This document shows positions 1 through 64,000 of a stretch of 64,000 nucleotides of DNA, piece after piece. The stretch is taken from the NCBI GenBank assembly GCA_014323865.1, contig JACONG010000018.1:1-64000 (forward strand). Direction: 5' to 3'. The position numbers were made by a program, and so were the translations under genes. Each line of letters opens with the position of its first letter. Within the stretch, counting starts at the first letter, position 1. Source of the stretch: Rhodospirillales bacterium. GTDB lineage: Bacteria; Pseudomonadota; Alphaproteobacteria; SP197. Under the pieces are notes generated by a model, which saw nothing but the letters and a program-made list of their open reading frames with translations, had not been told where the DNA came from and made no database searches.

Positions 1-525
1 ACTATAATCAGGCCGCTGAGACATCTCCGGCAAATCGACAATCTGAATTTTATCGCTGCAGCTGTCGAAGCCGACCGTCTCCAGGCCCCGGATGCTCTGC
101 CGGCGGGGAACGGCACCTTGACGGGATATGTCAGGGCTGACAATCTTTTCTCGGGTCTTCCCACGCTGGGCAATCTCCAAATCACGGCCAATTTCGATAA
201 TGGCACGGTCAAAACAAAGGCAAGAGCTTTTTCCGGCCTTGCCACCAGTGGTACGGGGGCGTCGACTTTGCATGGCACAAATGTGAATGGAAAGCTGCGT
301 GGTAGAGGAACGATCACTGCAACCGCGATTGAAAGCGCCCTGGCTGGGGACCTTACACTGGTCGGTACGAGCGTCACCACCACAGTCGACGGGGCCATTG
401 CAGGTAACGTGTACCTTAACGATGGGGATTTGCTGGTACACGGAGACCTGACAGGAACCCTTTCCAGATCCGGAGAAAGTGATAGCAATATCGAAGGTGG
501 GGCGTTTTACGCTGTCGAGAACTGA
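1..525 (+). CDS. C-terminal part of a beta-rich, probably secreted protein (cut by the window edge)
   Basis: The frame is open from base 1 to a TGA at 523-525, so 174 residues of a longer protein are present. The sequence is rich in Gly, Thr, Ser, Asn and Ala, with alternating hydrophobic and polar residues and frequent turns (for example GNGTLTGYV, GRGTITATA and a final GGAFYAVEN). That pattern is typical of beta-barrel or beta-sandwich secreted proteins. The last strand pattern recalls the barrel domains of transferrin-binding-protein-like lipoproteins, but I cannot prove membership. The N-terminus and any signal peptide lie outside the window. Two strong hairpins follow the stop codon, so this is the last gene of its transcript. 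Confidence is good that it is coding and low for the family. Confidence 0.55.
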   Translation, partial: TIIRPLRHLRQIDNLNFIAAAVEADRLQAPDALPAGNGTLTGYVRADNLFSGLPTLGNLQITANFDNGTVKTKARAFSGLATSGTGASTLHGTNVNGKLRGRGTITATAIESALAGDLTLVGTSVTTTVDGAIAGNVYLNDGDLLVHGDLTGTLSRSGESDSNIEGGAFYAVEN

Positions 526-540
526 GTACGGAATCAGGAT

Positions 541-563
541 TTCAGGCGGCCACGCCGCCTGAA
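541..563 (+). terminator. Perfect 10-bp hairpin just after the first gene
   Basis: TTCAGGCGGC (541-550) and GCCGCCTGAA (554-563) pair perfectly around a three-base loop. The downstream tract (564-578) is T-rich but interrupted, so this may be a weak terminator or an mRNA 3'-end stabiliser ahead of the stronger terminator at 588-640. Confidence 0.55.
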
Positions 564-587
564 ATCTTCTGTTTCTTCCCGACATCG

Positions 588-640
588 GGACCTCGGGCGG
601 CATGATTGATTTAGCTGCCGCCTGAGGTCCTTTTGTCTTT
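588..640 (+). terminator. Rho-independent terminator
   Basis: A 15-bp stem with one G-U pair forms between 588-602 (GGACCTCGGGCGGCA) and 616-630 (TGCCGCCTGAGGTCC), closed by a 13-base loop. It is followed directly by the T-rich run TTTTGTCTTT on the plus strand, which is the classic arrangement. Confidence 0.85.
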
Positions 641-807
641 ATCCCGCCCGTCTCCCCCCATGCCGTGTGGCTGCGCCATGCCTGCCAGTGCGAGGCCTGG
701 AACAGGTTGATCAAGGACCCGGATCGCACCACCTCGATCGGAGCGAGAAACTGGGCACATGGGCTCTGACCAACGATTTTTGGTATGAGTGTGTCTGTTG
801 CCGCCTA
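641..807. other. Gene-free stretch with possible coding debris
   Basis: No intact gene is seen here. On the plus strand around 667-777 one frame reads WLRHACQCEAWNRLI and ends at a TGA. This faintly recalls the N-terminal domain of gamma-butyrobetaine-type dioxygenases (a WLRD..C.C pattern), but it is too short to assign. Confidence 0.25.
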
Positions 808-1002
808 TCAAGACCGGTGATGGTCGTCACAGTGGCCACAAGAAAGAGGCCGCGGTTGTATGGAGGAGCGATCAAGGATCTGCTCTCCGGCCTTCACCGG
901 GCACCAGCGCACCAGCTTCTTGATGGCTTCGACCTCTGTGGCCGGCAAACCCTCGAACAGCGTGATGCCTGCGAGACTGCGCGTTGTCGTCGTGTCCGCC
1001 AA
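808..1002 (-). pseudogene. Truncated cyclic-nucleotide-binding-domain (Crp/Fnr-like) fragment
   Basis: Reading leftward from a possible TTG start at 1002-1000, which has a G-rich ribosome-binding tract just upstream, the frame gives SLAGITLFEGLPATEVEAI followed by a PVKAGEQILDR segment. That is the usual beginning of a cNMP-binding domain: a short helix, then the first beta strands with the x-G-E-x-I pattern. The similarity stops after the ILDR motif, where a normal domain would continue into the phosphate-binding cassette, and the frame closes at 808. Only about 64 of roughly 150 or more residues remain, so this is a 3'-truncated relic. It lies head to head with putA, so it may once have been a divergent gene. 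Confidence 0.5.
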
Positions 1003-1051
1003 CGGTATTCCCCCGAGTAGGCATGTTGAGCCCTTTCTTATCGCCCCTAGT

Positions 1052-1084
1052 ATCGAAATCTTGGGGAACTCATCGAAATCTTGG
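1052..1084. repeat. Direct repeat upstream of putA
   Basis: ATCGAAATCTTGG occurs at 1052-1064 and again at 1072-1084. The repeat period is 20 bp, close to two helical turns, and it lies about 105 bp before the preferred putA start. It could be a regulator-binding site, but nothing identifies the protein. Confidence 0.4.
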
Positions 1085-1188
1085 CGGGATTCGTAAACAG
1101 ATGTCGCGTTTGATTGTCTATGGTGGTCAAGAACGCCCACGAGCCCGACATTTCGCCGCCTGATTGGCCGCAATTGGAGACCCCGAGA

Positions 1189-4100
1189 ATGACCTTCGTC
1201 TTCGACTCCCTGCCGGATCGCGATGACCTCAATGCCTTGCGGCGGACCTATCGTGCCGACGAGAATGAGGTCGTGGAAACCATGCTGGCCGAAGCGCGCC
1301 TTGGAGATGACGCTGCCCGCAAGGTTGAACGCCTGGCCCGCGACATGGTCGCGCAGGTCCGTGCGCGTCGCCGGGATGCCGGCGGCCTTGATGCCTTCAT
1401 GCACGAGTACGATCTGTCGAGCGACGAGGGTGTTGCGCTCATGTGTCTGGCTGAGGCTCTGCTGCGCGTGCCTGATCCGGAGACGTCTGACCGGCTGATC
1501 CGCGACAAGATCGGCGATGCGGACTGGGCCGATCATGTCGGTGACAGCGAGTCGCTGTTCGTCAATGCCTCGACCTGGGGTCTCATGCTGACGGGCCGGA
1601 TCGTCAGACTGGATTCGGAATGGACCGGGAATGCGCTTGGCCTGCTGGGGCGTCTGGTCAACCGGATCGGCGAACCCATCATCCGCGAGGCGATGGTGCA
1701 TGCCATGCGGATCATTGGACGCCAGTTCGTCATGGGACAGACCATTGATGAGGCGCTCGACCGATCACGCGATGAGCGTGCGAAGGGTTACCGCCATTCC
1801 TTCGACATGCTCGGCGAGGCCGCGCGCACCATGCCGGATGCCGACCGATACATGGCGTCCTATGAGGCCGCGATCGACCGTCTCGGCCCCGCAGCTGACG
1901 ATCCCGACCTCTTCGCCAGACCCAGCATCTCGGTGAAGCTTTCGGCGCTGCATCCGCGCTACGAGCTGTCCCAGCGCGAGCGGGTCATGGCGGAGCTTGC
2001 GCCGCGCCTGATCGTCCTTGCCGAGCGTGCGCGCGACTGCGGTATTGCACTCACGGTCGACGCGGAGGAGGCGGACCGGCTTGAGATCTCTCTGGAGCTC
2101 TTCGGGCTCGCATCAGGGTCGGCCTCGCTCGCCGGATGGGACGGTCTCGGTCTTGCGGTGCAGGCCTATCAGAAGCGCGCGGTCCACGTGCTGGACTTCC
2201 TCGCCGACATGGCGGCGCGCCACGGTCGCCGCATTCCCGTTCGCCTGGTCAAGGGCGCGTACTGGGATACCGAAATCAAACTGTCGCAGGAACAAGGGCT
2301 CGACGGCTATCCGGTCTTCACCCGCAAAGCCTCGACAGATGTCTCCTATATCGCTTGTGCCCGACGCCTGCTGGGCAATGCGGCGGCCTTCTATCCGCAA
2401 TTTGCCACCCACAACGCCCAGACTCTGGCGACGATCCTGATGCTGGCCGGGTCGGAGCGGCGGGACTTCGAATTTCAACGGCTTCACGGCATGGGACAGG
2501 CGCTCTACGAGCGTTTGGTCGAGGAGTCGGGACGCGACATCAGCTGCCGCATCTACGCGCCGGTGGGCAGCCACGAGGACCTGCTGGCCTATCTCGTCCG
2601 GCGACTACTCGAGAACGGTGCCAACACGTCCTTCGTAAATCGGATTGTCGACGATGCGATGCCGATCGAACGACTGGTCGAAAGCCCGGTCGCGGCGGTC
2701 TCGGCCATCGATTCGAAGCCGCACCCCCGGATCGTCCTGCCGCGCGATCTGTTCGGCCCGGGTCGGCGCAACTCCAAGGGCCTTGACCTCAGCGATGTCG
2801 AGGTTCTTGGTGCGCTGGCCAGGGACATGGGACGCGCCAGCGAAACATCCTGGCGGGCGGCGCCGCTGATCGGTGGCGAAATCGTGGGTGGTACGGTCCG
2901 CACGATCACCAACCCCGCGGACCGTCGGGATGATGTCGGCGAGGTCGCTGAGGCCAATGTCGACCTGGTTGATCAGGCTCTGTCGCGCGCGCATGCCGCG
3001 GCACGCGCATGGTCGGACACGCCGGCCGATGAACGGGCATCGTGCCTGGAACGCTTCGCCGACAGGCTCGAGCAGAATATGGCCCAGGCCATGGCGATCG
3101 CTTGTCGTGAGGCGGGCAAGACACTGGCCGACGGGGTTGCCGAGGTGCGCGAGGCGGTCGACTTCTGCCGCTACTACGCGGCTCGCGCCCGCGACGACTT
3201 CGCCGCTCCTGTCACACTTCCGGGACCGACCGGAGAGACGAACACGATTGCGCTGCACGGACGCGGTGTTTTTGTCTGCATCTCACCCTGGAACTTCCCG
3301 CTGGCGATCTTCTGCGGTCAGGTCACCGCTGCCCTCGCGGCCGGCAACGCGGTGATCGCGAAACCGGCCGAGCAGACTCCGCTGATGGCGTTGTTTGCAG
3401 CTCGTCTTCTGCACGAGGCCGGTGTTCCCGGGGACGTTCTTCATTTGCTGCCCGGCGACGGTGCAACAGTGGGTGCTGCGCTGGTGGCCGACCCGCGCGT
3501 CGCGGGCGTCGCCTTCACGGGATCGACCGAGACCGCGCAGCTTATCAACCGCAAACTGGCCGAGCGATCCGGACCGATCGTGCCGTTGATCGCAGAGACC
3601 GGCGGTCAAAACGCCATGATCGTGGATTCCACGGCGCTGCCGGAGCAGGTCACGGCCGATGTGATCCATTCGGCCGTCAACAGCGCAGGACAGCGCTGTT
3701 CGGCGCTGCGTGTCCTGTGTCTGCAGGAGGAGGTGGCGGACAAGACCATCGCCATGCTGACCGGCGCGATGGCGGAACTGAAGGTCGGCGATCCCGCCTT
3801 GCTCGCGACCGATGTCGGACCGGTCATCGACGATGAGGCGAAGGGTGTGCTGGAGGCCCATGTCGCGCGCATGGGTCAGGAGGCGACCGTGATCTACCGC
3901 TCGCTGCTGGGTCCCGAGACGGAGTACGGGACCTTCGTTGCGCCGACAGTGATCGAGATCGATGCGCTCTCACGTCTGGAGCGGGAGGTGTTCGGACCCG
4001 TGCTCCATGTCATGCGGTTTTCACAGGGCCGGCTCGACGATCTGATCGACGCCATCAACGGCACCGGCTACGGCCTCACGCTCGGGATCCACACGCGTAT

Positions 4101-4335
4101 CGATTCGGTAGCAGAGCACATCGCGGATCGTGCCGAGGTCGGCAATATCTACGTCAACCGCAACATGATCGGTGCGATCGTGGGCAGCCAGCCGTTCGGT
4201 GGCGAGCGGCTCTCGGGGACCGGGCCGAAGGCCGGCGGGCCCCGCTATCTCCATCGTTTTGCGACCGAACGGGTCGTTTCAACGGACACGACGGCGGCCG
4301 GCGGCAACGCAGGACTCATGACCCTGGACGACTAG
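1189..4335 (+). CDS. putA: Bifunctional proline dehydrogenase / L-glutamate gamma-semialdehyde dehydrogenase PutA
   Basis: The enzyme oxidises proline to pyrroline-5-carboxylate with FAD and then to glutamate with NAD+. The N-terminal half holds the PRODH barrel signatures SVKLSALHPRYE and LVKGAYWDTEIK. The C-terminal half is an aldehyde dehydrogenase with the glutamate motif AETGGQNAM and the catalytic Cys (about residue 837) in NSAGQRCSAL. With this start it has 1048 residues, the size of the short PutA type that lacks an N-terminal DNA-binding domain, so it should not repress its own gene. I chose the ATG at 1189, which has GGAGA upstream; a TTG at 1114 would add 25 residues. The stop codon shares CTAG (4332-4335) with the convergent neighbour. 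Identification is secure; the exact start is less so. Confidence 0.95.
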   Translation: MTFVFDSLPDRDDLNALRRTYRADENEVVETMLAEARLGDDAARKVERLARDMVAQVRARRRDAGGLDAFMHEYDLSSDEGVALMCLAEALLRVPDPETSDRLIRDKIGDADWADHVGDSESLFVNASTWGLMLTGRIVRLDSEWTGNALGLLGRLVNRIGEPIIREAMVHAMRIIGRQFVMGQTIDEALDRSRDERAKGYRHSFDMLGEAARTMPDADRYMASYEAAIDRLGPAADDPDLFARPSISVKLSALHPRYELSQRERVMAELAPRLIVLAERARDCGIALTVDAEEADRLEISLELFGLASGSASLAGWDGLGLAVQAYQKRAVHVLDFLADMAARHGRRIPVRLVKGAYWDTEIKLSQEQGLDGYPVFTRKASTDVSYIACARRLLGNAAAFYPQFATHNAQTLATILMLAGSERRDFEFQRLHGMGQALYERLVEESGRDISCRIYAPVGSHEDLLAYLVRRLLENGANTSFVNRIVDDAMPIERLVESPVAAVSAIDSKPHPRIVLPRDLFGPGRRNSKGLDLSDVEVLGALARDMGRASETSWRAAPLIGGEIVGGTVRTITNPADRRDDVGEVAEANVDLVDQALSRAHAAARAWSDTPADERASCLERFADRLEQNMAQAMAIACREAGKTLADGVAEVREAVDFCRYYAARARDDFAAPVTLPGPTGETNTIALHGRGVFVCISPWNFPLAIFCGQVTAALAAGNAVIAKPAEQTPLMALFAARLLHEAGVPGDVLHLLPGDGATVGAALVADPRVAGVAFTGSTETAQLINRKLAERSGPIVPLIAETGGQNAMIVDSTALPEQVTADVIHSAVNSAGQRCSALRVLCLQEEVADKTIAMLTGAMAELKVGDPALLATDVGPVIDDEAKGVLEAHVARMGQEATVIYRSLLGPETEYGTFVAPTVIEIDALSRLEREVFGPVLHVMRFSQGRLDDLIDAINGTGYGLTLGIHTRIDSVAEHIADRAEVGNIYVNRNMIGAIVGSQPFGGERLSGTGPKAGGPRYLHRFATERVVSTDTTAAGGNAGLMTLDD

Positions 4336-5339
4336 AGGGTCGCCGACAGGCTGATCGCGCCGAACTGGTCGACGTCTTCCTGTCCGTCGAACTCTTTCGT
4401 CCGCATGCGATGCGTGAAGGTCAGGCGCATGTGGCCCCAGGTCAGCGCGATACCGGTCTGGAACTCGCCGACGAACGGGTTCTTGTCGACGCTGTGGCTA
4501 TGGGTGAACGTGTTGCCGTCGAGGAAGATGTTGCGTGCCACGAAGCGCGCCTCGGCGCCGGCGAAGACGTACCAGCCGAGACTGTCCCAACTGCCGGGAA
4601 GGAAGTATTCGGAACCGGCGATACCCGCGCCGATTCGGGGTGCGCCATAGTCCTGTCTGAGGTCCTGACCGATGCGCATCTCGGCACCGAGCCCGGCATA
4701 GGTGTGCACGTTGCCCAGCGCGAACGATCCGCGCGTCGTCAGGTCCCATTCGAGGCCGAGACCGCTGAGATCGGCATCCTTCACCGTGCGGTGCTGGCGC
4801 TCATAGAAGAGGTTGATTGCAGGTTCGTTGCTGAGCTGGTGGTCCCAGCCCTTCGGCCGAGGTGCCTTGATGATCTCGTGAAACCAGATTTGCATCTCAT
4901 CGGCATAGGACGCCGGACCGATGACGCCCAGCGAGAGGCTGGCGCGGTCGAGCCTGTCGCCGTTGTCAGCGGCGAGTCCGATGTCGCCCCGCAGCCAGCC
5001 GGCATAGGGCCGATCGTCAACCAGAAGGTTGGGGCTGCGGATGTCGTTCGGCGTGAACATGCTCTGCGCGATGGTGATGCCCCATCGCTTGCCGCCGCCA
5101 ACATCGAACATCGGCAGCAAGTTGGCGCCGTTGACCACGAGGTCGGGAATGTCTTTGGCGCCGCTCAGGTAAGAGAGCTGCATGCCGTGGGTGTATTCGC
5201 CGTCGTCGTTCGAGACGAAGAAGTCGTTCTCGGTCTGGATGCCTACGATCTGGCCGGGCTCTTCGGCAACGGCAAGGCCTGCCGGCAGCAACAGTGCTGT
5301 CAGCGCACCAAAGAGACTGCTCCTGGCCCGGCTGATCAT
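4332..5339 (-). CDS. LpxR-like outer-membrane lipid A 3'-O-deacylase family protein (DUF2219)
   Basis: This 335-residue protein has a signal peptide (MISRARSSLFGALTALLLPA, cleaved near AVAEE) followed by repeated amphipathic strands ending in an aromatic-poor SATL C-terminus, as expected of a 12-stranded outer-membrane barrel. LpxR-type motifs are present: the early ENDFF motif, YTHGMQLSY, and a catalytic-type His in WFHEIIKAPRPKGWDHQL followed by Glu. Family members remove the 3' acyloxyacyl chain from lipid A. The ATG at 5339-5337 overlaps the TGA of the upstream alcohol dehydrogenase by one base (TGATG), so the two are probably translationally coupled, although their functions have no obvious link. 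Confidence 0.85.
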   Translation of the reverse strand: MISRARSSLFGALTALLLPAGLAVAEEPGQIVGIQTENDFFVSNDDGEYTHGMQLSYLSGAKDIPDLVVNGANLLPMFDVGGGKRWGITIAQSMFTPNDIRSPNLLVDDRPYAGWLRGDIGLAADNGDRLDRASLSLGVIGPASYADEMQIWFHEIIKAPRPKGWDHQLSNEPAINLFYERQHRTVKDADLSGLGLEWDLTTRGSFALGNVHTYAGLGAEMRIGQDLRQDYGAPRIGAGIAGSEYFLPGSWDSLGWYVFAGAEARFVARNIFLDGNTFTHSHSVDKNPFVGEFQTGIALTWGHMRLTFTHRMRTKEFDGQEDVDQFGAISLSATL

Positions 5340-6502
5340 CAGTTGAGCCTCCCCTCCAGAGCATTGGTGAACATGTGCGCCAGATTGTCGTTGTCGAGCG
5401 GGACCGGGTTGGTGCCGGCGGTGGGATCGTTCACGGCCTGGGCGATCACCGTGTCGACCCGGCTGTTGTCGACGCCGATATCGGCCAGCGTGTGCTCGAT
5501 ACCGATTTTGGTCCGCAGTTCCAGGACCCATTCCATGACGGCATCGAACCCGTCACCGATATCCAGGTAGCGCGCCAGGGCGGCGTAGCGATCGGCGACC
5601 GTATCGCGGTTGAAGGCCATCACGTAGGGCATCACAACGGCGTTGGTGCGTCCGTGGTGAGTGTTGAAGAGTGCGCCGATGGGATGCGACAGCGAATGGA
5701 TGGCACCCAGGCCCTTCTGGAAAGCGGTGGCACCCATGGTCGCGGCAATCTGCATGTGCCCGCGAGCATCGATGTCTCTGCCATCGGCCACGGCGACGGG
5801 CAGCCATTCCTTGACCAGACGCATGCCTTCAAGCGCGATGCCGTCGGCCATGGGGTGGTAGCCTGGAGCGCTGTAGGCCTCCAGGCAGTGGGCGAGGGCA
5901 TCCATGCCGGTCCAGGCCGTGATGCTGGCGGGCAGCCCAACCGTCAGCGCGGGGTCTTCGATGACGATGCCGGGCAACATCCGAGGGTGATAGAGGATCT
6001 TTTTGGTCTGATCGGCTTCGTCGATGATCACTGCTGCACGGCCTACTTCGGAGCCGGTGCCAGAGGTCGTCGGGACGGCGACGATCGGCAGGATCGCGTC
6101 GGCGTTGGCATGGGTCCAGTTGTCGCCGCGGTCCTCGAAATCGAACATCGAACGGGTCTGGCCGGCCATGAAGGCGATGGTTTTGCCGGCATCCATGGCG
6201 CTGCCGCCGCCGAAGACGATCACGCCATCGTGGCCGCCCGAACGAATCACCTCGAGACCGCAATCGACGTCGGAACCGAGCGGGTTCGGGTTGATGTCCG
6301 AGAAGACATCGGTCGGAAGGCCCGCGGCACGGTTCGCAGCGACCGCATCGGCGATCATCGGCAGATCGGCGATGCCGGGGTCGGTCACGAGCAGCGCTTT
6401 CGTGATGCCCAGCTCGCTGCACACCGCGGCAAGCTCCGTGATGCGGCCGTCGCCGAAACGAATGGCGGTGGGGTAATTCCAGTTGGCGGCTGAAATCGTC
6501 AT
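5339..6502 (-). CDS. Iron-containing alcohol dehydrogenase
   Basis: A 387-residue member of the group III (Fe-dependent) alcohol dehydrogenases. The N-terminal nucleotide-binding fold shows FGGGSAMDAGK and the phosphate-contacting PTTSGTGSEV. Metal ligands are visible as the Asp and first His in GMDALAHCLEAY and two His in the SLSHPIGALFNTHHG segment. It probably interconverts an alcohol and an aldehyde or a semialdehyde; the substrate cannot be read from sequence. AAGGAGAG stands just before the ATG. It is the first gene of a two-gene unit with the LpxR-like gene. A second, more distant family member lies at 56952-58127. Confidence 0.92.
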   Translation of the reverse strand: MTISAANWNYPTAIRFGDGRITELAAVCSELGITKALLVTDPGIADLPMIADAVAANRAAGLPTDVFSDINPNPLGSDVDCGLEVIRSGGHDGVIVFGGGSAMDAGKTIAFMAGQTRSMFDFEDRGDNWTHANADAILPIVAVPTTSGTGSEVGRAAVIIDEADQTKKILYHPRMLPGIVIEDPALTVGLPASITAWTGMDALAHCLEAYSAPGYHPMADGIALEGMRLVKEWLPVAVADGRDIDARGHMQIAATMGATAFQKGLGAIHSLSHPIGALFNTHHGRTNAVVMPYVMAFNRDTVADRYAALARYLDIGDGFDAVMEWVLELRTKIGIEHTLADIGVDNSRVDTVIAQAVNDPTAGTNPVPLDNDNLAHMFTNALEGRLN

Positions 6503-6561
6503 GATGGGCTCTCCTTGTCGGATGGAGCTCTCGTTTGCCCCGCCGAAACGGCGGATGCAAG

Positions 6562-7494
6562 ATGCTGCGGCAAACCCCAGACAAATATGGCTTCTGCGTG
6601 ACCGCGCTTCCCGTCATCTTCGACTGCGATCCCGGCAAGGATGATGCCTTCGCGCTGTTTCTCGCGCTGGCGCTGCCCGACGTTTTTGACGTTCTTGCCG
6701 TCACCACCGTGGCCGGCAACGTCGCGGTCGAGCGCACATCGGTCAACGCCCGGCGCATCGTCGAAGCGGCCGGACGGCCGGACATTCCGGTCTACGCCGG
6801 TTGCGAGCGGCCCATGCTGCGGCGTCTCAAGACAGCCACAGAGACCCACGGCATCGACGGGCTCGGCGGTTCCGGGTTACCGGAACCCGCCGAGGGGCCC
6901 TTGGAAACCCATGCCGTCACGGCGCTGATCCGTCTTCTCGAGGCGAGCGACCGGCCCGTAACGATCGTCGCGATCGGGCCGCTGACCAACATCGCCACGA
7001 TGCTGATCGCCCATCCCGACATCGCTTCGAGTATCGGTCATCTTGCCGTCATGGGCGGGGCATCCGGGCGCGGCAACATGACCGCACGCGCGGAGTTTAA
7101 CATCCACGTCGATCCCCATGCGGCTCATGTTGCCCTGTCGGTTGCCTCTCCGATCTCGCTTGTCACGCTGGACACCACGAGTAACCTGCGTCCGCCGATG
7201 ACATGGTTTGACGCCATGGGGGATTTCGGCCGGCCGGGTGCGGCCCTTCTAGGCATGTGGCGCGCGGCGCCGGTGGCGCTCTACGACGTCGCGGTGACGG
7301 GCCTGCTGGCCTGGCCGGATATCTTCACGCTCGAAGAAGGCGCCGTCGATGTTGTCATCGAGGACGGTAACCAGTGCGCCCGAACGGTGATCACGCCCGG
7401 GGCAGGCCCGGTGCAGGTCGTGACGGCCATTGATCAGCAGACCTTCCTCGATCGTACAGCCCACGCCATGAAGGCATTTGGAGTGGCTCCCTAG
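6562..7494 (+). CDS. Inosine-uridine-preferring nucleoside hydrolase family protein
   Basis: The protein of about 310 residues starts its mature fold with VIFDCDPGKDDAFAL, the Asp-rich calcium-binding motif of the IU-nucleoside hydrolases. It also has the conserved GPLTNIA segment, MGGA and a later EFNIHVDPHA, which supplies further metal and substrate contacts. It would cleave the N-glycosidic bond of ribonucleosides for salvage. The start is uncertain: ATG 6562 is used here, while GTG 6598 would begin nearer the fold and TTG 6535 further out. It is transcribed divergently from the alcohol dehydrogenase and ends tail to tail with the next gene, sharing the CTAG at 7491-7494. Confidence 0.9.
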   Translation: MLRQTPDKYGFCVTALPVIFDCDPGKDDAFALFLALALPDVFDVLAVTTVAGNVAVERTSVNARRIVEAAGRPDIPVYAGCERPMLRRLKTATETHGIDGLGGSGLPEPAEGPLETHAVTALIRLLEASDRPVTIVAIGPLTNIATMLIAHPDIASSIGHLAVMGGASGRGNMTARAEFNIHVDPHAAHVALSVASPISLVTLDTTSNLRPPMTWFDAMGDFGRPGAALLGMWRAAPVALYDVAVTGLLAWPDIFTLEEGAVDVVIEDGNQCARTVITPGAGPVQVVTAIDQQTFLDRTAHAMKAFGVAP

Positions 7495-8456
7495 GCGACC
7501 CTGTCGGGCGGCTCCTCACCGCGGAAGAAGGCGTCCAGGTTGTCAAGCGCCCGGAAGCCCATGGCATCGCGGGTCGCCATGGTGGCGCTGCCCAGATGGG
7601 GCAACAGGAACGCGTTGGTCAGATTCCGGTAGCCCGGGTGGATGTTCGGTTCGCCGTCGAAAACGTCGATTCCGGCCGCGAAGAGCTTGCCGGCGTTCAG
7701 CGCTGCGATCAGGGCGCCGTCGTCGATCACATTGCCACGGGCCGTGTTCACCACAATCGCACCGTCCGGGAGCCTGGAGATTCGCTCTTCGTTGATCAGC
7801 TTCACGGTGTCGGACGTCGACGGACAGTGGATCGACAGGATGTTGCTGACTGCCAGCAGGTCGTCGAGCTCACCATGGAATGTGGCGCCGAATTCCAGTT
7901 CTGCCGGAAGCTTCGAGCGGTTGTGGTAGTGCACTTCCATGCCGAAACCGGCCGCGCGCCGCGCAACGGCCTGTCCGATCCGGCCCATGCCGAGGATGCC
8001 CAGGCGGTTGCCACTGACATGGATGCCCCGCATGCCGGTCGGTGACCAGGCACCCCAGGTCGCCTCGCGCACCATGCGTTCGCCCTCGTAGGCACGGCGC
8101 GCGGCACCCAGTATCAGGAGCATTGCGATGTCGGCGGTCGCATCGGTCAGAACGTCGGGCGTGTTGGTGACGACGATGCCGCGTTCCCTGGCGGCCGCTA
8201 CGTCGATGTGCTCGAAGCCGACGGAGAAGGTGGCGATCACCTTCACGCTGTCGTCCAGCCCGGCGATCACGTCGGCCGTGATCTTGTCGGTCGGGCAGGG
8301 CAGCAGGGCATCGGCGCCGCGACAACCGGCGATGACCTCATCGGCGCTGGGCAAGTGGTCGTCGGAATTGAGCCGGGGCTCGTAGTCGCGACCCAAGCGC
8401 GTTTCGACGCCCTCGGGCAGGGTACGCGTGACAAAAACGACAGGCTTGCTCGTCAT
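7491..8456 (-). CDS. D-2-hydroxyacid dehydrogenase, glyoxylate/hydroxypyruvate reductase (D-glycerate dehydrogenase) type
   Basis: A 321-residue NAD(P)-dependent reductase. The Rossmann signature is GNRLGILGMGRIGQAVA. The catalytic Arg is in VNTARGNVIDDGAL, the Glu in GIDVFDGEP and the His in LLPHLGSAT, so the Arg-Glu-His triad is complete. Overall similarity is to the GyaR/GhrB group, which reduces glyoxylate or hydroxypyruvate. The ATG at 8456-8454 follows a GGGG-rich stretch. About 60 bp separate it from the divergent EipB-like gene, so a shared promoter region is likely. Confidence 0.9.
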   Translation of the reverse strand: MTSKPVVFVTRTLPEGVETRLGRDYEPRLNSDDHLPSADEVIAGCRGADALLPCPTDKITADVIAGLDDSVKVIATFSVGFEHIDVAAARERGIVVTNTPDVLTDATADIAMLLILGAARRAYEGERMVREATWGAWSPTGMRGIHVSGNRLGILGMGRIGQAVARRAAGFGMEVHYHNRSKLPAELEFGATFHGELDDLLAVSNILSIHCPSTSDTVKLINEERISRLPDGAIVVNTARGNVIDDGALIAALNAGKLFAAGIDVFDGEPNIHPGYRNLTNAFLLPHLGSATMATRDAMGFRALDNLDAFFRGEEPPDRVA

Positions 8457-8520
8457 ATTGTGATCCCCGACAGAGATGTACCGATTGATTCCGGAAAGCC
8501 GCGCGTACTTAATGGATGCC

Positions 8521-9294
8521 ATGTCCCTGCGCAAAGCCTTCCTTCCCGCCAGTGCCGTCGTGCTTGCCGGCTCGGTCTTCACCCTTTCCGTCGATGCGGC
8601 CGACCTCGTGGCCCACAGTGCCGTCTACGAGATGACGCTTGGCGAACACGAGAGTCGCACTGGCCTGATCTCGATCCATGGCGGGATGCTGCTCGAGATC
8701 GAAGACCACTGCGAAACCTGGGCGGTGCGCCGCCGCTTGGCGATGCAGATCACGGGTGACGACGGGACGCACTCGACCACATCGAGCATCGACTTTTTCC
8801 AGTCCAAGGATGGCTCCTGGTATCGCTTCGACGATGAAACGGCGCACAGTCCCGGCGGGATCGAACGGTTCTCGGGCGAGGCCAGCATTGCCGACGAGAC
8901 CCGTTCGGGAAGGATTTCGATCGAGCAGCCCGAGGAGTCGCGCCACAACCTGCCCGACAAGGCTGTCTTTCCGATGGTGCATCTGTCGGATCTCATTGAT
9001 CGCGCTGCGGCCGGTGAGCGTTTCATGAGCCATGTCGTCTACGACGGCACCGATGGTGCGAAGGTCTACGACGTCACCACGATTGTCGGATCGGCGGTGG
9101 AGAACGACGGGATGGTCTCGTGGCCGATGCGGCTGGCGTTCTACGAACATGGCACGGTCGCCGAACAGCCCGAAGTCGAGATTGCAGCCGTCCTGCGCGA
9201 GGACGGTGTCGCCGAATCGCTCTCCTACGACTACGGCACCTTCGTGATTGATCTGACCTTGGTGGAACTGACGGAACTCGACGGCGGTTGCTGA
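8521..9294 (+). CDS. EipB-family (DUF1849) cell-envelope integrity protein
   Basis: The protein of about 257 residues begins with a signal peptide (MSLRKAFLPASAVVLAGSVF, cleavage near VDAADL) and then LVAHSAVYEMTL, the usual start of the periplasmic EipB fold. One Cys lies in EDHCETW and the other is the very last residue after DGG. In characterised EipB a disulfide joins an early and a C-terminal Cys, so the pattern fits. The family is confined to Alphaproteobacteria and contributes to envelope integrity. An ATG three codons upstream (8512) is an alternative start. The stop at 9292-9294 abuts the stop of the convergent ROK gene within the palindrome TGATCA. Confidence 0.88.
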   Translation: MSLRKAFLPASAVVLAGSVFTLSVDAADLVAHSAVYEMTLGEHESRTGLISIHGGMLLEIEDHCETWAVRRRLAMQITGDDGTHSTTSSIDFFQSKDGSWYRFDDETAHSPGGIERFSGEASIADETRSGRISIEQPEESRHNLPDKAVFPMVHLSDLIDRAAAGERFMSHVVYDGTDGAKVYDVTTIVGSAVENDGMVSWPMRLAFYEHGTVAEQPEVEIAAVLREDGVAESLSYDYGTFVIDLTLVELTELDGGC

Positions 9295-10206
9295 TCAGCG
9301 CCCGTCCGGCTCGGGCCAGAGCCATGCTGCGCCCCTGACGCCGCTCGAGTCGCCATGCACTGCGGGAACCAGGTCCGTGGAGATGCTGTCAGAGAAGACG
9401 AAGGGCGACCAGAGGCCGGGAACGTTGCGATAGAGCCGGTCGAGATTCGAGAGGCCGCCGCCCAGCACGATCACATCGGGATCGATAATGTTCATAACGA
9501 CGCAGAGCGCCTTGGCGAGGCGTGTTTCGTAGCGCCGCATCGTTGCTTCTGCCTGCGCGTCGCCGCCGGCGGCTGCCGCCGCGATCTCGGACGGCACCAG
9601 CGGCTCTCCGCCATGGTCGACATGATCGCGCGCCAGTGCCGGACCAGACAGAAAAGTCTCCAGACAGCCGCGGCGGCCGCAGAAGCATCGCTCGCCGGTC
9701 TGTTCGTCATCATCGGGAGCGGGCAGGGGATTGTGGCCCCATTCCCCGCCAACGCGATTCCGGCCCTCCACGATGGTGCCGTTGATCACCACGCCGCCAC
9801 CGCATCCGGTACCTAGGATGATGCCGAAGACAGAGATACATCCGGCACCGGCGCCGTCAGAGGCCTCGGACAAGGCAAAGCAGTTGGCATCGTTGGCCAC
9901 GCGCAGCGCGAGACCCGTTGCAATTCCGAGATCACCCGGCAGGTCACGACCGTTCAGGCAGACAGAGTTCGAGTTCCGGACCATGCCCGTCTTTGGCGAC
10001 AGGGACCCCGGCATACCCATGCCGAACCGTGCGATCGGTTCGGGCGCGCGATCGGAGAGCGCGCTGACCACACCGGCGATGGCGCGGACCGTTGCATCGT
10101 AGTCGTCCTGGGGCGTGGCGACTCGCAGTCGGGCGGCTTCCGATCCGTCAGGAGCCAGCAGCAGCCCCTCGATCTTGGTGCCGCCGAGATCGATCCCGAT
10201 CCTCAT
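9295..10206 (-). CDS. ROK-family sugar kinase (fructokinase / N-acetylhexosamine kinase type)
   Basis: This 303-residue protein opens with MRIGIDLGGTKIEG, the ATP-binding motif of ROK kinases. It contains the catalytic Asp in VANDANCFALSE, the GTGCGGG glycine loop, the HxxGE-like segment GGEWGHNP and the zinc-binding cluster CFCGRRGCLET. It should phosphorylate a hexose (fructose, glucose or N-acetylglucosamine); no regulator-type helix-turn-helix precedes the kinase domain. Its start ATG overlaps the stop of the HAD gene (ATGA, 10203-10206), so the pair is an operon in which the HAD protein is made first. Confidence 0.93.
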   Translation of the reverse strand: MRIGIDLGGTKIEGLLLAPDGSEAARLRVATPQDDYDATVRAIAGVVSALSDRAPEPIARFGMGMPGSLSPKTGMVRNSNSVCLNGRDLPGDLGIATGLALRVANDANCFALSEASDGAGAGCISVFGIILGTGCGGGVVINGTIVEGRNRVGGEWGHNPLPAPDDDEQTGERCFCGRRGCLETFLSGPALARDHVDHGGEPLVPSEIAAAAAGGDAQAEATMRRYETRLAKALCVVMNIIDPDVIVLGGGLSNLDRLYRNVPGLWSPFVFSDSISTDLVPAVHGDSSGVRGAAWLWPEPDGR

Positions 10207-10886
10207 GGATGGACGGCGAGGTGGCGTTCGATGTAGCGATGGATGTCGGGCCAGTCGCGGGCGCGAAAGTGACTCTCTTCGGCTGGTCCCAGCAGGTCGC
10301 CGAGGTCGGGATGGCTGATGTAGTGGATACGGACCACATGATCGGCGACCTCAGCCACTTCGGCGTGGTGCAGCGGCGAATCGTCGATGAAGAAGACATG
10401 CCCGTTGGTGCGTGACGCCAGGGCCCTGACCGCCTCGGCCTTGGAGCCCTCGTTCGAGATCAGCGGATAGGGCATGCCGTTGCCTTCAAGTGCGGCCGCG
10501 CGTGCCGGTCTCTGGGCATGAGGTACATTGCTGAGAACGACGATCTGGAGGCGTTCGCTCAGGTGCTGCAGCGACTCCGAGGCATGTTCGACAACCGCCA
10601 TCGTGCGCGTGTGCTGCTCGAAATAGCTGGCGAGCAGCGCACGAACGTCGGGCATGTCGAGTGGTTCGTCCGTTTCCCGGGCGATAATATTTCCGTTCAG
10701 GCGGAACGATGCCCAGTTGAAATAGGCTCCGTTGGCGCTCAGATGCCGTTCGAACCCCGCCATGAAGGCAAAAATCACCTCATCAGCGTCGGAAATGAGC
10801 AACGGACGCTCGGATTCGATCTCAATGCGGTCCAACTGGTCCGCAAGTGACCAGTTAAGCCGATCTTCATTGTTTTGTTCGATCAT
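10203..10886 (-). CDS. HAD-superfamily hydrolase
   Basis: All four HAD motifs are visible in this 227-residue protein: motif I LLISDADEVIF (DxD), motif II VLSNVP, motif III Lys in EGSKAEAV, and motif IV FFIDDSP. The segment between motifs I and II is mostly helical, as in C1-capped phosphatases. The substrate is unknown; a sugar-phosphate phosphatase role would suit the downstream ROK kinase, but that is inference. The upstream region faces the decayed divK gene. Confidence 0.85.
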   Translation of the reverse strand: MIEQNNEDRLNWSLADQLDRIEIESERPLLISDADEVIFAFMAGFERHLSANGAYFNWASFRLNGNIIARETDEPLDMPDVRALLASYFEQHTRTMAVVEHASESLQHLSERLQIVVLSNVPHAQRPARAAALEGNGMPYPLISNEGSKAEAVRALASRTNGHVFFIDDSPLHHAEVAEVADHVVRIHYISHPDLGDLLGPAEESHFRARDWPDIHRYIERHLAVHP

Positions 10887-11066
10887 TGAGAAATGCCGCG
10901 TGCGCGGTGGCTAAGGCAAGGGGCTCAACTTATGCTATGAGGTCTGCGAAACAAGCCTCGCGCTTGACTTGGGATGGAGGCGAGGTCCAAAGGCTGGACT
11001 TCGGCGGGTGTGGCGTTCATGCTTGGTGGCCGGGGATTTCAGGGCGGACGTGTCAGGGAGCCCCTG

Positions 11067-11442
11067 ATGGCAAAACCGTCCTCTTCGTTGAAGACAATGC
11101 GCTCAACATGAAGCTCTTCAACGATCTGCTGGATGCCAATGGTTTCGACGTGCTGCAGGCCATGAATGGCGAAGAGGCCTTTGCCCTCGCCAAGGACAAT
11201 CATCCCGACTTCATCATCATGGATGTTCAGCTTCCGGATGCGTTCGGTCTCAAGGTCACCCAGTGACTGAAGGCCGAGGCCAGAACGTCCGATATCCCGG
11301 TCGTCGCGGTCACGGTGCTCTGGCGATGAATGGCGACAAAGAAAGGTTCCTCGGCGTCGTTTGCGACGCCTGCATCGACAAGCCGATTTCGGTTCATCAT
11401 TTCCCGGATGCCTTCAACAGGTTCCCCGGCACGGCTGCGTGA
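11067..11442 (+). pseudogene. divK: Broken divK (single-domain response regulator)
   Basis: The ATG at 11067 has an ideal AGGGAG site six bases upstream, but the DivK reading frame (KTVLFVEDNALNMKLFNDLL, DANGFDVLQAMNGEEAFAL, FIIMDVQLPD with the phospho-Asp) is one base out of register. The run GGCAAAACC appears to have lost an A right after the start codon. The domain then meets a TGA (11264-11266) where DivK proteins have Trp. It continues as LKAEARTSDIPVVAVTV, shifts frame again near 11320, and ends with DKPISVHHFPDAFNRF. At least three lesions make this a pseudogene. DivK normally transmits cell-cycle phosphosignals in alphaproteobacteria; a working copy may exist elsewhere in the genome. 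Confidence 0.85.
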
Positions 11443-11449
11443 CGAGAAC

Positions 11450-11681
11450 ATGACCGGGCGCATCCTTGTCGTTGACCACCGGCCGCTGCCAAACCCGGTG
11501 CAGACAAGGCGTCGATCGCGTGAGTCTCGAAGACCTCCGGCAGACTGTCGGCCGAGGCCATGGCGGGGCCAGGCCATCCGATCGGAACGAGGACGAGCAG
11601 GCACCTCACCATCATGCCGAAGCCATGACGCGGAGAAGCGCTCGCGGCAAGGCGAGCGGGGTGATCCTGACGAAGTGTTGA
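11450..11681 (+). pseudogene. pleD: Remnant of pleD (response regulator with GGDEF domain)
   Basis: Eight bases after divK, an ATG begins MTGRILVVDHRPLPN, which resembles the N-terminus of PleD (MTARILVVDD...), the diguanylate cyclase response regulator usually encoded next to divK. The similarity is lost after about 15 residues. A second match is suggested near the 3' end, where a different frame reads ARGKASGVILTKC before a stop, like the final helix and strand of a GGDEF domain. Only about 230 of the usual 1370 bp remain, so a large internal deletion plus frameshifts is the simplest reading. The 3' assignment is the weaker part. Confidence 0.65.
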
Positions 11682-11706
11682 GAACGTGCGCCGGGCGCGG
11701 AAACCC

Positions 11707-11874
11707 TTACTTGAGCTTGGTTTCCTTGAACATGACGTGCTTACGCGCCACCGGATCGTACTTGCGGAACGACAGCTTCTCGGTCTGGGTGCGCGGGTTC
11801 TTCTTGGTCACGTAGTAGTAACCGGTGTCTGCGGTGCTCTCGAGTTTCACGAGAATGGTGGTCGGCTTGGCCAT
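11707..11874 (-). CDS. rpmG: 50S ribosomal protein L33
   Basis: The 55-residue sequence [18 protein letters not shown]... with [11 protein letters not shown] and the basic C-terminal [13 protein letters not shown] is a full-length bacterial L33, of the form lacking the zinc-binding Cys pairs. It is intact although genes on both sides are decayed, as expected for a ribosomal protein under selection. Its place beside divK/pleD and near rnr-topA matches the order common in Alphaproteobacteria. Confidence 0.97.
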
Positions 11875-11905
11875 GGTTCGTCTGTTTGCTAAGGAAAGGC
11901 GCAAA

Positions 11906-12322
11906 CTAGTGATGTCGCCGCCGGAGGTCAAGCGCCAGACACGGATTCCCCGGGCGATCCGTACCCCCTATGGTGGCCCGCCGGCAGGCAGCGAACACAC
12001 AGTAGATCAGAACCACCGAGATCATCGAAAAGGCGAAGCCTTGAGGGCCGAACTCGGTCATGGACGTGCTGACGACCATCGGTTCCACCATGCCGCCGAT
12101 GCCGAACAGCCGCCAGAACACCGCGTTGGCCGCGACGAGATCGACCGCCTTGAAGCGTTCGCCGAGCAGGGTGATTGCCGACTCGCTGTAGCCCTGGTTG
12201 CGCAGGGATTCCGCGAGGATCGGCCAGGCTAGGGAACTCGTGGTGGTGACAATCGCGAGCGCCCCGATCAGGGTCATCAGAAGGTGGGCCCTGCCGCGCT
12301 GCGACAGGATCGTATCAGACAT
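11906..12322 (-). pseudogene. MFS transporter with large internal deletion
   Basis: The frame starts MSDTILSQRGRAHLLMTLIG and gives the first transmembrane helix and loop of a major facilitator protein (SSLAWPILAESLRNQGYSES). It then joins after a few residues to what looks like the last two or three helices (GGMVEPMVVSTSMTEFGPQG and FAFSMISVVLIYCVFAA). About 139 residues remain where roughly 400 are expected, so the middle of the transporter is gone although the frame is preserved. The start overlaps the stop of the NUDIX remnant by eight bases, as in a former operon. Confidence 0.65.
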
Positions 12323-12997
12323 GATCGATCCGCTGCCGGTTCCGGACATAGTGCAGGAACGGAACGGTTTTCTGCTGTCTGCCTCCGGTGCGGTCGGCCC
12401 AATGTTGCCGCGTCTGGTTGAGCACGAACTCGGTGACGTCGACGATCGGCAGGCGGTGGGCGGCATCGAGAGGTAGCCGATGGAGGTCTTCCAGCTCGCC
12501 GTCGGTGATCAACTCGCCCTCGGCATCATTGGCATCGACCAGGAAAAAGCGTGTGTTGAACCGCTTGTGCGACATGGTCGGGGGCAGCGCGCGAGCGATG
12601 TAGTCCATGCGCGCAAGATCGGGCACGGAACCGGCCGCCTTCATGGCGTTCCAGAACGGGGTGTCCGGCGCATCGTCCAGTTCACGCTTCTTCGCGGTGC
12701 GTGCAATCAGATAGCCGGTCTCTTCATGGGTCTCACGCAGGTCTGCCAGGGGGCAGGGCCAGCGTCGATGCCGTGGCGGTGTGTTGCTTCAAGAGCTTGT
12801 CGGTTGACCGATGGGGTTTGACGCTTGAGGGAGCGAGCCGGTCGATCGCATCGACCCGGCCGCCGGGAAAGACATAGATGTTCGGAAGGAAGCTCGCCCG
12901 CTTGCGTCGCTGTCCCATCAGCACCTTGGCCTTGTCGCCGGTGCCGCGATCAGGACGACGCTGGCAGCGTCACGGGCCGTGGAGTGTCCTCGCCCAT
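12315..12997 (-). pseudogene. Frameshifted NUDIX hydrolase
   Basis: Pieces of one NUDIX protein follow each other in different frames: MGEDTPRP, then RDAASVVLI, then KVLMGQRRKRASFLPNIYVF with PGGRVDAID, then LADLRETHEETGYLIARTA (the RExxEExG core of the NUDIX box), then FNTRFFLVDANDAEGE and a normal C-terminus. Each change of frame is explained by gain or loss of one base, mostly in short C/G runs (near 12760, 12935 and 12975). Full length would be about 230 residues. At least three frameshifts make it non-functional unless the sequence is wrong. A NUDIX gene near rpmG and rnr is usual in related genomes, so this is probably the ancestral gene in decay. Confidence 0.75.
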
Positions 12998-13029
12998 GGC
13001 AACATTCCGATGTGATGATCACACGTAGG

Positions 13030-13537
13030 GCACGGACGAGATGTTCTCCGATCACGCCCATGTCGCCAACTGGCGGGGCCTTCGAGGTTGGCCGGCACGT
13101 CGACTGGAATCAGGTCTTCAAGGGTTACGTCTCCCAGGTCGACTGGCCCGGTGCTCATGTCTGACGCCATCTGATCGACGCATTTTCCGAGGCCAGGGTC
13201 ATGTTGAACGTCCGGCCCGCTGAGGCGTGGTGGAACAGTTCTCGAAGACGATCGGTACCTTCGTCAGCGACTACCGGAGCTACGAGCTGCTGTCCCACAT
13301 CATGACGATGGCAGAAATCTGGGATCGTGAAATCGGTGGCAAGACATTCGGCGGCCGCTACGACGGTCGCGAGGCTGCATCGCCGGGTTCAACAGGCGGA
13401 CGGACGACGTGCGTGCTGCTGTCGCGCCGGAACGCTTTCTGGTCTTTGATGTTGCCGAGGGGTGGGAGCCGCTCTGCGCATTTCTCGGCATGCCCGACGA
13501 GCCGTTCCCGCGCTCGAATTCGACGGCCGAGTTCTGA
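13030..13537 (+). pseudogene. Broken sulfotransferase-family protein
   Basis: Consecutive frames give EMFSDHAHVANW, HVDWNQVFKGYVSQVDWPG, a TGA in place of the next Trp, then RHLIDAFSEARVMLNV with RPAEAWWNS, FSKTIGTFVSDY, KTFGGRYDGRE, FNRRTDDVRAAVAPERFLVF and finally DVAEGWEPLCAFLGMPDEPF to a stop at 13535-13537. This is the central and C-terminal part of the P-loop sulfotransferase family whose members end in GWEPLCxFLGxP..PFPRxNxTxEF. The N-terminal PAPS-binding loop is missing, there are several frameshifts, and one TGG-to-TGA change at about 13162. It is a clear pseudogene. Confidence 0.75.
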
Positions 13538-13783
13538 GTGAACTTCGGTCCGGATGGTCAGACGTCTTGGGTTGAGGGTCTACTCGCCTTCGAGCAAGGC
13601 GCGGCCTGATCGAGCCCAAGCGCCAGCCAACGTTTCTGCGCCGGTGTCGGCCGTCCCTGCTCGTTGCGCGGCTCCACTTCAGCCGCCGTCGTCGCTGCGA
13701 TCTTGCCCCCAAATTCCTGCGACGGACAGTCGGTCGCATCTCGCGACCATATCAACAATCGGACTTCAGACCAATCGTTCGGC
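13538..13783. other. Gene-free stretch downstream of rnr
   Basis: No intact gene is seen. A minus-strand frame directly behind rnr reads AAEVEPRNEQGRPTPAQKRW, weakly reminiscent of the EVK...T..Q..WL pattern of VRR-NUC nuclease domains, but it has no recognisable start and no other motif, so it is at best a relic. Confidence 0.3.
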
Positions 13784-16021
13784 TCAGCGTTTCCGTCTTC
13801 GTGGCCCAGATCTGTGCTTGCGGCCCCGCGGCGACGACGTTCCGGGCCGGCGTGTCTTGCGCTCGATACCGCCCTCGACGAGATCGAAGCCGATGGTGGC
13901 GGCGACCGGATCGGCCTCGACGAGTTCAACGGTCACGGAATCGCCGAGGCGGAAGACGATGCCGTCTCCCTCGAGCTCCTGGCGGCCGTCGAGCACGCGG
14001 AACGGCCCGCCGGGCAGCCTGCGTGCGGGAAGCAGGCCATCGGCGCCGATCTCATCCAGCCTGACGAAGACACCAAAGCGGCCGACGCCGACGATCCGGC
14101 CGGGCATCACCGCGCCCACGCGGTCGGCCATGTAGTCGGCGAGATAACGGTCCATGGCGTCGCGCTCGGCCTTCATGGCACGGCGTTCGGTGGCGGTCAG
14201 GTGCACGCCCGTCTTGTCGAAGGCGGTATCGCCGTTCTCCGGCAGTCCGCCGGACCCCAGCTTGAGGCCGCGGATCAGGGCCCGGTGGACCAGGAGATCG
14301 GCGTAACGGCGAATCGGCGACGTGAAGTGGCAATAGGCTTCGAGGCCGAGCCCGAAGTGGCCGATGTTCTCGGGCGCGTACTCGGCCTGGGACTGGCTGC
14401 GCAGCACCGCTTCGTTGACCGCGTCCTTGTGCTCGGTGTCGGACACCTTGCCGAGAATGCTGGCGAAATCGGCTGGACGAAGCTGTGCACTCTTGCGCAG
14501 GGAGAGCCCCAGGCTCTGCAGGAACTCGCGCAGGCCCTCGATCTTCTCGGGCGAGGGCTGGTCGTGGATGCGGTACATCACCGGCATGCGTCGGTTCTTG
14601 AACTGGAGCGCGGCGGCTATGTTGGCGGCGATCATCAGTTCCTCGATCAGCTTGTGGCTGTCGTGTCGAATGCGCTGGGTGATCGCCTTGATACGCCCGT
14701 CTTCTCCGATCTCGACCTGCCGTTCGGGCCTGTCGATGTCGAGCGCACCGCGCTGCACACGATCGCCTCGCAGCGCGGCATAGACGCCGTAGAGATTGTC
14801 GATCAGCCCGTCGGGCAGGGCGGACGTGGTTTCCGAAGGCTGGCCCCCGCGGTGGGCCTCGACCTCATCATAGGTCAGGCGTGCGGCCGAGCGCATCAGC
14901 CCGCGTACGAAACGCCAGCGCCGCAGCGTGCCGTGATTGTCGATCCAGAGGTGGGCGGCAAGGCAGGCACGGTCCTCATTGGGCCGCAGCGAACAGAGAT
15001 CGTTGGACAGCCGTTCGGGCAACATCGGTACGACACGGTCGGGGAAGTAGACCGAGTTGCCGCGCCGGTAGGCAGCGCGATCGAGCTCGCTGCCGGGTCG
15101 AACGTAGTGCGCCACGTCGGCGACCGCGACGATGGCGTGCCAGGCCGCCTCGTGTTCGGTCGTCGGCTCGGCAAAGACCGCATCGTCATGGTCACGGGCA
15201 TCGACACCGTCGATGGTGACGAGCGGAACATCCCGCAGATCCTTGCGTTTGCCGGGCTCGGTGACGGGTTCTGCCCGTTCGGCTTCGGCCAGCGCCTCCT
15301 CCGGCATGTGGACCGGAATGCCGTGGGTCGTGATGGCGATCATGCAGACCGCATCGGCGTCGGCCCAGGTGCCGAGGCGCCTGACGACACGGGCCGGCAC
15401 CGGACCGAAGCGCTGGGTCGACATGGGCTCGGCGAGAACGAGATCGCCGTCCTCGACTTTCAGGCCTGTCGGCAATTCGGCACGGTAGTCGTGCGACTGG
15501 CGCCGGTCTGTCGGCTGGATGCGGTCGCCCGTTGGCGTGCGTTTGAAGACCCCGACGACCTGCTGGGCGTCGGGCGCGATCAGGCGGCGGACCCGGCCTT
15601 CGTAGCCGCCGTTGGCCAGGTGACGCAGCTGCACCATGGCGCACTGGCTCAGGCCCGGCGCAGGATGTGGCTTGCGGCCGGTCAGCGGTTTCAGCGGGAT
15701 CTTCGGTGGCGGACCGTCGCCATGCCACAGCAGAGGTTCGGCGATCGCGATACCGTCATCGTCGATCGCCACGATCTTGACGATCAGCTCGGACGGCAGG
15801 TCGCCCACCAGATTGAGCTTACGCCCCGCATTGCGCCCGATCTGGCCTTCGTGCTTGAGGTCCCGCAGCAGGCGGTTGAGCTCGGCGCGCTGGTGGCTGC
15901 CGGAAATGCCGAAGGCTCGGGCAATGTCGCGTTTGCCGACGCGGCCAGGATTGTCGGAAATGAAGTCGAGAAGCTCGTCGCGCGAGGGCACGCCCTCGTT
16001 GTCAGGCCTCAGCGGGGCCAT
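13784..16021 (-). CDS. rnr: Ribonuclease R
   Basis: A 745-residue 3'-to-5' exoribonuclease of the RNB family. It has an N-terminal winged-helix region (KRDIARAFGISGSHQRAELN), cold-shock-like domains, the RNB catalytic centre DGVDARDHDDAVF with its metal-binding aspartates, the RNA-channel motif HFTSPIRRYADLLVHR, and a C-terminal S1 domain (GRIVGVGRFGVFVRLDEIGA) followed by a basic tail. RNase R degrades structured RNA and works with SmpB/tmRNA in ribosome rescue; smpB lies at 47135. Its start lies 20 bp inside the end of topA, which implies coupled translation. Confidence 0.97.
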   Translation of the reverse strand: MAPLRPDNEGVPSRDELLDFISDNPGRVGKRDIARAFGISGSHQRAELNRLLRDLKHEGQIGRNAGRKLNLVGDLPSELIVKIVAIDDDGIAIAEPLLWHGDGPPPKIPLKPLTGRKPHPAPGLSQCAMVQLRHLANGGYEGRVRRLIAPDAQQVVGVFKRTPTGDRIQPTDRRQSHDYRAELPTGLKVEDGDLVLAEPMSTQRFGPVPARVVRRLGTWADADAVCMIAITTHGIPVHMPEEALAEAERAEPVTEPGKRKDLRDVPLVTIDGVDARDHDDAVFAEPTTEHEAAWHAIVAVADVAHYVRPGSELDRAAYRRGNSVYFPDRVVPMLPERLSNDLCSLRPNEDRACLAAHLWIDNHGTLRRWRFVRGLMRSAARLTYDEVEAHRGGQPSETTSALPDGLIDNLYGVYAALRGDRVQRGALDIDRPERQVEIGEDGRIKAITQRIRHDSHKLIEELMIAANIAAALQFKNRRMPVMYRIHDQPSPEKIEGLREFLQSLGLSLRKSAQLRPADFASILGKVSDTEHKDAVNEAVLRSQSQAEYAPENIGHFGLGLEAYCHFTSPIRRYADLLVHRALIRGLKLGSGGLPENGDTAFDKTGVHLTATERRAMKAERDAMDRYLADYMADRVGAVMPGRIVGVGRFGVFVRLDEIGADGLLPARRLPGGPFRVLDGRQELEGDGIVFRLGDSVTVELVEADPVAATIGFDLVEGGIERKTRRPGTSSPRGRKHRSGPRRRKR

Positions 16022-18626
16022 CGCTCACGGCCTCGGCCGGGCTCGCTTTCTTGGCCGTCTTCTTCTTCGCCGCCTTCTTTGCTGTGGCCTTCTTTGCCGG
16101 AGCCTTTTTCTTGCTGTTCTTCTTCTTGGCCAGAAGCTCCAGCGCCATCTCCAGCGTGACGTCCTCGGGCTCGATGCCCTTGGGCAGCGACGCAAAGGTG
16201 CGCTTGTGGGCAACATAGGGGCCGTAACGGCCCTTCTTGACCTCGATCGGCACCTCGTCCTCGGGATGGGGACCCAGTTCCTTCAACGGCGGGCCCGCAT
16301 TGCCGTGTCCGCCACCGCGCGCGAGCTTCTCGGCGATCAGTGTGACGGCACGGTTGAGGCCGATCGTCAGGACGTCGTCGTCCTTCGGGATCGAGGTGTA
16401 ACCCTTGCCGTGCTTCAGGTAGGGGCCGAAGCGGCCAATGCCGGCGAGGATCGGTTCGCCGTCCTCTGGATGCTTGCCGACCTCGCGGGGCAGGGTGAGC
16501 AGACGCAGGGCGATCTCGAGCGTGATGTCGTCGAGCATCATGCCCTTGGGCACGGCGACCCGCGGCGGTTTGATTTTCTCCTCCGCTTCGCCCCTCTGGA
16601 TGTAAGGCCCGTAGGGGCCGCGGCGCAGTGTGACCTTGAGACCGGTTTCCGGATCGAAGCCCAGCTCTTTGGGCCCGTTGTCACCCTGCTGGTCTTCGCC
16701 GTCGCTGGCGATGAGCTGGCGGGTAAACTTGCAGTCGGGGTAGTTCGAGCAGCCTAGAAAGGCGCCGAACTTGTTGAGCTTCAGGCCGAGGCGGCCATCT
16801 TGGCAGGACGGACATGCGCGGGGATCCTTGCCGTCGCCCGACTTGCGGAAGATGTGGTCCTCAATGATCTCCTCGATCGCGGCCATGACCCGGGGGCGAT
16901 CAAGCTCTCCGGCTTCCTCGACCGCCATGTGGAAGGCATTCCAGAACTCGCGCAACACAACCTTCCAGTCGATGTCGCCGTTCGAGACGCGATCGAGCTC
17001 GGTCTCGAGGTTCGCGGTGAAGCCGTATTCGACATAAGTCGGGAAGAAGGCCTCAAGGAAGGCCGTGACCAGACGTCCGCGATCCTGCGGTACGAAACGC
17101 TTCTTATCCAGAATCACGTATTCGCGGTCCTGCAGCACGCCTATGATCGAGGCATAGGTCGAGGGCCGGCCGATGCCGAGTTCCTCCATGCGTTTCACGA
17201 GGCTCGCTTCGGTGTAGCGCGGCGGCGGTTGGGTAAAGTGCTGTTCGGGACGGACCTCGCCAACAGCGAGCGGCTCGCCCTCTTTCACGTCGGGCAGGCG
17301 GCGCTCCTTGTCGTCGTCCTCGTCGCTCGGATCGTCCCGGTCTTCGCGGTAGAGCTTCATGAAACCGTCGAACGCGACAACCGAGCCGGTCGCGCGCAAC
17401 ACGGCATCCCTCTTCTCCGTCGCGATGTCGACACCGACCTGGTCGAGCAGGGCGTGTGCCATCTGGCTCGCCAATGTGCGTTTCCAGATCAGATCGTAGA
17501 GCCGCGCCTCGTCGCTACCGAGGTGAGGCACCATCTCCTGAGGCCTGCGTTCGAAGGCAGTCGGGCGTACGGCCTCGTGCGCCTCCTGGGCATTGCGCGC
17601 CGACGAATGGAAGGTACGCGGCTTCTCGGGCAGATAGCGCTCGCCGAAATCATTGCGGATCAGGTCACGTGCACCGTCAAGCGCTGTTTGCGAGAGCGCC
17701 ACGCTGTCGGTCCGCATGTAGGTGATGAGACCCACGGTCTCGCCGCCGAGGTCGATACCCTCGTACAGCTTCTGCGCAATCTGCATCGTCCGGCGCGCGC
17801 CGAAGCCAAGCTTGCGCGAGGCCTCCTGCTGCAGTGTCGAGGTGATGAAGGGCGGATTCGGGTTGCGTTTGACCTGCTTGCGTTCGACCAGGGCGACCCG
17901 GAACGATCCTTCGCGCACCCGTCGCGCCGCAGCTTCGCCGCGGCTGCGGTCGGGCAGGGCGTATTTGTCGAGCTTGGTGCCGTCGAGTTGGGTCAGGCGG
18001 GCGAGGACCTTGGCACCGGTGTCCTTCAGGAAATCGGCCTCGACAGTCCAGTACTCGCGCGGCACGAAGGTTTCGATCTCGGCTTCGCGCGCACAGATCA
18101 GGCGCAGCGCGACCGATTGCACACGCCCGGCCGAGCGGCTGCCCGGCAGCTTGCGCCACAGAACGGGCGAGAGATTGAAACCGACGAGATAGTCGAGCGC
18201 CCGGCGAGCCTGCTGGGCGTTGACGAGATCCATGTCGATCTCGCGCGGATTGGCGATCGCGTCGCGCACAGCATCGCGCGTGATCTCATGGAAGACGACG
18301 CGCTGAACCGGGCGATCCTTGATAGCGCCCTTGTCCTTGAGCCAGTTCAGGACATGCCACGAGATGGCTTCGCCCTCGCGGTCCGGGTCGGTCGCCAGCA
18401 CCAGGCTGTCGGCGCCGCGCAGGGCATCGGCGATGGCCTTCAGCGGCTTCCGTGCCCTGTCGCCGGTCTCGTAGATCATCTCGAAGTCCTTCTCCGGGAT
18501 GACCGAGCCGTCCTTGGGCGGCAGGTCACTCACATGGCCGTAGCTCGCCAGCACAGTGTAATCGCTGCCGAGATACTTCTCGATCGTCTTGGCCTTGGCG
18601 GGCGACTCGACGATAACGACATTCAT
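16002..18626 (-). CDS. topA: DNA topoisomerase I
   Basis: An 874-residue type IA topoisomerase that relaxes negative supercoils. The Toprim domain begins VVIVESPAKAKTIEKYLG and holds ATDPDREGEAISWH. The active-site Tyr is about residue 303 in GLITYMRTDS. One four-Cys zinc ribbon (CPSCQDGRLG...GCSNYPDC) is followed by three Cys-less repeats of the GRYGPYV type. The protein ends in a Lys/Ala-rich tail (KKKAPAKKATAKKAAKKK) like eukaryotic H1, common in high-GC bacteria and thought to aid DNA binding. It lies between dprA and rnr in a minus-strand run. Confidence 0.98.
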   Translation of the reverse strand: MNVVIVESPAKAKTIEKYLGSDYTVLASYGHVSDLPPKDGSVIPEKDFEMIYETGDRARKPLKAIADALRGADSLVLATDPDREGEAISWHVLNWLKDKGAIKDRPVQRVVFHEITRDAVRDAIANPREIDMDLVNAQQARRALDYLVGFNLSPVLWRKLPGSRSAGRVQSVALRLICAREAEIETFVPREYWTVEADFLKDTGAKVLARLTQLDGTKLDKYALPDRSRGEAAARRVREGSFRVALVERKQVKRNPNPPFITSTLQQEASRKLGFGARRTMQIAQKLYEGIDLGGETVGLITYMRTDSVALSQTALDGARDLIRNDFGERYLPEKPRTFHSSARNAQEAHEAVRPTAFERRPQEMVPHLGSDEARLYDLIWKRTLASQMAHALLDQVGVDIATEKRDAVLRATGSVVAFDGFMKLYREDRDDPSDEDDDKERRLPDVKEGEPLAVGEVRPEQHFTQPPPRYTEASLVKRMEELGIGRPSTYASIIGVLQDREYVILDKKRFVPQDRGRLVTAFLEAFFPTYVEYGFTANLETELDRVSNGDIDWKVVLREFWNAFHMAVEEAGELDRPRVMAAIEEIIEDHIFRKSGDGKDPRACPSCQDGRLGLKLNKFGAFLGCSNYPDCKFTRQLIASDGEDQQGDNGPKELGFDPETGLKVTLRRGPYGPYIQRGEAEEKIKPPRVAVPKGMMLDDITLEIALRLLTLPREVGKHPEDGEPILAGIGRFGPYLKHGKGYTSIPKDDDVLTIGLNRAVTLIAEKLARGGGHGNAGPPLKELGPHPEDEVPIEVKKGRYGPYVAHKRTFASLPKGIEPEDVTLEMALELLAKKKNSKKKAPAKKATAKKAAKKKTAKKASPAEAVSDGPAEA

Positions 18627-18670
18627 GGGCGCCTCTGGGTGAGCGAACCTGTTGATTCAGCGACGATTTT

Positions 18671-19780
18671 TCAGGCCATGACGAGAGCGACCCGGTTTCC
18701 GGGAAGCCGCTCGATGCGGCCCGCGAGCTCCAGTTCCAGCAGCAGAATCTGAGCCTCGGCGGGGGTTACTTGGCACCGGCGCACCAGTTCGTCAACCTCG
18801 ACAGGTTGCGCACCAAGCGCGGAAACCAGCCGTTCGCGACCGTCATCGGAGCCCGATTCCGGTATGTCGATCGGCTGATCGTCTTCCTCGGGAAGCACGG
18901 TCAAGGCCTCAAGATCTGGCACCGCCCGGACCGGCTGCTGGAGCCCCGAAAGGATGTCCTCGGTGCCCTCGATCAGGGCCGCGCCATCCCGGATCAGACG
19001 ATTGGCCCCCTTGGCGCGAGGATCCTGCGGCGAGCCGGGCACGGCAAAGACATCACGCCCGTTTTCAGCGGCGAGGCGTGCGGTGATCAGGGCACCGGAC
19101 CGCTCCGTGGCCTCGACCACGACAACGCCCAGCGCCATCCCGGCAACGATCCGGTTGCGGCGCGGAAAGTGGCCCGATCGCGGCACGAGACCGAGCGGCT
19201 GATCACTGACGACAAGGCCCTGTTCGGCGATGGCCTGATAGAGGGCCTCGTTCTCGGGCGGGTAGATGTTGTCGATGCCACCGGCCAGCACCGCCACCGT
19301 GCCGCCGTCGAGGGCGCCGGTGTGAGCGGCGGTATCGATCCCGCGTGCCATGCCGGACACCACGACCTGACCGGCCTCAGCGAGATCGGCTGCGAGCCGC
19401 TCGGCGAAACGACGCCCACCGGCCGACGCATTGCGTGCACCGACGATTCCGACCATGGGCCGGGCGAGGAGGTCGTCACGGCCAAGAACGGAAAGCACAG
19501 GTGGCGGATCGTGGATGTGATCCAGCAACGTGGGGTACGCCGGATCGTCACAGGCGATCATCGTGCCCCCCAAGCGTACCAGTGCTGTGATCTCGTCTTC
19601 GATGGGGCCGGGCTCCGGAACGGCGACCCCCTTGAGACGGCCGCCGCGGCGCGCCAGCTCCGGCAGTGCGTCAAGCGCGGCCTCCGGCGAACCGAAGCGG
19701 CGGATCAGGGCGCGGTAGGTGCGTGGGCCGATATTGTCCGAACGCGCCAGTCGCACCTTGGCAACGAGGCCCGGGGTCAT
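18671..19780 (-). CDS. dprA: DNA-processing protein DprA
   Basis: A 369-residue protein that loads RecA on incoming single-stranded DNA. The N-terminal part is helix-hairpin/SAM-like. The central Rossmann-like fold shows GIVGARNAS, SGMARGIDTAAH, VLAGGIDNIYPPEN, FPRRNRIVAGMA, RSGALITARLA and AVPGSPQDPRAKGANRLI. A C-terminal winged helix (VDELVRRCQVTPAEAQILLL) matches the DprA C-terminal domain. The start overlaps the plsY stop (ATGA, 19777-19780). Its presence suggests transformation capacity, but no other competence gene is in the window. Confidence 0.96.
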   Translation of the reverse strand: MTPGLVAKVRLARSDNIGPRTYRALIRRFGSPEAALDALPELARRGGRLKGVAVPEPGPIEDEITALVRLGGTMIACDDPAYPTLLDHIHDPPPVLSVLGRDDLLARPMVGIVGARNASAGGRRFAERLAADLAEAGQVVVSGMARGIDTAAHTGALDGGTVAVLAGGIDNIYPPENEALYQAIAEQGLVVSDQPLGLVPRSGHFPRRNRIVAGMALGVVVVEATERSGALITARLAAENGRDVFAVPGSPQDPRAKGANRLIRDGAALIEGTEDILSGLQQPVRAVPDLEALTVLPEEDDQPIDIPESGSDDGRERLVSALGAQPVEVDELVRRCQVTPAEAQILLLELELAGRIERLPGNRVALVMA

Positions 19781-20409
19781 GCCTTCTGACCGATCTTGGG
19801 TTCTTCGCCGCGGAAGAGGCGCCCGATATTGGACCGGTGGCGGATGATCGTCAGCACGGCGAGCACGGCAACGGTCTGCACATACTGCATGTCACTTGTG
19901 AAGTAAAAAATATAAATCACTGATAAAATTGATGAAATTATGCTTCCTAGAGAGACGTATCGTGTGGTGGCGACCACCAGGAGCCAGCCGGCGAAGGTGA
20001 CCAGTCCCGCGGGCCAGGAGATGCTGAGGATCACGCCCATACCGGTGGCAATGGCCTTGCCGCCCCGGAACTTCAGCCAGACGGGAAACATGTGCCCGAC
20101 CATGACGGCGATCGAGGCAATGACCAGGAAGTCGGGGCCGCCGATGTCGAAGGCGATCAGCACGGCTGCGGCGCCTTTGACGGCATCGAGCAAGACAGTC
20201 AGCGCGGCGAGTTTCTTGTTTCCGGTGCGCAGAACGTTGGTTGCGCCGATGTTGCCGGAGCCGATCTTGCGGATGTCGCCCAGTCCCGCCCACCGGGTGA
20301 TCAGCAATCCGAAGGGAATCGATCCAAGGAGATAAGCCACGAGCGCGCAGACCGCGTAGGGCCAGAGGAAGGGCAAGGCCTCGACGGACAGGATCCGGTC
20401 GTCGAACAA
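19777..20409 (-). CDS. plsY: Acyl-phosphate:glycerol-3-phosphate acyltransferase PlsY
   Basis: A 210-residue integral membrane enzyme that makes lysophosphatidic acid. The three PlsY motifs are present: LLGSIPFGLL, then GSGNIGATNVLRTG, and GHMFPVWLKFRGGKAIATGMG. There are five or six transmembrane segments. The start is a TTG (20409-20407) with GGGAG about ten bases upstream; no better ATG exists in frame. The segment 19896-19955, coding SLGSIISSILSVIYIFYF, uses AT-rich codons (ATA, TTA, TCA, ATT) quite unlike the rest of the gene. Confidence 0.95.
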   Translation of the reverse strand: MFDDRILSVEALPFLWPYAVCALVAYLLGSIPFGLLITRWAGLGDIRKIGSGNIGATNVLRTGNKKLAALTVLLDAVKGAAAVLIAFDIGGPDFLVIASIAVMVGHMFPVWLKFRGGKAIATGMGVILSISWPAGLVTFAGWLLVVATTRYVSLGSIISSILSVIYIFYFTSDMQYVQTVAVLAVLTIIRHRSNIGRLFRGEEPKIGQKA

Positions 20410-20476
20410 GGGTCATGAACTCCCGGTTGCAGGTATGGTCATGGTCTCACGGCCGCACGGCCTTGGCGAGATCGGT

Positions 20477-21805
20477 TCAGGCGGTATAGACAGTCCGGCC
20501 GCTCACCACCGTGCGCACGGCGCGGCCCTGGACGGGGCGGTCCTCGAAGGGTGAGTTCTTCGATTTCGACTGGAACGCCTTGTTGTCGATCTGCCAGGGC
20601 GTTTCGGTGTCGATCAGGACCAGATCGGCCGGCCAGCCCGCCTCCAGGCGCCCGGCCCTGACCCCGAGGAGATCGGCCGGCTTGCAGGTCACCGTGGCAA
20701 GCGCCCCGCAGAGCGAGAGGTGGTCGTTGTGGACCAGCTCCAGGATCAGCGGCAGCACGGTCTCCAGCCCAACGATGCCGAAGGCGGCCTGATGAAACGG
20801 CTGGCGCTTGCTGTCCTGATCGTGGGGCGCATGGTCAGAGACGATGTTGTCGATCGTGCCGTCGCGCAGGCCTTCGACGACGGCCTGGCGATCATCCTCC
20901 GAGCGCAGGGGCGGCCGGACCTTGGCGAAGGTGCGGTAATCGCCCACGGCATTTTCGTTAAGCGCGACGTAGTGTGGTGCGGTGTCAGCCGTGACGTTGA
21001 TGCCGCGCGCCTTGGCGCGGCGCACCAGCTCGACGCTCTCGGCGGTCGTGAGATGGGCGAGGTGCAGGCGGCCGCCGGTCATCTCGGCCAGGCGGACGTC
21101 GCGCGCGACCATGATGACCTCGCTCTCTGCCGGCATGCCGGGAAGACCGAGCCGGGTGGAGACCTCGCCCGAGTTCATCGCACCGGAGCCCGAGAGGTTC
21201 ATGTCCTCGGCGTGGTGCATGATCAGGGCATCGAAGGTCGTGCCGTAGCTCAGCGCGCGGCGCAGCACGTTGGCATTCATGATCGTGTGAAGGCCGTCGG
21301 AGAAGGCGACGGCGCCGGCCTCGCTGAGAAGGCCGATTTCGGTGAGTTGCTCGCCCCGGCGTTCCTTGGTGACCGCCGCAATGGAGTGAACCTTGACCAG
21401 CGAGGTCTCCCGCGCCCGGCGTTCGATGAAATGAACCAGGGACACGTCGTCGATCGGCGGGTTCGTGCTCGACATGCAGGCGACGGTCGTGATACCGCCG
21501 ACGGCCGCCGAACGGCTGCCGGTGTGGATGGTCTCCTGGTGTTCGAAGCCGGGCTCGCGCAGGTGGGCACGCATGTCGACCAGTCCCGGTGCGACGACAA
21601 GGCCCGAGGCATTGATGACCTCGATATCGTCGGCCAGGCTGTCCTGCGCGATATGGGTTCCGAGATCGGCGATCGTGTCACCGTCGGTAATCACCCCGCC
21701 GGGCTCATCGCGCCCGCTGGCAGGATCGACGATGCGACCGCCGACATAGGCAATCCGTCCGGTCTTGGTCTTCTTGACCGTGAGGTCGGCGATCCAGGCG
21801 CTCAC
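20477..21805 (-). CDS. pyrC: Dihydroorotase-family protein (PyrC or non-catalytic PyrB partner)
   Basis: A 442-residue class I dihydroorotase homologue that belongs to pyrimidine synthesis by position and similarity. The usual metal motif HxH reads [10 protein letters not shown]: Arg79 replaces the first His while His81 is kept. His198 (HHAED), His251 (LHLAHLTT) and Asp324 (VSDHAPH) are conserved. The SDDG motif that supplies the bridging Asp reads SDG (169-171). Such substitutions occur in the pseudo-dihydroorotases that act as structural partners of aspartate carbamoyltransferase, so activity is doubtful. The GTG start overlaps the pyrB stop (GTGA, 21802-21805), which ties it to PyrB. Confidence 0.9.
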
Positions 21806-22767
21806 TGGTTGTGCTCTGGATCGTCGAGGTTGCGCGCGAGCACCTCAAGGCAGGCCTGACGCACGGCAACGCCCATCTCGACCTGATCGAGAATGACGCT
21901 GCGGTTGATGTCGTCGGCCACCTCGCTGTCGATCTCGATGCCGCGATTCATCGGGCCGGGATGCATGATCAGGGCATCCGGTTTGGCGACCGCCAACTTG
22001 TCGTAGTCCAGGCCGTAGAACTGGAAGTACTCGCGCTCGCTCGGCACGAAGCTGCCCTGCATGCGCTCGGTCTGCAGCCGCAGCATCATCACGATGTCGA
22101 CGTCCTTGATGCCCTCGCGCATGTCGTGGTGGACCTCGACGCCGTAGCGGTCGGCCGCCGTGGGCAGCAGCGTCGGCGGGGCGACCAGGCGCACGCGTAC
22201 GCCCATCGTGTTGAAGAGCAGGATGTTCGAACGCGCCACGCGGCTGTGGGCGATGTCGCCGCAGATCGCGACCGTGAGGCCGGAGAGCCTGCCGAGCCTA
22301 CGACGGATCGTCAGCGCGTCGAGCAGCGCCTGGGTCGGGTGTTCGTGGCTGCCGTCACCCGCGTTGATGACCGCAGCATTGACGGCGTTGGCGAGCAGTT
22401 TGACCGCACCGCTGTCGGGATGGCGCACGACCAGCACGTCCGGATGCATGGCGTTCAGCGTCGCCGCAGTATCGATCAGGGTCTCGCCCTTCTTGATTGC
22501 GCTGGTGGTGGGCGACATGTTGATCACGTCGGCCCCCAGGCGCATGCCCGCGAGCTCGAAGGACGTGCGGGTCCGCGTCGAGCTTTCGAAGAACATGTTG
22601 ATCTGGGTGCGGCCCCGAAGCTGCTCCTGCTTCTTCTCGGCACGGCGGTTCAGCGCGACGTAGCCGTCGGCCACGTTGAGCAGATGATCGATGTTTTCGG
22701 GGGATAGCTCGCCGATGCCCAGCAGGTGCCGGTGCGGGAAATGGAAGGAGGCTGAGTCGGCGATCAT
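21802..22767 (-). CDS. pyrB: Aspartate carbamoyltransferase catalytic subunit
   Basis: A 321-residue enzyme that joins carbamoyl phosphate and aspartate to carbamoyl-aspartate, the first committed pyrimidine step. The carbamoyl-phosphate signature [10 protein letters not shown] is at residues 62-71, followed by the HPTQALLD motif and the aspartate-binding region with LRLQTERM. No pyrI regulatory subunit is nearby, and the tightly linked pyrC homologue suggests a dodecameric PyrB-PyrC-type complex. Confidence 0.97.
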
Positions 22768-22804
22768 GCTGAGATCGGTCCCTTAAAGGAGCGGCTCTCT
22801 TCCG

Positions 22805-23719
22805 TCATCCGAAAAGAGCGATCACAAGCGGCATCGTGAGGATCGCGGCGGCAGTTGTCCCCGTGATGATCCCCGCCATGAGTTCGGCGTTGCCACCCAT
22901 CTGTCGCGCCAGCACATATGCTGCGGGCGAACAGGGCAGGGCGGCGAACATGACGACGGTACCGCGTGCGAAGCCGTCGACGCCCAAGAGCACGCAGAGG
23001 CCGGCCGCGATGGTCGGCATGGCGAGCAGCTTGATGAGCGAGGCGCTCATGATCTGCGCCCCGCCGATCCTCAGGCTCTGCAGGTGGAGCGCGGCACCGA
23101 CCGAGATCAGGCCGAATCCCAGCGCGGCGGCGCCCAGGATGTCCAGCGTCCGGTCCAGCACCAGTGGCAGCCGGATGCCCGCGAGATTGAGGCCGAAGCC
23201 GATGACGCAGGCGAGGATCAACGGATTGGTGGCGATTGCCTTCAACACCTTCACGAGTGAGTTGGCATCGTTGACGCCGTAGCGTGCCAGGACACTGGTG
23301 CTGATGACGTTGACCGTGGGCACGTAGCAGGCGAGCAGCAGAGCGAAGAGCGCCAGGCCCTCGTCGCCATAGAGCGCATAGGCTGCGGCAAGGCCGGCGT
23401 AGCTGTTGAAACGGATCGAGCCCATCAGGAATGACGGGAAATCCTTGTCCGCCATCGAAAACCGTTTGCGGATGACGACAAGGAAGACGGAGATCGCGAT
23501 CGCGGGGAGAAGCAGGGCCAGAACCGCGGGCGCGACCTCGTCGCCGGGCAGGTCCGCCGTCATCAGCCGGTGGATCAGCAGCGACGGGAACAGCACGAAA
23601 TAGGTGATGCGCTCCACCATGCGCCAGAAGCTCACGTCCTGCGCCAGCCAGCGGCGCAGGAACACGCCCAGCGCGATGACGAGGAAGATCGGGGCCAGTG
23701 CCGAGAAGGTGACGATCAT
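22805..23719 (-). CDS. AEC-family (auxin efflux carrier-type) transporter
   Basis: This 304-residue protein has about ten hydrophobic segments in two halves, beginning [20 protein letters not shown] and ending ITGTTAAAILTMPLVIALF, the pattern of bacterial AEC permeases (YfdV/MleP-like). Family members move organic acids such as malonate or malate; the substrate here is unknown. Its ATG overlaps the ruvX stop (ATGA, 23716-23719), so it is co-transcribed behind ruvX. Confidence 0.9.
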   Translation of the reverse strand: MIVTFSALAPIFLVIALGVFLRRWLAQDVSFWRMVERITYFVLFPSLLIHRLMTADLPGDEVAPAVLALLLPAIAISVFLVVIRKRFSMADKDFPSFLMGSIRFNSYAGLAAAYALYGDEGLALFALLLACYVPTVNVISTSVLARYGVNDANSLVKVLKAIATNPLILACVIGFGLNLAGIRLPLVLDRTLDILGAAALGFGLISVGAALHLQSLRIGGAQIMSASLIKLLAMPTIAAGLCVLLGVDGFARGTVVMFAALPCSPAAYVLARQMGGNAELMAGIITGTTAAAILTMPLVIALFG

Positions 23720-24240
23720 GGCGCTGGTTGCCGCCGGAAGGCGTCAAGCGCGTCCTGCAGGATGACCATCGCGGCGAAGGCGTCGATTCCGACGGCCTCT
23801 TCGGCCCGGGTGAGCGATCGTTCGGCCATGATGGTCCCGGCTTCCTCGGAGCTGAGACGCTCGTCCCAGAGCAGCACCGGCAGGCCGAGCCCCCGGATCA
23901 GGTTGTTGCCCATCTGACGCACCGATTGTGCCCGTGGGCCTTCGCTGTCGTTCATGTTGAGCGGGTAGCCGAGGACGAAACCAGTGGCCTCCCGCTCCTC
24001 GACGATGGCCCGGATCTCAAGAAGGTCCTGCTGCCATTTGGTGCGCCGGATCGTGGTGACCGGCGAGGCGACAAGACGTGTCCGATCGGCCGCCGCGAGA
24101 CCGATTTTGCGGCTCCCCGGGTCTAGTCCGAGGAGCACGCCGGAGGGGCAAGACGCGAGGAAGGCCGCCGCGTCCCGGACAGGCTTGTCGGGGTTTGGGG
24201 GCGGTGTTAGGTTCGCCCGCTCCGGGTCAGTCTCGGTCAC
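23716..24240 (-). CDS. ruvX: Putative pre-16S rRNA nuclease RuvX/YqgF
   Basis: A 174-residue RNase H-fold protein with the YqgF signatures [40 protein letters not shown] and [12 protein letters not shown]. Each contributes an acidic active-site residue. The family matures the 16S rRNA 5' end. The start is a GTG at 24240-24238. The N-terminal 30 residues are a Pro-rich extension. It is divergent from gatC with 46 bp between the starts. Confidence 0.94.
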
Positions 24241-24286
24241 GAATTTCCAAGCTGTTTCAAGCAGTTGCGGCAGGGGATATTGTCAT

Positions 24287-24574
24287 ATGTCGCTCGACAA
24301 AGCCACCGTTGTGCGCATCTCACGCCTGGCGCACCTTGCCACCACAGACGAAGAGCAGGATCGGCTTGCCGGCGAGCTCTCCGGCATCCTCGACTGGGTC
24401 GAACAGCTGGATGAAGTCGACACCGACAACGTCGAACCGATGACCAGCGTCGTCGAGATGCTGCTGAAGGCTCGTGAGGACCAGATCTCCGATGGCGGCA
24501 TCGCCGAGGACATCGTCAGGAACGCACCGAAATCCGATCACGGCTTCTTCGTCGTGCCGAAGGTGGTGGAATGA
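24287..24574 (+). CDS. gatC: Asp-tRNA(Asn)/Glu-tRNA(Gln) amidotransferase subunit C
   Basis: A 95-residue subunit that wraps GatA and GatB together. Typical motifs are [31 protein letters not shown] and VEPMTSV, with the conserved C-terminal [11 protein letters not shown]. It is the first gene of gatCAB, and its TGA overlaps the gatA ATG (ATGA at 24571-24574). Confidence 0.97.
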
Positions 24575-26040
24575 GCGCGCTCACCGATCTCACCATCGCG
24601 GGCGCCCGAAATCTGCTGGCCAAGGGTGATGTCTCGTCCAGGGAACTGACCGAAGCGCAGATCGGCGCGATGGAGACCCATCGCGAGCTCAACGCCTTTA
24701 TCACCGAAACGCCCGAGATCGCGCTCGAGATGGCGGAAGCGTCCGACGCCCGGCGCGCGAAGGGAGAGACAGGCAGGCTCGAAGGCATTCCGGTCGCCAT
24801 CAAGGATCTCTTCTGCACCAAGGATGTCCTGACCACCGCAGGGTCCCACATCCTCGACGGCTTCCATCCGTTCTACGAGTCGACGGTGACCACCAACATG
24901 TTCGCTGAAGGCGCGGTCATGCTCGGCAAGACCAATCTCGACGAGTTCGCGATGGGTTCGGCGAACCTCACGAGCCACTACGGTGGCGCGATCAACCCGT
25001 GGCGTGCGAAAGGCGACAATCGGCGGCTTGTGCCTGGCGGTTCCTCGGGCGGTTCGGCTTCAGCCGTTGCCGGCCGGCTGGCGCTGGGCGCGACCGGCAC
25101 GGACACCGGCGGCTCGATCCGCCAGCCTGCCGCCTTCACCGGCATCGTCGGCGTGAAGCCGACCTACGGGCGCTGCTCGCGCTGGGGCATCGTGGCCTTC
25201 GCCTCGTCGCTCGACCAGGCCGGTCCGATGGCGCGCACGGTGCGCGATTCGGCGATCATGCTGGGTGCCATGTCCGGCCACGATCCCAAGGACTCGACCT
25301 CGGCCGATGTCGCGGTCCCGGACTTCGAGGACGGTCTCGATGCCGGCATCAAGGGCATGACGATCGGCATTCCGAAGGAGTATCGGGTCGAGGGCATGCC
25401 CGACGAGATCGAGGCGCTGTGGCAGCAGGGCATCCGCTGGCTCGAGGAGCAGGGGGCGACGACCGTCGAGATCAGCCTGCCGCACACGAAGTACGCGCTG
25501 CCGGCCTACTACGTCGTGGCTCCGGCCGAAGCCTCGTCGAACCTGGCCCGCTATGACGGCGTGAAGTACGGCCTGCGCGTCGACGGCGAAAACCTGATCG
25601 ACATGTACGAGAAGACCCGTGCCGAGGGCTTTGGCGCCGAGGTGAAGCGCCGCGTCCTGATCGGCACCTACGTGCTGTCGGCGGGCTACTACGATGCCTA
25701 CTACCTCAAGGCCCAGAAGGTCCGCACCCGCATCGCCGACGATTTCCGCAATGCGTGGCAGACGGTCGATGCGATCCTGACGCCTGCGACGCCATCGGCT
25801 GCGTTCAGCGCCGATGATCCGCCGACCGATCCGGTGGCGATGTACCTCAACGACGTCTTCACCGTGCCGGTGAGCATGGCCGGACTGCCCGGCATCTCAG
25901 TCCCGGCCGGGCTGACCGCCGACGGCCTGCCGCTCGGCCTGCAGGTGGTAGGCAAGGCGTTCGACGAAGCGACCGTGCTGCGTGTCGGACGGGCGCTGGA
26001 AGAGGCTGCCGCGTTCGAAGGGCGGCCGGAGGGATACTGA
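24571..26040 (+). CDS. gatA: Asp-tRNA(Asn)/Glu-tRNA(Gln) amidotransferase subunit A
   Basis: A 489-residue amidase-signature glutaminase that releases ammonia for transamidation. The Ser-cisSer-Lys triad is visible: Lys in [10 protein letters not shown], the cis-Ser in [15 protein letters not shown] and the nucleophile in [14 protein letters not shown]. The length is normal. A complete GatCAB means that Gln-tRNA and/or Asn-tRNA is probably made by the indirect route, as usual in Alphaproteobacteria. Confidence 0.97.
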
Positions 26041-26042
26041 CC

Positions 26043-27497
26043 ATGGCAACGACGATCGAAGGGGCCACGGGCACCTGGGAGTATGTGATCGGGCTGGAGG
26101 TGCACGCCCAGATCATCTCGAACTCGAAGCTCTTCTCGGGCGCTTCGGCAGCGTTCGGCGCCGAGCCCAATGAGCATGTCTCGCCGGTCGACGCGGGCAT
26201 GCCGGGCATGCTTCCCGTCATCAACATGACCTGCATCGAGCAGGCGGTGAAAACGGGGCTGGCAATCAACGGTACGATCAACACGCATTCGGTGTTCGAC
26301 CGGAAGAACTACTTTTATCCCGATCTGCCGCAGGGTTATCAGATCTCGCAGTACAAGCAGCCCGTGGTTTCCGACGGCCATCTCGAGATCGAGCTTGAGG
26401 ACGGCGAGACCAAGCGCATCGGTATCGAGCGCCTCCATGTCGAGCAGGACGCCGGCAAGAGCCTGCATGATCAGGATCCCTCGAGCTCCTATGTCGATCT
26501 CAACCGGTCTGGTGTCGGGCTGATGGAGATCGTCTCCCACCCGGAACTGCGCTCGCCCGAAGAGGCTGCGGCCTATGTCCGCAAGCTTCGCACGATCCTG
26601 CGCTACGCCGGGACTTGCGACGGCAACATGCAGGAAGGCTCAATGCGTGTGGATGCCAACGTCTCCGTGCGCAAGCCGGGCGACGAATTCGGCACGCGCT
26701 GCGAGATCAAGAACCTGAACTCCGTGCGCTTCCTGCAGCGCGCTGTCGAGTTCGAGGCCTTGCGTCAGATCGACATTCTGGAAGGCGGTGGCACGATCGA
26801 TCAGGAAACGCGCCTGTTCGACGTCGGCCAGAACGTGACGCGCTCGATGCGTTCCAAGGAAGAGGCGCACGACTACCGCTACTTCCCTGATCCCGACCTC
26901 TTGCCGTTGCGCCTGGAGCAGGCCTGGATCGACGGCATCGCCGCGACCATGCCGGAACTGCCGGACGTCAAGCAGGCCCGTTTCATGAGTAACTACGGGC
27001 TCTCGGCCTATGACGCCGGGGTACTGGTTGCCGAGAAGGAGAACGCGGATTTCTACGAGGCCGTTGCCAAGGGCCGCGACAAGAAGCTTGCCGCCAACTG
27101 GGTGATCTCCGAGCTCTTCGGCCAGCTCAACAAGGTGGGCAAGACGGTCAAGGAAAGTCCGGTCAGCGCCGCGGCGCTGGGTGAACTGATCGATCTCATC
27201 AGCGACGACACGATTTCGGGCCGCATCGCCAAGGACGTCTTCGCCGAGATGTTCGAGACCGGCAAGGGTGCCGCCGCCATCGTCGACGAGAAGGGGCTCA
27301 AGCAGGTCACCGACACTGGCGCGATAAAGGCTGTCATCGACGAGGTCATGGCGCGCGAGTCCGAGAAGGTCGCGGAGTACCGGGGTGGCAAGGACAAGCT
27401 CTTCGGCTTTTTCGTCGGTCAGGTCATGAAAGCTTCGGGCGGTAAGGCCAACCCCAAGGCCGTCAACGAGATCCTGCGCAAGAAGCTCGACGCCTAA
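26043..27497 (+). CDS. gatB: Asp-tRNA(Asn)/Glu-tRNA(Gln) amidotransferase subunit B
   Basis: A 484-residue kinase/transamidase subunit. It starts near [19 protein letters not shown] and has the conserved [17 protein letters not shown] and [12 protein letters not shown]. The C-terminal helical and YqeY-like domains (residues about 300-484) bind tRNA. It begins two bases after the gatA stop and completes the operon. A palindromic repeat element (27519-27630) lies directly downstream. Confidence 0.97.
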
Positions 27498-27518
27498 CGT
27501 GGCCCTGTACTTCTCCGT

Positions 27519-27630
27519 GTCATCCTGGTCGAGCGAAGCGAAAGCCGGGATCTCTGCCAGCATGACTCGTGTGGCAAAGCGTGGCTGGGATCCCGGATCG
27601 CGCTCGTTTCACTCGCTTGTCCGGGATGAC
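27519..27630. repeat. Long imperfect inverted repeat of the intergenic-element type
   Basis: The left arm (27519-27560, GTCATCCTGGTCGAGCGAAG...) and the right arm (27585-27630, ending ...CTTGTCCGGGATGAC) are imperfect reverse complements of about 42-46 bp around a 24-bp centre. The GTCATCC...GGGATGAC ends and the AAGCGAA/CGATCCGGGATCC core look like the dispersed intergenic palindromes common in alphaproteobacterial genomes. No second copy is in this window. It could fold as a stem in the RNA and end or stabilise the gatCAB transcript. Confidence 0.65.
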
Positions 27631-27652
27631 GTCCCGGGGATGGTGCTGTCGC

Positions 27653-29941
27653 ATGGCTGAGCTGCCCGAGAACGTGCATTCCGACACGCTGCTGGCCCAG
27701 GCGCTGGGCTGGCTTGAGGAGACTTCGGGTGGCGTGGTGCCGGCGATCCAGCTGGCGACGACCTACGTTCGCGATCCGGCCATGAAGCCGTCAGAAGGCA
27801 TCTGGTACAGTCGTCCCGACAACCCCTGCTACTGGCAGGTCGAGGCGCTGATGGTGCGCTTGGAGAATGCCGAAGCGGCAATGGTGACAGGGTCAGGTTC
27901 GGCTTCGATGGCGATGATTTTCGAGGCTCTTGATGCGGGCGATCACGCCCTGGTGCCCAACTACGGCTATGGCGGGCTGCACTACCTCGTGCACGACATG
28001 GTGAACCGCTGGGGCATCATCGTCGACAGCTACACGGTCGGCGATTTCGAGGAATTGGCGGCCAAGGTGCGCCCCGGCAAGACGAAGGTGGTCTGGGTGG
28101 AAACGCCCATGAACGCCGAGATGGTGGTGGTCGACGTCGCGGCGGCAGCCGAGATCGCTCATGAAGCCGGTGCGCGGCTGGTTGTCGACGGGACGTTCTG
28201 CCCGCCGCCGATCCAGCGTCCTCTCGACCACGGTGCTGACATCGTTCTCCATTCGGCGACCAAGTTTCTGAACGGTCACAGCGACGTCGTCTGCGGCACC
28301 ATCGTCTGCCGCCACAAGGATGATTACTGGGAACGGCTGGAACGCATGCGGCGCCGCTCTGGCGCGGTTCTCGGGCCGTTCGAGACCTGGCTTTTTCTGC
28401 GCGGTTTGCGCACGCTCCATTTGCGCATGGACCGGTCGCAGGACAACGCGATGGCCGTTGCGACATGGCTGCAGGACCAGCCGCATGTGGCGCGGGTCTA
28501 CTATCCGGGCCTTGCGGATCATCCGACCCACGACGTCGCCCGTCGCCAGATGGCAGGTTTCGGCGGCATGGTGTCGTTCGACATTCATGGCGACGAAACC
28601 GAGGCGCTGCGCATCTGGAGCAGCACCAGCATCATCAAGAACGCCACGTCGCTGGGCGGGCCCGAGACGCTGATCGAGCATCGCAAGAGCACCGATGGTT
28701 ATGAGTCGCCGGCCCCTGCGAATCAGCTTCGTCTCTCGCTTGGTCTGGAAGATGCCGAGGACCTGATCGCGGATCTCGATGCCGCGCTGTCCCGTCGCGC
28801 ATCGAACCGCTCCAAGGGCCGCTCGACGAAGATTGCCCAAGGCCTGGGCTGGATCAGTATTGATCACAAGGCCGTCGTGCTGCCGGTCCATCTGGCCACG
28901 ACTTACGCGACCGATCCCGCCGCCTACGGCAAGCCCTACGCCTATGCGCGCGACCAGAACCCGACCTTCGAGCAGCCCGAGGCGCTGATCGCCGATCTCG
29001 AGGGCGCGGCTGAGGCTCGGCTCTTCGCCTCCGGCATGGCGGCGGCATCAGCCGTGTTCCAGGCGCTCCGGGTGGGCGATCACGTTGTGATGCAGGAAAC
29101 CCTCTACTGGGCGCTCCGCGGCCTGATGAAGGGGGTCGTCGAGGGCTGGGGCATCGACGTAAACTGGTTCCCGACCGGCGATCTCGACGCTTTGCAAGAG
29201 GCCGTTCGACCCGGGGTCACGAAGATCGTCTGGCTGGAGACACCCGCCAATCCGACCATGACGGTGACCGACATCGCGTCCGCCACAGCGATCGCCCAAG
29301 AGGCCGCGGCCGTGAGTGTGGTCGACAACACCTTTGCCACGCCGCTCCTGACGCGCCCGCTGGAGCTCGGTGCCGACATCGTCATGCATTCGGCAACCAA
29401 GTATCTCAACGGCCACAGTGACGCCGTCGCGGGTGTCCTTGCGGCGCGCCAGACGTCACCGTTCTGGGAGCGCGTCGGTCATATCCGGCACATGACGGGT
29501 GCCATACTCGGTCCGTTCGAAGCTTGGCTTCTGATGCGTGGCCTGCGCACCCTGGAACTGCGCGTGGCGCGCGCATGTCACAACGCTGCCGCAATCGCAC
29601 GTCATCTCGACGGTCACCCCGCCGTCGATCAGGTGCTCTATCCGGGCCTTCCGGGGTTTGCCGGTCACAACATTGCCGGTGCGCAGATGACCGACGGCTT
29701 CGGCGGGATGCTCTCGATCCGCATACGCGGCGGGGAGGAAGCTGCGCGCCGGGTGTGGAGCCACTTCCGCATCTTCAAGATCGCGACCTCGCTGGGCGGT
29801 GTCGAGAGCCTTGTCGAACACCGCGCCACAGTGGAGGGGCCGCAGAGTCCCGTCCCCACCGACCTGCTACGGCTCTCCGTGGGCGTCGAGGACGCGGACG
29901 ATCTGATTGCCGACCTCGACCAGGCATTGCAGGCGGCCTGA
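27653..29941 (+). CDS. Tandem fusion of two Cys/Met-metabolism PLP-dependent enzymes (cystathionine synthase/lyase family)
   Basis: This 762-residue protein consists of two complete fold-type-I PLP domains (about 10-385 and 390-762) joined by a short basic linker. Each has the family marks: the YSR/YAR-xxNP segment that reaches into the partner active site (Y52-S53-R54; Y431-A432-R433), the cofactor Asp (D179; D558), the PLP lysine in [10 protein letters not shown] (K204) and [10 protein letters not shown] (K583), and the carboxylate-binding Arg in [10 protein letters not shown] and [10 protein letters not shown]. The halves share long stretches such as [19 protein letters not shown] versus [19 protein letters not shown], so they arose by tandem duplication. 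The N-half is the more divergent (DGTFCPPP against canonical DNTFATP). Normal family members are single domains of about 400 residues forming dimers of dimers. The reaction is unknown; C-S lyase or gamma-synthase chemistry is likely. Confidence 0.9.
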
Positions 29942-29960
29942 TTTCGGGGCCTGATGGCCT

Positions 29961-30689
29961 ATGCCCTTTCTTCCGATCAAGGACGACAATCCCCTTCGCC
30001 TGATCCGCTTCCAGGCGGTCACGGTGACGTTGATCGTGCTGTGTGCGCTGGTCTTCCTCTGGCAACAGAGCCTGAGCCAGCAGGCGTTATGGGAGGCCTG
30101 GGTCGGCTACGGCCTCATTCCCGCAGTCCTGACCGACGAAGCGATCATCCCGCCGGAACTGGTGCGCATTCCGGCCTGGCTTTCTCTTGTGACCTCGATG
30201 TTCCTGCACAGCGGGTACTTTCACCTCGGTGGCAACATGCTGTTCCTCTGGGTCTTCGGCGACAACATCGAGGACGCCACGGGGCATGCCAAGTTCCTCG
30301 TCTTCTTTCTGACCTGTGGCGTGATCGCCGGCTTGTGCGAGATCCTGTCGGGACCCGAATCGACGGTGCCTATCGTCGGTGCCAGTGGTGCCATTGCCGG
30401 CGTGCTTGGCGCCTATCTGATGCTCCATCCGCGCCGCCGGATGCTTGTGCTGATTGTGCGTGCGATACCCATCTATCTTCATGTCGGGATCGTTCTCGTG
30501 GGGTGGATCATCTTCCAAGTCGGCGCAGGTGTCTGGTTCGCGGGTGAAGGAGGCAGCGACATCGCATGGTGGGCGCATGTAGGTGGTTTCGTCGCGGGTG
30601 CGGCGCTGATCCCGCTGTTCAAGCGTCCCGACGTACCGCTGTTCGACCAGACCAGCGTCGTGATCCATGACTTTAGAAAAAAAACATAA
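29961..30689 (+). CDS. Rhomboid-family intramembrane serine protease
   Basis: This 242-residue protein has six or seven transmembrane segments. The catalytic Ser is residue 142 in GASGAIAG and the His is residue 206 in WAHVGGFVAG. The oxyanion-side motif HSGYFHLGGNMLFLWVFG precedes them. It should cleave membrane proteins within or near their transmembrane helices; substrates are unknown. It starts 19 bp after the tandem PLP gene and may share its transcript. The last codons and following bases are unusually A-rich (30668-30686). Confidence 0.93.
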   Translation: MPFLPIKDDNPLRLIRFQAVTVTLIVLCALVFLWQQSLSQQALWEAWVGYGLIPAVLTDEAIIPPELVRIPAWLSLVTSMFLHSGYFHLGGNMLFLWVFGDNIEDATGHAKFLVFFLTCGVIAGLCEILSGPESTVPIVGASGAIAGVLGAYLMLHPRRRMLVLIVRAIPIYLHVGIVLVGWIIFQVGAGVWFAGEGGSDIAWWAHVGGFVAGAALIPLFKRPDVPLFDQTSVVIHDFRKKT

Positions 30690-31476
30690 CACTATGATAG
30701 AATTATATTCGGGTTGGTTTTCAAGGTGCCCGCCAGTATCTGCGCGGTCATGTGCAGGGGTAGAGTCGAGCACATCCTGATACGTGGGCGGGGTATGGTG
30801 GGCCGCTTTGGTCATGGGTGTTCCGTTCTGTTTTCTCGGTCGTGCCGGTCGCCTTTTCGCACTGGCCTAGTCATCCCCAGTGCAGCCATTCAGCAGCGAC
30901 AGGCTTTTGCTGCATACAGGTCGAACACGTTGGTTGCGAGTTGTAAATCTGGCATGATCACCGGTCCTTAATGAAGACGCTGCACTCCTTGGAGTGAGAC
31001 ATGAGGTTGTCGATCCCTGCTGTGATGTTCCATCTACAGTTGACTCTTGCGCCGCTGTCGACGGTTTGGATTGTCACGATGCGATCACGAAAATGGCGAT
31101 CGCGTCCGGAGCGGTGATGGATCTCGGGCATAACCGTGATGTCGGCAGATCGCAGCGCGGGGCGCACCTCCTCCATTAGCCTGCGTTCTTGAAATACCTT
31201 TTTTGGCACTAAGGACTCTTGTTTTGTGGATTAAAGAAGTGCTAGCGTCAGTTTCCTGATGAATTTGCAAGCACTTCCAGAACGTAACAGAATTTCTCTT
31301 CCTTTTTATCTATTCATTACCTTTGGACAGAGAGTAGTGCATCTAAATTTAAGCTATTCGCGCGACCAAGCGTCAAAGTTTTGCGTTTTCCAATGAGAAA
31401 TATTCATTCACTGATACTTTTGCCGATTGCATGTGAGTGCTAGTCTGAGGAAGATTGCAATTTGCAGGTTGTTGCG
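30690..31476. other. Long intergenic stretch at the left edge of the distinct cassette
   Basis: About 790 bp without a convincing gene. The sequence is more AT-rich than the core genes, above all at 30665-30715 and 31200-31440. A small minus-strand frame at 30958-31209 is listed separately. A possible promoter for the next gene is TTGCCG (31420-31425) with TAGTCT (31441-31446), but the 15-bp spacing is short. Confidence 0.5.
30958..31209 (-). CDS. Small hypothetical protein, doubtful
   Basis: An 83-residue frame begins with GTG (MPKKVFQERRLMEEVRPALR) and has a balanced composition with a basic centre. No family is recognised and no clear ribosome-binding site is seen. It lies in an otherwise empty, AT-richer stretch, which makes chance less likely than in GC-rich DNA, but it could still be a random frame. 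Confidence 0.3.
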   Translation of the reverse strand: MPKKVFQERRLMEEVRPALRSADITVMPEIHHRSGRDRHFRDRIVTIQTVDSGARVNCRWNITAGIDNLMSHSKECSVFIKDR

Positions 31477-32283
31477 ATGGGTGTTTCCGACCTTTCTCTG
31501 CTCCGCGAAACCGAAGAGCTTCGCGCTCAAATCCGGGCGGGTCAGATTACGGGCCCGACTGCGGGAATGGCCGCGGGTCGAATGCAGGCTAATCTGGTTG
31601 TGCTGCCCGAGGATTTTGCCGATGCGTTCCACGACTTCTGCCTGTCCAATCCGCAACCATGCCCTCTGCTTGCGATTACGGAACTGGGGCAAAGCACTGT
31701 TCCCGCTCTTGGCGCAACGATCGATCTGCGCTCGGACCTGCCAAGATACAGAGTTTGGCGGGACGGCGCCATTGTCGATGAGCCAAGCGATGTGACATCG
31801 ATTTGGCGAGAGAACCTAGTTGCCTTTGTTTTGGGGTGTTCCTTCGGGTTCGAAACAGCCATGATGGAGGCGGGTATCAAGTTGCACCATGTGACTGCCG
31901 GCAGAAATGTTCCGATGTATGACACGAAAATACCTCTGCAATCGACCGGGCCGTTTGGGGGCACAATGGTTGTTTCCATGCGCCAGATTCCCACAGACCG
32001 GGTCGAGGACGCCATCAGGATTTCCGGCCAGTTTCCGCAATGCCATGGCAAGCCTGTTCATGTTGGGGAACCTTCTGACATTGGGGTCGCGTCGATTGAA
32101 CACCCCGACTATGGTGATCCTCCCGTGGGTGACGGTGTACCGATGTTCTGGGCATGCGGGGTGACGCCACAAACTGCCCTCCGTCGGGCCAGACCCCCGT
32201 TTGCCATCACTCATGATCCCGGGAGGATGTTGATCTGCGACATTCCTGCGACTTGGGACCAAGTGCTGAACCCGGCGACATGA
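31477..32283 (+). CDS. DUF1445 / D-glutamate cyclase-like putative hydro-lyase
   Basis: This 268-residue protein matches the YcsI/DUF1445 family: RAGQITGPTAGMAAGRMQAN near the start, then LPxDFAxxFxxFCxxNPxPCPLL, DLPRYRVWRDG, FVLGCSFGFE, and a C-terminal THDPGRMLICD. Family proteins are called putative hydro-lyases, and the mammalian relative is a D-glutamate cyclase, so a dehydration or cyclisation of a small acidic metabolite is likely. The ATG at 31477 is used; a TTG at 31462 is possible. It is the first gene of the distinct cassette, and its stop overlaps the LysR start (ATGA at 32280-32283). Confidence 0.88.
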   Translation: MGVSDLSLLRETEELRAQIRAGQITGPTAGMAAGRMQANLVVLPEDFADAFHDFCLSNPQPCPLLAITELGQSTVPALGATIDLRSDLPRYRVWRDGAIVDEPSDVTSIWRENLVAFVLGCSFGFETAMMEAGIKLHHVTAGRNVPMYDTKIPLQSTGPFGGTMVVSMRQIPTDRVEDAIRISGQFPQCHGKPVHVGEPSDIGVASIEHPDYGDPPVGDGVPMFWACGVTPQTALRRARPPFAITHDPGRMLICDIPATWDQVLNPAT

Positions 32284-33191
32284 TGAAGCGAATCACGCTG
32301 GAGACTTTCATAGCCTTGGCGCATCTGCGTCATTTCGGCAAGGTAGCCCGGCAGTTGAATACCACGCAATCTACGGTCTCTGCGCGAATTGCGTCCTTGG
32401 AACAGGAGTTGGGTGCCGCTTTGTTCACGCGTGCGCCGAATTCGGTTTCCCTGACGCCCAAAGGTCGTACGTTATTGGAACACGCGGTGGAAATCGTGGC
32501 TGGCATGGACAGAATGTCGATGGCGGCCGGCAAGGACCCCAAACAGGAAAGAACCCTGCGTCTGGGCGTGTCGGAAATACTCGCCTCAACAATCCTGCCG
32601 TCGTTCTTTGCATCGTTTTCCAAAAAGTTCCCGGCCTCCAGTCTGGAGATTATCGTCAACAACACGACCTACCAGAGAGATCAGTTAATCGACCGCGGGT
32701 TGGACCTTGCATTGTTAATGGGGCCCGTTTCCAATGCACGGGTCGCAAATATTCCGCTGATGGACTTTACGATGATCTGGGTGGCGGCTACGGATCATCC
32801 TCTGGCATCCGTGCCAGAGATCACCTTGGACGACCTGACCGAAAACCCGATTCTGAGTTATCCCACCAGTTCACGACCCTGTATCGAATTGACCAACGCA
32901 TTGCGAAAGGCGGGCGTCCATACGCCGCGGCTGTTTTCATCCAACGTGATGGGCGCGAGCGTTGAGATCACTTGCAAAGGGTTCGCAATTTGCACACTGC
33001 CGGGCGTTTATGCCGAACCGTTCATTACAGATGGATCCCTGGTCGAACTGGCGGTTCCGATCCAACTGAACCCGATCTCGTTCACGGCGTCGTATCTTGC
33101 AGAACCGGGAAACGAACTGGCACGGGAAGCGGCGCAGATAGCGGTGGATACAGCCCGACAGTGGGAAGAGTCCGATCGAAAAAGTCGATAG
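32280..33191 (+). CDS. LysR-family transcriptional regulator of the cassette
   Basis: A 303-residue regulator. The N-terminal helix-turn-helix reads LETFIALAHLRHFGKVARQL followed by NTTQSTVSARIASLEQELG and SLTPKGRTLLEHA, which is the LysR pattern. The rest is a periplasmic-binding-like effector domain (LRLGVSEILASTIL...). It is co-directional with and overlaps the DUF1445 gene instead of being divergent, so it is probably co-transcribed with it. The TRAP genes start 82 bp downstream and are its likely targets. Confidence 0.92.
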   Translation: MMKRITLETFIALAHLRHFGKVARQLNTTQSTVSARIASLEQELGAALFTRAPNSVSLTPKGRTLLEHAVEIVAGMDRMSMAAGKDPKQERTLRLGVSEILASTILPSFFASFSKKFPASSLEIIVNNTTYQRDQLIDRGLDLALLMGPVSNARVANIPLMDFTMIWVAATDHPLASVPEITLDDLTENPILSYPTSSRPCIELTNALRKAGVHTPRLFSSNVMGASVEITCKGFAICTLPGVYAEPFITDGSLVELAVPIQLNPISFTASYLAEPGNELAREAAQIAVDTARQWEESDRKSR

Positions 33192-33273
33192 CAATAAACA
33201 CAAAACGACAATTGGCTGTGATCGATCAGGTATCGTAGTCTCACATTGGTTGTCGAAAAATGGGGAGACTCTG

Positions 33274-34314
33274 ATGAAGCTGCCGATTCTGTCCACCTGC
33301 TTGCTGGCTATTGCTGCATTGCCCGCAATCGCAGAGGACCTGCAGGAAACCAAACTGAACGTCGTAGGGTCATGGGGCATGGTGTCGATGTACACCGACT
33401 TTACCCAGCCATTTTTTACGTCCACCCTGCCAGAAGTGTCGGGCGGCGCAATCACCGCTGAAATCCGACCATTCAACGAGCTGGGTATGGATGGGTCCGA
33501 GATCATCCGTCTGGTCGAGCAAGGTACGCTGCAATTTGCCGAAACGCCGATGGGCTATCTGATCGGCGACAATGCTCTGAACGGCGGTAACGATCTGCCG
33601 GGACTTGCACCTGATATCGAAACGGCCCGCCTTATCTCCGATGCGTGGCAGCCGGTCATGGCCAAGGAGTATCGCGACAGGTACAATATCGAACTGCTGG
33701 CTGTGTATCCCTATTCCGCGCAGGTCGTCTATTGCCGCGATGAGATGAACGGGCTCTCGGACCTGTCCGAGCGCAAGATCCGCGCCTCGGGATCGGCCAT
33801 CGGTGACTTTGTCGAAGCACTCGGTGGAACTCCGGTCTCGATGAGTTTTGGTGAGGTCGTTCAGGGGTTGCAGACCGGTGTAATCGATTGCGCCATTACC
33901 GGTTCAATGTCGGGCTTCAATGCGCGCTGGAACGAGGTAGCCACACATATCTATGAGTTGCCTATTGCGTGGTCGCCGGTCGTGCTGGTTGTAAATGGCG
34001 AGCTGTGGGACGGGTTGGACGTAAAGGTCCGCGATTTCCTTTCCGAGCAATTCGTGACATTCCAGGATTCCGTTTGGGAAGGCGCCGGTCTGGAAACGGC
34101 CGAAGGTTTTGCCTGTAACGCTGGTGAGCTCTCCTGCACCCGTGAAAATCCAGGCTCAATGAAGCGTGTCCCTGTCTCCGAAGCCGATATCGCATTGCGC
34201 GACAAGATCCTGCGCGATGTGGTTTTGGCCAACTGGGGCAAACAATGCGGCGCGGATTGTGTCAAAACATGGAATGAAACGGTCGGTTTGGCGACAGGTA
34301 CGGCCATCGAATGA
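33274..34314 (+). CDS. dctP: TRAP transporter solute-binding protein (DctP type)
   Basis: A 346-residue periplasmic protein with a signal peptide (MKLPILSTCLLAIAALPAIA, cut before EDLQ). DctP-like features include the early GxWGMVS segment, NELGMDGSEIIRLVEQGTLQ, and the ligand-contacting region KIRASGSAIGDFVEALGGTP followed by EVVQGLQTGVIDCAITGSMS. It captures an organic acid for the membrane proteins encoded next. GGGGAG lies seven bases before the ATG. Two Cys pairs near the C-terminus (ACNAGELSC and CGADC) are unusual and may form disulfides. Confidence 0.92.
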   Translation: MKLPILSTCLLAIAALPAIAEDLQETKLNVVGSWGMVSMYTDFTQPFFTSTLPEVSGGAITAEIRPFNELGMDGSEIIRLVEQGTLQFAETPMGYLIGDNALNGGNDLPGLAPDIETARLISDAWQPVMAKEYRDRYNIELLAVYPYSAQVVYCRDEMNGLSDLSERKIRASGSAIGDFVEALGGTPVSMSFGEVVQGLQTGVIDCAITGSMSGFNARWNEVATHIYELPIAWSPVVLVVNGELWDGLDVKVRDFLSEQFVTFQDSVWEGAGLETAEGFACNAGELSCTRENPGSMKRVPVSEADIALRDKILRDVVLANWGKQCGADCVKTWNETVGLATGTAIE

Positions 34315-34385
34315 CCTTCGGCTTCGGGAACCATGCTGCGCGAGCAATTTGCTTTCCGATCCTTTTGAGGCGCTAGAGTTCCAAG

Positions 34386-34955
34386 ATGTATGTGTTTGCT
34401 GAACGACTGGCCACATGGATGGCACGGGCCTGTGGCTTTACACTATTGATTTCGGTCGTGATGATTTCGGCCGAGGTTCTTTGCCGCCGTCTGCTGGGCG
34501 TTAGCCTCGTTGGCGCGGATGAACTTTCCGGTTACGTTCTGGCCATTATCGTAACTTGGGGATGCTCACTGGCTATCATCCGTCGCGCACATGTGAGGAT
34601 TGATATTCTGCATGCGCAACTGCCGCGAATGGGACAGGCTGCCCTGGATCTTCTTGCGCTGCTGGCGATGGCGGCATTTGCCTTCTTCCTGGCCTGGTTC
34701 GCGACCGGTTTGTTCGAAAATTCGTGGCGCACGGGCGCCGTTTCCAATAGTCAGATGCAAATCCCACGCTGGATTCCGCATGGGCTGTGGGCGGCCGGGT
34801 TCTGGGTATTCGGGGTGGTGACGGTGCTCCTTATCCTCGAATACCTGCTGGCACTGAGTAACCGCGATTGGGATCGCGCAAGACTGGTCGCTGGTGTGCG
34901 GGGGGCCAAGGAAGAGGCGCAGACCGAAACACGCGAAGCAAAAGAAAGACTGTAA
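34386..34955 (+). CDS. dctQ: TRAP transporter small permease (DctQ type)
   Basis: A 189-residue protein with four hydrophobic segments. It contains the DctQ pattern EVLCRRLLGVSLVGADELSG followed by a helix, then RRAHVRIDIL, and ends in a charged tail. It is the scaffold subunit between the binding protein and the large permease. The large-permease start follows its stop by one base. Confidence 0.9.
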   Translation: MYVFAERLATWMARACGFTLLISVVMISAEVLCRRLLGVSLVGADELSGYVLAIIVTWGCSLAIIRRAHVRIDILHAQLPRMGQAALDLLALLAMAAFAFFLAWFATGLFENSWRTGAVSNSQMQIPRWIPHGLWAAGFWVFGVVTVLLILEYLLALSNRDWDRARLVAGVRGAKEEAQTETREAKERL

Positions 34956-34956
34956 C

Positions 34957-36243
34957 TTGCTTCTGACGGCTTTGATCCTGCTGGTCGTTCTGATCGCCGC
35001 AAGCCTGCACATCGCAGCCGCTCTGGGCGTGATGGGTATCATTCTTGACCGCACGTTTGGCTTTCTTCCCCTCTACAAGGCGGCGGGAGAAGTTGCATGG
35101 ACGGCCTCTTCTGGATTTTTGCTGATGGCGATCCCGCTCTTTGTGTTGTTGGGAGAGATCATGCTGCGATCAGGTGTGGCAGATGCGATGTATGATGCGC
35201 TGGCCAAATGGCTGGGCTGGCTGCCCGGTGGTGTGATGCACGCCAACATCGGGGCCTGCGCCCTGTTTTCGGCAACCTCTGGATCGTCTGTTGCAACTGC
35301 CGCAACAATTGGGACTGTCGCCGTGCCGCAGATCGACCGGCATGGGTATGGCCCACGGCTATTTCTGGGTACGCTTGCAGCGGGCGGAACGTTGGGAATT
35401 CTGATCCCGCCATCCGTGAACCTGATCATCTACGGTATTCTGACCAACACATCGGTGCCTCAGTTGTATTTGGCGGGCATTGCCCCCGGCCTGATCCTTG
35501 CTGCGCTGTTCATGCTGGTGATCATTTTTATCGCCGTTTTAAGTCCGGACACGGCAGGCCACCGCGCGCAATACACGCTGGCCGAGCGTTTCCACGGCAC
35601 ATTGGGCGTTATTCCTCCGATACTGGTTTTCATCGTTGTGATCGGTTCGATCTACGCGGGATTTGCAACCCCGACCGAAGCCGCCGCATTGGGCGTAGTT
35701 GCCGCGTTGATCATTGCGGTCGGGCGGCGCAGGCTGAACTGGAAGATGCTGAACGAGGCGCTGGAAGGCACAGTTGTTACGACCGCGATGATCATCCTGA
35801 TAATCATTGCCGCCTACATTCTGAACATGATCCTGTCGGGCATCGGCCTGACGGCGCGGTTGAATGAATACGTCACTGGCCTTGGTCTGACGTCGATGCA
35901 GATGTTGTTGGTCGTAGTGGTTTTCTATCTGATCCTGGGCTGTTTCATGGAAACGCTCTCGATGATGATCACGACCATCCCGATTATCGCGCCCTTGATG
36001 TTCAGCTTGGGATTCGACCCCGTTTGGTACGGTATCGTCATGATGATCCTGATCGAAACTGCGTTGATCACGGCTCCGATCGGGCTGAACCTATATGTGG
36101 TGCAGGGTGTCCGTGGGCGCGGGCCGATGACCGACGTGATGATCGGAGCATTGCCCTTTGTCGGCGCAATGTCGGCGATGATCGCGTTGTTGGCGGCCGC
36201 GCCGGAGCTGGCAACCTGGCTGCCCACTGTGTTGATGCGGTGA
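34957..36243 (+). CDS. dctM: TRAP transporter large permease (DctM type)
   Basis: A 428-residue protein with about a dozen transmembrane helices and DctM motifs: FLLMAIPLFVLLGEIMLRSG, ANIGACALFSATSGSSVATA, AAGGTLGILIPPSVNLIIYG, FATPTEAAALGVVAALI and LGCFMETLSMMITTIPI. It catalyses Na+-driven uptake of the bound solute. The best start is a TTG at 34957, one base after the dctQ stop; starting further upstream would put non-hydrophobic residues in front of helix 1. Confidence 0.93.
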   Translation: MLLTALILLVVLIAASLHIAAALGVMGIILDRTFGFLPLYKAAGEVAWTASSGFLLMAIPLFVLLGEIMLRSGVADAMYDALAKWLGWLPGGVMHANIGACALFSATSGSSVATAATIGTVAVPQIDRHGYGPRLFLGTLAAGGTLGILIPPSVNLIIYGILTNTSVPQLYLAGIAPGLILAALFMLVIIFIAVLSPDTAGHRAQYTLAERFHGTLGVIPPILVFIVVIGSIYAGFATPTEAAALGVVAALIIAVGRRRLNWKMLNEALEGTVVTTAMIILIIIAAYILNMILSGIGLTARLNEYVTGLGLTSMQMLLVVVVFYLILGCFMETLSMMITTIPIIAPLMFSLGFDPVWYGIVMMILIETALITAPIGLNLYVVQGVRGRGPMTDVMIGALPFVGAMSAMIALLAAAPELATWLPTVLMR

Positions 36244-36261
36244 ACAGGGAATGATGAAGCA

Positions 36262-37149
36262 ATGACGGTAATCGCCTTTATCGGACTTGGAACAATGGGA
36301 CGGCCGATGGCAGAGACTTTGCGCCGCGCCGGGCACGACGTCATAGGAATGGATATCGATCCTGAAACGCGGGCGGCTATCGAAGGTGCGGTCGCTCCGT
36401 CCGTCGATGCCGTGGCAGGCGCGGAAGTTGTTGTGACCATGTTGCCCGAGGGACATCACGTGTCCGATGTCCATGAAGATGTGATTCGACCAGGCGTCCG
36501 ACCGGGTACGCTGATCATTGACTGCTCGACCATAGATGTTGTGACCGCACGGGGTCTTGCTGAATTCGCTGACACGCTTGGCTTGGCAATGCTGGATGCC
36601 CCGGTTTCCGGAGGTCCTGCCGGTGCCGAAACCGGTAGTCTCAGCTTTATGGTCGGAGGGTCCCTAGAGGCGCTCGAACAGGCGCGCCCGCTCCTGCAGG
36701 TGATGGGTTCCCAGATTACGCATTTCGGCACGGTGGTGGGTGCAGGGCAGGCCGCCAAGACGTCTCACAATATGATTTGTGGCATCACCGCTATGGCCGT
36801 CATGGAGGGCTTTGCCCTTGCTGACGCCCTCGGGCTGGACTTGGGTAAATTCTATACCTTGTGTGTCGGTGCCGCTGCGCAAAGCTGGACGTTGGAAAAT
36901 CGCTGCCCGATCCCCGGAATTGTGGCTGACGCCCCAGCGTCAAACGACTTTGCTCCCGGTTTTGCTGTGAGCCTCATGGCCAAAGACTTGCGCCTTGCAC
37001 AATCAGCCGCCGCTGCTTGTGGTCAAGCCACCCCATTTGGCGCCGAGGCCGCTCACGCGTTCACCGAGTTCTCAGAAATAGCAGGTGACCGTGATTTTTC
37101 GGCATTCTACGAAACGCTTCGGCACCTGCCCGATGCCAAATTGAGTTAA
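36262..37149 (+). CDS. 3-Hydroxyisobutyrate dehydrogenase-family beta-hydroxyacid dehydrogenase
   Basis: A 295-residue NAD(P)-dependent enzyme: IAFIGLGTMGRPMAETLRRA is the dinucleotide-binding motif, LDAPVSGGPAGAETGSLSFM the substrate-binding loop, and the catalytic Lys lies in GAGQAAKTSHNM. The usual K-x-x-N-N reads K-T-S-H-N, so one Asn is replaced by His. It probably oxidises the beta-hydroxyacid imported by the TRAP system or produced by the DUF1445 protein; the substrate is not known. It is the last intact gene of the cassette and is followed by a decayed aminotransferase. Confidence 0.92.
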   Translation: MTVIAFIGLGTMGRPMAETLRRAGHDVIGMDIDPETRAAIEGAVAPSVDAVAGAEVVVTMLPEGHHVSDVHEDVIRPGVRPGTLIIDCSTIDVVTARGLAEFADTLGLAMLDAPVSGGPAGAETGSLSFMVGGSLEALEQARPLLQVMGSQITHFGTVVGAGQAAKTSHNMICGITAMAVMEGFALADALGLDLGKFYTLCVGAAAQSWTLENRCPIPGIVADAPASNDFAPGFAVSLMAKDLRLAQSAAAACGQATPFGAEAAHAFTEFSEIAGDRDFSAFYETLRHLPDAKLS

Positions 37150-37352
37150 TGGCATCAATTGGTTCTGTGCTTATCGTGCGATTGTGTTTGAAAGTTAAAA
37201 CTGTGGTCGTCGTCTGGAGAACAGCTGGATTTTACCTCTTTGATATAGGCGCTTAGTCTATTGACTGTGTGTTCCGTAAGGTTTACATATCGGTTGGTGA
37301 ATTTGAAGTCAGTGAAGATCTAAATCAGACCATATACTCATCAGACTGAAGG

Positions 37353-37826
37353 GGTCTTGTTTGCAAGCGACCTCGTTGGGGGGAGGCTCGACATCACGGT
37401 CGTCGGCAAGATGCTTGGTGGCATTGCACTTTCGGCGGCTGCGGTGATTGCAGCAGGATCGCTCGACAGTGCGCCCGGGCTCGACTTCGTCTTACTTCGT
37501 CTACTTCATCCACGAGAAGAACCCGCCGCTGGCCCGCTCGGATCTCCTCACGCTTGAGATCATCGAGCGCGACAATCTCGTCTAACGTTCGGCAGGGCTC
37601 GGGTGTGTTGCCTGGACTGTCTTGAGCGCCTGCGGCAGCGTTCGTCGGGGTGCACATCACGGCATGTCGTGGTGTAGGCCTGAACCGGGGCTTGGAACGC
37701 GGCCTGATCGTCAATGTCGGCACCAGAGGTGATTCCGTCAAACCGGGCTTCCCGCTCAACGTCGCGGACGAGGATGTTGGCGCTGCGTTCGCGATGTTTA
37801 CCGACGTGCTCAAAGGTCCGTACTGA
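37353..37826 (+). pseudogene. Decayed class III (omega-type) PLP aminotransferase
   Basis: Fragments in several frames match the second half of class III aminotransferases: LDITVVGKMLGGIALSAAAV with the PLP lysine region (D-x-T-x-x-GK-x-x-GG), FIHEKNPPLARSDLLTLEII with ERDNLV before a TAA, and GLNRGLERGLIVNVGTRGDS followed by GFPLNVADEDVGAAF before the stop at 37824-37826. The N-terminal half is absent. It lies downstream of the hydroxyacid dehydrogenase in the same direction, so a transaminase plus beta-hydroxyacid dehydrogenase pathway may once have been encoded. Confidence 0.6.
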
Positions 37827-37888
37827 ACTCTGCACGGATTCATTCTCCTGCGTTGACGCGCCGGAGCTATGCACCTAGAACCGGCGGC

Positions 37889-37979
37889 GGAGAGGTGGCC
37901 GAGTGGTCGAAGGCGCTCCCCTGCTAAGGGAGTATGGGTCAAAAGCCCATCGAGGGTTCGAATCCCTTCCTCTCCGCCA
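37889..37979 (+). tRNA. tRNA-Ser (anticodon GCU)
   Basis: The acceptor stem GGAGAGG (37889-37895) pairs with CCTCTCC (37969-37975), followed by the discriminator G and an encoded CCA. The anticodon stem CTCCC/GGGAG (37916-37920, 37928-37932) encloses a loop with GCT at 37923-37925. The long variable arm and the T-arm GGGTTCGAATCCC are as expected for tRNA-Ser. It reads AGC/AGU codons. It is intact amid decayed genes. Confidence 0.97.
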
Positions 37980-38040
37980 CAACTCACTCGTGGGCTTTTC
38001 GAAACAATTGGTCCGGGACCTTCGGTCGTTGTCGCTGCAT

Positions 38041-38078
38041 CTCTGTCGCCATGGTGCCCGGGCACCATGGCGACAGAG
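38041..38078. repeat. Perfect 38-bp palindrome
   Basis: CTCTGTCGCCATGGTGCCC (38041-38059) is followed without spacer by its exact reverse complement (38060-38078). It lies 62 bp after tRNA-Ser. There is no T tract on either side, so it is not a normal terminator, and perfect loopless palindromes of this length are uncommon in chromosomes. Confidence 0.9.
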
Positions 38079-38160
38079 TAGTGCTGACACCGCAACTGAG
38101 CGTGGCTACGTCCTGCGCGCAGTTCTATAGTCCACGCTCAGATCTGATCGAACTGCAACG

Positions 38161-38463
38161 GTCACCTCCATACTGGGCGAACACCACGAAGCCGAAGAGC
38201 AGATTGCCTTCGCCGACATCGTCTTGCTGAACAAGACCGACCTCGTGAAGACGGACGGTCTCGTTCGCTTCTTTCGCCCGGATGAGCCGCCAGCGATTGT
38301 GAAGGCGCATCGCGGCACGGTATTGTGTCTGGCCGCCGAGTCCGACTCAAACGCCGTGCTCATTGGGGGCGATGACGGCCGCTTCCTGAGAGTGTCGCCA
38401 GACGGCTCTTCCGAAGAGATTGCAAGCTTCGGTACGCGCTGGGTTGATTGCGTTGCGAGTGCC
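38161..38463 (+). pseudogene. In-frame junction of a CobW-type GTPase fragment and a WD40 fragment
   Basis: The open frame first reads EAEEQIAFADIVLLNKTDLV, the nucleotide-specificity motif of CobW/COG0523 metal-chaperone GTPases. Within four codons it continues as IVKAHRGTVLCLAAESDSN then VLIGGDDGRFLRVSPDGSSE and FGTRWVDCVAS, which is a WD40 repeat. CobW and WD40 genes are neighbours in several alphaproteobacteria, so a deletion that joined the two genes is likely. Neither domain is complete, and there is no plausible start or end. Confidence 0.6.
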
Positions 38464-38639
38464 GTCGGCAGTAGTTCGTCGCAGCGGCAAGCATGCCGCT
38501 CGCGCGGGACAGATCGGACGAGTAGCGATCAAAGCAACCACGCCTCAGCTCGCCCTCGTAGAGATTGGTCGCGGCGAACAGAAGCCAGTGGTTCACCTGT
38601 GCACGCTCCGAAGAGCCAGGCCCGCGTCCGAATGCGCGT

Positions 38640-39180
38640 CGGCCAGATGCAGCAGGATCGCGGCACTCTTGGCCATGATGGACCCGTCGGGCAACAAGTC
38701 GGAGCGATGTCGATCGTGCCGACCTTGCGGCTGACGCTCGTCGGCTCAATGCCCGGGCCTGCGGAGATGATCGGCACGTGCGTGTCGTAGCGCCATGGTG
38801 AGCCATGCATCACCGTGATCGGGCCTTCGTCCATCAGGAAGGAATAGGGCGATTGGACGACGTGGATGTCGCCCGAACGGGCAGGGTGGTAGCTGTTGCG
38901 GATCGGCGCCTCAAGGAAGTTGCTCTCCTGCTTGGGCAGGGGTACCGTCGGCATCGCCATTGAGATGCTCGGACGTATCATGAGCGAGTGAGCGATGTGC
39001 TGATCGATTGCGCGGCGGTCGGCACCGGCAGTATTGATCATGTCGTCGTCGAGGTAGATGTGTGGCCGGAAGAGGCCTTGATGACCTCATCCAAACCGAG
39101 TTCTTGGCTGATTTTGGCTTTGAGCAATGACATCAGCTCGCCATTCGTGTTGCGCACCGCATCGAAACCTTGTTCGGCCA
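38640..39180 (-). pseudogene. C-terminal remnant of an alkaline phosphatase/sulfatase-type enzyme
   Basis: Minus-strand frames read ELGLDEVIKAS, then IYLDDDMINTAGADRRAIDQ, ARSGDIHVVQSPYSFLMDEG, the hallmark MHGSPWRYDTHVPIISAGPG (a metal-binding His before the substrate loop), and KVGTIDIAPT. This is the C-terminal half of the alkaline phosphatase / nucleotide pyrophosphatase-like family. It is interrupted by frameshifts near 39050 and 38700, and the N-terminal half with the nucleophile is missing. Confidence 0.65.
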
Positions 39181-39362
39181 TGACCTCTGCGGTGTGCGAT
39201 CGGCGACGATTTCGCCGCACGGGAAGGTGGCACCGGGTTCCGGCGTGTTCTGCACCGCCCACCTTCGCGGGCTGGACGCCGCAGTAGCGGTGACGAACGT
39301 CCCGCGCGGTATCCGCACGATCAATCCAGACTGCGGAGCTTGTCATAGCTGCACCGTCACAG

Positions 39363-39805
39363 GTGCGAAACGGGCGGTGCATGTGCGGCGCAATGCGTTT
39401 TGAGACGACTATCGGTCCCGACCTCGTGCTCAATTGCCACTACCACAGTTGCCGTGCCCACACGGCCCTCATGGTGACGTTTGCTGTCCTCAAGGCCAAG
39501 CAGGTGCTGTTCGAAGGTATCGAACGCAAGATCTTTAGAATCGTCACTCGGCGTCGGGTGCGGCTTCTGCCCCGAATGCGGATCGTCGCTTACATGGGGC
39601 TCGACTTCGGCAACAAAGGACAGATCTGCGCCGCCCATGTCAGCACCTTCGACGATCCCGAGACACTCCGGCTGGCCACACGTTCTATCCGGAGCGCATT
39701 CCCTGGTTCGAGGTTGTTGACGACCTGGCACGCTATGAAAGCTTCGCCGCCGGCGGCAAGGTCATCCGTCATGGATCGGCCGTTGACGACCCGTCAGGCA
39801 GCTGA
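39363..39805 (+). pseudogene. Frameshifted GFA/CENP-V family protein
   Basis: The frame starts near GTG 39363 with GRCMCGAMRFETTIGPDLVL and NCHYHSCRAHT (zinc-binding Cys residues). It shifts near 39545 to GVGCGFCPECGSSLTWGS and again near 39680 to ERIPWFEVVDDLARYESFAA, ending at 39803-39805. These are the ordered parts of a glutathione-dependent formaldehyde-activating-like protein with both zinc sites. Two frameshifts break it. Its 3' end overlaps the end of the convergent VOC gene. Confidence 0.75.
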
Positions 39806-40291
39806 AGCCGGCTTGCTCTGTTGCCAGTCGTCGAGCGCCGAGCGCGCCTTGCCATAGTCGATCTCGCCCCCATCGCCAACCTTCGAGGTCAGCTCCACGA
39901 CATAGCCGTTGGGATCGCGGAAGTAGATCGAGTGGATGAAGCCGTGGTCGGAGATGCCGCGGGTTTCGATCCCGGCGGCCTTGCCCTTCTCGAACATGGA
40001 ATGCAGCGTCGCCATGTCGACCTCGAGCGCGATGTGGAGATCGAAGTCGTTCTGGTCCTTGAAGTCGAAGGCATCCTTCGGTGCTTCGAAGAAGGCGAGG
40101 AACGAGCCGTCACCCATCTCGTAGAAGCTATGCAGGACACCGGCGTTCTCACGCCCGGTGATCGTCGTCTTGATCTCGAAGGCGTTGGCCAGCTTGAGGC
40201 CGAGGAAGTCTTCGTAGAACGCGCGTGTCTCTTCGGAGTCGCAGCAGCGGTAGGCGGCGTGGTGAAGGCCGCGGATAGCGATGTCGGCCAT
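39794..40291 (-). CDS. VOC-family (glyoxalase/dioxygenase-type) metalloprotein
   Basis: A 165-residue protein with two beta-alpha-beta-beta-beta modules. The likely metal ligands are His in GLHHAAYRC, His in DFDLHIALEV and Glu in GYVVELTSK. The C-terminal DPNGYVVEL motif is typical of the family. CAGGAGAGACC precedes the ATG. It is divergent from a LysR-type gene with about 120 bp between, so that regulator probably controls it. The substrate is unknown. Confidence 0.9.
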   Translation of the reverse strand: MADIAIRGLHHAAYRCCDSEETRAFYEDFLGLKLANAFEIKTTITGRENAGVLHSFYEMGDGSFLAFFEAPKDAFDFKDQNDFDLHIALEVDMATLHSMFEKGKAAGIETRGISDHGFIHSIYFRDPNGYVVELTSKVGDGGEIDYGKARSALDDWQQSKPASAA

Positions 40292-40410
40292 GGTCTCTCC
40301 TGAAAGGCTGTGACGATGATATCGGGACGGGCAGCAAAACATCCAGTCCGATCCGATGCTTGAGTTCTCTGCACGCCTCGCCATGATGGCTTGAATTCTG
40401 TTCAGGTCTG

Positions 40411-41325
40411 ATGATGCGACCGCGCCTTGACATCCACCATCTCCAGATGATTGCTGCCATTCGGCGCACAGGCAGTGCGGCCGATGCCGCACTTGATCTC
40501 GGCGTGACCGCTTCGGCCCTGAGCCACCGGATTCGCGAGGCCGAACGGCGCCTCGACATCACACTCTTCACCCGGATGGGTCGCTCTCTTCGCCTGACAC
40601 CGGCCGGTGAACTTCTGGCCGAGGCGGGTGAACGGCTGCTCCAGGAGATGGAGGAGATCGAGCATCACGCCGTGTCGCTGGCCGAGGGCGTGCGCTTCGT
40701 CGTCCGCTTCGCGATCGGCACCTACACCAGCTTCCACTGGCTGCCGGAATTCCTGGCCTGGTTCGGCAAGCGTCACCCCGACTATCAGGTCGATATCGTC
40801 GCCAACGCGGCACGCGAGCCGATCGTCGCCCTGCAGGAGCGCACGATCGACGTCGCCATGATGTCGAAGATCCCGTTTCCGTCGGGCCTCAAGTCCGTCC
40901 CGCTGTTCGAGGATGAACTCCTGGCCGTCATGGCGCCCGACCATCCCCTGGCGGATCGTGTCTGGGTCGAACCGGGGGATCTGATCGACGACGAGATCCT
41001 GACCTACAGCTTCCACACGCTGCCCGATCACGAGATGGATCGCTTCTGGCGGCCGGCCGACGTCGAACCGCGCCGGTTCCGGCGCGTTGAACTGGTCGAT
41101 GCGATTGTCGAGATGGTCAAGGCGCGGCTCGGCGTCAGTACGCTGGCCTGCTGGGCGGTGGAGCCGCACATCGAAGCCGGGTCTCTCGCGGCGGCGCGAC
41201 TGACACCCGACGGTCTCTCGGTCACCTGGGTCGCCCTGGTGCGGGACGGAGAGGGCGATCAGTCGCCGCCCGAGGTCTTCGCGCGCGAACTTGCGATCTG
41301 GTGGTCGCTCGGAATCGGGTCCTAG
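40411..41325 (+). CDS. LysR-family regulator (MetR-like)
   Basis: A 304-residue regulator with the helix-turn-helix region HLQMIAAIRRTGSAADAALD followed by LGVTASALSHRIREAERRL and FTRMGRSLRLTPAGELLAEA. The HRI-x-EAE pattern and the LxxAHxTFHWLP-like segment (TYTSFHWLPEFLAWF) place it near MetR, which responds to homocysteine, although the target here is more likely the adjacent divergent VOC gene. It ends tail to tail with manC, sharing CTAG at 41322-41325. Confidence 0.92.
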   Translation: MMRPRLDIHHLQMIAAIRRTGSAADAALDLGVTASALSHRIREAERRLDITLFTRMGRSLRLTPAGELLAEAGERLLQEMEEIEHHAVSLAEGVRFVVRFAIGTYTSFHWLPEFLAWFGKRHPDYQVDIVANAAREPIVALQERTIDVAMMSKIPFPSGLKSVPLFEDELLAVMAPDHPLADRVWVEPGDLIDDEILTYSFHTLPDHEMDRFWRPADVEPRRFRRVELVDAIVEMVKARLGVSTLACWAVEPHIEAGSLAAARLTPDGLSVTWVALVRDGEGDQSPPEVFARELAIWWSLGIGS

Positions 41326-42740
41326 GATCGGTTGTAGTCGTCGTCCAGACGGATAATGTCACCTTCGCTCAGATAGTCGCCGCACTGCACCTCGATCATC
41401 ATCAACGGCTCGTCTTCTCGGTTCTCAAGGCGGTGAACCGAGCCGATCGGTATGTAGGTCGACTGGTTGGCGGCGAGGTCGAACGTGTTGTCGTCGATCG
41501 TGATGTGGGCGCGGCCGCTGACGATGATCCAGTGCTCCGACCGGTGTGCGTGCTTCTGCAGCGAGAGACGCTCGCCCGGCTTCACCATGATGCGCTTGAC
41601 CTGGAAACCCGGCGAGGCGTCGATTCCTTCATGGTAGCCCCACGGACGATAGACCCGGGCGTGGGTGTCGTGTTCGGCCCGGCCGGCCGCGGCAATCCCC
41701 TCGACCAGGGTCTTGATCTCCTGGGAGCGTGAACGCGGTGCGACCAACACGGTGTCCTTGGTCGCAACGACGATCTGTTCCTCGAGCCCCAGGGTAGCGA
41801 CCAGCGGCCCGTCGCTCCGGATGTAGCTGCCACGGCTGTCATGGACCACAACGTCGCCTTTGATGGCGTTGTCGTCGGCATCGTGTTCGGCCTGGTTCCA
41901 GAGCTCTTGCCACGACCCGACATCGCTCCACGTTGTTCCGAGGCGTGATGTTGCGGCACGCGTCGTCTTTTCCATCAGGCCATAGTCGATCGAAATCGAT
42001 GGCGCGGCGCCGAAGGCATCGCGATCAAGGCGCAGGAAATCGAGGTCGCGGCGGCCTCTGGCGACCGCCTCGCGAACGGGGCCGGCGATCCCCTGTGTCG
42101 TCCGGTCGAGTTCGTCCAGCAGGAAGCCGGCCCGAAAGAGAAAGAGGCTGGGATTCCAGAGAAAACTCCCGTGATCGACATAGGCCCTGGCGCGCTCGGC
42201 ATCGGGCTTCTCGTGGAACCGCGCGATGCGCTTGATGCCGGGACCGAGTTCGTCGGTGCTCTCTTCGATGTAGCCGTAGCCGGTCTCGGGGCGCGATGGC
42301 TCGACGCCGAAGGTGACGATCCAGTCGTCGCGAGCGACATCGGCGGCCGCGGCGATCGACGCACGATATGCCTTGGCATCGCCGATATGGCCATCCGACG
42401 GGACGGCGATGACAAGATTTTTGTCGCCGGCGAGTGCGGCCGCGGCAGCAATGGCGGGTGCCGTGTTGCGCGCCTCCGGCTCCAGCATGATGGCGGATGC
42501 GGTGATGCCGACCTCGCGAAGCTGCTCGGCTATCGCGAAGCGATGGTCTTCGTTGCAGACGATAATGGGAGGTGCGAAGCGGTCATCGCCCGCGAAACGC
42601 AGAGCGGTCTCCTGCAACAGCGAGCGTTCGCCGATCAGCGGCAGCAGCTGCTTCGGATAGGCCCGGCGCGACAGGGGCCAGAGCCGTGTGCCGGCACCGC
42701 CGGACAGGATCACCGGGATGATGGGACTGTGCTGGGTCAT
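41322..42740 (-). CDS. manC: Bifunctional mannose-1-phosphate guanylyltransferase / mannose-6-phosphate isomerase
   Basis: A 472-residue type II enzyme (AlgA/ManC/CpsB class). The N-terminal nucleotidyltransferase has PVILSGGAGTRLWPLSRRAY with PKQ, and the FHEKPD motif. The C-terminal cupin domain has RPWGYHEGID and the metal-binding series LQKHAHRSEHW and NQSTYIPIGSVHRLEN. It makes GDP-mannose for surface polysaccharide. The ATG at 42740 is used; an ATG at 42761 adds seven residues. Confidence 0.96.
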   Translation of the reverse strand: MTQHSPIIPVILSGGAGTRLWPLSRRAYPKQLLPLIGERSLLQETALRFAGDDRFAPPIIVCNEDHRFAIAEQLREVGITASAIMLEPEARNTAPAIAAAAALAGDKNLVIAVPSDGHIGDAKAYRASIAAAADVARDDWIVTFGVEPSRPETGYGYIEESTDELGPGIKRIARFHEKPDAERARAYVDHGSFLWNPSLFLFRAGFLLDELDRTTQGIAGPVREAVARGRRDLDFLRLDRDAFGAAPSISIDYGLMEKTTRAATSRLGTTWSDVGSWQELWNQAEHDADDNAIKGDVVVHDSRGSYIRSDGPLVATLGLEEQIVVATKDTVLVAPRSRSQEIKTLVEGIAAAGRAEHDTHARVYRPWGYHEGIDASPGFQVKRIMVKPGERLSLQKHAHRSEHWIIVSGRAHITIDDNTFDLAANQSTYIPIGSVHRLENREDEPLMMIEVQCGDYLSEGDIIRLDDDYNRS

Positions 42741-42833
42741 GGCGATGCCGGTTCGCGCCATTCTCGGGGCGCGGACTTTACAAAGGTTCCTCCGCCATAG
42801 CAAAAGGCCTGACAGGAAGTCTTTCGAGCCTTG

Positions 42834-43349
42834 TCTGGACGCTTAACTCAGCCCGATCACGTGCTGCTGCTTGTTCTGGTCGGTGGCTGGGTCATGGCGT
42901 TGTACCGGGAAACTCGGCAATGGGGTTCGTGGCTCGGCGGCAACGGACTCGACGGCTTCACCGAGGCCAATGTCGTCCGCCTGGTGTTCGAATCCGTGGG
43001 CTTCGATCCGTCCGCCGTGATCTTCGAGGATCAGGCGGGCAATACATTCGACAATGCGGTTCTGACCAACACCCAGCTTGCGCCCCAACCGGGCGAGGTC
43101 TGGCTGCTGATCACATCGGCCTGGCATATGCCGCGCAGCGTCGGAACCTTTCGCAAGACGGGCTGGGATGTTGTGCCTCATCACGTCGACGACCGCTCGA
43201 CCGACGGTGGTTTCGGCTCGCCCGGGCCTCGACGGCAACCTGCGTGGCCTGACCCCTATACTCTAATACTCTGCACGAGTATTTCGGGCTCATCCGCTTA
43301 TCGGCTGATGGATCGTTCCGACAGTCTCTGGCCGGGCTCCGGGGACTGA
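42834..43349 (+). pseudogene. N-terminally truncated YdcF (DUF218)-like protein
   Basis: The frame gives GFTEANVVRLVFESVGFDPS, FEDQAGNTFDNAVLT and WLLITSAWHMPRSVGTFRKT followed by GWDVVPHHVDDRST, the second half of a YdcF-type DUF218 domain. The usual two N-terminal transmembrane helices and the VVLGGG motif are missing. Near 43220 the frame shifts, and the expected end (TLHEYFGLI...AYRLMDRSD) is split between frames. It appears to be a relic beside two nucleotide-sugar genes. Confidence 0.6.
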
Positions 43350-43350
43350 C

Positions 43351-44325
43351 TCAGTTGTAGCCGTGGTGGTTGCGGAACCACTCGACGAACCGCGGCAGGC
43401 CTTCATCGATCGAGGTTTTGGGTTCGAAGCCGAGATCGCGCTGCGATGCCTCAATGTCGGCGCAGGTCTCCTTGACGTCGCCGGGCTGCATCGGCGCGAG
43501 CTCCTTGATCGCCTCGCGGCCGGTCGCAGCCTCCAGGAGTGAAATGAACCGCACCAGGGGTTCGCTCTTGTGATTGCCGAGGTTGTAGACCACGTGTGGC
43601 GGTGTGCCCCGGGCCGTGCGATCGAGCGCGGCGATCACGCCCGCGACAATGTCGTCGATGAAGGTGAAATCGCGCCGCATGTCGCCGTTGTTGAAGATGC
43701 GGATCGGTTTCCCCTCGAAGATGGCCTTGGTGAAGATGTAGGCCGACATGTCGGGTCGTCCCCAGGGACCGTAGACCGTGAAGAAGCGCAGCCCGGTCGA
43801 CGGGATGGCGTAGAGGTGGCTGTAGCAGTAGCCCATCAGTTCGCCTGCGCGCTTGGTCGCGGCATAAAGCGAGACGGGCCGGTCGACCCGGTCGTCGACG
43901 GAGAAGGGAATCGTGTCGTTGCCGCCGTAAACCGACGATGAGCTCGCATAGACCAGGTGTTTGAAGCCGGGCAGGGCACGGGCGAGCTCCAGGATGTTGA
44001 GCTGACCTTCGATGTTGGACGCCGTGTAGGTGTGCGGATCGGCCAACGAATGCCGTACACCGGCCTGTGCCGCGAGATGGATGATTCGGTCAATGCCGGA
44101 CTCGGACTGGGTCAGTCCGACCACCGCGTCCTTGTCCTCAAGGTTGGCGCGCAGGAAACGGAAGCCGTCGCGCAGTTCGAGTCGGCGCAGCCGCTCCTCT
44201 TTCAGTTTCACGTCGTAGTAGTCATTGACGTTGTCGAAACCCAGCACGTCCTCGCCGCGGTCGAGCAGCGCATGGGAGACGTGGGAGCCGATGAACCCGG
44301 CCACACCGGTGACAAGAACTGTCAT
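43351..44325 (-). CDS. UDP-glucuronate 4-epimerase-type NAD-dependent epimerase
   Basis: A 324-residue short-chain dehydrogenase of the extended type. It has VTGVAGFIGSHVSHALLDRG for NAD, HLAAQAGVRHSLADP, the Ser of YASSSSVYGGN and the YxxxK pair in SLYAATKRAGELMG. The RFFTVYGPWGRPDM and KPIRIFNNGDMRRDFT segments are characteristic of UDP-GlcA 4-epimerases. It would convert UDP-glucuronate (from the ugd product) to UDP-galacturonate for polysaccharide. It is intact between two pseudogenes. Confidence 0.93.
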   Translation of the reverse strand: MTVLVTGVAGFIGSHVSHALLDRGEDVLGFDNVNDYYDVKLKEERLRRLELRDGFRFLRANLEDKDAVVGLTQSESGIDRIIHLAAQAGVRHSLADPHTYTASNIEGQLNILELARALPGFKHLVYASSSSVYGGNDTIPFSVDDRVDRPVSLYAATKRAGELMGYCYSHLYAIPSTGLRFFTVYGPWGRPDMSAYIFTKAIFEGKPIRIFNNGDMRRDFTFIDDIVAGVIAALDRTARGTPPHVVYNLGNHKSEPLVRFISLLEAATGREAIKELAPMQPGDVKETCADIEASQRDLGFEPKTSIDEGLPRFVEWFRNHHGYN

Positions 44326-44357
44326 GAATTGAATCAGTCCGTTGAGATTGTGGCCAT

Positions 44358-45131
44358 CTAGAGATGACGGTCGGCGAAGGCAAGTTCGGTTGCGCTGCGC
44401 TGGTAGACGCCGCCACGGCCGTTGAGCACCAGCGAGAAGCCGAGCTGGTGAAGCACGAGGCGTGTGCGCGCGACTGAACGCGCCACCGCAGCATGTTCCA
44501 GCGCAAACAAGGCCGCGGGGTCATAGGGTGGTTCGACGATCTCAAAGGTCGGTCCCGTGGTGGCTTCGATCCGCTCGGGGTGACACAAAACGTTTGAGCA
44601 GTGGCCGTGGCTGCACTCGACGCAGATCCGCTCCAGCTCGGTCTTGTCGATCAGGAAATCGAGGATCGCCGGAATGTCGATCCGGCCGGTGCCGTTGGGC
44701 ACGCCCGCGATCATCGGGCCATCTTCGTTATCGCGCACCATGGCATGGTCCTTGAGATGGGCCGATCGGACATGGGCGCTATGGCGCGGGCCACTTCCAT
44801 CGGCTCCTCGGCAAGATTCATCGAGTTGCCGAAGTCGTAGAGCGCGCCCACGGAGGCATGACCGACCGCATCGAGAATCCCGGCAACCTCTGCACCGATG
44901 AAGTTCTCATGGTTTTCGAACAGCAGCATCAGACCTTACTCGGCGATGCGCGGGTTCGGTTCCGCCGGGGCAGCGGTAGTTGAACCCGTTCAGACTGATG
45001 TGCACCCCTGCCATGCCGAAATCGGTGGCGAGCGCCAGGAAGGCGTGCGCGTCAAAGCCCGGCTTGTGCAGAAAGTACTGCTCATAGCTGAACGTGCGGA
45101 GCGCCAGCCGGACGGTATGATCATCGGTCAC
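44358..45131 (-). pseudogene. Broken sugar-phosphate isomerase/epimerase (TIM barrel)
   Basis: The GTG start at 45131-45129 overlaps the dehydratase stop (GTGA) and reads VRLALRTFSYEQYFLHKPGF and DFGMAGVHISLNGFNYRC. After a frameshift near 44935 and missing sequence it continues as LLFENHENFIGAEVAGILDA with GALYDFGNSMNLAEEPMEVA. A second shift near 44740 leads to MVRDNEDGPMIAGVPNGTGR then ICVECSHGHCSN and a final stop at 44358. These are the metal-site strands of xylose-isomerase-like barrels. Two frameshifts plus an internal deletion make it non-functional. Confidence 0.75.
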
Positions 45132-46114
45132 GAGGCTCTCGCGAGCAGCTCGGCGTAGAGCGCGACATCGACATTGCCGCCGGAGATCACGGCGACGACC
45201 GTGCGCTGACGTACCTCGAGCTTGCCGCTCAGCACGCTTGCAAGCGCTACGGCACCGCCGGGCTCGGCAACCAGCTTGAAAAACCGGTTGGCCGCGGCCA
45301 TGGCATCGATCACGTCGTTCTCGGACACCACGAGGCCCGATGTCACATGGGTCTTGTTGATCGCGAAGGTCTGCTCACCGGGGGTCGGCGCGAGAAGGGC
45401 ATCGCACAGCGAGGGTGGCGAATCGACGATGCGCACGCGCTCTCCGCCCTCAAGCGAGCGCGCCGTGTCGTCCCAGCCCTCCGGTTCGACCGTGTGGACA
45501 TCGCAGATCGGGAACTCTGCCTTCAGCACAATGGCGCATCCCGCGCTCAGTCCGCCGCCACCGCAACAGACGGTGACGGCGTCTGGCACGATGCCCATTT
45601 CGTCGCACTGCTGGGCGATCTCGAGGCCGGTCGTGCCCTGGCCGGCGATGATGTCATTGTCGTCGTAGGGTTTCACGAGGTAGAGACCGCGCTCCTCGGC
45701 GATCTCCGCGGCGATCACCTCCCGATCCGCGTCGTGACGGGGATAGGTGACGATCTCGGCACCCCATGCCCGCGTGTTCTCGATCTTGATGGCCGGTGCA
45801 TCCTCGGGCATTACGATCACCGCCGGTGCCCCCGACATGTGCGCAGCGGCGGCGACACCCTGGGCGTGGTTCCCGGAAGAGAAGGCGATCACGCCTCTCG
45901 TGCGGCGCTCCTCGTCCATCTGGCTGATCTTGTTGAAGGCGCCGCGGAACTTGAACGAACCTGTCACCTGCAGGCATTCGGGCTTCACGAGCAAGCGTCC
46001 GCCAAGGGTCTCGTTCAACAGTGGCGACTCGAGCAGCGGCGTCCGGAGCGCGCGACTGGCGATCCGGCGGGCCGCGGCCCCGATGTCAGCAATCGTGGGA
46101 TACGGGGCGGTCAT
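45128..46114 (-). CDS. Threonine/serine dehydratase-type PLP enzyme
   Basis: A 328-residue fold-type-II PLP protein without a C-terminal ACT domain, so of the catabolic threonine ammonia-lyase / serine racemase group. The PLP lysine is in QVTGSFKFRGAFNK. The phosphate loop is CCGGGGLSAGC, SSGNHAQGVA contacts the substrate carboxylate and SGGNVD the pyridine ring. It would deaminate threonine or serine, or racemise a hydroxy-amino acid. It is coupled to the broken barrel gene downstream and divergent from dapA. Confidence 0.93.
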   Translation of the reverse strand: MTAPYPTIADIGAAARRIASRALRTPLLESPLLNETLGGRLLVKPECLQVTGSFKFRGAFNKISQMDEERRTRGVIAFSSGNHAQGVAAAAHMSGAPAVIVMPEDAPAIKIENTRAWGAEIVTYPRHDADREVIAAEIAEERGLYLVKPYDDNDIIAGQGTTGLEIAQQCDEMGIVPDAVTVCCGGGGLSAGCAIVLKAEFPICDVHTVEPEGWDDTARSLEGGERVRIVDSPPSLCDALLAPTPGEQTFAINKTHVTSGLVVSENDVIDAMAAANRFFKLVAEPGGAVALASVLSGKLEVRQRTVVAVISGGNVDVALYAELLARAS

Positions 46115-46239
46115 GGAGGTTCCTGATCAATCGGAGCGCAGAACCTATCGCGACTCGCCTGAACTTGCGAGGTTCGCTTGCCCGCAAACGAGTGTGAGAC
46201 TATGGTCCGCGGCTGTTCGCCACACAGGGATTTGGAGCC

Positions 46240-47127
46240 ATGACAACCGAAAGGTTGAGGGGATCGTTCGTTGCGCTCATCACACTGCTTCGTGATGGAA
46301 AGATCGACGAGAAAGGCTACCAGGACTTCGTGAACTGGCAGGTCGAACTGGGCACCCATGGACTTGTTCCGATGGGAACGACCGGTGAGTCCCCGACCAT
46401 GAGTCACGACGAGGACATGCGCGTCGTTCAGCTGTGCATTGAGGCCGCAGCGGGGCGTGTTCCTGTCGTCGCAGGAACGGGTTCGAACTCGACCGACGAG
46501 TGCATCATGCTGACCAGGAACGCCAAGGATGCCGGGGCCGACGCCGCGCTCATCGTGACCGGCTACTACAACAAGCCGACCCAGGAAGGGCTCTACCAGC
46601 ACTTCAAGGCGGTCAACGATGCCGTCGACATCCCGGTGATCGTCTACAACATCCCGGGCCGTACGGGCGTTGATATCTCGCCGAAGACCATGCAGCGCAT
46701 CGCCGAACTGCCCAACATTGTGGGCTGCAAGGAATCGACAGCGGCTGCCGACCGCGTCTCGAAGCAGCGGCACCACTGCGGCAAGGACTTCGTCCAGCTC
46801 TCGGGCGAGGACGCGGCGGTACTCGGCCTGCTGGGCATGGGCGGCCACGGCTGTATCTCCGTGACGGCTAATCTTGCGCCGGCGCTCTGCTCGGAAATGC
46901 ATACGGCGTGGCAGTCCGGCGATCACGAGCGTGCCCGCGAAATCCAGGACAAGCTGATGCCGTTGCACGAGGTGCTGTTCAGTGAGACCAGCCCCGGACC
47001 CGTGAAGCACGGTGCCAGCCTTCTCGGGTGGGGTGACGGTGACGTGCGCCTGCCGCTGGTTCGGCCGACACAGGAGACCTGCGCCAACGTCGAGGCCGCC
47101 ATGCGTACTGTCGGCATCCTCAACTGA
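46240..47127 (+). CDS. dapA: 4-Hydroxy-tetrahydrodipicolinate synthase
   Basis: A 295-residue aldolase-fold enzyme for lysine and diaminopimelate synthesis. It has the signature GLVPMGTTGESPTMSHDED, the Tyr of VYNIPGRTGVD, and the Schiff-base Lys164 in NIVGCKEST. The length and active site are complete. It lies just upstream of smpB, a pairing seen in many Alphaproteobacteria. Confidence 0.97.
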   Translation: MTTERLRGSFVALITLLRDGKIDEKGYQDFVNWQVELGTHGLVPMGTTGESPTMSHDEDMRVVQLCIEAAAGRVPVVAGTGSNSTDECIMLTRNAKDAGADAALIVTGYYNKPTQEGLYQHFKAVNDAVDIPVIVYNIPGRTGVDISPKTMQRIAELPNIVGCKESTAAADRVSKQRHHCGKDFVQLSGEDAAVLGLLGMGGHGCISVTANLAPALCSEMHTAWQSGDHERAREIQDKLMPLHEVLFSETSPGPVKHGASLLGWGDGDVRLPLVRPTQETCANVEAAMRTVGILN

Positions 47128-47134
47128 GGACGCG

Positions 47135-47608
47135 ATGGCCAGAAAAGAAGCGCTAACGGGCGGCAATGTCGCCCGGAACCGTAAGGCGTTACGCGATTAC
47201 TTCATTGAGGATCGCTTTGAGGCCGGAATCGTTCTGGCCGGCACCGAGGTGAAGTCGTTGCGCGATGGACGGGCGAACATCAATGATGCGTTTGCCCGCG
47301 AGCGCGGCGGCGAGATCTGGCTTGAGGGTTGCCACATTCCGCAATACGACCCGGCGGGACGCGACAACCACGATCCCACGCGGTCGCGCAAGCTGTTGCT
47401 GCATCGCCGCGAGATCTCACGTTTGATCGGTGCCACGAACCGGTCCGGCTACACGCTGGTGCCGCTGAGTCTCTACTTCAACAAGCGGGGAACCGCAAAG
47501 GTCGAGCTCGGTCTGGGCAAGGGCAAGCACTCCTACGACAAACGCGCCGCCGTGCGCGACCGTGACTGGAAGCGCCAGAAGGAGCGCTTGATGCGCAACC
47601 GGGGCTGA
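47135..47608 (+). CDS. smpB: SsrA-binding protein SmpB
   Basis: A 157-residue protein that delivers tmRNA to stalled ribosomes. It has VARNRKALRDYFIEDRFEAG with IVLAGTEVKSLRDGRANIND, then GYTLVPLSLYFNKRGTAKVE and the basic C-terminal tail KHSYDKRAAVRDRDWKRQKE. GAGGA lies just before the ATG, seven bases after the dapA stop, so the two are one operon. No tmRNA gene is seen in the window. Confidence 0.98.
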   Translation: MARKEALTGGNVARNRKALRDYFIEDRFEAGIVLAGTEVKSLRDGRANINDAFARERGGEIWLEGCHIPQYDPAGRDNHDPTRSRKLLLHRREISRLIGATNRSGYTLVPLSLYFNKRGTAKVELGLGKGKHSYDKRAAVRDRDWKRQKERLMRNRG

Positions 47609-47648
47609 GCCGCTTGTCCCGGGGCTCCGCGCGCACCACCTCTCGCTC

Positions 47649-48107
47649 ATGCCCTATCTCCTTGCTGGAACTGGACTTCTCATCCTGATCTGGGCGTTCG
47701 CTTGGATCGCGGTGAATGCGTCGGCCTCTCGTGTGATCCGCTGGACCAAGTGGATCATCGCGACGTTGCTGACCGTTGCGGTCATCGTCCTGTTGTCAAT
47801 GGGCAAGCCTCTGCCCGCCGCGATCCCCGGCGTGCTCCTGTTCCCCATTCTCCTGCCAGGCCGTCGTTCGGGACGGGATGACGGAGAAGACATGGAAGAA
47901 GACGGGCAGCCGGTGCGCATCGGACGTCCCATGACCATCAGGGAGGCCGCTGAAGTTCTCGGTGTCGCCGAGAATGCCAGTGTCGAGGAGGTCAAAGAGG
48001 CCCATCGCGTGCTTATGGAGCAGAACCATCCCGACAAGGGCGGCTCTCCCTGGTTTGCGCGCCAGATCAACGAGGCGCGCGACACGCTGCTGGCGGGCCG
48101 GCGATAG
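47649..48107 (+). CDS. Membrane-anchored J-domain protein
   Basis: A 152-residue protein with two N-terminal transmembrane segments (LLAGTGLLILIWAFAWIAV and WIIATLLTVAVIVLLSMG), an acidic linker, and a C-terminal J domain (REAAEVLGVAENASVEEVKE) with the HPD motif in QNHPDKGGSPW. The architecture is like Tim14/DjlC-type co-chaperones that stimulate DnaK at the membrane. It follows smpB by 40 bp. Confidence 0.92.
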   Translation: MPYLLAGTGLLILIWAFAWIAVNASASRVIRWTKWIIATLLTVAVIVLLSMGKPLPAAIPGVLLFPILLPGRRSGRDDGEDMEEDGQPVRIGRPMTIREAAEVLGVAENASVEEVKEAHRVLMEQNHPDKGGSPWFARQINEARDTLLAGRR

Positions 48108-48898
48108 GTGCCCGCCGTCCGGCATGACCGCAAGCGGGAAGGGCCGAGCCGGTAGCTTCGAGCCGACCGTGTCCGCAGCGACATCATCCAGTCATCGGCA
48201 CCCAGTGCGACGAGCTGGTCGACGGCCCCGCCGTCGCCGTCGAGCGCGGTGGCCGCCGTTGTTCAGGATTTTGAACACGCGATCGTCCCCGACCTCCGAA
48301 ACGCCGATCATATGCGACGGCACGTGGTCGAAATCGAACGTATCGCTGGCGGTATCGTAGCCCGTAATGACCTCCTCGGCGTTCCAGTTCCAGGTCATAG
48401 CGATGGTTGCGCCATCGTTCTGATCGGGTTCGGTGTCATCTGACGGCCCGCCGGTCTCGTCGCCGTCACCGTAGTCGCCATCGGCATTGCCGCCGATCAG
48501 CGCAAGCCTCTCGGCCTCGGCGCAGGGGGCAGGTCGGACAGGCAAACACTGTCGAGGGGGCGACTGAACGTACCATTTGTCATGTCTGATCCCTCCAAAG
48601 ACCGTTCGTTCATAGCTGCATCAGCGCTTCAACAGCCCTGTCCCCAGCGCCATTCGCTGCCGGATCGCGACGCTCTGGCCCCGTCTCTTGCCATGAACGA
48701 CTGCGTTACGCCTAGTGGTGCCATTCTCTGCCCGATCGTTGTGCGAACCGGGCACGACGTATTGTATGGCGATGCGATCTGTCGAGGTGATCTGTGACGG
48801 CTGCCACTGCTCCTGTGGAGCGTCTGCTAGCGTCGGCAGGGCAGTTGATGTATACGCACATCGGTTTCACTTCCCGCCTCAGAGGCTCCGTTTTCGCG
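48108..48898. other. Long stretch without an intact gene
   Basis: About 790 bp between the J-domain gene and galU. One minus-strand coding relic is listed separately (48192-48545). The rest shows no start-stop frame with recognisable motifs. AGAGG at 48881-48885 lies 13 bases before the galU start. Confidence 0.5.
48192..48545 (-). pseudogene. Fragment of a secreted carbohydrate-related repeat domain
   Basis: A minus-strand frame reads TIAMTWNWNAEEVITGYDTA then SDTFDFDHVPSHMIGVSEVG and VFKILNNGGH. This resembles the beta-rich module W-x-W-G/N...V-I-x-x-F-D-x-A-x-D-x-x-D found at the C-terminus of some alphaproteobacterial secreted glycosidases and lectin-like proteins. The N-terminal part is absent and the end runs into Arg-rich nonsense, so it is probably a relic. 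The assignment is tentative. Confidence 0.4.
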
Positions 48899-49783
48899 AT
48901 GACCCATCCGCGTGTGCGCAAGGCAGTGTTTCCTGTGGCCGGTCTCGGTACCCGGTTTCTTCCGGCGACGAAGGCGATGGCCAAGGAAATGCTGACCATT
49001 CTCGACCGCCCCTTGATCCAGCACGCGGTTGATGAGGCCGCAAAAGCCGGAATCGAGCAGTTCATCTTTGTCAACGGGCGCGGCAAGCACGCCATCGACG
49101 ATCACTTCGACCTTGCCTTCGAGCTTGAGCGGACGTTGAAGCAGCGCGGCAAAACGCTGGAGCTTGACCGCTCGCGCGAGATGGTGCCGGCGCCGGGCAA
49201 TGTCATCTCGGTTCGCCAGCAGCAACCGCTGGGACTCGGCCATGCGGTTTGGTGCGCGCGCCATGCCGTGGGCAACGAACCCTTCGCCGTGTTCCTGCCT
49301 GACGAGCTTCTCGTCGACGACGAGCCCTGCATCGGACAGCTGATCAGCCAGTACGAGAAGACCGGCGGCAACGTCGTATCGATCCAGAAGGTGCCGCGCG
49401 AGCAGACAAACCGATATGGCGTGCTTGATGTGGGCGAGGACGATGGTCGCGTGGCCGAAGTGCTGGGCCTTGTGGAAAAGCCTGAGCCTGGGGATGCACC
49501 GTCGACCCTGACCATGATCGGTCGCTATGTCCTATTGCCCGAGTTGTTCGCGGTCATCGAGAAACAGAAGCCGACGACCGGCAACGAAATCCAGTTGACC
49601 GATGCGATGGCCAAGATGATCGGTCAGGCGCCGTTCCATGGTCTTCGTTTCACGGGAACACGTTTCGATTGCGGTACTAAACTCGGGTTCCTCCAGGCCA
49701 ATCTGGCACTGGGCCTGCGCGACCCCGATGTTGGCACCGAACTGGCCGACTTCGTCAGGAACGAGCTTTCTGACAAGGATTGA
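48899..49783 (+). CDS. galU: UTP-glucose-1-phosphate uridylyltransferase
   Basis: A 294-residue nucleotidyltransferase that makes UDP-glucose. It shows KAVFPVAGLGTRFLPATKAM with AKEML, QQPLGLGHAVWCA, VFLPDELLVDDEP, VEKPEPGDAPS and TGNEIQLTDAM, all GalU hallmarks. It begins the three-gene series galU-ugd-phosphomannomutase, with seven- and two-base gaps, so the enzymes are made together. Confidence 0.97.
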   Translation: MTHPRVRKAVFPVAGLGTRFLPATKAMAKEMLTILDRPLIQHAVDEAAKAGIEQFIFVNGRGKHAIDDHFDLAFELERTLKQRGKTLELDRSREMVPAPGNVISVRQQQPLGLGHAVWCARHAVGNEPFAVFLPDELLVDDEPCIGQLISQYEKTGGNVVSIQKVPREQTNRYGVLDVGEDDGRVAEVLGLVEKPEPGDAPSTLTMIGRYVLLPELFAVIEKQKPTTGNEIQLTDAMAKMIGQAPFHGLRFTGTRFDCGTKLGFLQANLALGLRDPDVGTELADFVRNELSDKD

Positions 49784-49789
49784 TCCGCC

Positions 49790-51115
49790 ATGCGTATCGC
49801 GATGATCGGCACCGGCTATGTGGGCCTCGTGTCGGGTGCCTGTTTTTCGGAGTTCGGTGTCGACGTGACCTGCGTCGACAAGGCGGAAGACAAGATCGAA
49901 CGCCTCAACCGTGGCGAGATCCCGATCTACGAGCCAGGTCTCGATCTGCTGGTCGCGCGCAATGCCGATGCCGGACGTCTCCACTTCACGACCGACCTTG
50001 CATCCGCCGTCACCGGTACCGATGCGGTTTTTGTCGCGGTCGGGACGCCAAGCCGGCGCGGCGATGGGCATGCAGACCTGAGCTACGTCTTCGCCGCAGC
50101 TGAGGAGATCGCCCGTGCGATGAACGGCTACACCGTGGTGGTGACCAAATCGACGGTTCCGGTCGGCACTGGCCGCGAGGTTGCGCGCATCATCCGCGAG
50201 ACCCGTCCGGACGTCGAGTTCGATGTCGCCTCGAACCCCGAGTTTCTGCGCGAGGGCTCTGCGATCGAGGACTTCATGCGGCCGGACCGGGTTGTTGTCG
50301 GCAGCACTGGTGATCGCGCCCGCGCCGTGATGGACGAGCTCTATCGCCCGTTGTCGCTCAGCGACACGCCGGTCATGCAAACCACGCTGGAGACCTCCGA
50401 GCTGATCAAGTACGCGACCAACAGCTTCCTTGCGACCAAGATCGCCTTCATCAACCAGATCGCCGATCTTTGCGAACAGACCGGTGCGAATGTGGAGGAT
50501 GTCGCACGCGGCATCGGGCTCGATGGCCGGATCGGTCCGAAGTTTCTGCACCCGGGCCCGGGTTATGGTGGAAGCTGCTTTCCGAAGGACACGCTGGCGC
50601 TGGTGCGTACCGCGCAGGAGTACGATGCGCCGGTGTCGATTGTCGAAGCGGTCGTCGAGGCCAACGACCGGCGCAAGGAAGCCATGGCTCAGCGGATTGC
50701 CGACAAGATGGGTGATCTCAAGGGCAAGACCGTCGCGGTGCTGGGCCTGACCTTCAAACCCAACACCGACGACGTGCGTGAATCGCCGAGCCTCGTCATC
50801 GTGCCGGAGCTGATGCGCCGTGGTGCGACGGTCAGGTCCTATGACCCCGAAGGCATGGAGGAAGCCGCGAAGCTGATGGACGGCATGGTTTTGTGCGAGG
50901 ATACCTACGATGCCCTGGAGGGTGCTGATGCCCTGGTGATCGTGACGGAATGGAACGAGTTCCGCTCGCTCGATCTCGCCCGCGCCAAGAAGGCGCTGCG
51001 GCGGCCGCTCGTGATCGATCTTCGCAACATCTACAGCGCTGCCGAGATCATGAAGGCCGGGTTCGAATATCACGGGGTCGGGCTCGGACATCTCTCTGGC
51101 CCAAAGGGCGCCTGA
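49790..51115 (+). CDS. ugd: UDP-glucose 6-dehydrogenase
   Basis: A 441-residue enzyme that oxidises UDP-glucose to UDP-glucuronate with two NAD+. It has MIGTGYVGLVSGACFSEFG for NAD, VFVAVGTPSRRGDGHADL, and the catalytic Cys263 in GYGGSCFPKDTLAL. The C-terminal domain has LGLTFKPNTDDVRESPSLVI. Its substrate comes from galU just upstream, and its product can feed the UDP-glucuronate epimerase at 43351. Confidence 0.97.
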   Translation: MRIAMIGTGYVGLVSGACFSEFGVDVTCVDKAEDKIERLNRGEIPIYEPGLDLLVARNADAGRLHFTTDLASAVTGTDAVFVAVGTPSRRGDGHADLSYVFAAAEEIARAMNGYTVVVTKSTVPVGTGREVARIIRETRPDVEFDVASNPEFLREGSAIEDFMRPDRVVVGSTGDRARAVMDELYRPLSLSDTPVMQTTLETSELIKYATNSFLATKIAFINQIADLCEQTGANVEDVARGIGLDGRIGPKFLHPGPGYGGSCFPKDTLALVRTAQEYDAPVSIVEAVVEANDRRKEAMAQRIADKMGDLKGKTVAVLGLTFKPNTDDVRESPSLVIVPELMRRGATVRSYDPEGMEEAAKLMDGMVLCEDTYDALEGADALVIVTEWNEFRSLDLARAKKALRRPLVIDLRNIYSAAEIMKAGFEYHGVGLGHLSGPKGA

Positions 51116-51116
51116 C

Positions 51117-52496
51117 ATGATCGATCCCACGATCTTCCGCGCCTACGACATCAGGGGCATCGTCGGCGAGACGCTGACGCTGGAGGCGGTGACCGCGATA
51201 GGCCGCGCCTTTGCCGCGATGGTGCGCGAGGCCTCCGGCAAGGCGCGTCCCGAGATCGCCGTCGGCTACGACGGCCGCCTGAGTTCGCCGGACATTGAGG
51301 CGGCTCTCGTCACGGGCTTCAACGCGGCTGGTGCTGACGCCGTGCGGGTCGGATTGGGGCCGACGCCGATGCTCTACTTTGCCGTTCACCATCTGGATGC
51401 CGATGCGGGCGTCATGGTGACGGGATCGCACAACCCGCCCGACTACAACGGTCTCAAGATGATGATGGGGACCGGCCCGTTCCACGGCGAGCAGATTCAG
51501 GAGGTCGCTCGTCGGACCTCCGATACGTCCGATGGAGCGGAGGAACACGGCAGCTCGCGCATGGTCGATCTGTCGGTAGACTACGTCGCACGAGTGCAGC
51601 GCGATGCGGTGGCCGGACGCGAGCTCAAGGTCGTCTGGGATGCCGGCAACGGCGCTGCGGGCAGCGTTCTGGGCGATCTCGTCGCAGGACTTCCAGGGCA
51701 GCACACAGTGCTGTTCGGCGAGGTCGACGGCACGTTTCCCAACCACCATCCCGATCCCACGGTGCCCGAGAATCTCGAGGACCTGATCGCGGCCGTGGCC
51801 GAGCAGGGGGCCGATCTCGGCATTGCGCTCGACGGCGATGGCGATCGGATCGGCGTGATCGACGGCGAGGGCAATGTGCTGTGGGGTGATCAGCTTCTGG
51901 CGTTCTGGGCGGCGGATCTGCTGGGCGAGCAGCCCGGCGCCACGATCATCGCCGACGTCAAGGCGAGCCAGGTTCTGTTCGATGAGATCGCCCGGCTCGG
52001 CGGCCAGCCGCTCATGTGGCGCACCGGTCATTCACTCATCAAACAGAAGATGAAGGAGGTCGGCTGCCCGCTCGCCGGCGAGATGAGTGGGCACGTCTTC
52101 TTCGCCGACCGCTACTATGGCTTCGACGATGCGCTCTATGCCGCCGTACGCCTGCTGAACGTTCTGGCCGGGCGCGACCAGAGCCTCGCATCCTACCGGC
52201 GCGGCCTGCCGCAGGTCGTCAACACGCCCGAGCTTCGTTTCGACTGTGATGACGTCAGGAAGTTCGTCGTGATCGAGGAGGTGCGCGCGCGCCTTGTCGA
52301 TCGTGGTGATGACGTGGTCGATGTCGACGGGGTCCGGGTATCGGTCGCCGGTGGCTGGTGGCTGCTGCGGGCCTCGAACACCCAGCCTGTTCTCGTTGCA
52401 CGGTGCGAAGCGCCCGACGCCGCCAGTCTCGAGGCGGTGAAGAAGGACCTGCTGGACGTGGTGACGCCGAGCGTGATCACACCGCCAAGGCTGTGA
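51117..52496 (+). CDS. Phosphomannomutase/phosphoglucomutase (AlgC type)
   Basis: A 459-residue alpha-D-phosphohexomutase. The phosphoserine is Ser104 in VMVTGSHNPPDYNG, the metal loop is ALDGDGDRIG, the sugar loop SGHVFFADRYYG (GEMSGH), and the phosphate-binding loop RASNTQPVLVAR. It interconverts mannose-6-P/mannose-1-P and glucose-6-P/glucose-1-P, so it supplies both manC and galU. Its 3' end overlaps the end of the convergent TerC gene by 20 bp. Confidence 0.95.
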   Translation: MIDPTIFRAYDIRGIVGETLTLEAVTAIGRAFAAMVREASGKARPEIAVGYDGRLSSPDIEAALVTGFNAAGADAVRVGLGPTPMLYFAVHHLDADAGVMVTGSHNPPDYNGLKMMMGTGPFHGEQIQEVARRTSDTSDGAEEHGSSRMVDLSVDYVARVQRDAVAGRELKVVWDAGNGAAGSVLGDLVAGLPGQHTVLFGEVDGTFPNHHPDPTVPENLEDLIAAVAEQGADLGIALDGDGDRIGVIDGEGNVLWGDQLLAFWAADLLGEQPGATIIADVKASQVLFDEIARLGGQPLMWRTGHSLIKQKMKEVGCPLAGEMSGHVFFADRYYGFDDALYAAVRLLNVLAGRDQSLASYRRGLPQVVNTPELRFDCDDVRKFVVIEEVRARLVDRGDDVVDVDGVRVSVAGGWWLLRASNTQPVLVARCEAPDAASLEAVKKDLLDVVTPSVITPPRL

Positions 52497-53178
52497 GTGA
52501 CAGGCCCGCCAAGCCGACCTCGCCCATCAGGGACACGCTGCCGCGCCAGATCATGTCGAGCGCGATGTAGAGTACGACGCCGAGGCCGAGATAGGCGATC
52601 CAGTGGTGATTCTGCAGCAGGTTCGCGATGAAGTTGGCCGCGAAGGCTATCAGCGCGATCGACAGGATCAGGCCGAACACCAGCAATCCCCGGTCGCCCT
52701 GTGCCGCGCCGCCGACGGCAATGACGTTGTCGAGCGACATCGAGACATCGGCAACCACGATCAGCGTGAGAGCTTGGCGCAGGCTCGTCACCGGCCTCTC
52801 TTCCTGCTGCTCATGGAAGCGTTCGGCCATCTGGTCTTTCAGGGCCTGTGCGTCGGTTTGCCGGATCTCGCGCCACATGCTCCAGACCACCCACATCAGG
52901 AGCAGTCCGCCGGCCAGCAGCAGGCCGATGATGGCCAGAAGCTCGACCACTACAAGGGCAAAGCAGATGCGCAGGAGTGTCGCGGCGAGAATGCCGAACA
53001 CGACCGCTTTCTTGCGCAAATCGGCGGGCAGACCGGCCACCGCCATGCCGATCACGATGGCATTGTCGCCCGACATCACGATGTCGATCATGATGATCGA
53101 TGCGAGCGCGATGACATAATTCAGGTCGAGCGATTCAAGCACGAATCCAAGAACTCCGGTGGCGCGCTGCTCCAACAT
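52477..53178 (-). CDS. TerC/YjbE-family integral membrane protein
   Basis: A 233-residue protein with seven or so transmembrane segments. The family marks are the intramembrane Asp residues in DIVMSGDNAIVIG and ADVSMSLDNVIAVGG. Members export metal ions such as manganese or relate to tellurium resistance. The ATG at 53178 is used because the hydrophobic part starts shortly after (LNYVIALASIIMIDIV); further upstream codons look non-coding. It is divergent from the hydratase gene by 37 bp. Confidence 0.9.
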   Translation of the reverse strand: MLEQRATGVLGFVLESLDLNYVIALASIIMIDIVMSGDNAIVIGMAVAGLPADLRKKAVVFGILAATLLRICFALVVVELLAIIGLLLAGGLLLMWVVWSMWREIRQTDAQALKDQMAERFHEQQEERPVTSLRQALTLIVVADVSMSLDNVIAVGGAAQGDRGLLVFGLILSIALIAFAANFIANLLQNHHWIAYLGLGVVLYIALDMIWRGSVSLMGEVGLAGLSLTALAV

Positions 53179-53215
53179 GTGACACTGAACGGTGCCTTGC
53201 AAAGGGAGAGATCCC

Positions 53216-54073
53216 ATGACCGTGACGGAGACCGAGATGCCAGCGCCGGAAGACGCGATCGGGCGGAGCAAGTCGAGTTCGGACCGGATCAATGCGATCT
53301 CGGCGCGCCATCTCGCGGCGACCTTCGATCGTGACGAGCAGGTCATGCAGGATGGCAATCCCCTGCCGCCTGGCTGGCACTGGCTCTATTTCCTGGATGC
53401 GCCGCCCAGCGCCATGATCGGTGCGGACGGGCGAACCGTTCCCGGCGGCTTTCTGCCGGAGACCGGCTTGCCGCGACGGATGTGGGCCGGTGGCTCCTTC
53501 ACGTTCGAACGTCCTATCACGCTTGGCTCGAATGTCTCATGCGAGGTCACGATCGCCGACGTTGCCCGCAAAGAAGGACGCTCTGGCAAGCTCGCGTTCA
53601 TAACGACCGAGCATAGGATCTCGCAAGGCGGTGCAACGGCGCTGGTCGAAACCCGCGACCTTGTGTTTCGCGCCGCGCCCAAGCCCGGAGAGACCGCGCG
53701 GCGTGTCGATCCGCCTGCGACCGCATTGTGGCATAGGGAAACCAGGCCCGACGCCGTGCTACTCTTCAGGTTCTCGGCGCTGACCTTCAATGCACACCGC
53801 ATTCACTACGACATCGACTACTGTCGTGATGAGGAGGGGTATCCCGGCCTTGTTGTGCACGGTCCGATGCTGGCGCTCCTGCTGCTCGATCTCGCCGAGT
53901 GCGAGCTTGGTGGCCGTACCTTCCGCCGGTTCCGCTATCGGGCCCTCGCGCCGCTCTTCGTTCCTGACCCGTTCTTCGTCTGCGGTTGTCCGGACGGCGA
54001 CGACAAGGCACTGCTCTGGATCGAAAGCCAGGACGGTGCCATGACCATGTCGGCGGAGCTCGAACTGGCATGA
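53216..54073 (+). CDS. MaoC-type (hot-dog fold) dehydratase/hydratase
   Basis: A 285-residue protein of the FAS1-like dehydratase / mesaconyl-CoA hydratase group. It has an N-terminal hot-dog half (GGFLPETGLPRRMWAGGSFT) and a C-terminal half with the FSALTFNAHRIHYDIDYCRD motif, whose Asn and His are the catalytic pair, followed by GYPGLVVHGPMLALLLLDLA. It should hydrate or dehydrate an acyl-CoA. AGGGAGAG precedes the ATG. Its stop overlaps the amidase start (ATGA at 54070-54073). Confidence 0.9.
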   Translation: MTVTETEMPAPEDAIGRSKSSSDRINAISARHLAATFDRDEQVMQDGNPLPPGWHWLYFLDAPPSAMIGADGRTVPGGFLPETGLPRRMWAGGSFTFERPITLGSNVSCEVTIADVARKEGRSGKLAFITTEHRISQGGATALVETRDLVFRAAPKPGETARRVDPPATALWHRETRPDAVLLFRFSALTFNAHRIHYDIDYCRDEEGYPGLVVHGPMLALLLLDLAECELGGRTFRRFRYRALAPLFVPDPFFVCGCPDGDDKALLWIESQDGAMTMSAELELA

Positions 54074-55512
54074 ACGGCGACCGCACCCTGACGCGCCTCA
54101 GTGCGCTCGAGCTGGTCGATGGGTTCCGAGCCAAGAGGTTCTCGCCTGTCGAGGTGACCGATGCGGCCCTCGGGCTTCTCGATACCATCGACGGCAACCT
54201 CAATAGCTTCTGCTACCGCGACGATGAAACGGCCCGCGCCATGGCTGCCGAATCCGAGGCGCGCTGGACGCGCGGCGAGCCGCTTGGACCTGTCGATGGC
54301 GTACCGGTCAGCATCAAGGACGTGCTGCGTGTGAAGGGCTGGCCGACGCGGCTCGGCTCGAAGACGGTCGAAGCCAAGCAGGACTGGAACGACGACGCAC
54401 CCTCGGTTCAGCGCATGCGCGAGGCGGGTGCGGTGTTTCTCGGCGTGACGACCACGCCGGAAATGGGCTGGAAGGGTGTTACCGATTGCCTGCTCTACGG
54501 CACGACGCGCAATCCTTGGAGCATTCGCCTGACGCCGGGCGGTTCGTCGGGTGGCGCCGCGGCGGCGGTTGCCTGTGGTGTCGGGCCGCTGGCCTTCGGT
54601 ACCGATGGTGGCGGATCGGTTCGCATCCCCGCCGGGTTCTGCGGTATCGTCGCGCTCAAGCCGTCCTTCGGCCGGATTGCAGCATGGCCGCCGGGGCTCT
54701 ACGGCACGCTGAGCCACGTCGGCCCGATGTCGCGCACTGTGCGCGACACCGCCCTGATGCTGAACGTGATCGGCAAGCCCGACAGCCGGGATTCCTGGTC
54801 GCTGGCTGATGATGACATCGACTATCTGGCGTCCTGCGAGGGAGGGCTGAAGGGACTCAAGATCGCCTACAGCCCCGACCTCGGTTACGTCCGTGTCGAT
54901 CCCGAGATCGCGAAGCTGGCCGATAAGGCCGTCGAGGGGTTGGCATCGCTGGGCGCGGAGGTTGAGCGTATTGATCTCGACATCCCCAAGCCCGAAGAAG
55001 CGTTCCGCATCATCTGGTACAGCTCTGCCGCTACCGTTCTGCGTGGCGAAAGCAAGGCACGGCGTCGCTTTGTCGACTTTGGCCTTTCGACCATTGCTGC
55101 CGAGGGCGAGACCTATACGGCCGTCGAGCTTGCCGACGCGGAACGTGCGCGCGGTCGTTATGCCGGTCAGATGGCGGCGCTCTTCGATACCTATGACCTG
55201 CTCGTCACGCCGACGCTGCCGATCCCGGCGTTCGAGGCCGGGCTTGAGGTGCCCAGGGATTGGCCGCATGACCGCTGGTACACGTGGACGCCCTTCACCT
55301 ATCCGTTCAACATGACCCGCCAACCGGCTTTGACGGTGCCGTGCGGCTTCACGGCAGACGGCTTGCCCGCGGGGCTTCAGATTGTCGGGCCGTTCCAGGC
55401 TGATGCCAGGGTGTTGCAGGCCGGGGCGGCTTATCAGGACGCATTTTCGACCCTCGATCGCTGGCCGATGGCCGGTCTGTCGGAAGTCAAGATCATGGGT
55501 CAGGAGTTGTAA
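54070..55512 (+). CDS. Amidase-signature hydrolase
   Basis: A 480-residue enzyme with the Ser-cisSer-Lys triad: Lys in GVPVSIKDVLRVKGWPT, cis-Ser in TPGGSSGGAAAAVACG and Ser in GTDGGGSVRIPAGFCG. The C-terminal FNMTRQPALTVPCGF segment is usual in catabolic amidases. It is not GatA; the true gatA lies at 24571. The substrate is unknown. Translational coupling with the MaoC-type hydratase suggests both act on one acyl-amide or acyl-CoA route. Confidence 0.93.
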   Translation: MNGDRTLTRLSALELVDGFRAKRFSPVEVTDAALGLLDTIDGNLNSFCYRDDETARAMAAESEARWTRGEPLGPVDGVPVSIKDVLRVKGWPTRLGSKTVEAKQDWNDDAPSVQRMREAGAVFLGVTTTPEMGWKGVTDCLLYGTTRNPWSIRLTPGGSSGGAAAAVACGVGPLAFGTDGGGSVRIPAGFCGIVALKPSFGRIAAWPPGLYGTLSHVGPMSRTVRDTALMLNVIGKPDSRDSWSLADDDIDYLASCEGGLKGLKIAYSPDLGYVRVDPEIAKLADKAVEGLASLGAEVERIDLDIPKPEEAFRIIWYSSAATVLRGESKARRRFVDFGLSTIAAEGETYTAVELADAERARGRYAGQMAALFDTYDLLVTPTLPIPAFEAGLEVPRDWPHDRWYTWTPFTYPFNMTRQPALTVPCGFTADGLPAGLQIVGPFQADARVLQAGAAYQDAFSTLDRWPMAGLSEVKIMGQEL

Positions 55513-55632
55513 TGACCGATTCTTTGCTTTGAATCACGTGGCTTCCTCAGTCTGTTGAATGATCCTGTAGACAGGAATCCGCCACATTTGTTACAGTGTT
55601 TTCGCCAAGTGGTGTGCTTTGGGGCTTACGGG

Positions 55633-56943
55633 ATGAAACACGATTTGTTGGTTTTTTCCTTTGTTTTCACGTTCATGACGCGGATGCGGTCGACGACCGT
55701 GGCGCTGTTGGCGCTCGTCTTCATGGCGACCGGCCCGCGCGCTGAGGCTGATTACGCTGCGATCGTGATTGATGCGACCAACGGCAACATCCTCTACCAG
55801 CACAATTCGGACAAGACAATGTATCCGGCGTCGCTGACGAAGATGATGACGCTCTACATGATCTTCCAGGCCCTCGAAGCCGGCAACGTCACGATGGACA
55901 CCATGCTCCCGGTGTCGGTGCACGCCCAGTCGATGCAGCCGTCGGAGCTGGGTCTCGTCGCGGGCCAGGAAATCTCCGTCGATGACTCGATCATGGCACT
56001 AATGACGAAGTCGGCGAACGACGTGGCCGCCACCGTCGCAGAGGGCCTGGGCGATGGCAGCGAGTGGCGTTTCGGCGTCATGATGACCGAGAAGGCGCGC
56101 GAGCTCGGCATGCGCAACACCACATTCACGAACGCCTCGGGCTGGCACGACGACAACATGGTCTCGACAGCGCGCGACATGGCAATTCTGTCGCTGCGTC
56201 TGCAGAGCGACTTCCCGCAGTACTACCATCTCTTCGCCACCACCGAGTGGACCTACCAGAGCAACGGCAAGACCTACGGTAACCACAACAAGCTGATTGG
56301 CGTAGTTGACGGGGTCGACGGCCTCAAGACGGGCTATACCAGCCCCGCGGGCTGGAACTTGGCGGCCTCAGCCCTCGTGGACGGCCGGCGCATTGTAGCC
56401 GTTGTGATGGGCGGCGAGACCCGCATCTGGCGCGACCGTCGCATGACCGAGTTGTTCACCGATGGTTTCGTGATCGCTGAGAATCTCGACCGCATCGTGC
56501 CGATCCCGGGCGACCATCCGACCCGCGGCGAGGGTGTGACCAAGTTCGCCGCGCTCGAAGGCGATGAACTGGAGCCGGTCGCGGTCGCTTCGGTCGAAGG
56601 CAGCAACACCTTTGAGGACTTGGTCGCTATGTCGCCCGACCGCAACAACGATGGCCTGCAGGTCGAGCAGGGCAGTGCTGACGATCTTCTCTGGGCGCTG
56701 CAGGTCGGCGCGTTCTCGCAGTTCGAGAATGCCTATCGTGCGCTCGACAATGCGGAGACCTATCTCGGCGCCATCATCGGCGGAAGTGCTTCGACGGTTG
56801 TCACCGCGGCCGAGAGCGGCGGTTCCACACTCTACCGCGCCCGCATCGTCAACCTGACCGAGGTTCAGGCGCGCGAGGGCTGCCGGGCGCTCTACCAGCG
56901 CGATCTGCCCTGCGCGGTGGTGAAGTACTCCAGCGGCAGCTAA
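55633..56943 (+). CDS. D-alanyl-D-alanine carboxypeptidase (PBP5/DacA type) with C-terminal SPOR domain
   Basis: A 436-residue secreted serine peptidase. The nucleophile Ser67 is in MYPASLTKMMTLYM (SxxK), followed by MTKSANDVAATVAEG (SxN) and VDGLKTGYTSPAGWNL (KTG). The last 80 residues (LLWALQVGAFSQFENAYRAL) form a SPOR domain that binds denuded peptidoglycan, directing it to septa. A signal peptide precedes ADYAAIVID. The start could be ATG 55633 or ATG 55675. It trims the pentapeptide of peptidoglycan. Confidence 0.95.
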   Translation: MKHDLLVFSFVFTFMTRMRSTTVALLALVFMATGPRAEADYAAIVIDATNGNILYQHNSDKTMYPASLTKMMTLYMIFQALEAGNVTMDTMLPVSVHAQSMQPSELGLVAGQEISVDDSIMALMTKSANDVAATVAEGLGDGSEWRFGVMMTEKARELGMRNTTFTNASGWHDDNMVSTARDMAILSLRLQSDFPQYYHLFATTEWTYQSNGKTYGNHNKLIGVVDGVDGLKTGYTSPAGWNLAASALVDGRRIVAVVMGGETRIWRDRRMTELFTDGFVIAENLDRIVPIPGDHPTRGEGVTKFAALEGDELEPVAVASVEGSNTFEDLVAMSPDRNNDGLQVEQGSADDLLWALQVGAFSQFENAYRALDNAETYLGAIIGGSASTVVTAAESGGSTLYRARIVNLTEVQAREGCRALYQRDLPCAVVKYSSGS

Positions 56944-56951
56944 GCCGAAGC

Positions 56952-58127
56952 TCAGGACGCTGCGAGCATGCGGCCGACCGCGATCTCAAGACTTTCCGGT
57001 GTGTAGTCGACGCTGTCGGCCGCCAGAATGATCTTGTTCTGCGGTGCGAAGCACAGGTCCGTGATGCGGCCGGCATCGGACACCGAGAGGCCGTGGTCGT
57101 CGAGCGACAGCTTGAGGCCGACCTCGCGCAACCAGGCATCGTAGGCTGCGGAGGCCTTCGCGGCGGCGTCCTCGTCTGTGAGTCCTGCGACGTCGGCGCC
57201 GAGCGCGGCGGCGATCCCGGCATAAGCCTCTGGCACGACGTTGGCAGCGTCCTGCATGGTGGCGTTGAGCGCGAGACCCACGGCACGGCCGTGATGCACG
57301 CCCGAGTTCTCGCCGATGGCATGGCCGATGGCGTGGGCCACGCCGACGCCGGTGACGTCAAAGGCGATGCCCGCGATGCAGGCTGCGATCTGTACGTGGC
57401 CGCGCGCCGTGATGTTCTCGGGCTCTTCGATGGCGGTCGCGAGCCAGGTGCGCAGACTGCGTACAGCGCTTAGCGCCATGGCCGTGGAGATCGGATTACG
57501 CTTCCTGTTGGTCGCCGCTTCGATAGCGTGAACCGAGGCATCGATGCCGGTCGCCGCCGTCAGGGATGCCGGCATGCCCGCCGTGACCGTGGGGTCGAGC
57601 AGAGCAAGATCGAAGGCGAGTTCGCGTCCGAAGACCCAAAGCTTCTTGGTCTCGGTGCTGAAGACGGACGTGCGGGTGACCTCCGAGCCGGTACCCGAGG
57701 TGGTTGGCACGGCGATCTTCGGCAGGCCTTGTCGCGGCAGCCGCTCGGCGCCGAGCGCGTAGCTTTCCGCCCGGGCACCATCGACAGCGAGCGCCGCAGC
57801 CAGCTTCGAGGCATCCATGGTGGAGCCGCCGCCCATCGCGACGATGCATTTTGCTCCGCTTTCGCGCGCCAGGGCGACGATTGCGTCGATCGACGACGCC
57901 AGAGTGTCGCTCCGGATCTCGCTGTAGACCATCACGTCGTAGCCCGCGTCGGTCAGCGGCGCTTCGGCCTGTACGCAAAGACCCGATGACACCAGGAAGG
58001 GATCGGCAACGAGCAGCACGGGCGACGGGCCGCCGATCAGGCGCTTGACGTCCTTGGCGATCAGGCCGAGCCGGCCCTCACCGAAGGTGATCGGGGCGGG
58101 CGCATCGAAGGAGAAGGGCGCAATCAT
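56952..58127 (-). CDS. Iron-containing alcohol dehydrogenase (second copy in window)
   Basis: A 391-residue group III alcohol dehydrogenase. It has AMGGGSTMDASKLAAALAVD and PTTSGTGSEVTRTSVF for nucleotide binding. The metal ligands are Asp and His in TGIDASVHAIEAA and two His in HAIGHAIGENSGVHHGRAVG. It is quite different from the one at 5339-6502 and probably has another substrate. It is convergent with the carboxypeptidase gene (8-bp gap). Confidence 0.92.
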   Translation of the reverse strand: MIAPFSFDAPAPITFGEGRLGLIAKDVKRLIGGPSPVLLVADPFLVSSGLCVQAEAPLTDAGYDVMVYSEIRSDTLASSIDAIVALARESGAKCIVAMGGGSTMDASKLAAALAVDGARAESYALGAERLPRQGLPKIAVPTTSGTGSEVTRTSVFSTETKKLWVFGRELAFDLALLDPTVTAGMPASLTAATGIDASVHAIEAATNRKRNPISTAMALSAVRSLRTWLATAIEEPENITARGHVQIAACIAGIAFDVTGVGVAHAIGHAIGENSGVHHGRAVGLALNATMQDAANVVPEAYAGIAAALGADVAGLTDEDAAAKASAAYDAWLREVGLKLSLDDHGLSVSDAGRITDLCFAPQNKIILAADSVDYTPESLEIAVGRMLAAS

Positions 58128-58236
58128 CGTTGTTGTCTTTCGTCTGTCGGAGAAGGATCGCGTGCTTATCGGCGCCCCACGGTTTGGCTGTCAATCGCCG
58201 CTTGCCCGAACACGTTGCGATCCTGTGATCCGCGCC

Positions 58237-58986
58237 ATGGCAGAGCTCTATCACTCCTCGATCTACAAGGCTGACAGCCACGTTGACAGCTGCTCGGCCG
58301 CGTGTGCCGGGCTGGAGGTCGAAGGCTGGGGGCCGCTGTCCTCGGATGCACGCTGCGAAGTTGCCGTGATCGGCGGTGGCTCCACCGGTATGGAAACTGC
58401 GTTGCATCTGGCGTGCGACTACAATGTCAATGGATCCCATGACCGCCTGTGTCTGATCTACAACGCCGACTTCAACAACGAGACCCGGACCTTCGATTTT
58501 GTCGCGCAGCCAGGCGGCGGGGCATCGTTGACGTCGCAGCGCTGGTCGACCGCTGGGACGTTCGTTGCAACCGGCAGCAGCATTCTCGGCGCGCTTGAGC
58601 CCCAGAGCGCCAACGCAGCCGTCACACCGGATCAGATGAACGGTCTCGTCACGGCGCTTGATGCCAGCGACTTCTACGGATCGCCGCCAGTGGGCACGAC
58701 GTTGCGGTCCGACGACGACTTCTGGTCGAGCGTTGCCTGCCTCGACGGACAATTCATGGTCCAGGCCTATCCGAGAGACAGGCTCGATCGGGTTGCCTTC
58801 ACGCAGGCCTTGAAGGCCCTTGATCCGATCGGACGTCCGCTGCCGCCGGTCGTCCTCAAGAGCCTGCCGCCGCTGAACTCCGTCGGGCAGCAGGGGAGGA
58901 ACAGAGGCGTGCGGCAGGGCGGCAGCGAACTCTATTACTCTGCCGCGGTCGGCGAGGACAGCATCACGGCACGTTGGATAAACTGA
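58237..58986 (+). CDS. Possible chimera: N-terminus of an FAD amine oxidase joined to an unknown domain
   Basis: The 249-residue frame starts ELYHSSIYKADSHVD and reaches CEVAVIGGGSTGMETALHLA, the FAD-binding beginning of PuuB/DadA-like oxidases (about 65 residues). It then continues with no oxidase features as RTFDFVAQPGGGASLTSQRW, AAVTPDQMNGLVTALDASDF and DRVAFTQALKALDPIGRPLP, which look like a small unrelated domain. A deletion that fused two genes in frame would explain this. Whether a protein is made is uncertain. Confidence 0.45.
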   Translation: MAELYHSSIYKADSHVDSCSAACAGLEVEGWGPLSSDARCEVAVIGGGSTGMETALHLACDYNVNGSHDRLCLIYNADFNNETRTFDFVAQPGGGASLTSQRWSTAGTFVATGSSILGALEPQSANAAVTPDQMNGLVTALDASDFYGSPPVGTTLRSDDDFWSSVACLDGQFMVQAYPRDRLDRVAFTQALKALDPIGRPLPPVVLKSLPPLNSVGQQGRNRGVRQGGSELYYSAAVGEDSITARWIN

Positions 58987-58992
58987 GAATGC

Positions 58993-59019
58993 TGCACTGC
59001 ACAAATTTGCTGCGCCGCA
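58993..59019. promoter_or_regulatory. Two TGC-N3-GCA operator-like sites upstream of the phasin gene
   Basis: TGCACTGCA (58993-59001) and TGCGCCGCA (59011-59019) both fit TGC-N3-GCA and lie 18 bp apart. The pattern resembles the TGC/GCA-rich operators described for the polyhydroxyalkanoate regulator PhaR upstream of phaP in Paracoccus. A CATAAT at 59036-59041 may be the -10 box. Confidence 0.65.
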
Positions 59020-59066
59020 CAATTTCCTCTTGAATCATAATCTCCTTAGGGGCATATGGATCTCAA

Positions 59067-59081
59067 TGTTGCAGTGCAACA
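59067..59081. promoter_or_regulatory. Third operator: perfect 15-bp palindrome before the phasin gene
   Basis: TGTTGCAGTGCAACA is a perfect palindrome around a central G and contains TGCAGTGCA (59070-59078), again TGC-N3-GCA. It sits between the presumed -10 box and the ribosome-binding site AGGAG (59092-59096), where a bound repressor would block transcription. Confidence 0.7.
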
Positions 59082-59105
59082 TAAACCAGACAGGAGTACG
59101 CTCAC

Positions 59106-59642
59106 ATGGCCACCACCAAGACCAAGACGGCTCAGAACGCCGTTCCGCAGATTGACGAAGCGATCGACACCGGCATGAAGGTTGCCGAGAACGTCGTGAA
59201 GTCGAACACCGAAGCCGCCCAGAAGGGCTTCGAGACCATCGTTTCCATGGGCCGTGAGGCCATCGATAACGCCTGCAAGGCTGGCGGCGAGGTCAAGGGC
59301 TTCGAAAAGGTTGCCGATCTTCCGAAGGCCAATTTCGAGGCCATGGTCGAGGCCGGCAATGCCTTCGTGAAGGGCATTGATGTCATGAACGGCCGCATGT
59401 TCGAGATCGCCCGCGTCCAGATCAACGAGGGAGTCGAGACGCAGAAAGCCATTTTCGGCGCCAAGACCTTCCAGGAAGCGATGGAGATCCAGCAGGATTT
59501 CGTCAAGAAGTCGATGGACCGCGCCATGCACGACGGCATCGAGTTCTCGAATGCCTGGATGAAAGTTGCGACCGAAGCCGGTGAGCCGATCGGCCGCCGC
59601 GTGTCGGACATGATCGCCGAGGCCGGCCAGAAGGCTGCCTGA
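59106..59642 (+). CDS. Phasin (polyhydroxyalkanoate granule-associated protein)
   Basis: A 178-residue, almost wholly helical protein rich in Ala, Lys and Glu with heptad-like spacing, no Cys and few aromatic residues. Motifs such as NTEAAQKGFETIVSMGREAI and FGAKTFQEAMEIQQDFVKKS followed by SMDRAMHDGIEFSN are typical of the alphaproteobacterial phasin_2 family. It coats PHA granules. Three TGC-N3-GCA sites in its promoter suggest control by a PhaR-type repressor that senses PHA. AGGAG lies nine bases before the ATG. Confidence 0.93.
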   Translation: MATTKTKTAQNAVPQIDEAIDTGMKVAENVVKSNTEAAQKGFETIVSMGREAIDNACKAGGEVKGFEKVADLPKANFEAMVEAGNAFVKGIDVMNGRMFEIARVQINEGVETQKAIFGAKTFQEAMEIQQDFVKKSMDRAMHDGIEFSNAWMKVATEAGEPIGRRVSDMIAEAGQKAA

Positions 59643-59667
59643 CGAGTTAAGTTCTGTACCTGTTGCG

Positions 59668-59703
59668 AAAGGCCCGGGCCATGATCCCGGGCCTTTTGTT
59701 TTG
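59668..59703 (+). terminator. Rho-independent terminator of the phasin gene
   Basis: AAAGGCCCGGG (59668-59678) pairs with CCCGGGCCTTT (59686-59696) around a seven-base loop and runs into TTTTGTTTTG. This is a strong, classic terminator. Confidence 0.93.
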
Positions 59704-59711
59704 CCGCCTGG

Positions 59712-60125
59712 TCAGCCGGTCATGGACTCGCTGTCGATCTTGCCCGAGAGCGGATCCAGCCAGTCACAGAGACCGCCGCCATTTTCGCGACCAGCCCGGT
59801 GACCGGCGTCAGGACCAACACGATCTGTGTCACCTGCATGGTCACGCGACTTCCTGCCATCACACCTGCCATCACACCTGCCATCACAAGGGACAGCATA
59901 TCGCGTCCCAGATGATCGGTTCCCGTGGGATGCGCTAACGCGATCGAAACGCCCCGATCGATCAGTGTTCTGGCGGCGCTGAGACCTGCGGCGCCGGCCC
60001 CCGATCACAACGACGTCGGGATTGGTCGAAAGGCCGGAGAAGGTCGGCGTTGCTGCAAACGCCATGGTCCCCGCGAGCGCGAAGCGCCGCGAAATGAGCA
60101 GCGTGTCGGTCTGCTTCTGTCGCAT
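59712..60125 (-). pseudogene. Chimeric relic: Tat-signal amine oxidase N-terminus joined to a DppC-type permease fragment
   Basis: From ATG 60125 the frame reads TLLISRRFALAGTMAFAATP (a twin-arginine signal) and NPDVVVIGG. With one extra G in a GGGG run, the next frame gives AGAAGLSAARTLIDRGVSIA, the FAD-binding start of a flavin amine oxidase. Without a break this continues as HPTGTDHLGRDMLSLVMAG, the motif of dipeptide ABC-transporter permeases of the DppC group, then VMAGVMAG repeats and a few more residues. Two unrelated genes are fused and the result is frameshifted, so this is a pseudogene. Confidence 0.65.
59853..59888. repeat. Three exact 12-bp tandem repeats
   Basis: The unit CCTGCCATCACA occurs three times in a row. 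On the minus strand it encodes V-M-A-G three times, inside the DppC-like fragment. Such repeats arise by slippage. Confidence 0.9.
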
Positions 60126-60356
60126 GGTGATGCCTTCTTCTGCAGCGTAAAGTATCGCAACAATTTACTGATCGCTTCCAACGGCGATCGCGTAGTCATC
60201 CCGTTGGCTCGTGACCACGCCATCGGTCGACATCGTGGACGGAATGAGGCGCAAGCCCTGTCAACCCTTTCAAACGAAGCGGGACTTCCAATATGATCGG
60301 TCCCGATGGATGCCCGCACGGTGATCGAACCTGCCGACATGCTTACGATCCGTTCC

Positions 60357-60683
60357 ATGAGCGATGACAAGCGCCGCGATGACAGCCGCCCGGAAACCGG
60401 TGTTGTCACACGGACTCGTCCGAAGACGCAGAAGCCTTCGATGTACAAGGTTCTGCTGTTGAACGATGACTACACACCGATGGAGTTTGTCGTTCATGTT
60501 CTGCAGAAGTTCTTCCACAAGAACACTGACGACGCCACGACCATCATGCTGCATGTCCATCAGCACGGCGTCGGAATCTGCGGCGTCTATCCGTTTGATG
60601 TTGCGGAAACCAAAGTTACCCAAGTCATAGACTATGCCCGGCAGAACGAGCATCCTCTGCAGGCGACCCTCGAAAAGGACTGA
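60357..60683 (+). CDS. clpS: ATP-dependent Clp protease adaptor ClpS
   Basis: A 108-residue adaptor that delivers N-end-rule substrates to ClpA. It has [20 protein letters not shown] and [18 protein letters not shown], with the N-degron pocket residues Asn, Asp and Met, and the conserved [20 protein letters not shown]. It sits just before clpA, as usual. The start is uncertain (60357 fits the family; 60339 and 60306 are in frame). The next gene begins seven bases after its stop. Confidence 0.97.
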
Positions 60684-60689
60684 GAATTC

Positions 60690-63005
60690 ATGCTCTCGGC
60701 CAATCTGGAACGCACACTGCGCAACGCTCTGGCCTTCGCCAACGAGCGTAAGCACGAGTACGCTACGCTTGAGCATCTTCTGCTGGCGTTGACAGAGGAT
60801 GATGACGCGATCTCGGTCATGCGTGCCTGCAACGTCGACGTCGACCGCATTCGTGACGAGGTTGAAGACTTCGTCGATCACGAGCTTGCTGGCCTGGTGG
60901 TCGATGGCTTCGTCGAGGCCAAGCCGACGGCCGGGTTCCAGCGCGCGCTGCAGCGCGCCGCGATGCATGTGCAGTCTTCGGGCCGGGACGAGGTGACCGG
61001 GGCGAACGTGCTGGTGGCCCTTTTCTCCGAACGCGAGAGCCATGCGGTCTACTTCCTGCAGCAGCAGGATATGACCCGTCTCAATGCGGTGAGCTACATC
61101 AGCCACGGTGTCGCCAAGGTTCCGGGCGAGAGCGAGCCCAGGACGGTGCGGGGCACCGAGGAGGAAGAAGAGCCGGTCAGGCAGGGTGCCGAGGCGCTCG
61201 ACGCGTACTGCGTCAACCTCAACGCCAAGGCGGAATCCGGCAGGATTGATCCGCTTGTCGGTCGTGACCGGGAGGTCGAGCGCACCATCCAGGTGCTGTG
61301 TCGCCGCACGAAGAACAATCCGCTCTACGTCGGTGATCCCGGCGTCGGCAAGACCGCCATCGCCGAAGGCCTGGCCAAGCGTATCGTCGAGAACGATGTT
61401 CCGACCGTTCTGCAGGGTTGCACCATCTACGCGCTTGACATGGGCGCGCTTCTCGCGGGAACCCGCTACCGCGGTGATTTCGAAGAACGCCTGAAGGCTG
61501 TTGTCTCGTCGCTGGAGTCGGATCCCAGTGCGATCATGTTCATCGACGAGATCCACACGGTGATCGGTGCGGGCGCCACGTCAGGCGGCGCCATGGATGC
61601 ATCGAACATGCTGAAGCCGGCGTTGCAGGCCGGCTCGCTGCGCTGCATGGGGTCAACCACCTACAAGGAGTTCCGCAACAATTTCGAAAAGGACCGCGCG
61701 CTGGCCCGCCGCTTCCAGAAGATCGATGTGGCCGAACCCTCGGTGCCGGATGCGGTGAAGATCCTCAAGGGCCTGAAGCCCTGCTATGAGGACTTCCACC
61801 AGATCCGCTACACGAACGACGCCATCAGAGCTGCCGTCGAGTTGAGCGACAAGTACATCCACGATCGCAAGCTGCCGGACAAGGCTATCGACGTGATGGA
61901 CGAGGTCGGTGCCGCGCAGATGCTGGTGCCGGAGAACCGTCGCAGGAAGACGATCGGTGTGCGTGACGTCGAGACGGTCATCGCGCGCATGGCCCGCATC
62001 CCCCCGAAGAACGTCTCGCGTCAGGACAAGGCCTCGCTCGCGACGTTGTCAGAACAGCTCAAGTCCGTGGTCTTTGGCCAGGACAATGCGATCGACGCGT
62101 TGGCGGACGCCATCAAGCTGTCGCGTGCCGGCTTGCGAGAGCCCGAGAAGCCGATCGGCAGCTACCTCTTCGCAGGACCGACCGGTGTCGGCAAGACCGA
62201 GGTCGCCCGTCAGCTCGCCGACATCATGGGCGTCGAGCTCGTGCGCTTCGACATGTCCGAATACATGGAGCGCCACACGGTCTCCCGCCTGATCGGTGCA
62301 CCTCCGGGCTATGTCGGCTTCGATCAGGGCGGCCTGCTGACCGACGCCGTCGACCAGAATCCCCATGTCGTGCTGCTGCTCGACGAGATCGAGAAGGCCC
62401 ATCCCGATCTCTTCAACGTGCTGCTGCAGATCATGGACTACGGCAAGCTGACCGATCACAACGGCAAGAAGATCGACTTCCGCAACGTCATCCTGATCAT
62501 GACGACCAACGCTGGCGCGGTCGATCTTGCGCGCCCCGCGGTGGGCTTTGGCCGCACCAGGCGCGAGGGCGAGGACACCGAGGCGATCGAGAAGCTGTTC
62601 ACGCCCGAGTTCCGGAACCGGCTCGATGCGGTCGTGAGTTTTGCCGCGCTGTCGCGTGAGACGATTGGCCACGTGGTCGACAAGTTCGTCAAGGGGCTTG
62701 AGGTGCAGCTCGCCGATCGTGGTGTCACGATCGAGCTTTCCGACGAGGCGCGCGACTGGCTCGGACGCCACGGCTACGACGAGAACTTCGGTGCCCGGCC
62801 CCTGGCACGCGTGATCCAGGAGAAGATCAAGAAGCCGCTCGCCGATGAACTGCTGTTCGGTAATCTTGTCGGCGGCGGACGGGTTCGCGTCATCGCCGGT
62901 GAGAACGACACGCTCGACTTCGAGTTTCTGACGCGCGATTTCATGAAGGGCGACACGAAGAAGTTGCGGCGTGGTCGCAAGAAGACTGAGAAGGTGACGC
63001 GCTGA
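60690..63005 (+). CDS. clpA: ATP-dependent Clp protease ATP-binding subunit ClpA
   Basis: A 771-residue AAA+ unfoldase. The N-domain (residues 1-150) contains two Clp repeats starting LSANLERTLRNALAFANERK. The first AAA module has Walker A GDPGVGKTAIAEGLA and Walker B IMFIDEIHTVIGAG. The second has GPTGVGKTEVARQLA and VVLLLDEIEKAHPD, with a C-terminal small domain carrying the ClpP-binding loop region. It lacks the coiled-coil middle domain of ClpB. Together with ClpS it forms a complete adaptor-unfoldase pair. Confidence 0.98.
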   Translation: MLSANLERTLRNALAFANERKHEYATLEHLLLALTEDDDAISVMRACNVDVDRIRDEVEDFVDHELAGLVVDGFVEAKPTAGFQRALQRAAMHVQSSGRDEVTGANVLVALFSERESHAVYFLQQQDMTRLNAVSYISHGVAKVPGESEPRTVRGTEEEEEPVRQGAEALDAYCVNLNAKAESGRIDPLVGRDREVERTIQVLCRRTKNNPLYVGDPGVGKTAIAEGLAKRIVENDVPTVLQGCTIYALDMGALLAGTRYRGDFEERLKAVVSSLESDPSAIMFIDEIHTVIGAGATSGGAMDASNMLKPALQAGSLRCMGSTTYKEFRNNFEKDRALARRFQKIDVAEPSVPDAVKILKGLKPCYEDFHQIRYTNDAIRAAVELSDKYIHDRKLPDKAIDVMDEVGAAQMLVPENRRRKTIGVRDVETVIARMARIPPKNVSRQDKASLATLSEQLKSVVFGQDNAIDALADAIKLSRAGLREPEKPIGSYLFAGPTGVGKTEVARQLADIMGVELVRFDMSEYMERHTVSRLIGAPPGYVGFDQGGLLTDAVDQNPHVVLLLDEIEKAHPDLFNVLLQIMDYGKLTDHNGKKIDFRNVILIMTTNAGAVDLARPAVGFGRTRREGEDTEAIEKLFTPEFRNRLDAVVSFAALSRETIGHVVDKFVKGLEVQLADRGVTIELSDEARDWLGRHGYDENFGARPLARVIQEKIKKPLADELLFGNLVGGGRVRVIAGENDTLDFEFLTRDFMKGDTKKLRRGRKKTEKVTR

Positions 63006-63031
63006 AAGCCTGACGGGCGTCAGCCATTCCC

Positions 63032-63529
63032 ATGGACGAGAGGCTTGCCTGCAGGCCGAGAATGCGGCGCTGGTTCTTGCTGGTCGGTTTTGTCGCCCTC
63101 ACGATGGCGGCGTCAGGCCTTGCCAGGATACCGGTCGATGCCGAGGCCATGGCCTGGTACGACGAACTCAGCATCGCACCATGGAACCCCGGATCGTGGT
63201 TTTTCCCTGCCGTCTGGGGAATCCTCTACACCCTGCTAGGTATCGCGCTTTGGATGATCTGGACGGCAGGGCCCGGTGAGCCGCGCAATGCGGCGCTTTG
63301 GGTCTTTGCTCTGCAGTTCTCGCTCAATGTGGCGTGGACTTGGATCTTCTTCGGTCTCCAGGCGCCGTTTCCGGCACTTCTCGAAATCGCAACGCTGATT
63401 GGCACCATCGTCTGGTCGATCCGCATGGCATGGTGGGTCGCGCCGTTCGCATCGCTTGTGATGCTTCCCTACCTAGCATGGGTCTGCATCGCTGCGACCC
63501 TGAACGCCTGGGTGGCCTTTGCGAACTGA
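63032..63529 (+). CDS. TspO/MBR-family tryptophan-rich membrane protein
   Basis: The protein of about 165 residues has five transmembrane helices. Hallmarks are APWNPGSWFFPAVWGILYTL, FALQFSLNVAWTWIFFG and the Trp-rich ending LPYLAWVCIAATLNAW. TspO proteins bind tetrapyrroles and cholesterol-like ligands and modulate stress or photosynthetic gene responses. An ATG at 63062 would remove ten basic residues and may be the real start. Confidence 0.93.
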   Translation: MDERLACRPRMRRWFLLVGFVALTMAASGLARIPVDAEAMAWYDELSIAPWNPGSWFFPAVWGILYTLLGIALWMIWTAGPGEPRNAALWVFALQFSLNVAWTWIFFGLQAPFPALLEIATLIGTIVWSIRMAWWVAPFASLVMLPYLAWVCIAATLNAWVAFAN

Positions 63530-63832
63530 AGGTCCACGTATGCTCCGAGCCGCCGGCCGGTACGCCTCAGGCCCAAAACCTGCCAGGGGGCAGGCGCGGC
63601 GGGAACCCATGGGCAGCCAATGCCGGTGTGGCGACCGAGTGCGGATCTGATAGGTGCGGCTACGCGTCGGTCAATCTGAACGACTACGGCGTTCGTGAGC
63701 AGGAGGGCGTGCTGGACACCTTGAGCGGGGGCGGGGGAGGCAGATGTCCAGCACGACCATGATCGCCCATACCAGGGCTCAAGATGATACGCGGCGGCAA
63801 AGATGCTGGATCAGCGCCCCGGTGTGGATCGC
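63530..63832. other. Gene-free stretch
   Basis: No intact gene or RNA is recognised. A CCTGCC/GGCAGG hairpin near 63580 lacks a T tract. A plus-strand frame around 63600-63760 (ATECGSDRCGYASVNLNDYG) looks coding-like but matches nothing I know. Confidence 0.4.
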
Positions 63833-64000
63833 TCAGCCGTCCTGGAGCTGGCGTTCGATTTCTTCAACCAAGAATGCCGAATCCGGCGCCTTGACACGGG
63901 AGTACAAGGCCACCGAGTGACCGTGGCTCCCGATCAGGTACTTGCAGAAGTTCCAGCGTGGCTGTCCGAGGAACCCCGACTCCCGGGCGATCCAGGCGAA
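63833..64000 (-). CDS. C-terminal end of a glutathione peroxidase-family protein (cut by the window edge)
   Basis: The minus-strand frame is open from the window end to a TGA at 63835-63833 and gives 55 residues starting FAWIARESGFLGQPRWNFCK then YLIGSHGHSVALYSR. The PRWNFxKYLI segment holds the catalytic Trp and Asn of glutathione peroxidases (usually WNFxKFLI/YLI). A Cys follows this motif where Trp, Glu or Thr is common. The active-site Cys or Sec and the start lie outside the window. Confidence 0.8.
   Translation of the reverse strand, partial: FAWIARESGFLGQPRWNFCKYLIGSHGHSVALYSRVKAPDSAFLVEEIERQLQDG

Follow-up and report, generated by a model that had tools for sequence, protein, structure and literature searches.

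We describe a gene that encodes two complete PLP-dependent enzymes of the Cys/Met-metabolism family joined head to tail in one protein, a conserved and clade-restricted new architecture within a well-known family. We lean towards the view that the product is the catalytic pair typical of the cystathionine gamma-synthase/lyase (CGS/CGL) family, covalently linked and asymmetric, with two PLP-competent, non-identical sites. Table 1 lists the features of the gene and its surroundings in the window, by which we mean the whole 64,000-nucleotide stretch that was analysed.

A tandem gene with one unbroken reading frame

The frame is unbroken from the ATG to the stop codon ending at 29941, and the start is backed by the relatives, which begin with MADLP at the same place; a longer ORF opening with a GTG at 27569 was considered as the start and set aside for lack of such support. 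Each half alone exceeds the PF01053 gathering cut-off of 27 bits (scores in Table 1), and within the window protein the two halves are 48% identical over 359 aligned residues, which bears out the description of two full PLP domains in one chain given by an earlier, sequence-only reading. Chance is out of the question as the source of the paired domains. That reading had also described a constant offset of 379 residues between equivalent positions. This holds for K204/K583, D179/D558 and Y52-x-R54/Y431-x-R433 but not for R360/R740, since a one-residue insertion raises the offset to 380 after about residue 300.

Table 1. Features of the fused gene and its neighbours (coordinates within the window)
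Feature	Position	Strand	Basis or remark
Fused tandem Cys/Met-metabolism PLP enzyme, 762 aa	27653..29941	+	Open frame; PF01053 twice; 9 carriers in the order, 8 complete copies
N-half, residues 1-380, fold-type I PLP domain	27653..28792	+	PF01053, 367.5 bits
N-half Y52-S-R54, inter-subunit phosphate-binding segment	27806..27814	+	Tyr and Arg unchanged in both halves and in the single-domain relatives
N-half D179, cofactor Asp	28187..28189	+	Invariant
N-half K204, PLP Schiff-base Lys	28262..28264	+	Invariant
Linker, residues 381-391	28793..28825	+	Length kept across orthologues; sequence variable except N385-R386
C-half, residues 392-762, fold-type I PLP domain	28826..29938	+	PF01053, 376.3 bits; phmmer matches to solved CGL/CGS chains
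C-half Y431-A-R433, inter-subunit segment	28943..28951	+	Tyr and Arg invariant
C-half D558, cofactor Asp	29324..29326	+	Invariant
C-half K583, PLP Schiff-base Lys	29399..29401	+	Invariant
gatC-gatA-gatB, conserved upstream genes	24284..27497	+	Synteny; junction sequences
Rhomboid-family gene, conserved downstream neighbour	29961..30689	+	PF01694; synteny

Distribution

The fusion is present in 9 of the 16 genomes of the window's order, one of the nine copies being cut by a contig end, so that the comparisons below use 8 complete fused orthologues, the window protein included. The 16 genomes make up one family, and the carriers span three genera. Three further members of the order have a close single-domain homologue instead (G003, G011 and G013) and four have neither; none of the 16 has both forms. 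The next best match in the fused genomes scores 274-292 bits, against 362-385 bits for the single-domain homologue in the three unfused ones. The first 61 genomes searched gave full-length matches in this order alone, at 66-77% identity to the window protein. A set of 385 genomes drawn from the class gave only two full-length matches, both members of the order, and a set of 398 drawn from the phylum gave only the window's own genome. Thus no fusion was seen outside the order among about 770 genomes sampled within the phylum, where the homologues were single-domain only, and none among the listed plasmid matches; because two candidates were scored per genome in the class and phylum searches, distant independent fusions may have been missed. 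A strong single-domain homologue, for which the C-half is the best match, occurs in about one-sixth of the class sample.

Most of the relatives come from metagenome-assembled genomes (MAGs): the named records belong to uncultured alphaproteobacteria, and depositors gave some of them a Rhodospirillaceae label. This origin could invite the suspicion that two neighbouring genes were joined in assembly or annotation, but the same fusion, with the same length and linker, recurs in nine separate genomes from three genera of the family, and the frame is unbroken and conserved, with strong codon-level constraint over both halves. We therefore regard such an artefact as vanishingly improbable and take the fusion to be a natural one, found at one locus (gatC-gatA-gatB-fusion-rhomboid) in all nine genomes. 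Where the flanks of single-domain loci were inspected, they contained no separate N-like and C-like genes next to each other.

Genomic context

The fused gene directly follows gatB in all carriers examined, with the rhomboid gene 3′ of it wherever the contig extends far enough. In most relatives its start lies within about 15 bases of the gatB stop or overlaps it, which suggests that the two genes share a transcript. In the window, about 155 bases (27498-27652) separate them, and another genome of the set (G010) also has inserted bases there; weak copies of part of the insert (approximately 27590-27640) occur at four other sites in the genome, so that this part may be a small dispersed repeat. 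The single-domain homologues can occupy a similar place: in G013 and G031 they come immediately after gatB, and in G011 and L039 about 3 kb past it.

The neighbours of the single-domain homologues are consistent with thiol or S-conjugate chemistry. Genes for GSH-dependent disulfide oxidoreductase-like (YfcG-like) GSTs adjoin them in about 13 of 50 loci, an old-yellow-enzyme-like reductase lies nearby in G011 and G013, and OsmC or MetQ/NlpA genes are found near them on two plasmids. The GST association is limited to the single-domain relatives, no GST gene being found beside the fusion. In three members of the genus that lack the fusion (L115, L117 and L118, from G003, G007 and G006), a YfcG-like GST gene directly follows gatB.

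Two other features of this genome deserve mention. A second PF01053 gene (G000:C10:19591-20828; L027 and L028) lies in two different frames, with profile positions 1-158 in one and 159-380 in the other, and is thus frameshifted or split. Within the window, positions 30001-38000 have a G+C content of 0.55-0.58 versus about 0.64 and are possibly an acquired island; this stretch includes a D-glutamate cyclase-family gene (31462-32283; PF07286) and, judging from translations, a LysR-type regulator, a TRAP-type transporter and a 3-hydroxyisobutyrate dehydrogenase-like gene.

Both halves retain the catalytic residues

Eight residue pairs are invariant in both halves of all 8 complete orthologues: Y52/Y431, R54/R433, Y106/Y485 (the stacking Tyr), N154/N533, D179/D558, K204/K583, S333/S713 and R360/R740 (the carboxylate Arg). 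The sequence-only reading that the PLP Lys, the cofactor Asp, the Y-x-R segment and the carboxylate Arg are kept on both sides thus holds across the set. The S-x-T-K context of the Lys occurs in both halves of the window protein and is constant in the 8 orthologues with one exception, the N-half of the G014 protein (L006), which has Met instead of Thr at residue 203 (T203M).

Most first-shell residues are identical between the two halves. A set of residues is nevertheless fixed only in the N-halves (S/T83, H110, Y127, P184, N330, P337 and D348), suggesting that the N-site differs from the C-site. The motif NYGYGG, which the sequence-only reading had singled out as an N-half deviation, does not belong among these differences: Y-G-G is the usual family motif, so the N-half does not deviate here, and it is the C-half and the single-domain relatives that carry Y-W.

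Origin and selection

In the phylogeny the N-halves form one clade (support 100) and the C-halves another (99), which fits a fusion that arose once within the order. The stem branch is 0.66 for the N-halves versus 0.26 for the C-halves, in agreement with the earlier view of the N-half as the more diverged. Placing the N- and C-halves as sisters was allowed (p-AU 0.67 and 0.11), so that an origin by duplication is plausible. A joint clade of N-halves, C-halves and the single-domain genes found in G011 and G013 was rejected (p-AU 0.0009), which speaks against a source in the type of single-domain gene that unfused members of the order carry today. A Trp at position 322 is common to both halves and to one single-domain protein, from G085.

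Pairwise omega (Nei-Gojobori count) is 0.04-0.27 for the N-half and 0.04-0.21 for the C-half, although the wider pairs are near synonymous saturation, so that only the two closest pairs (N/C, 0.04/0.04 and 0.14/0.11) are roughly quantitative. Purifying selection acts on both halves, and the N-half evolves faster. The earlier suggestion that the N-half has a different or only structural role therefore fares unevenly: a purely structural role is disfavoured, since the Lys, Asp, Tyr, Asn, Ser and Arg are invariant and omega is low, whereas a distinct N-site is suggested by the N-specific fixed residues.

Predicted structure

AlphaFold models for two species (mean pLDDT 76-77, pTM 0.77-0.78) contain two family-type domains. 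The structural alignments (VIA-align) covered residues 2-383, with single chains of CGL, CGS and MGL compared one domain at a time, and the match to CGL/MGL chains reached Z of about 41 over those residues. The pTM is higher than we would expect for two freely placed halves, but the arms that bear the Y-x-R segments (approximately residues 22-58 and 399-438), which in this family exchange between subunits, have mostly pLDDT <50. The models thus at most suggest that the two halves may dock as the classic family dimer.

Likely chemistry

From motif spacing (Y114 plus 5), we take the position of human CGL Arg119 to correspond to Y111 in the N-half and G490 in the C-half. Two other residues of the human enzyme, E59 and E339, align with W51/A430 and T332/T712, and all 39 single-domain relatives in the comparison likewise have Thr in place of E339. 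In human CGL these two glutamates position cystathionine and are tied to cystathionine specificity (PMC6073527), and variants changed at E59 and E339, or at E59, R119 and E339, are associated with cysteine/methionine degradation (PDB titles 5eig, 5tsu). As neither half keeps the human residue at any of the three positions, cystathionine is unlikely to be a substrate. Instead of an enzyme that cleaves or makes cystathionine, we infer a C-S lyase whose substrates would be small thiol amino acids or S-conjugates; no biochemical data were found on the single-domain subfamily or on the two halves.

The family models do not assign a more specific function. Neither half alone reaches the NCBIfam equivalog cut-offs for CGS, CGL or MGL: the best model, PRK07811, gives 355-382 bits per half versus a cut-off of 513, and the methionine gamma-lyase model gives 306 and 331 bits versus 549.7. 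The whole-protein scores of 731.7 bits (PRK07811) and 632 bits (methionine gamma-lyase) are higher because two domains are summed.

A proposed one-chain dimer with two sites

In the arrangement that we favour, residues 1-380 and 392-762 of one chain would pack as the usual dimer, with Y52 and R54 completing the C-site and Y431 and R433 completing the N-site, and two fused chains would form the usual four-domain particle. Both sites would bind PLP. In this order the fusion would have taken the place of the single-domain homologue, with the C-half keeping the ancestral activity of the latter and the N-half having drifted in substrate range. Small thiol amino acids or S-conjugates would undergo elimination (C-S lyase activity).

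Two other arrangements have to be weighed against this covalent dimer. The two composite sites, each built from both halves, might run different reactions; for example, the C-half might act as a lyase and the N-half might catalyse replacement, racemisation or some other C-S reaction. The fusion would then couple two steps, with a product passed between the sites or one site regulating the other. The N-site does have residues of its own (S/T83 for Met462, G107-G108 versus W486 in the C-half, and further H110, Y127, P184-P186, N330, P337 and D348), and the N stem branch is long. Yet most first-shell residues are alike in both halves, faster drift alone could explain the differences, and sequence assigns no reaction to either site, so we consider such a bifunctional enzyme rather unlikely. 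A catalytically idle N-half, serving as a scaffold or regulator of the C-site as in glycine decarboxylase or the serine palmitoyltransferase subunit LCB1, would agree with its faster evolution and has those fold-type I precedents (PMC7259800; PMC5519370). But the precedents have lost the Lys or cofactor binding, whereas K204, D179, Y106, N154, S333 and R360 are kept in all the N-halves, as is the S-x-T-K context in all but the G014 protein; we judge this the less probable of the two by some distance.

Comparison with known systems

The active sites of this fold-type I family are each built from two identical chains, so that the two sites of a natural enzyme cannot be changed separately. A fusion that keeps both sites makes each composite site alterable alone, which would test communication between sites and the passage from a homodimer to an asymmetric enzyme without loss of one site. 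With the catalytic parts kept in both copies and the fused form conserved across related species, this gene of little-known, uncultured alphaproteobacteria points to a natural pseudo-dimer within a single chain, with two different active sites. It also marks a putative C-S lyase-like subfamily of the Alphaproteobacteria as a target for assays. The sequence-only reading named no described enzyme of this form, and we likewise found no fused pair with both Lys kept in the openly searchable literature.

Each half has the fold, Lys, Asp, Y-x-R, SLGG and carboxylate Arg of the single-domain PF01053 enzymes (CGS/CGL and methionine gamma-lyase), but these have one domain per chain rather than two, and human CGL E59 and E339 are replaced here. 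Among solved structures, Thermobifida CGL (8sf4) and M. ulcerans MetB (3qhx) give the best sequence matches. Closer is the alphaproteobacterial single-domain homologue, annotated as "PLP-dependent aspartate aminotransferase family protein", which is about 49-58% identical to the C-half and shares with the fusion the Thr at the E339 position, an E-H-R segment and, in G013 and G031, the place after gatB; it usually has Trp at the equivalents of 112 and 157, a residue missing there from both halves of the fusion.

The nearest analogue in architecture belongs to another family. The glycine decarboxylase P-protein, an unusual fold-type I enzyme that occurs as one long chain or as an alpha-beta pair, likewise joins two fold-type I halves in its single-chain form, but its N-half has Gln in place of the catalytic Lys (PMC7259800), leaving one active site per pair; its profile (PF02347) matches the fused protein at about 20 bits, below the cut-off of 26. 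Eukaryotic serine palmitoyltransferase LCB1/LCB2 is also an asymmetric pair of related fold-type I proteins, but there the partners are separate chains and LCB1 is thought not to bind the cofactor (PMC5519370), LCB2 alone being thought to bind PLP.
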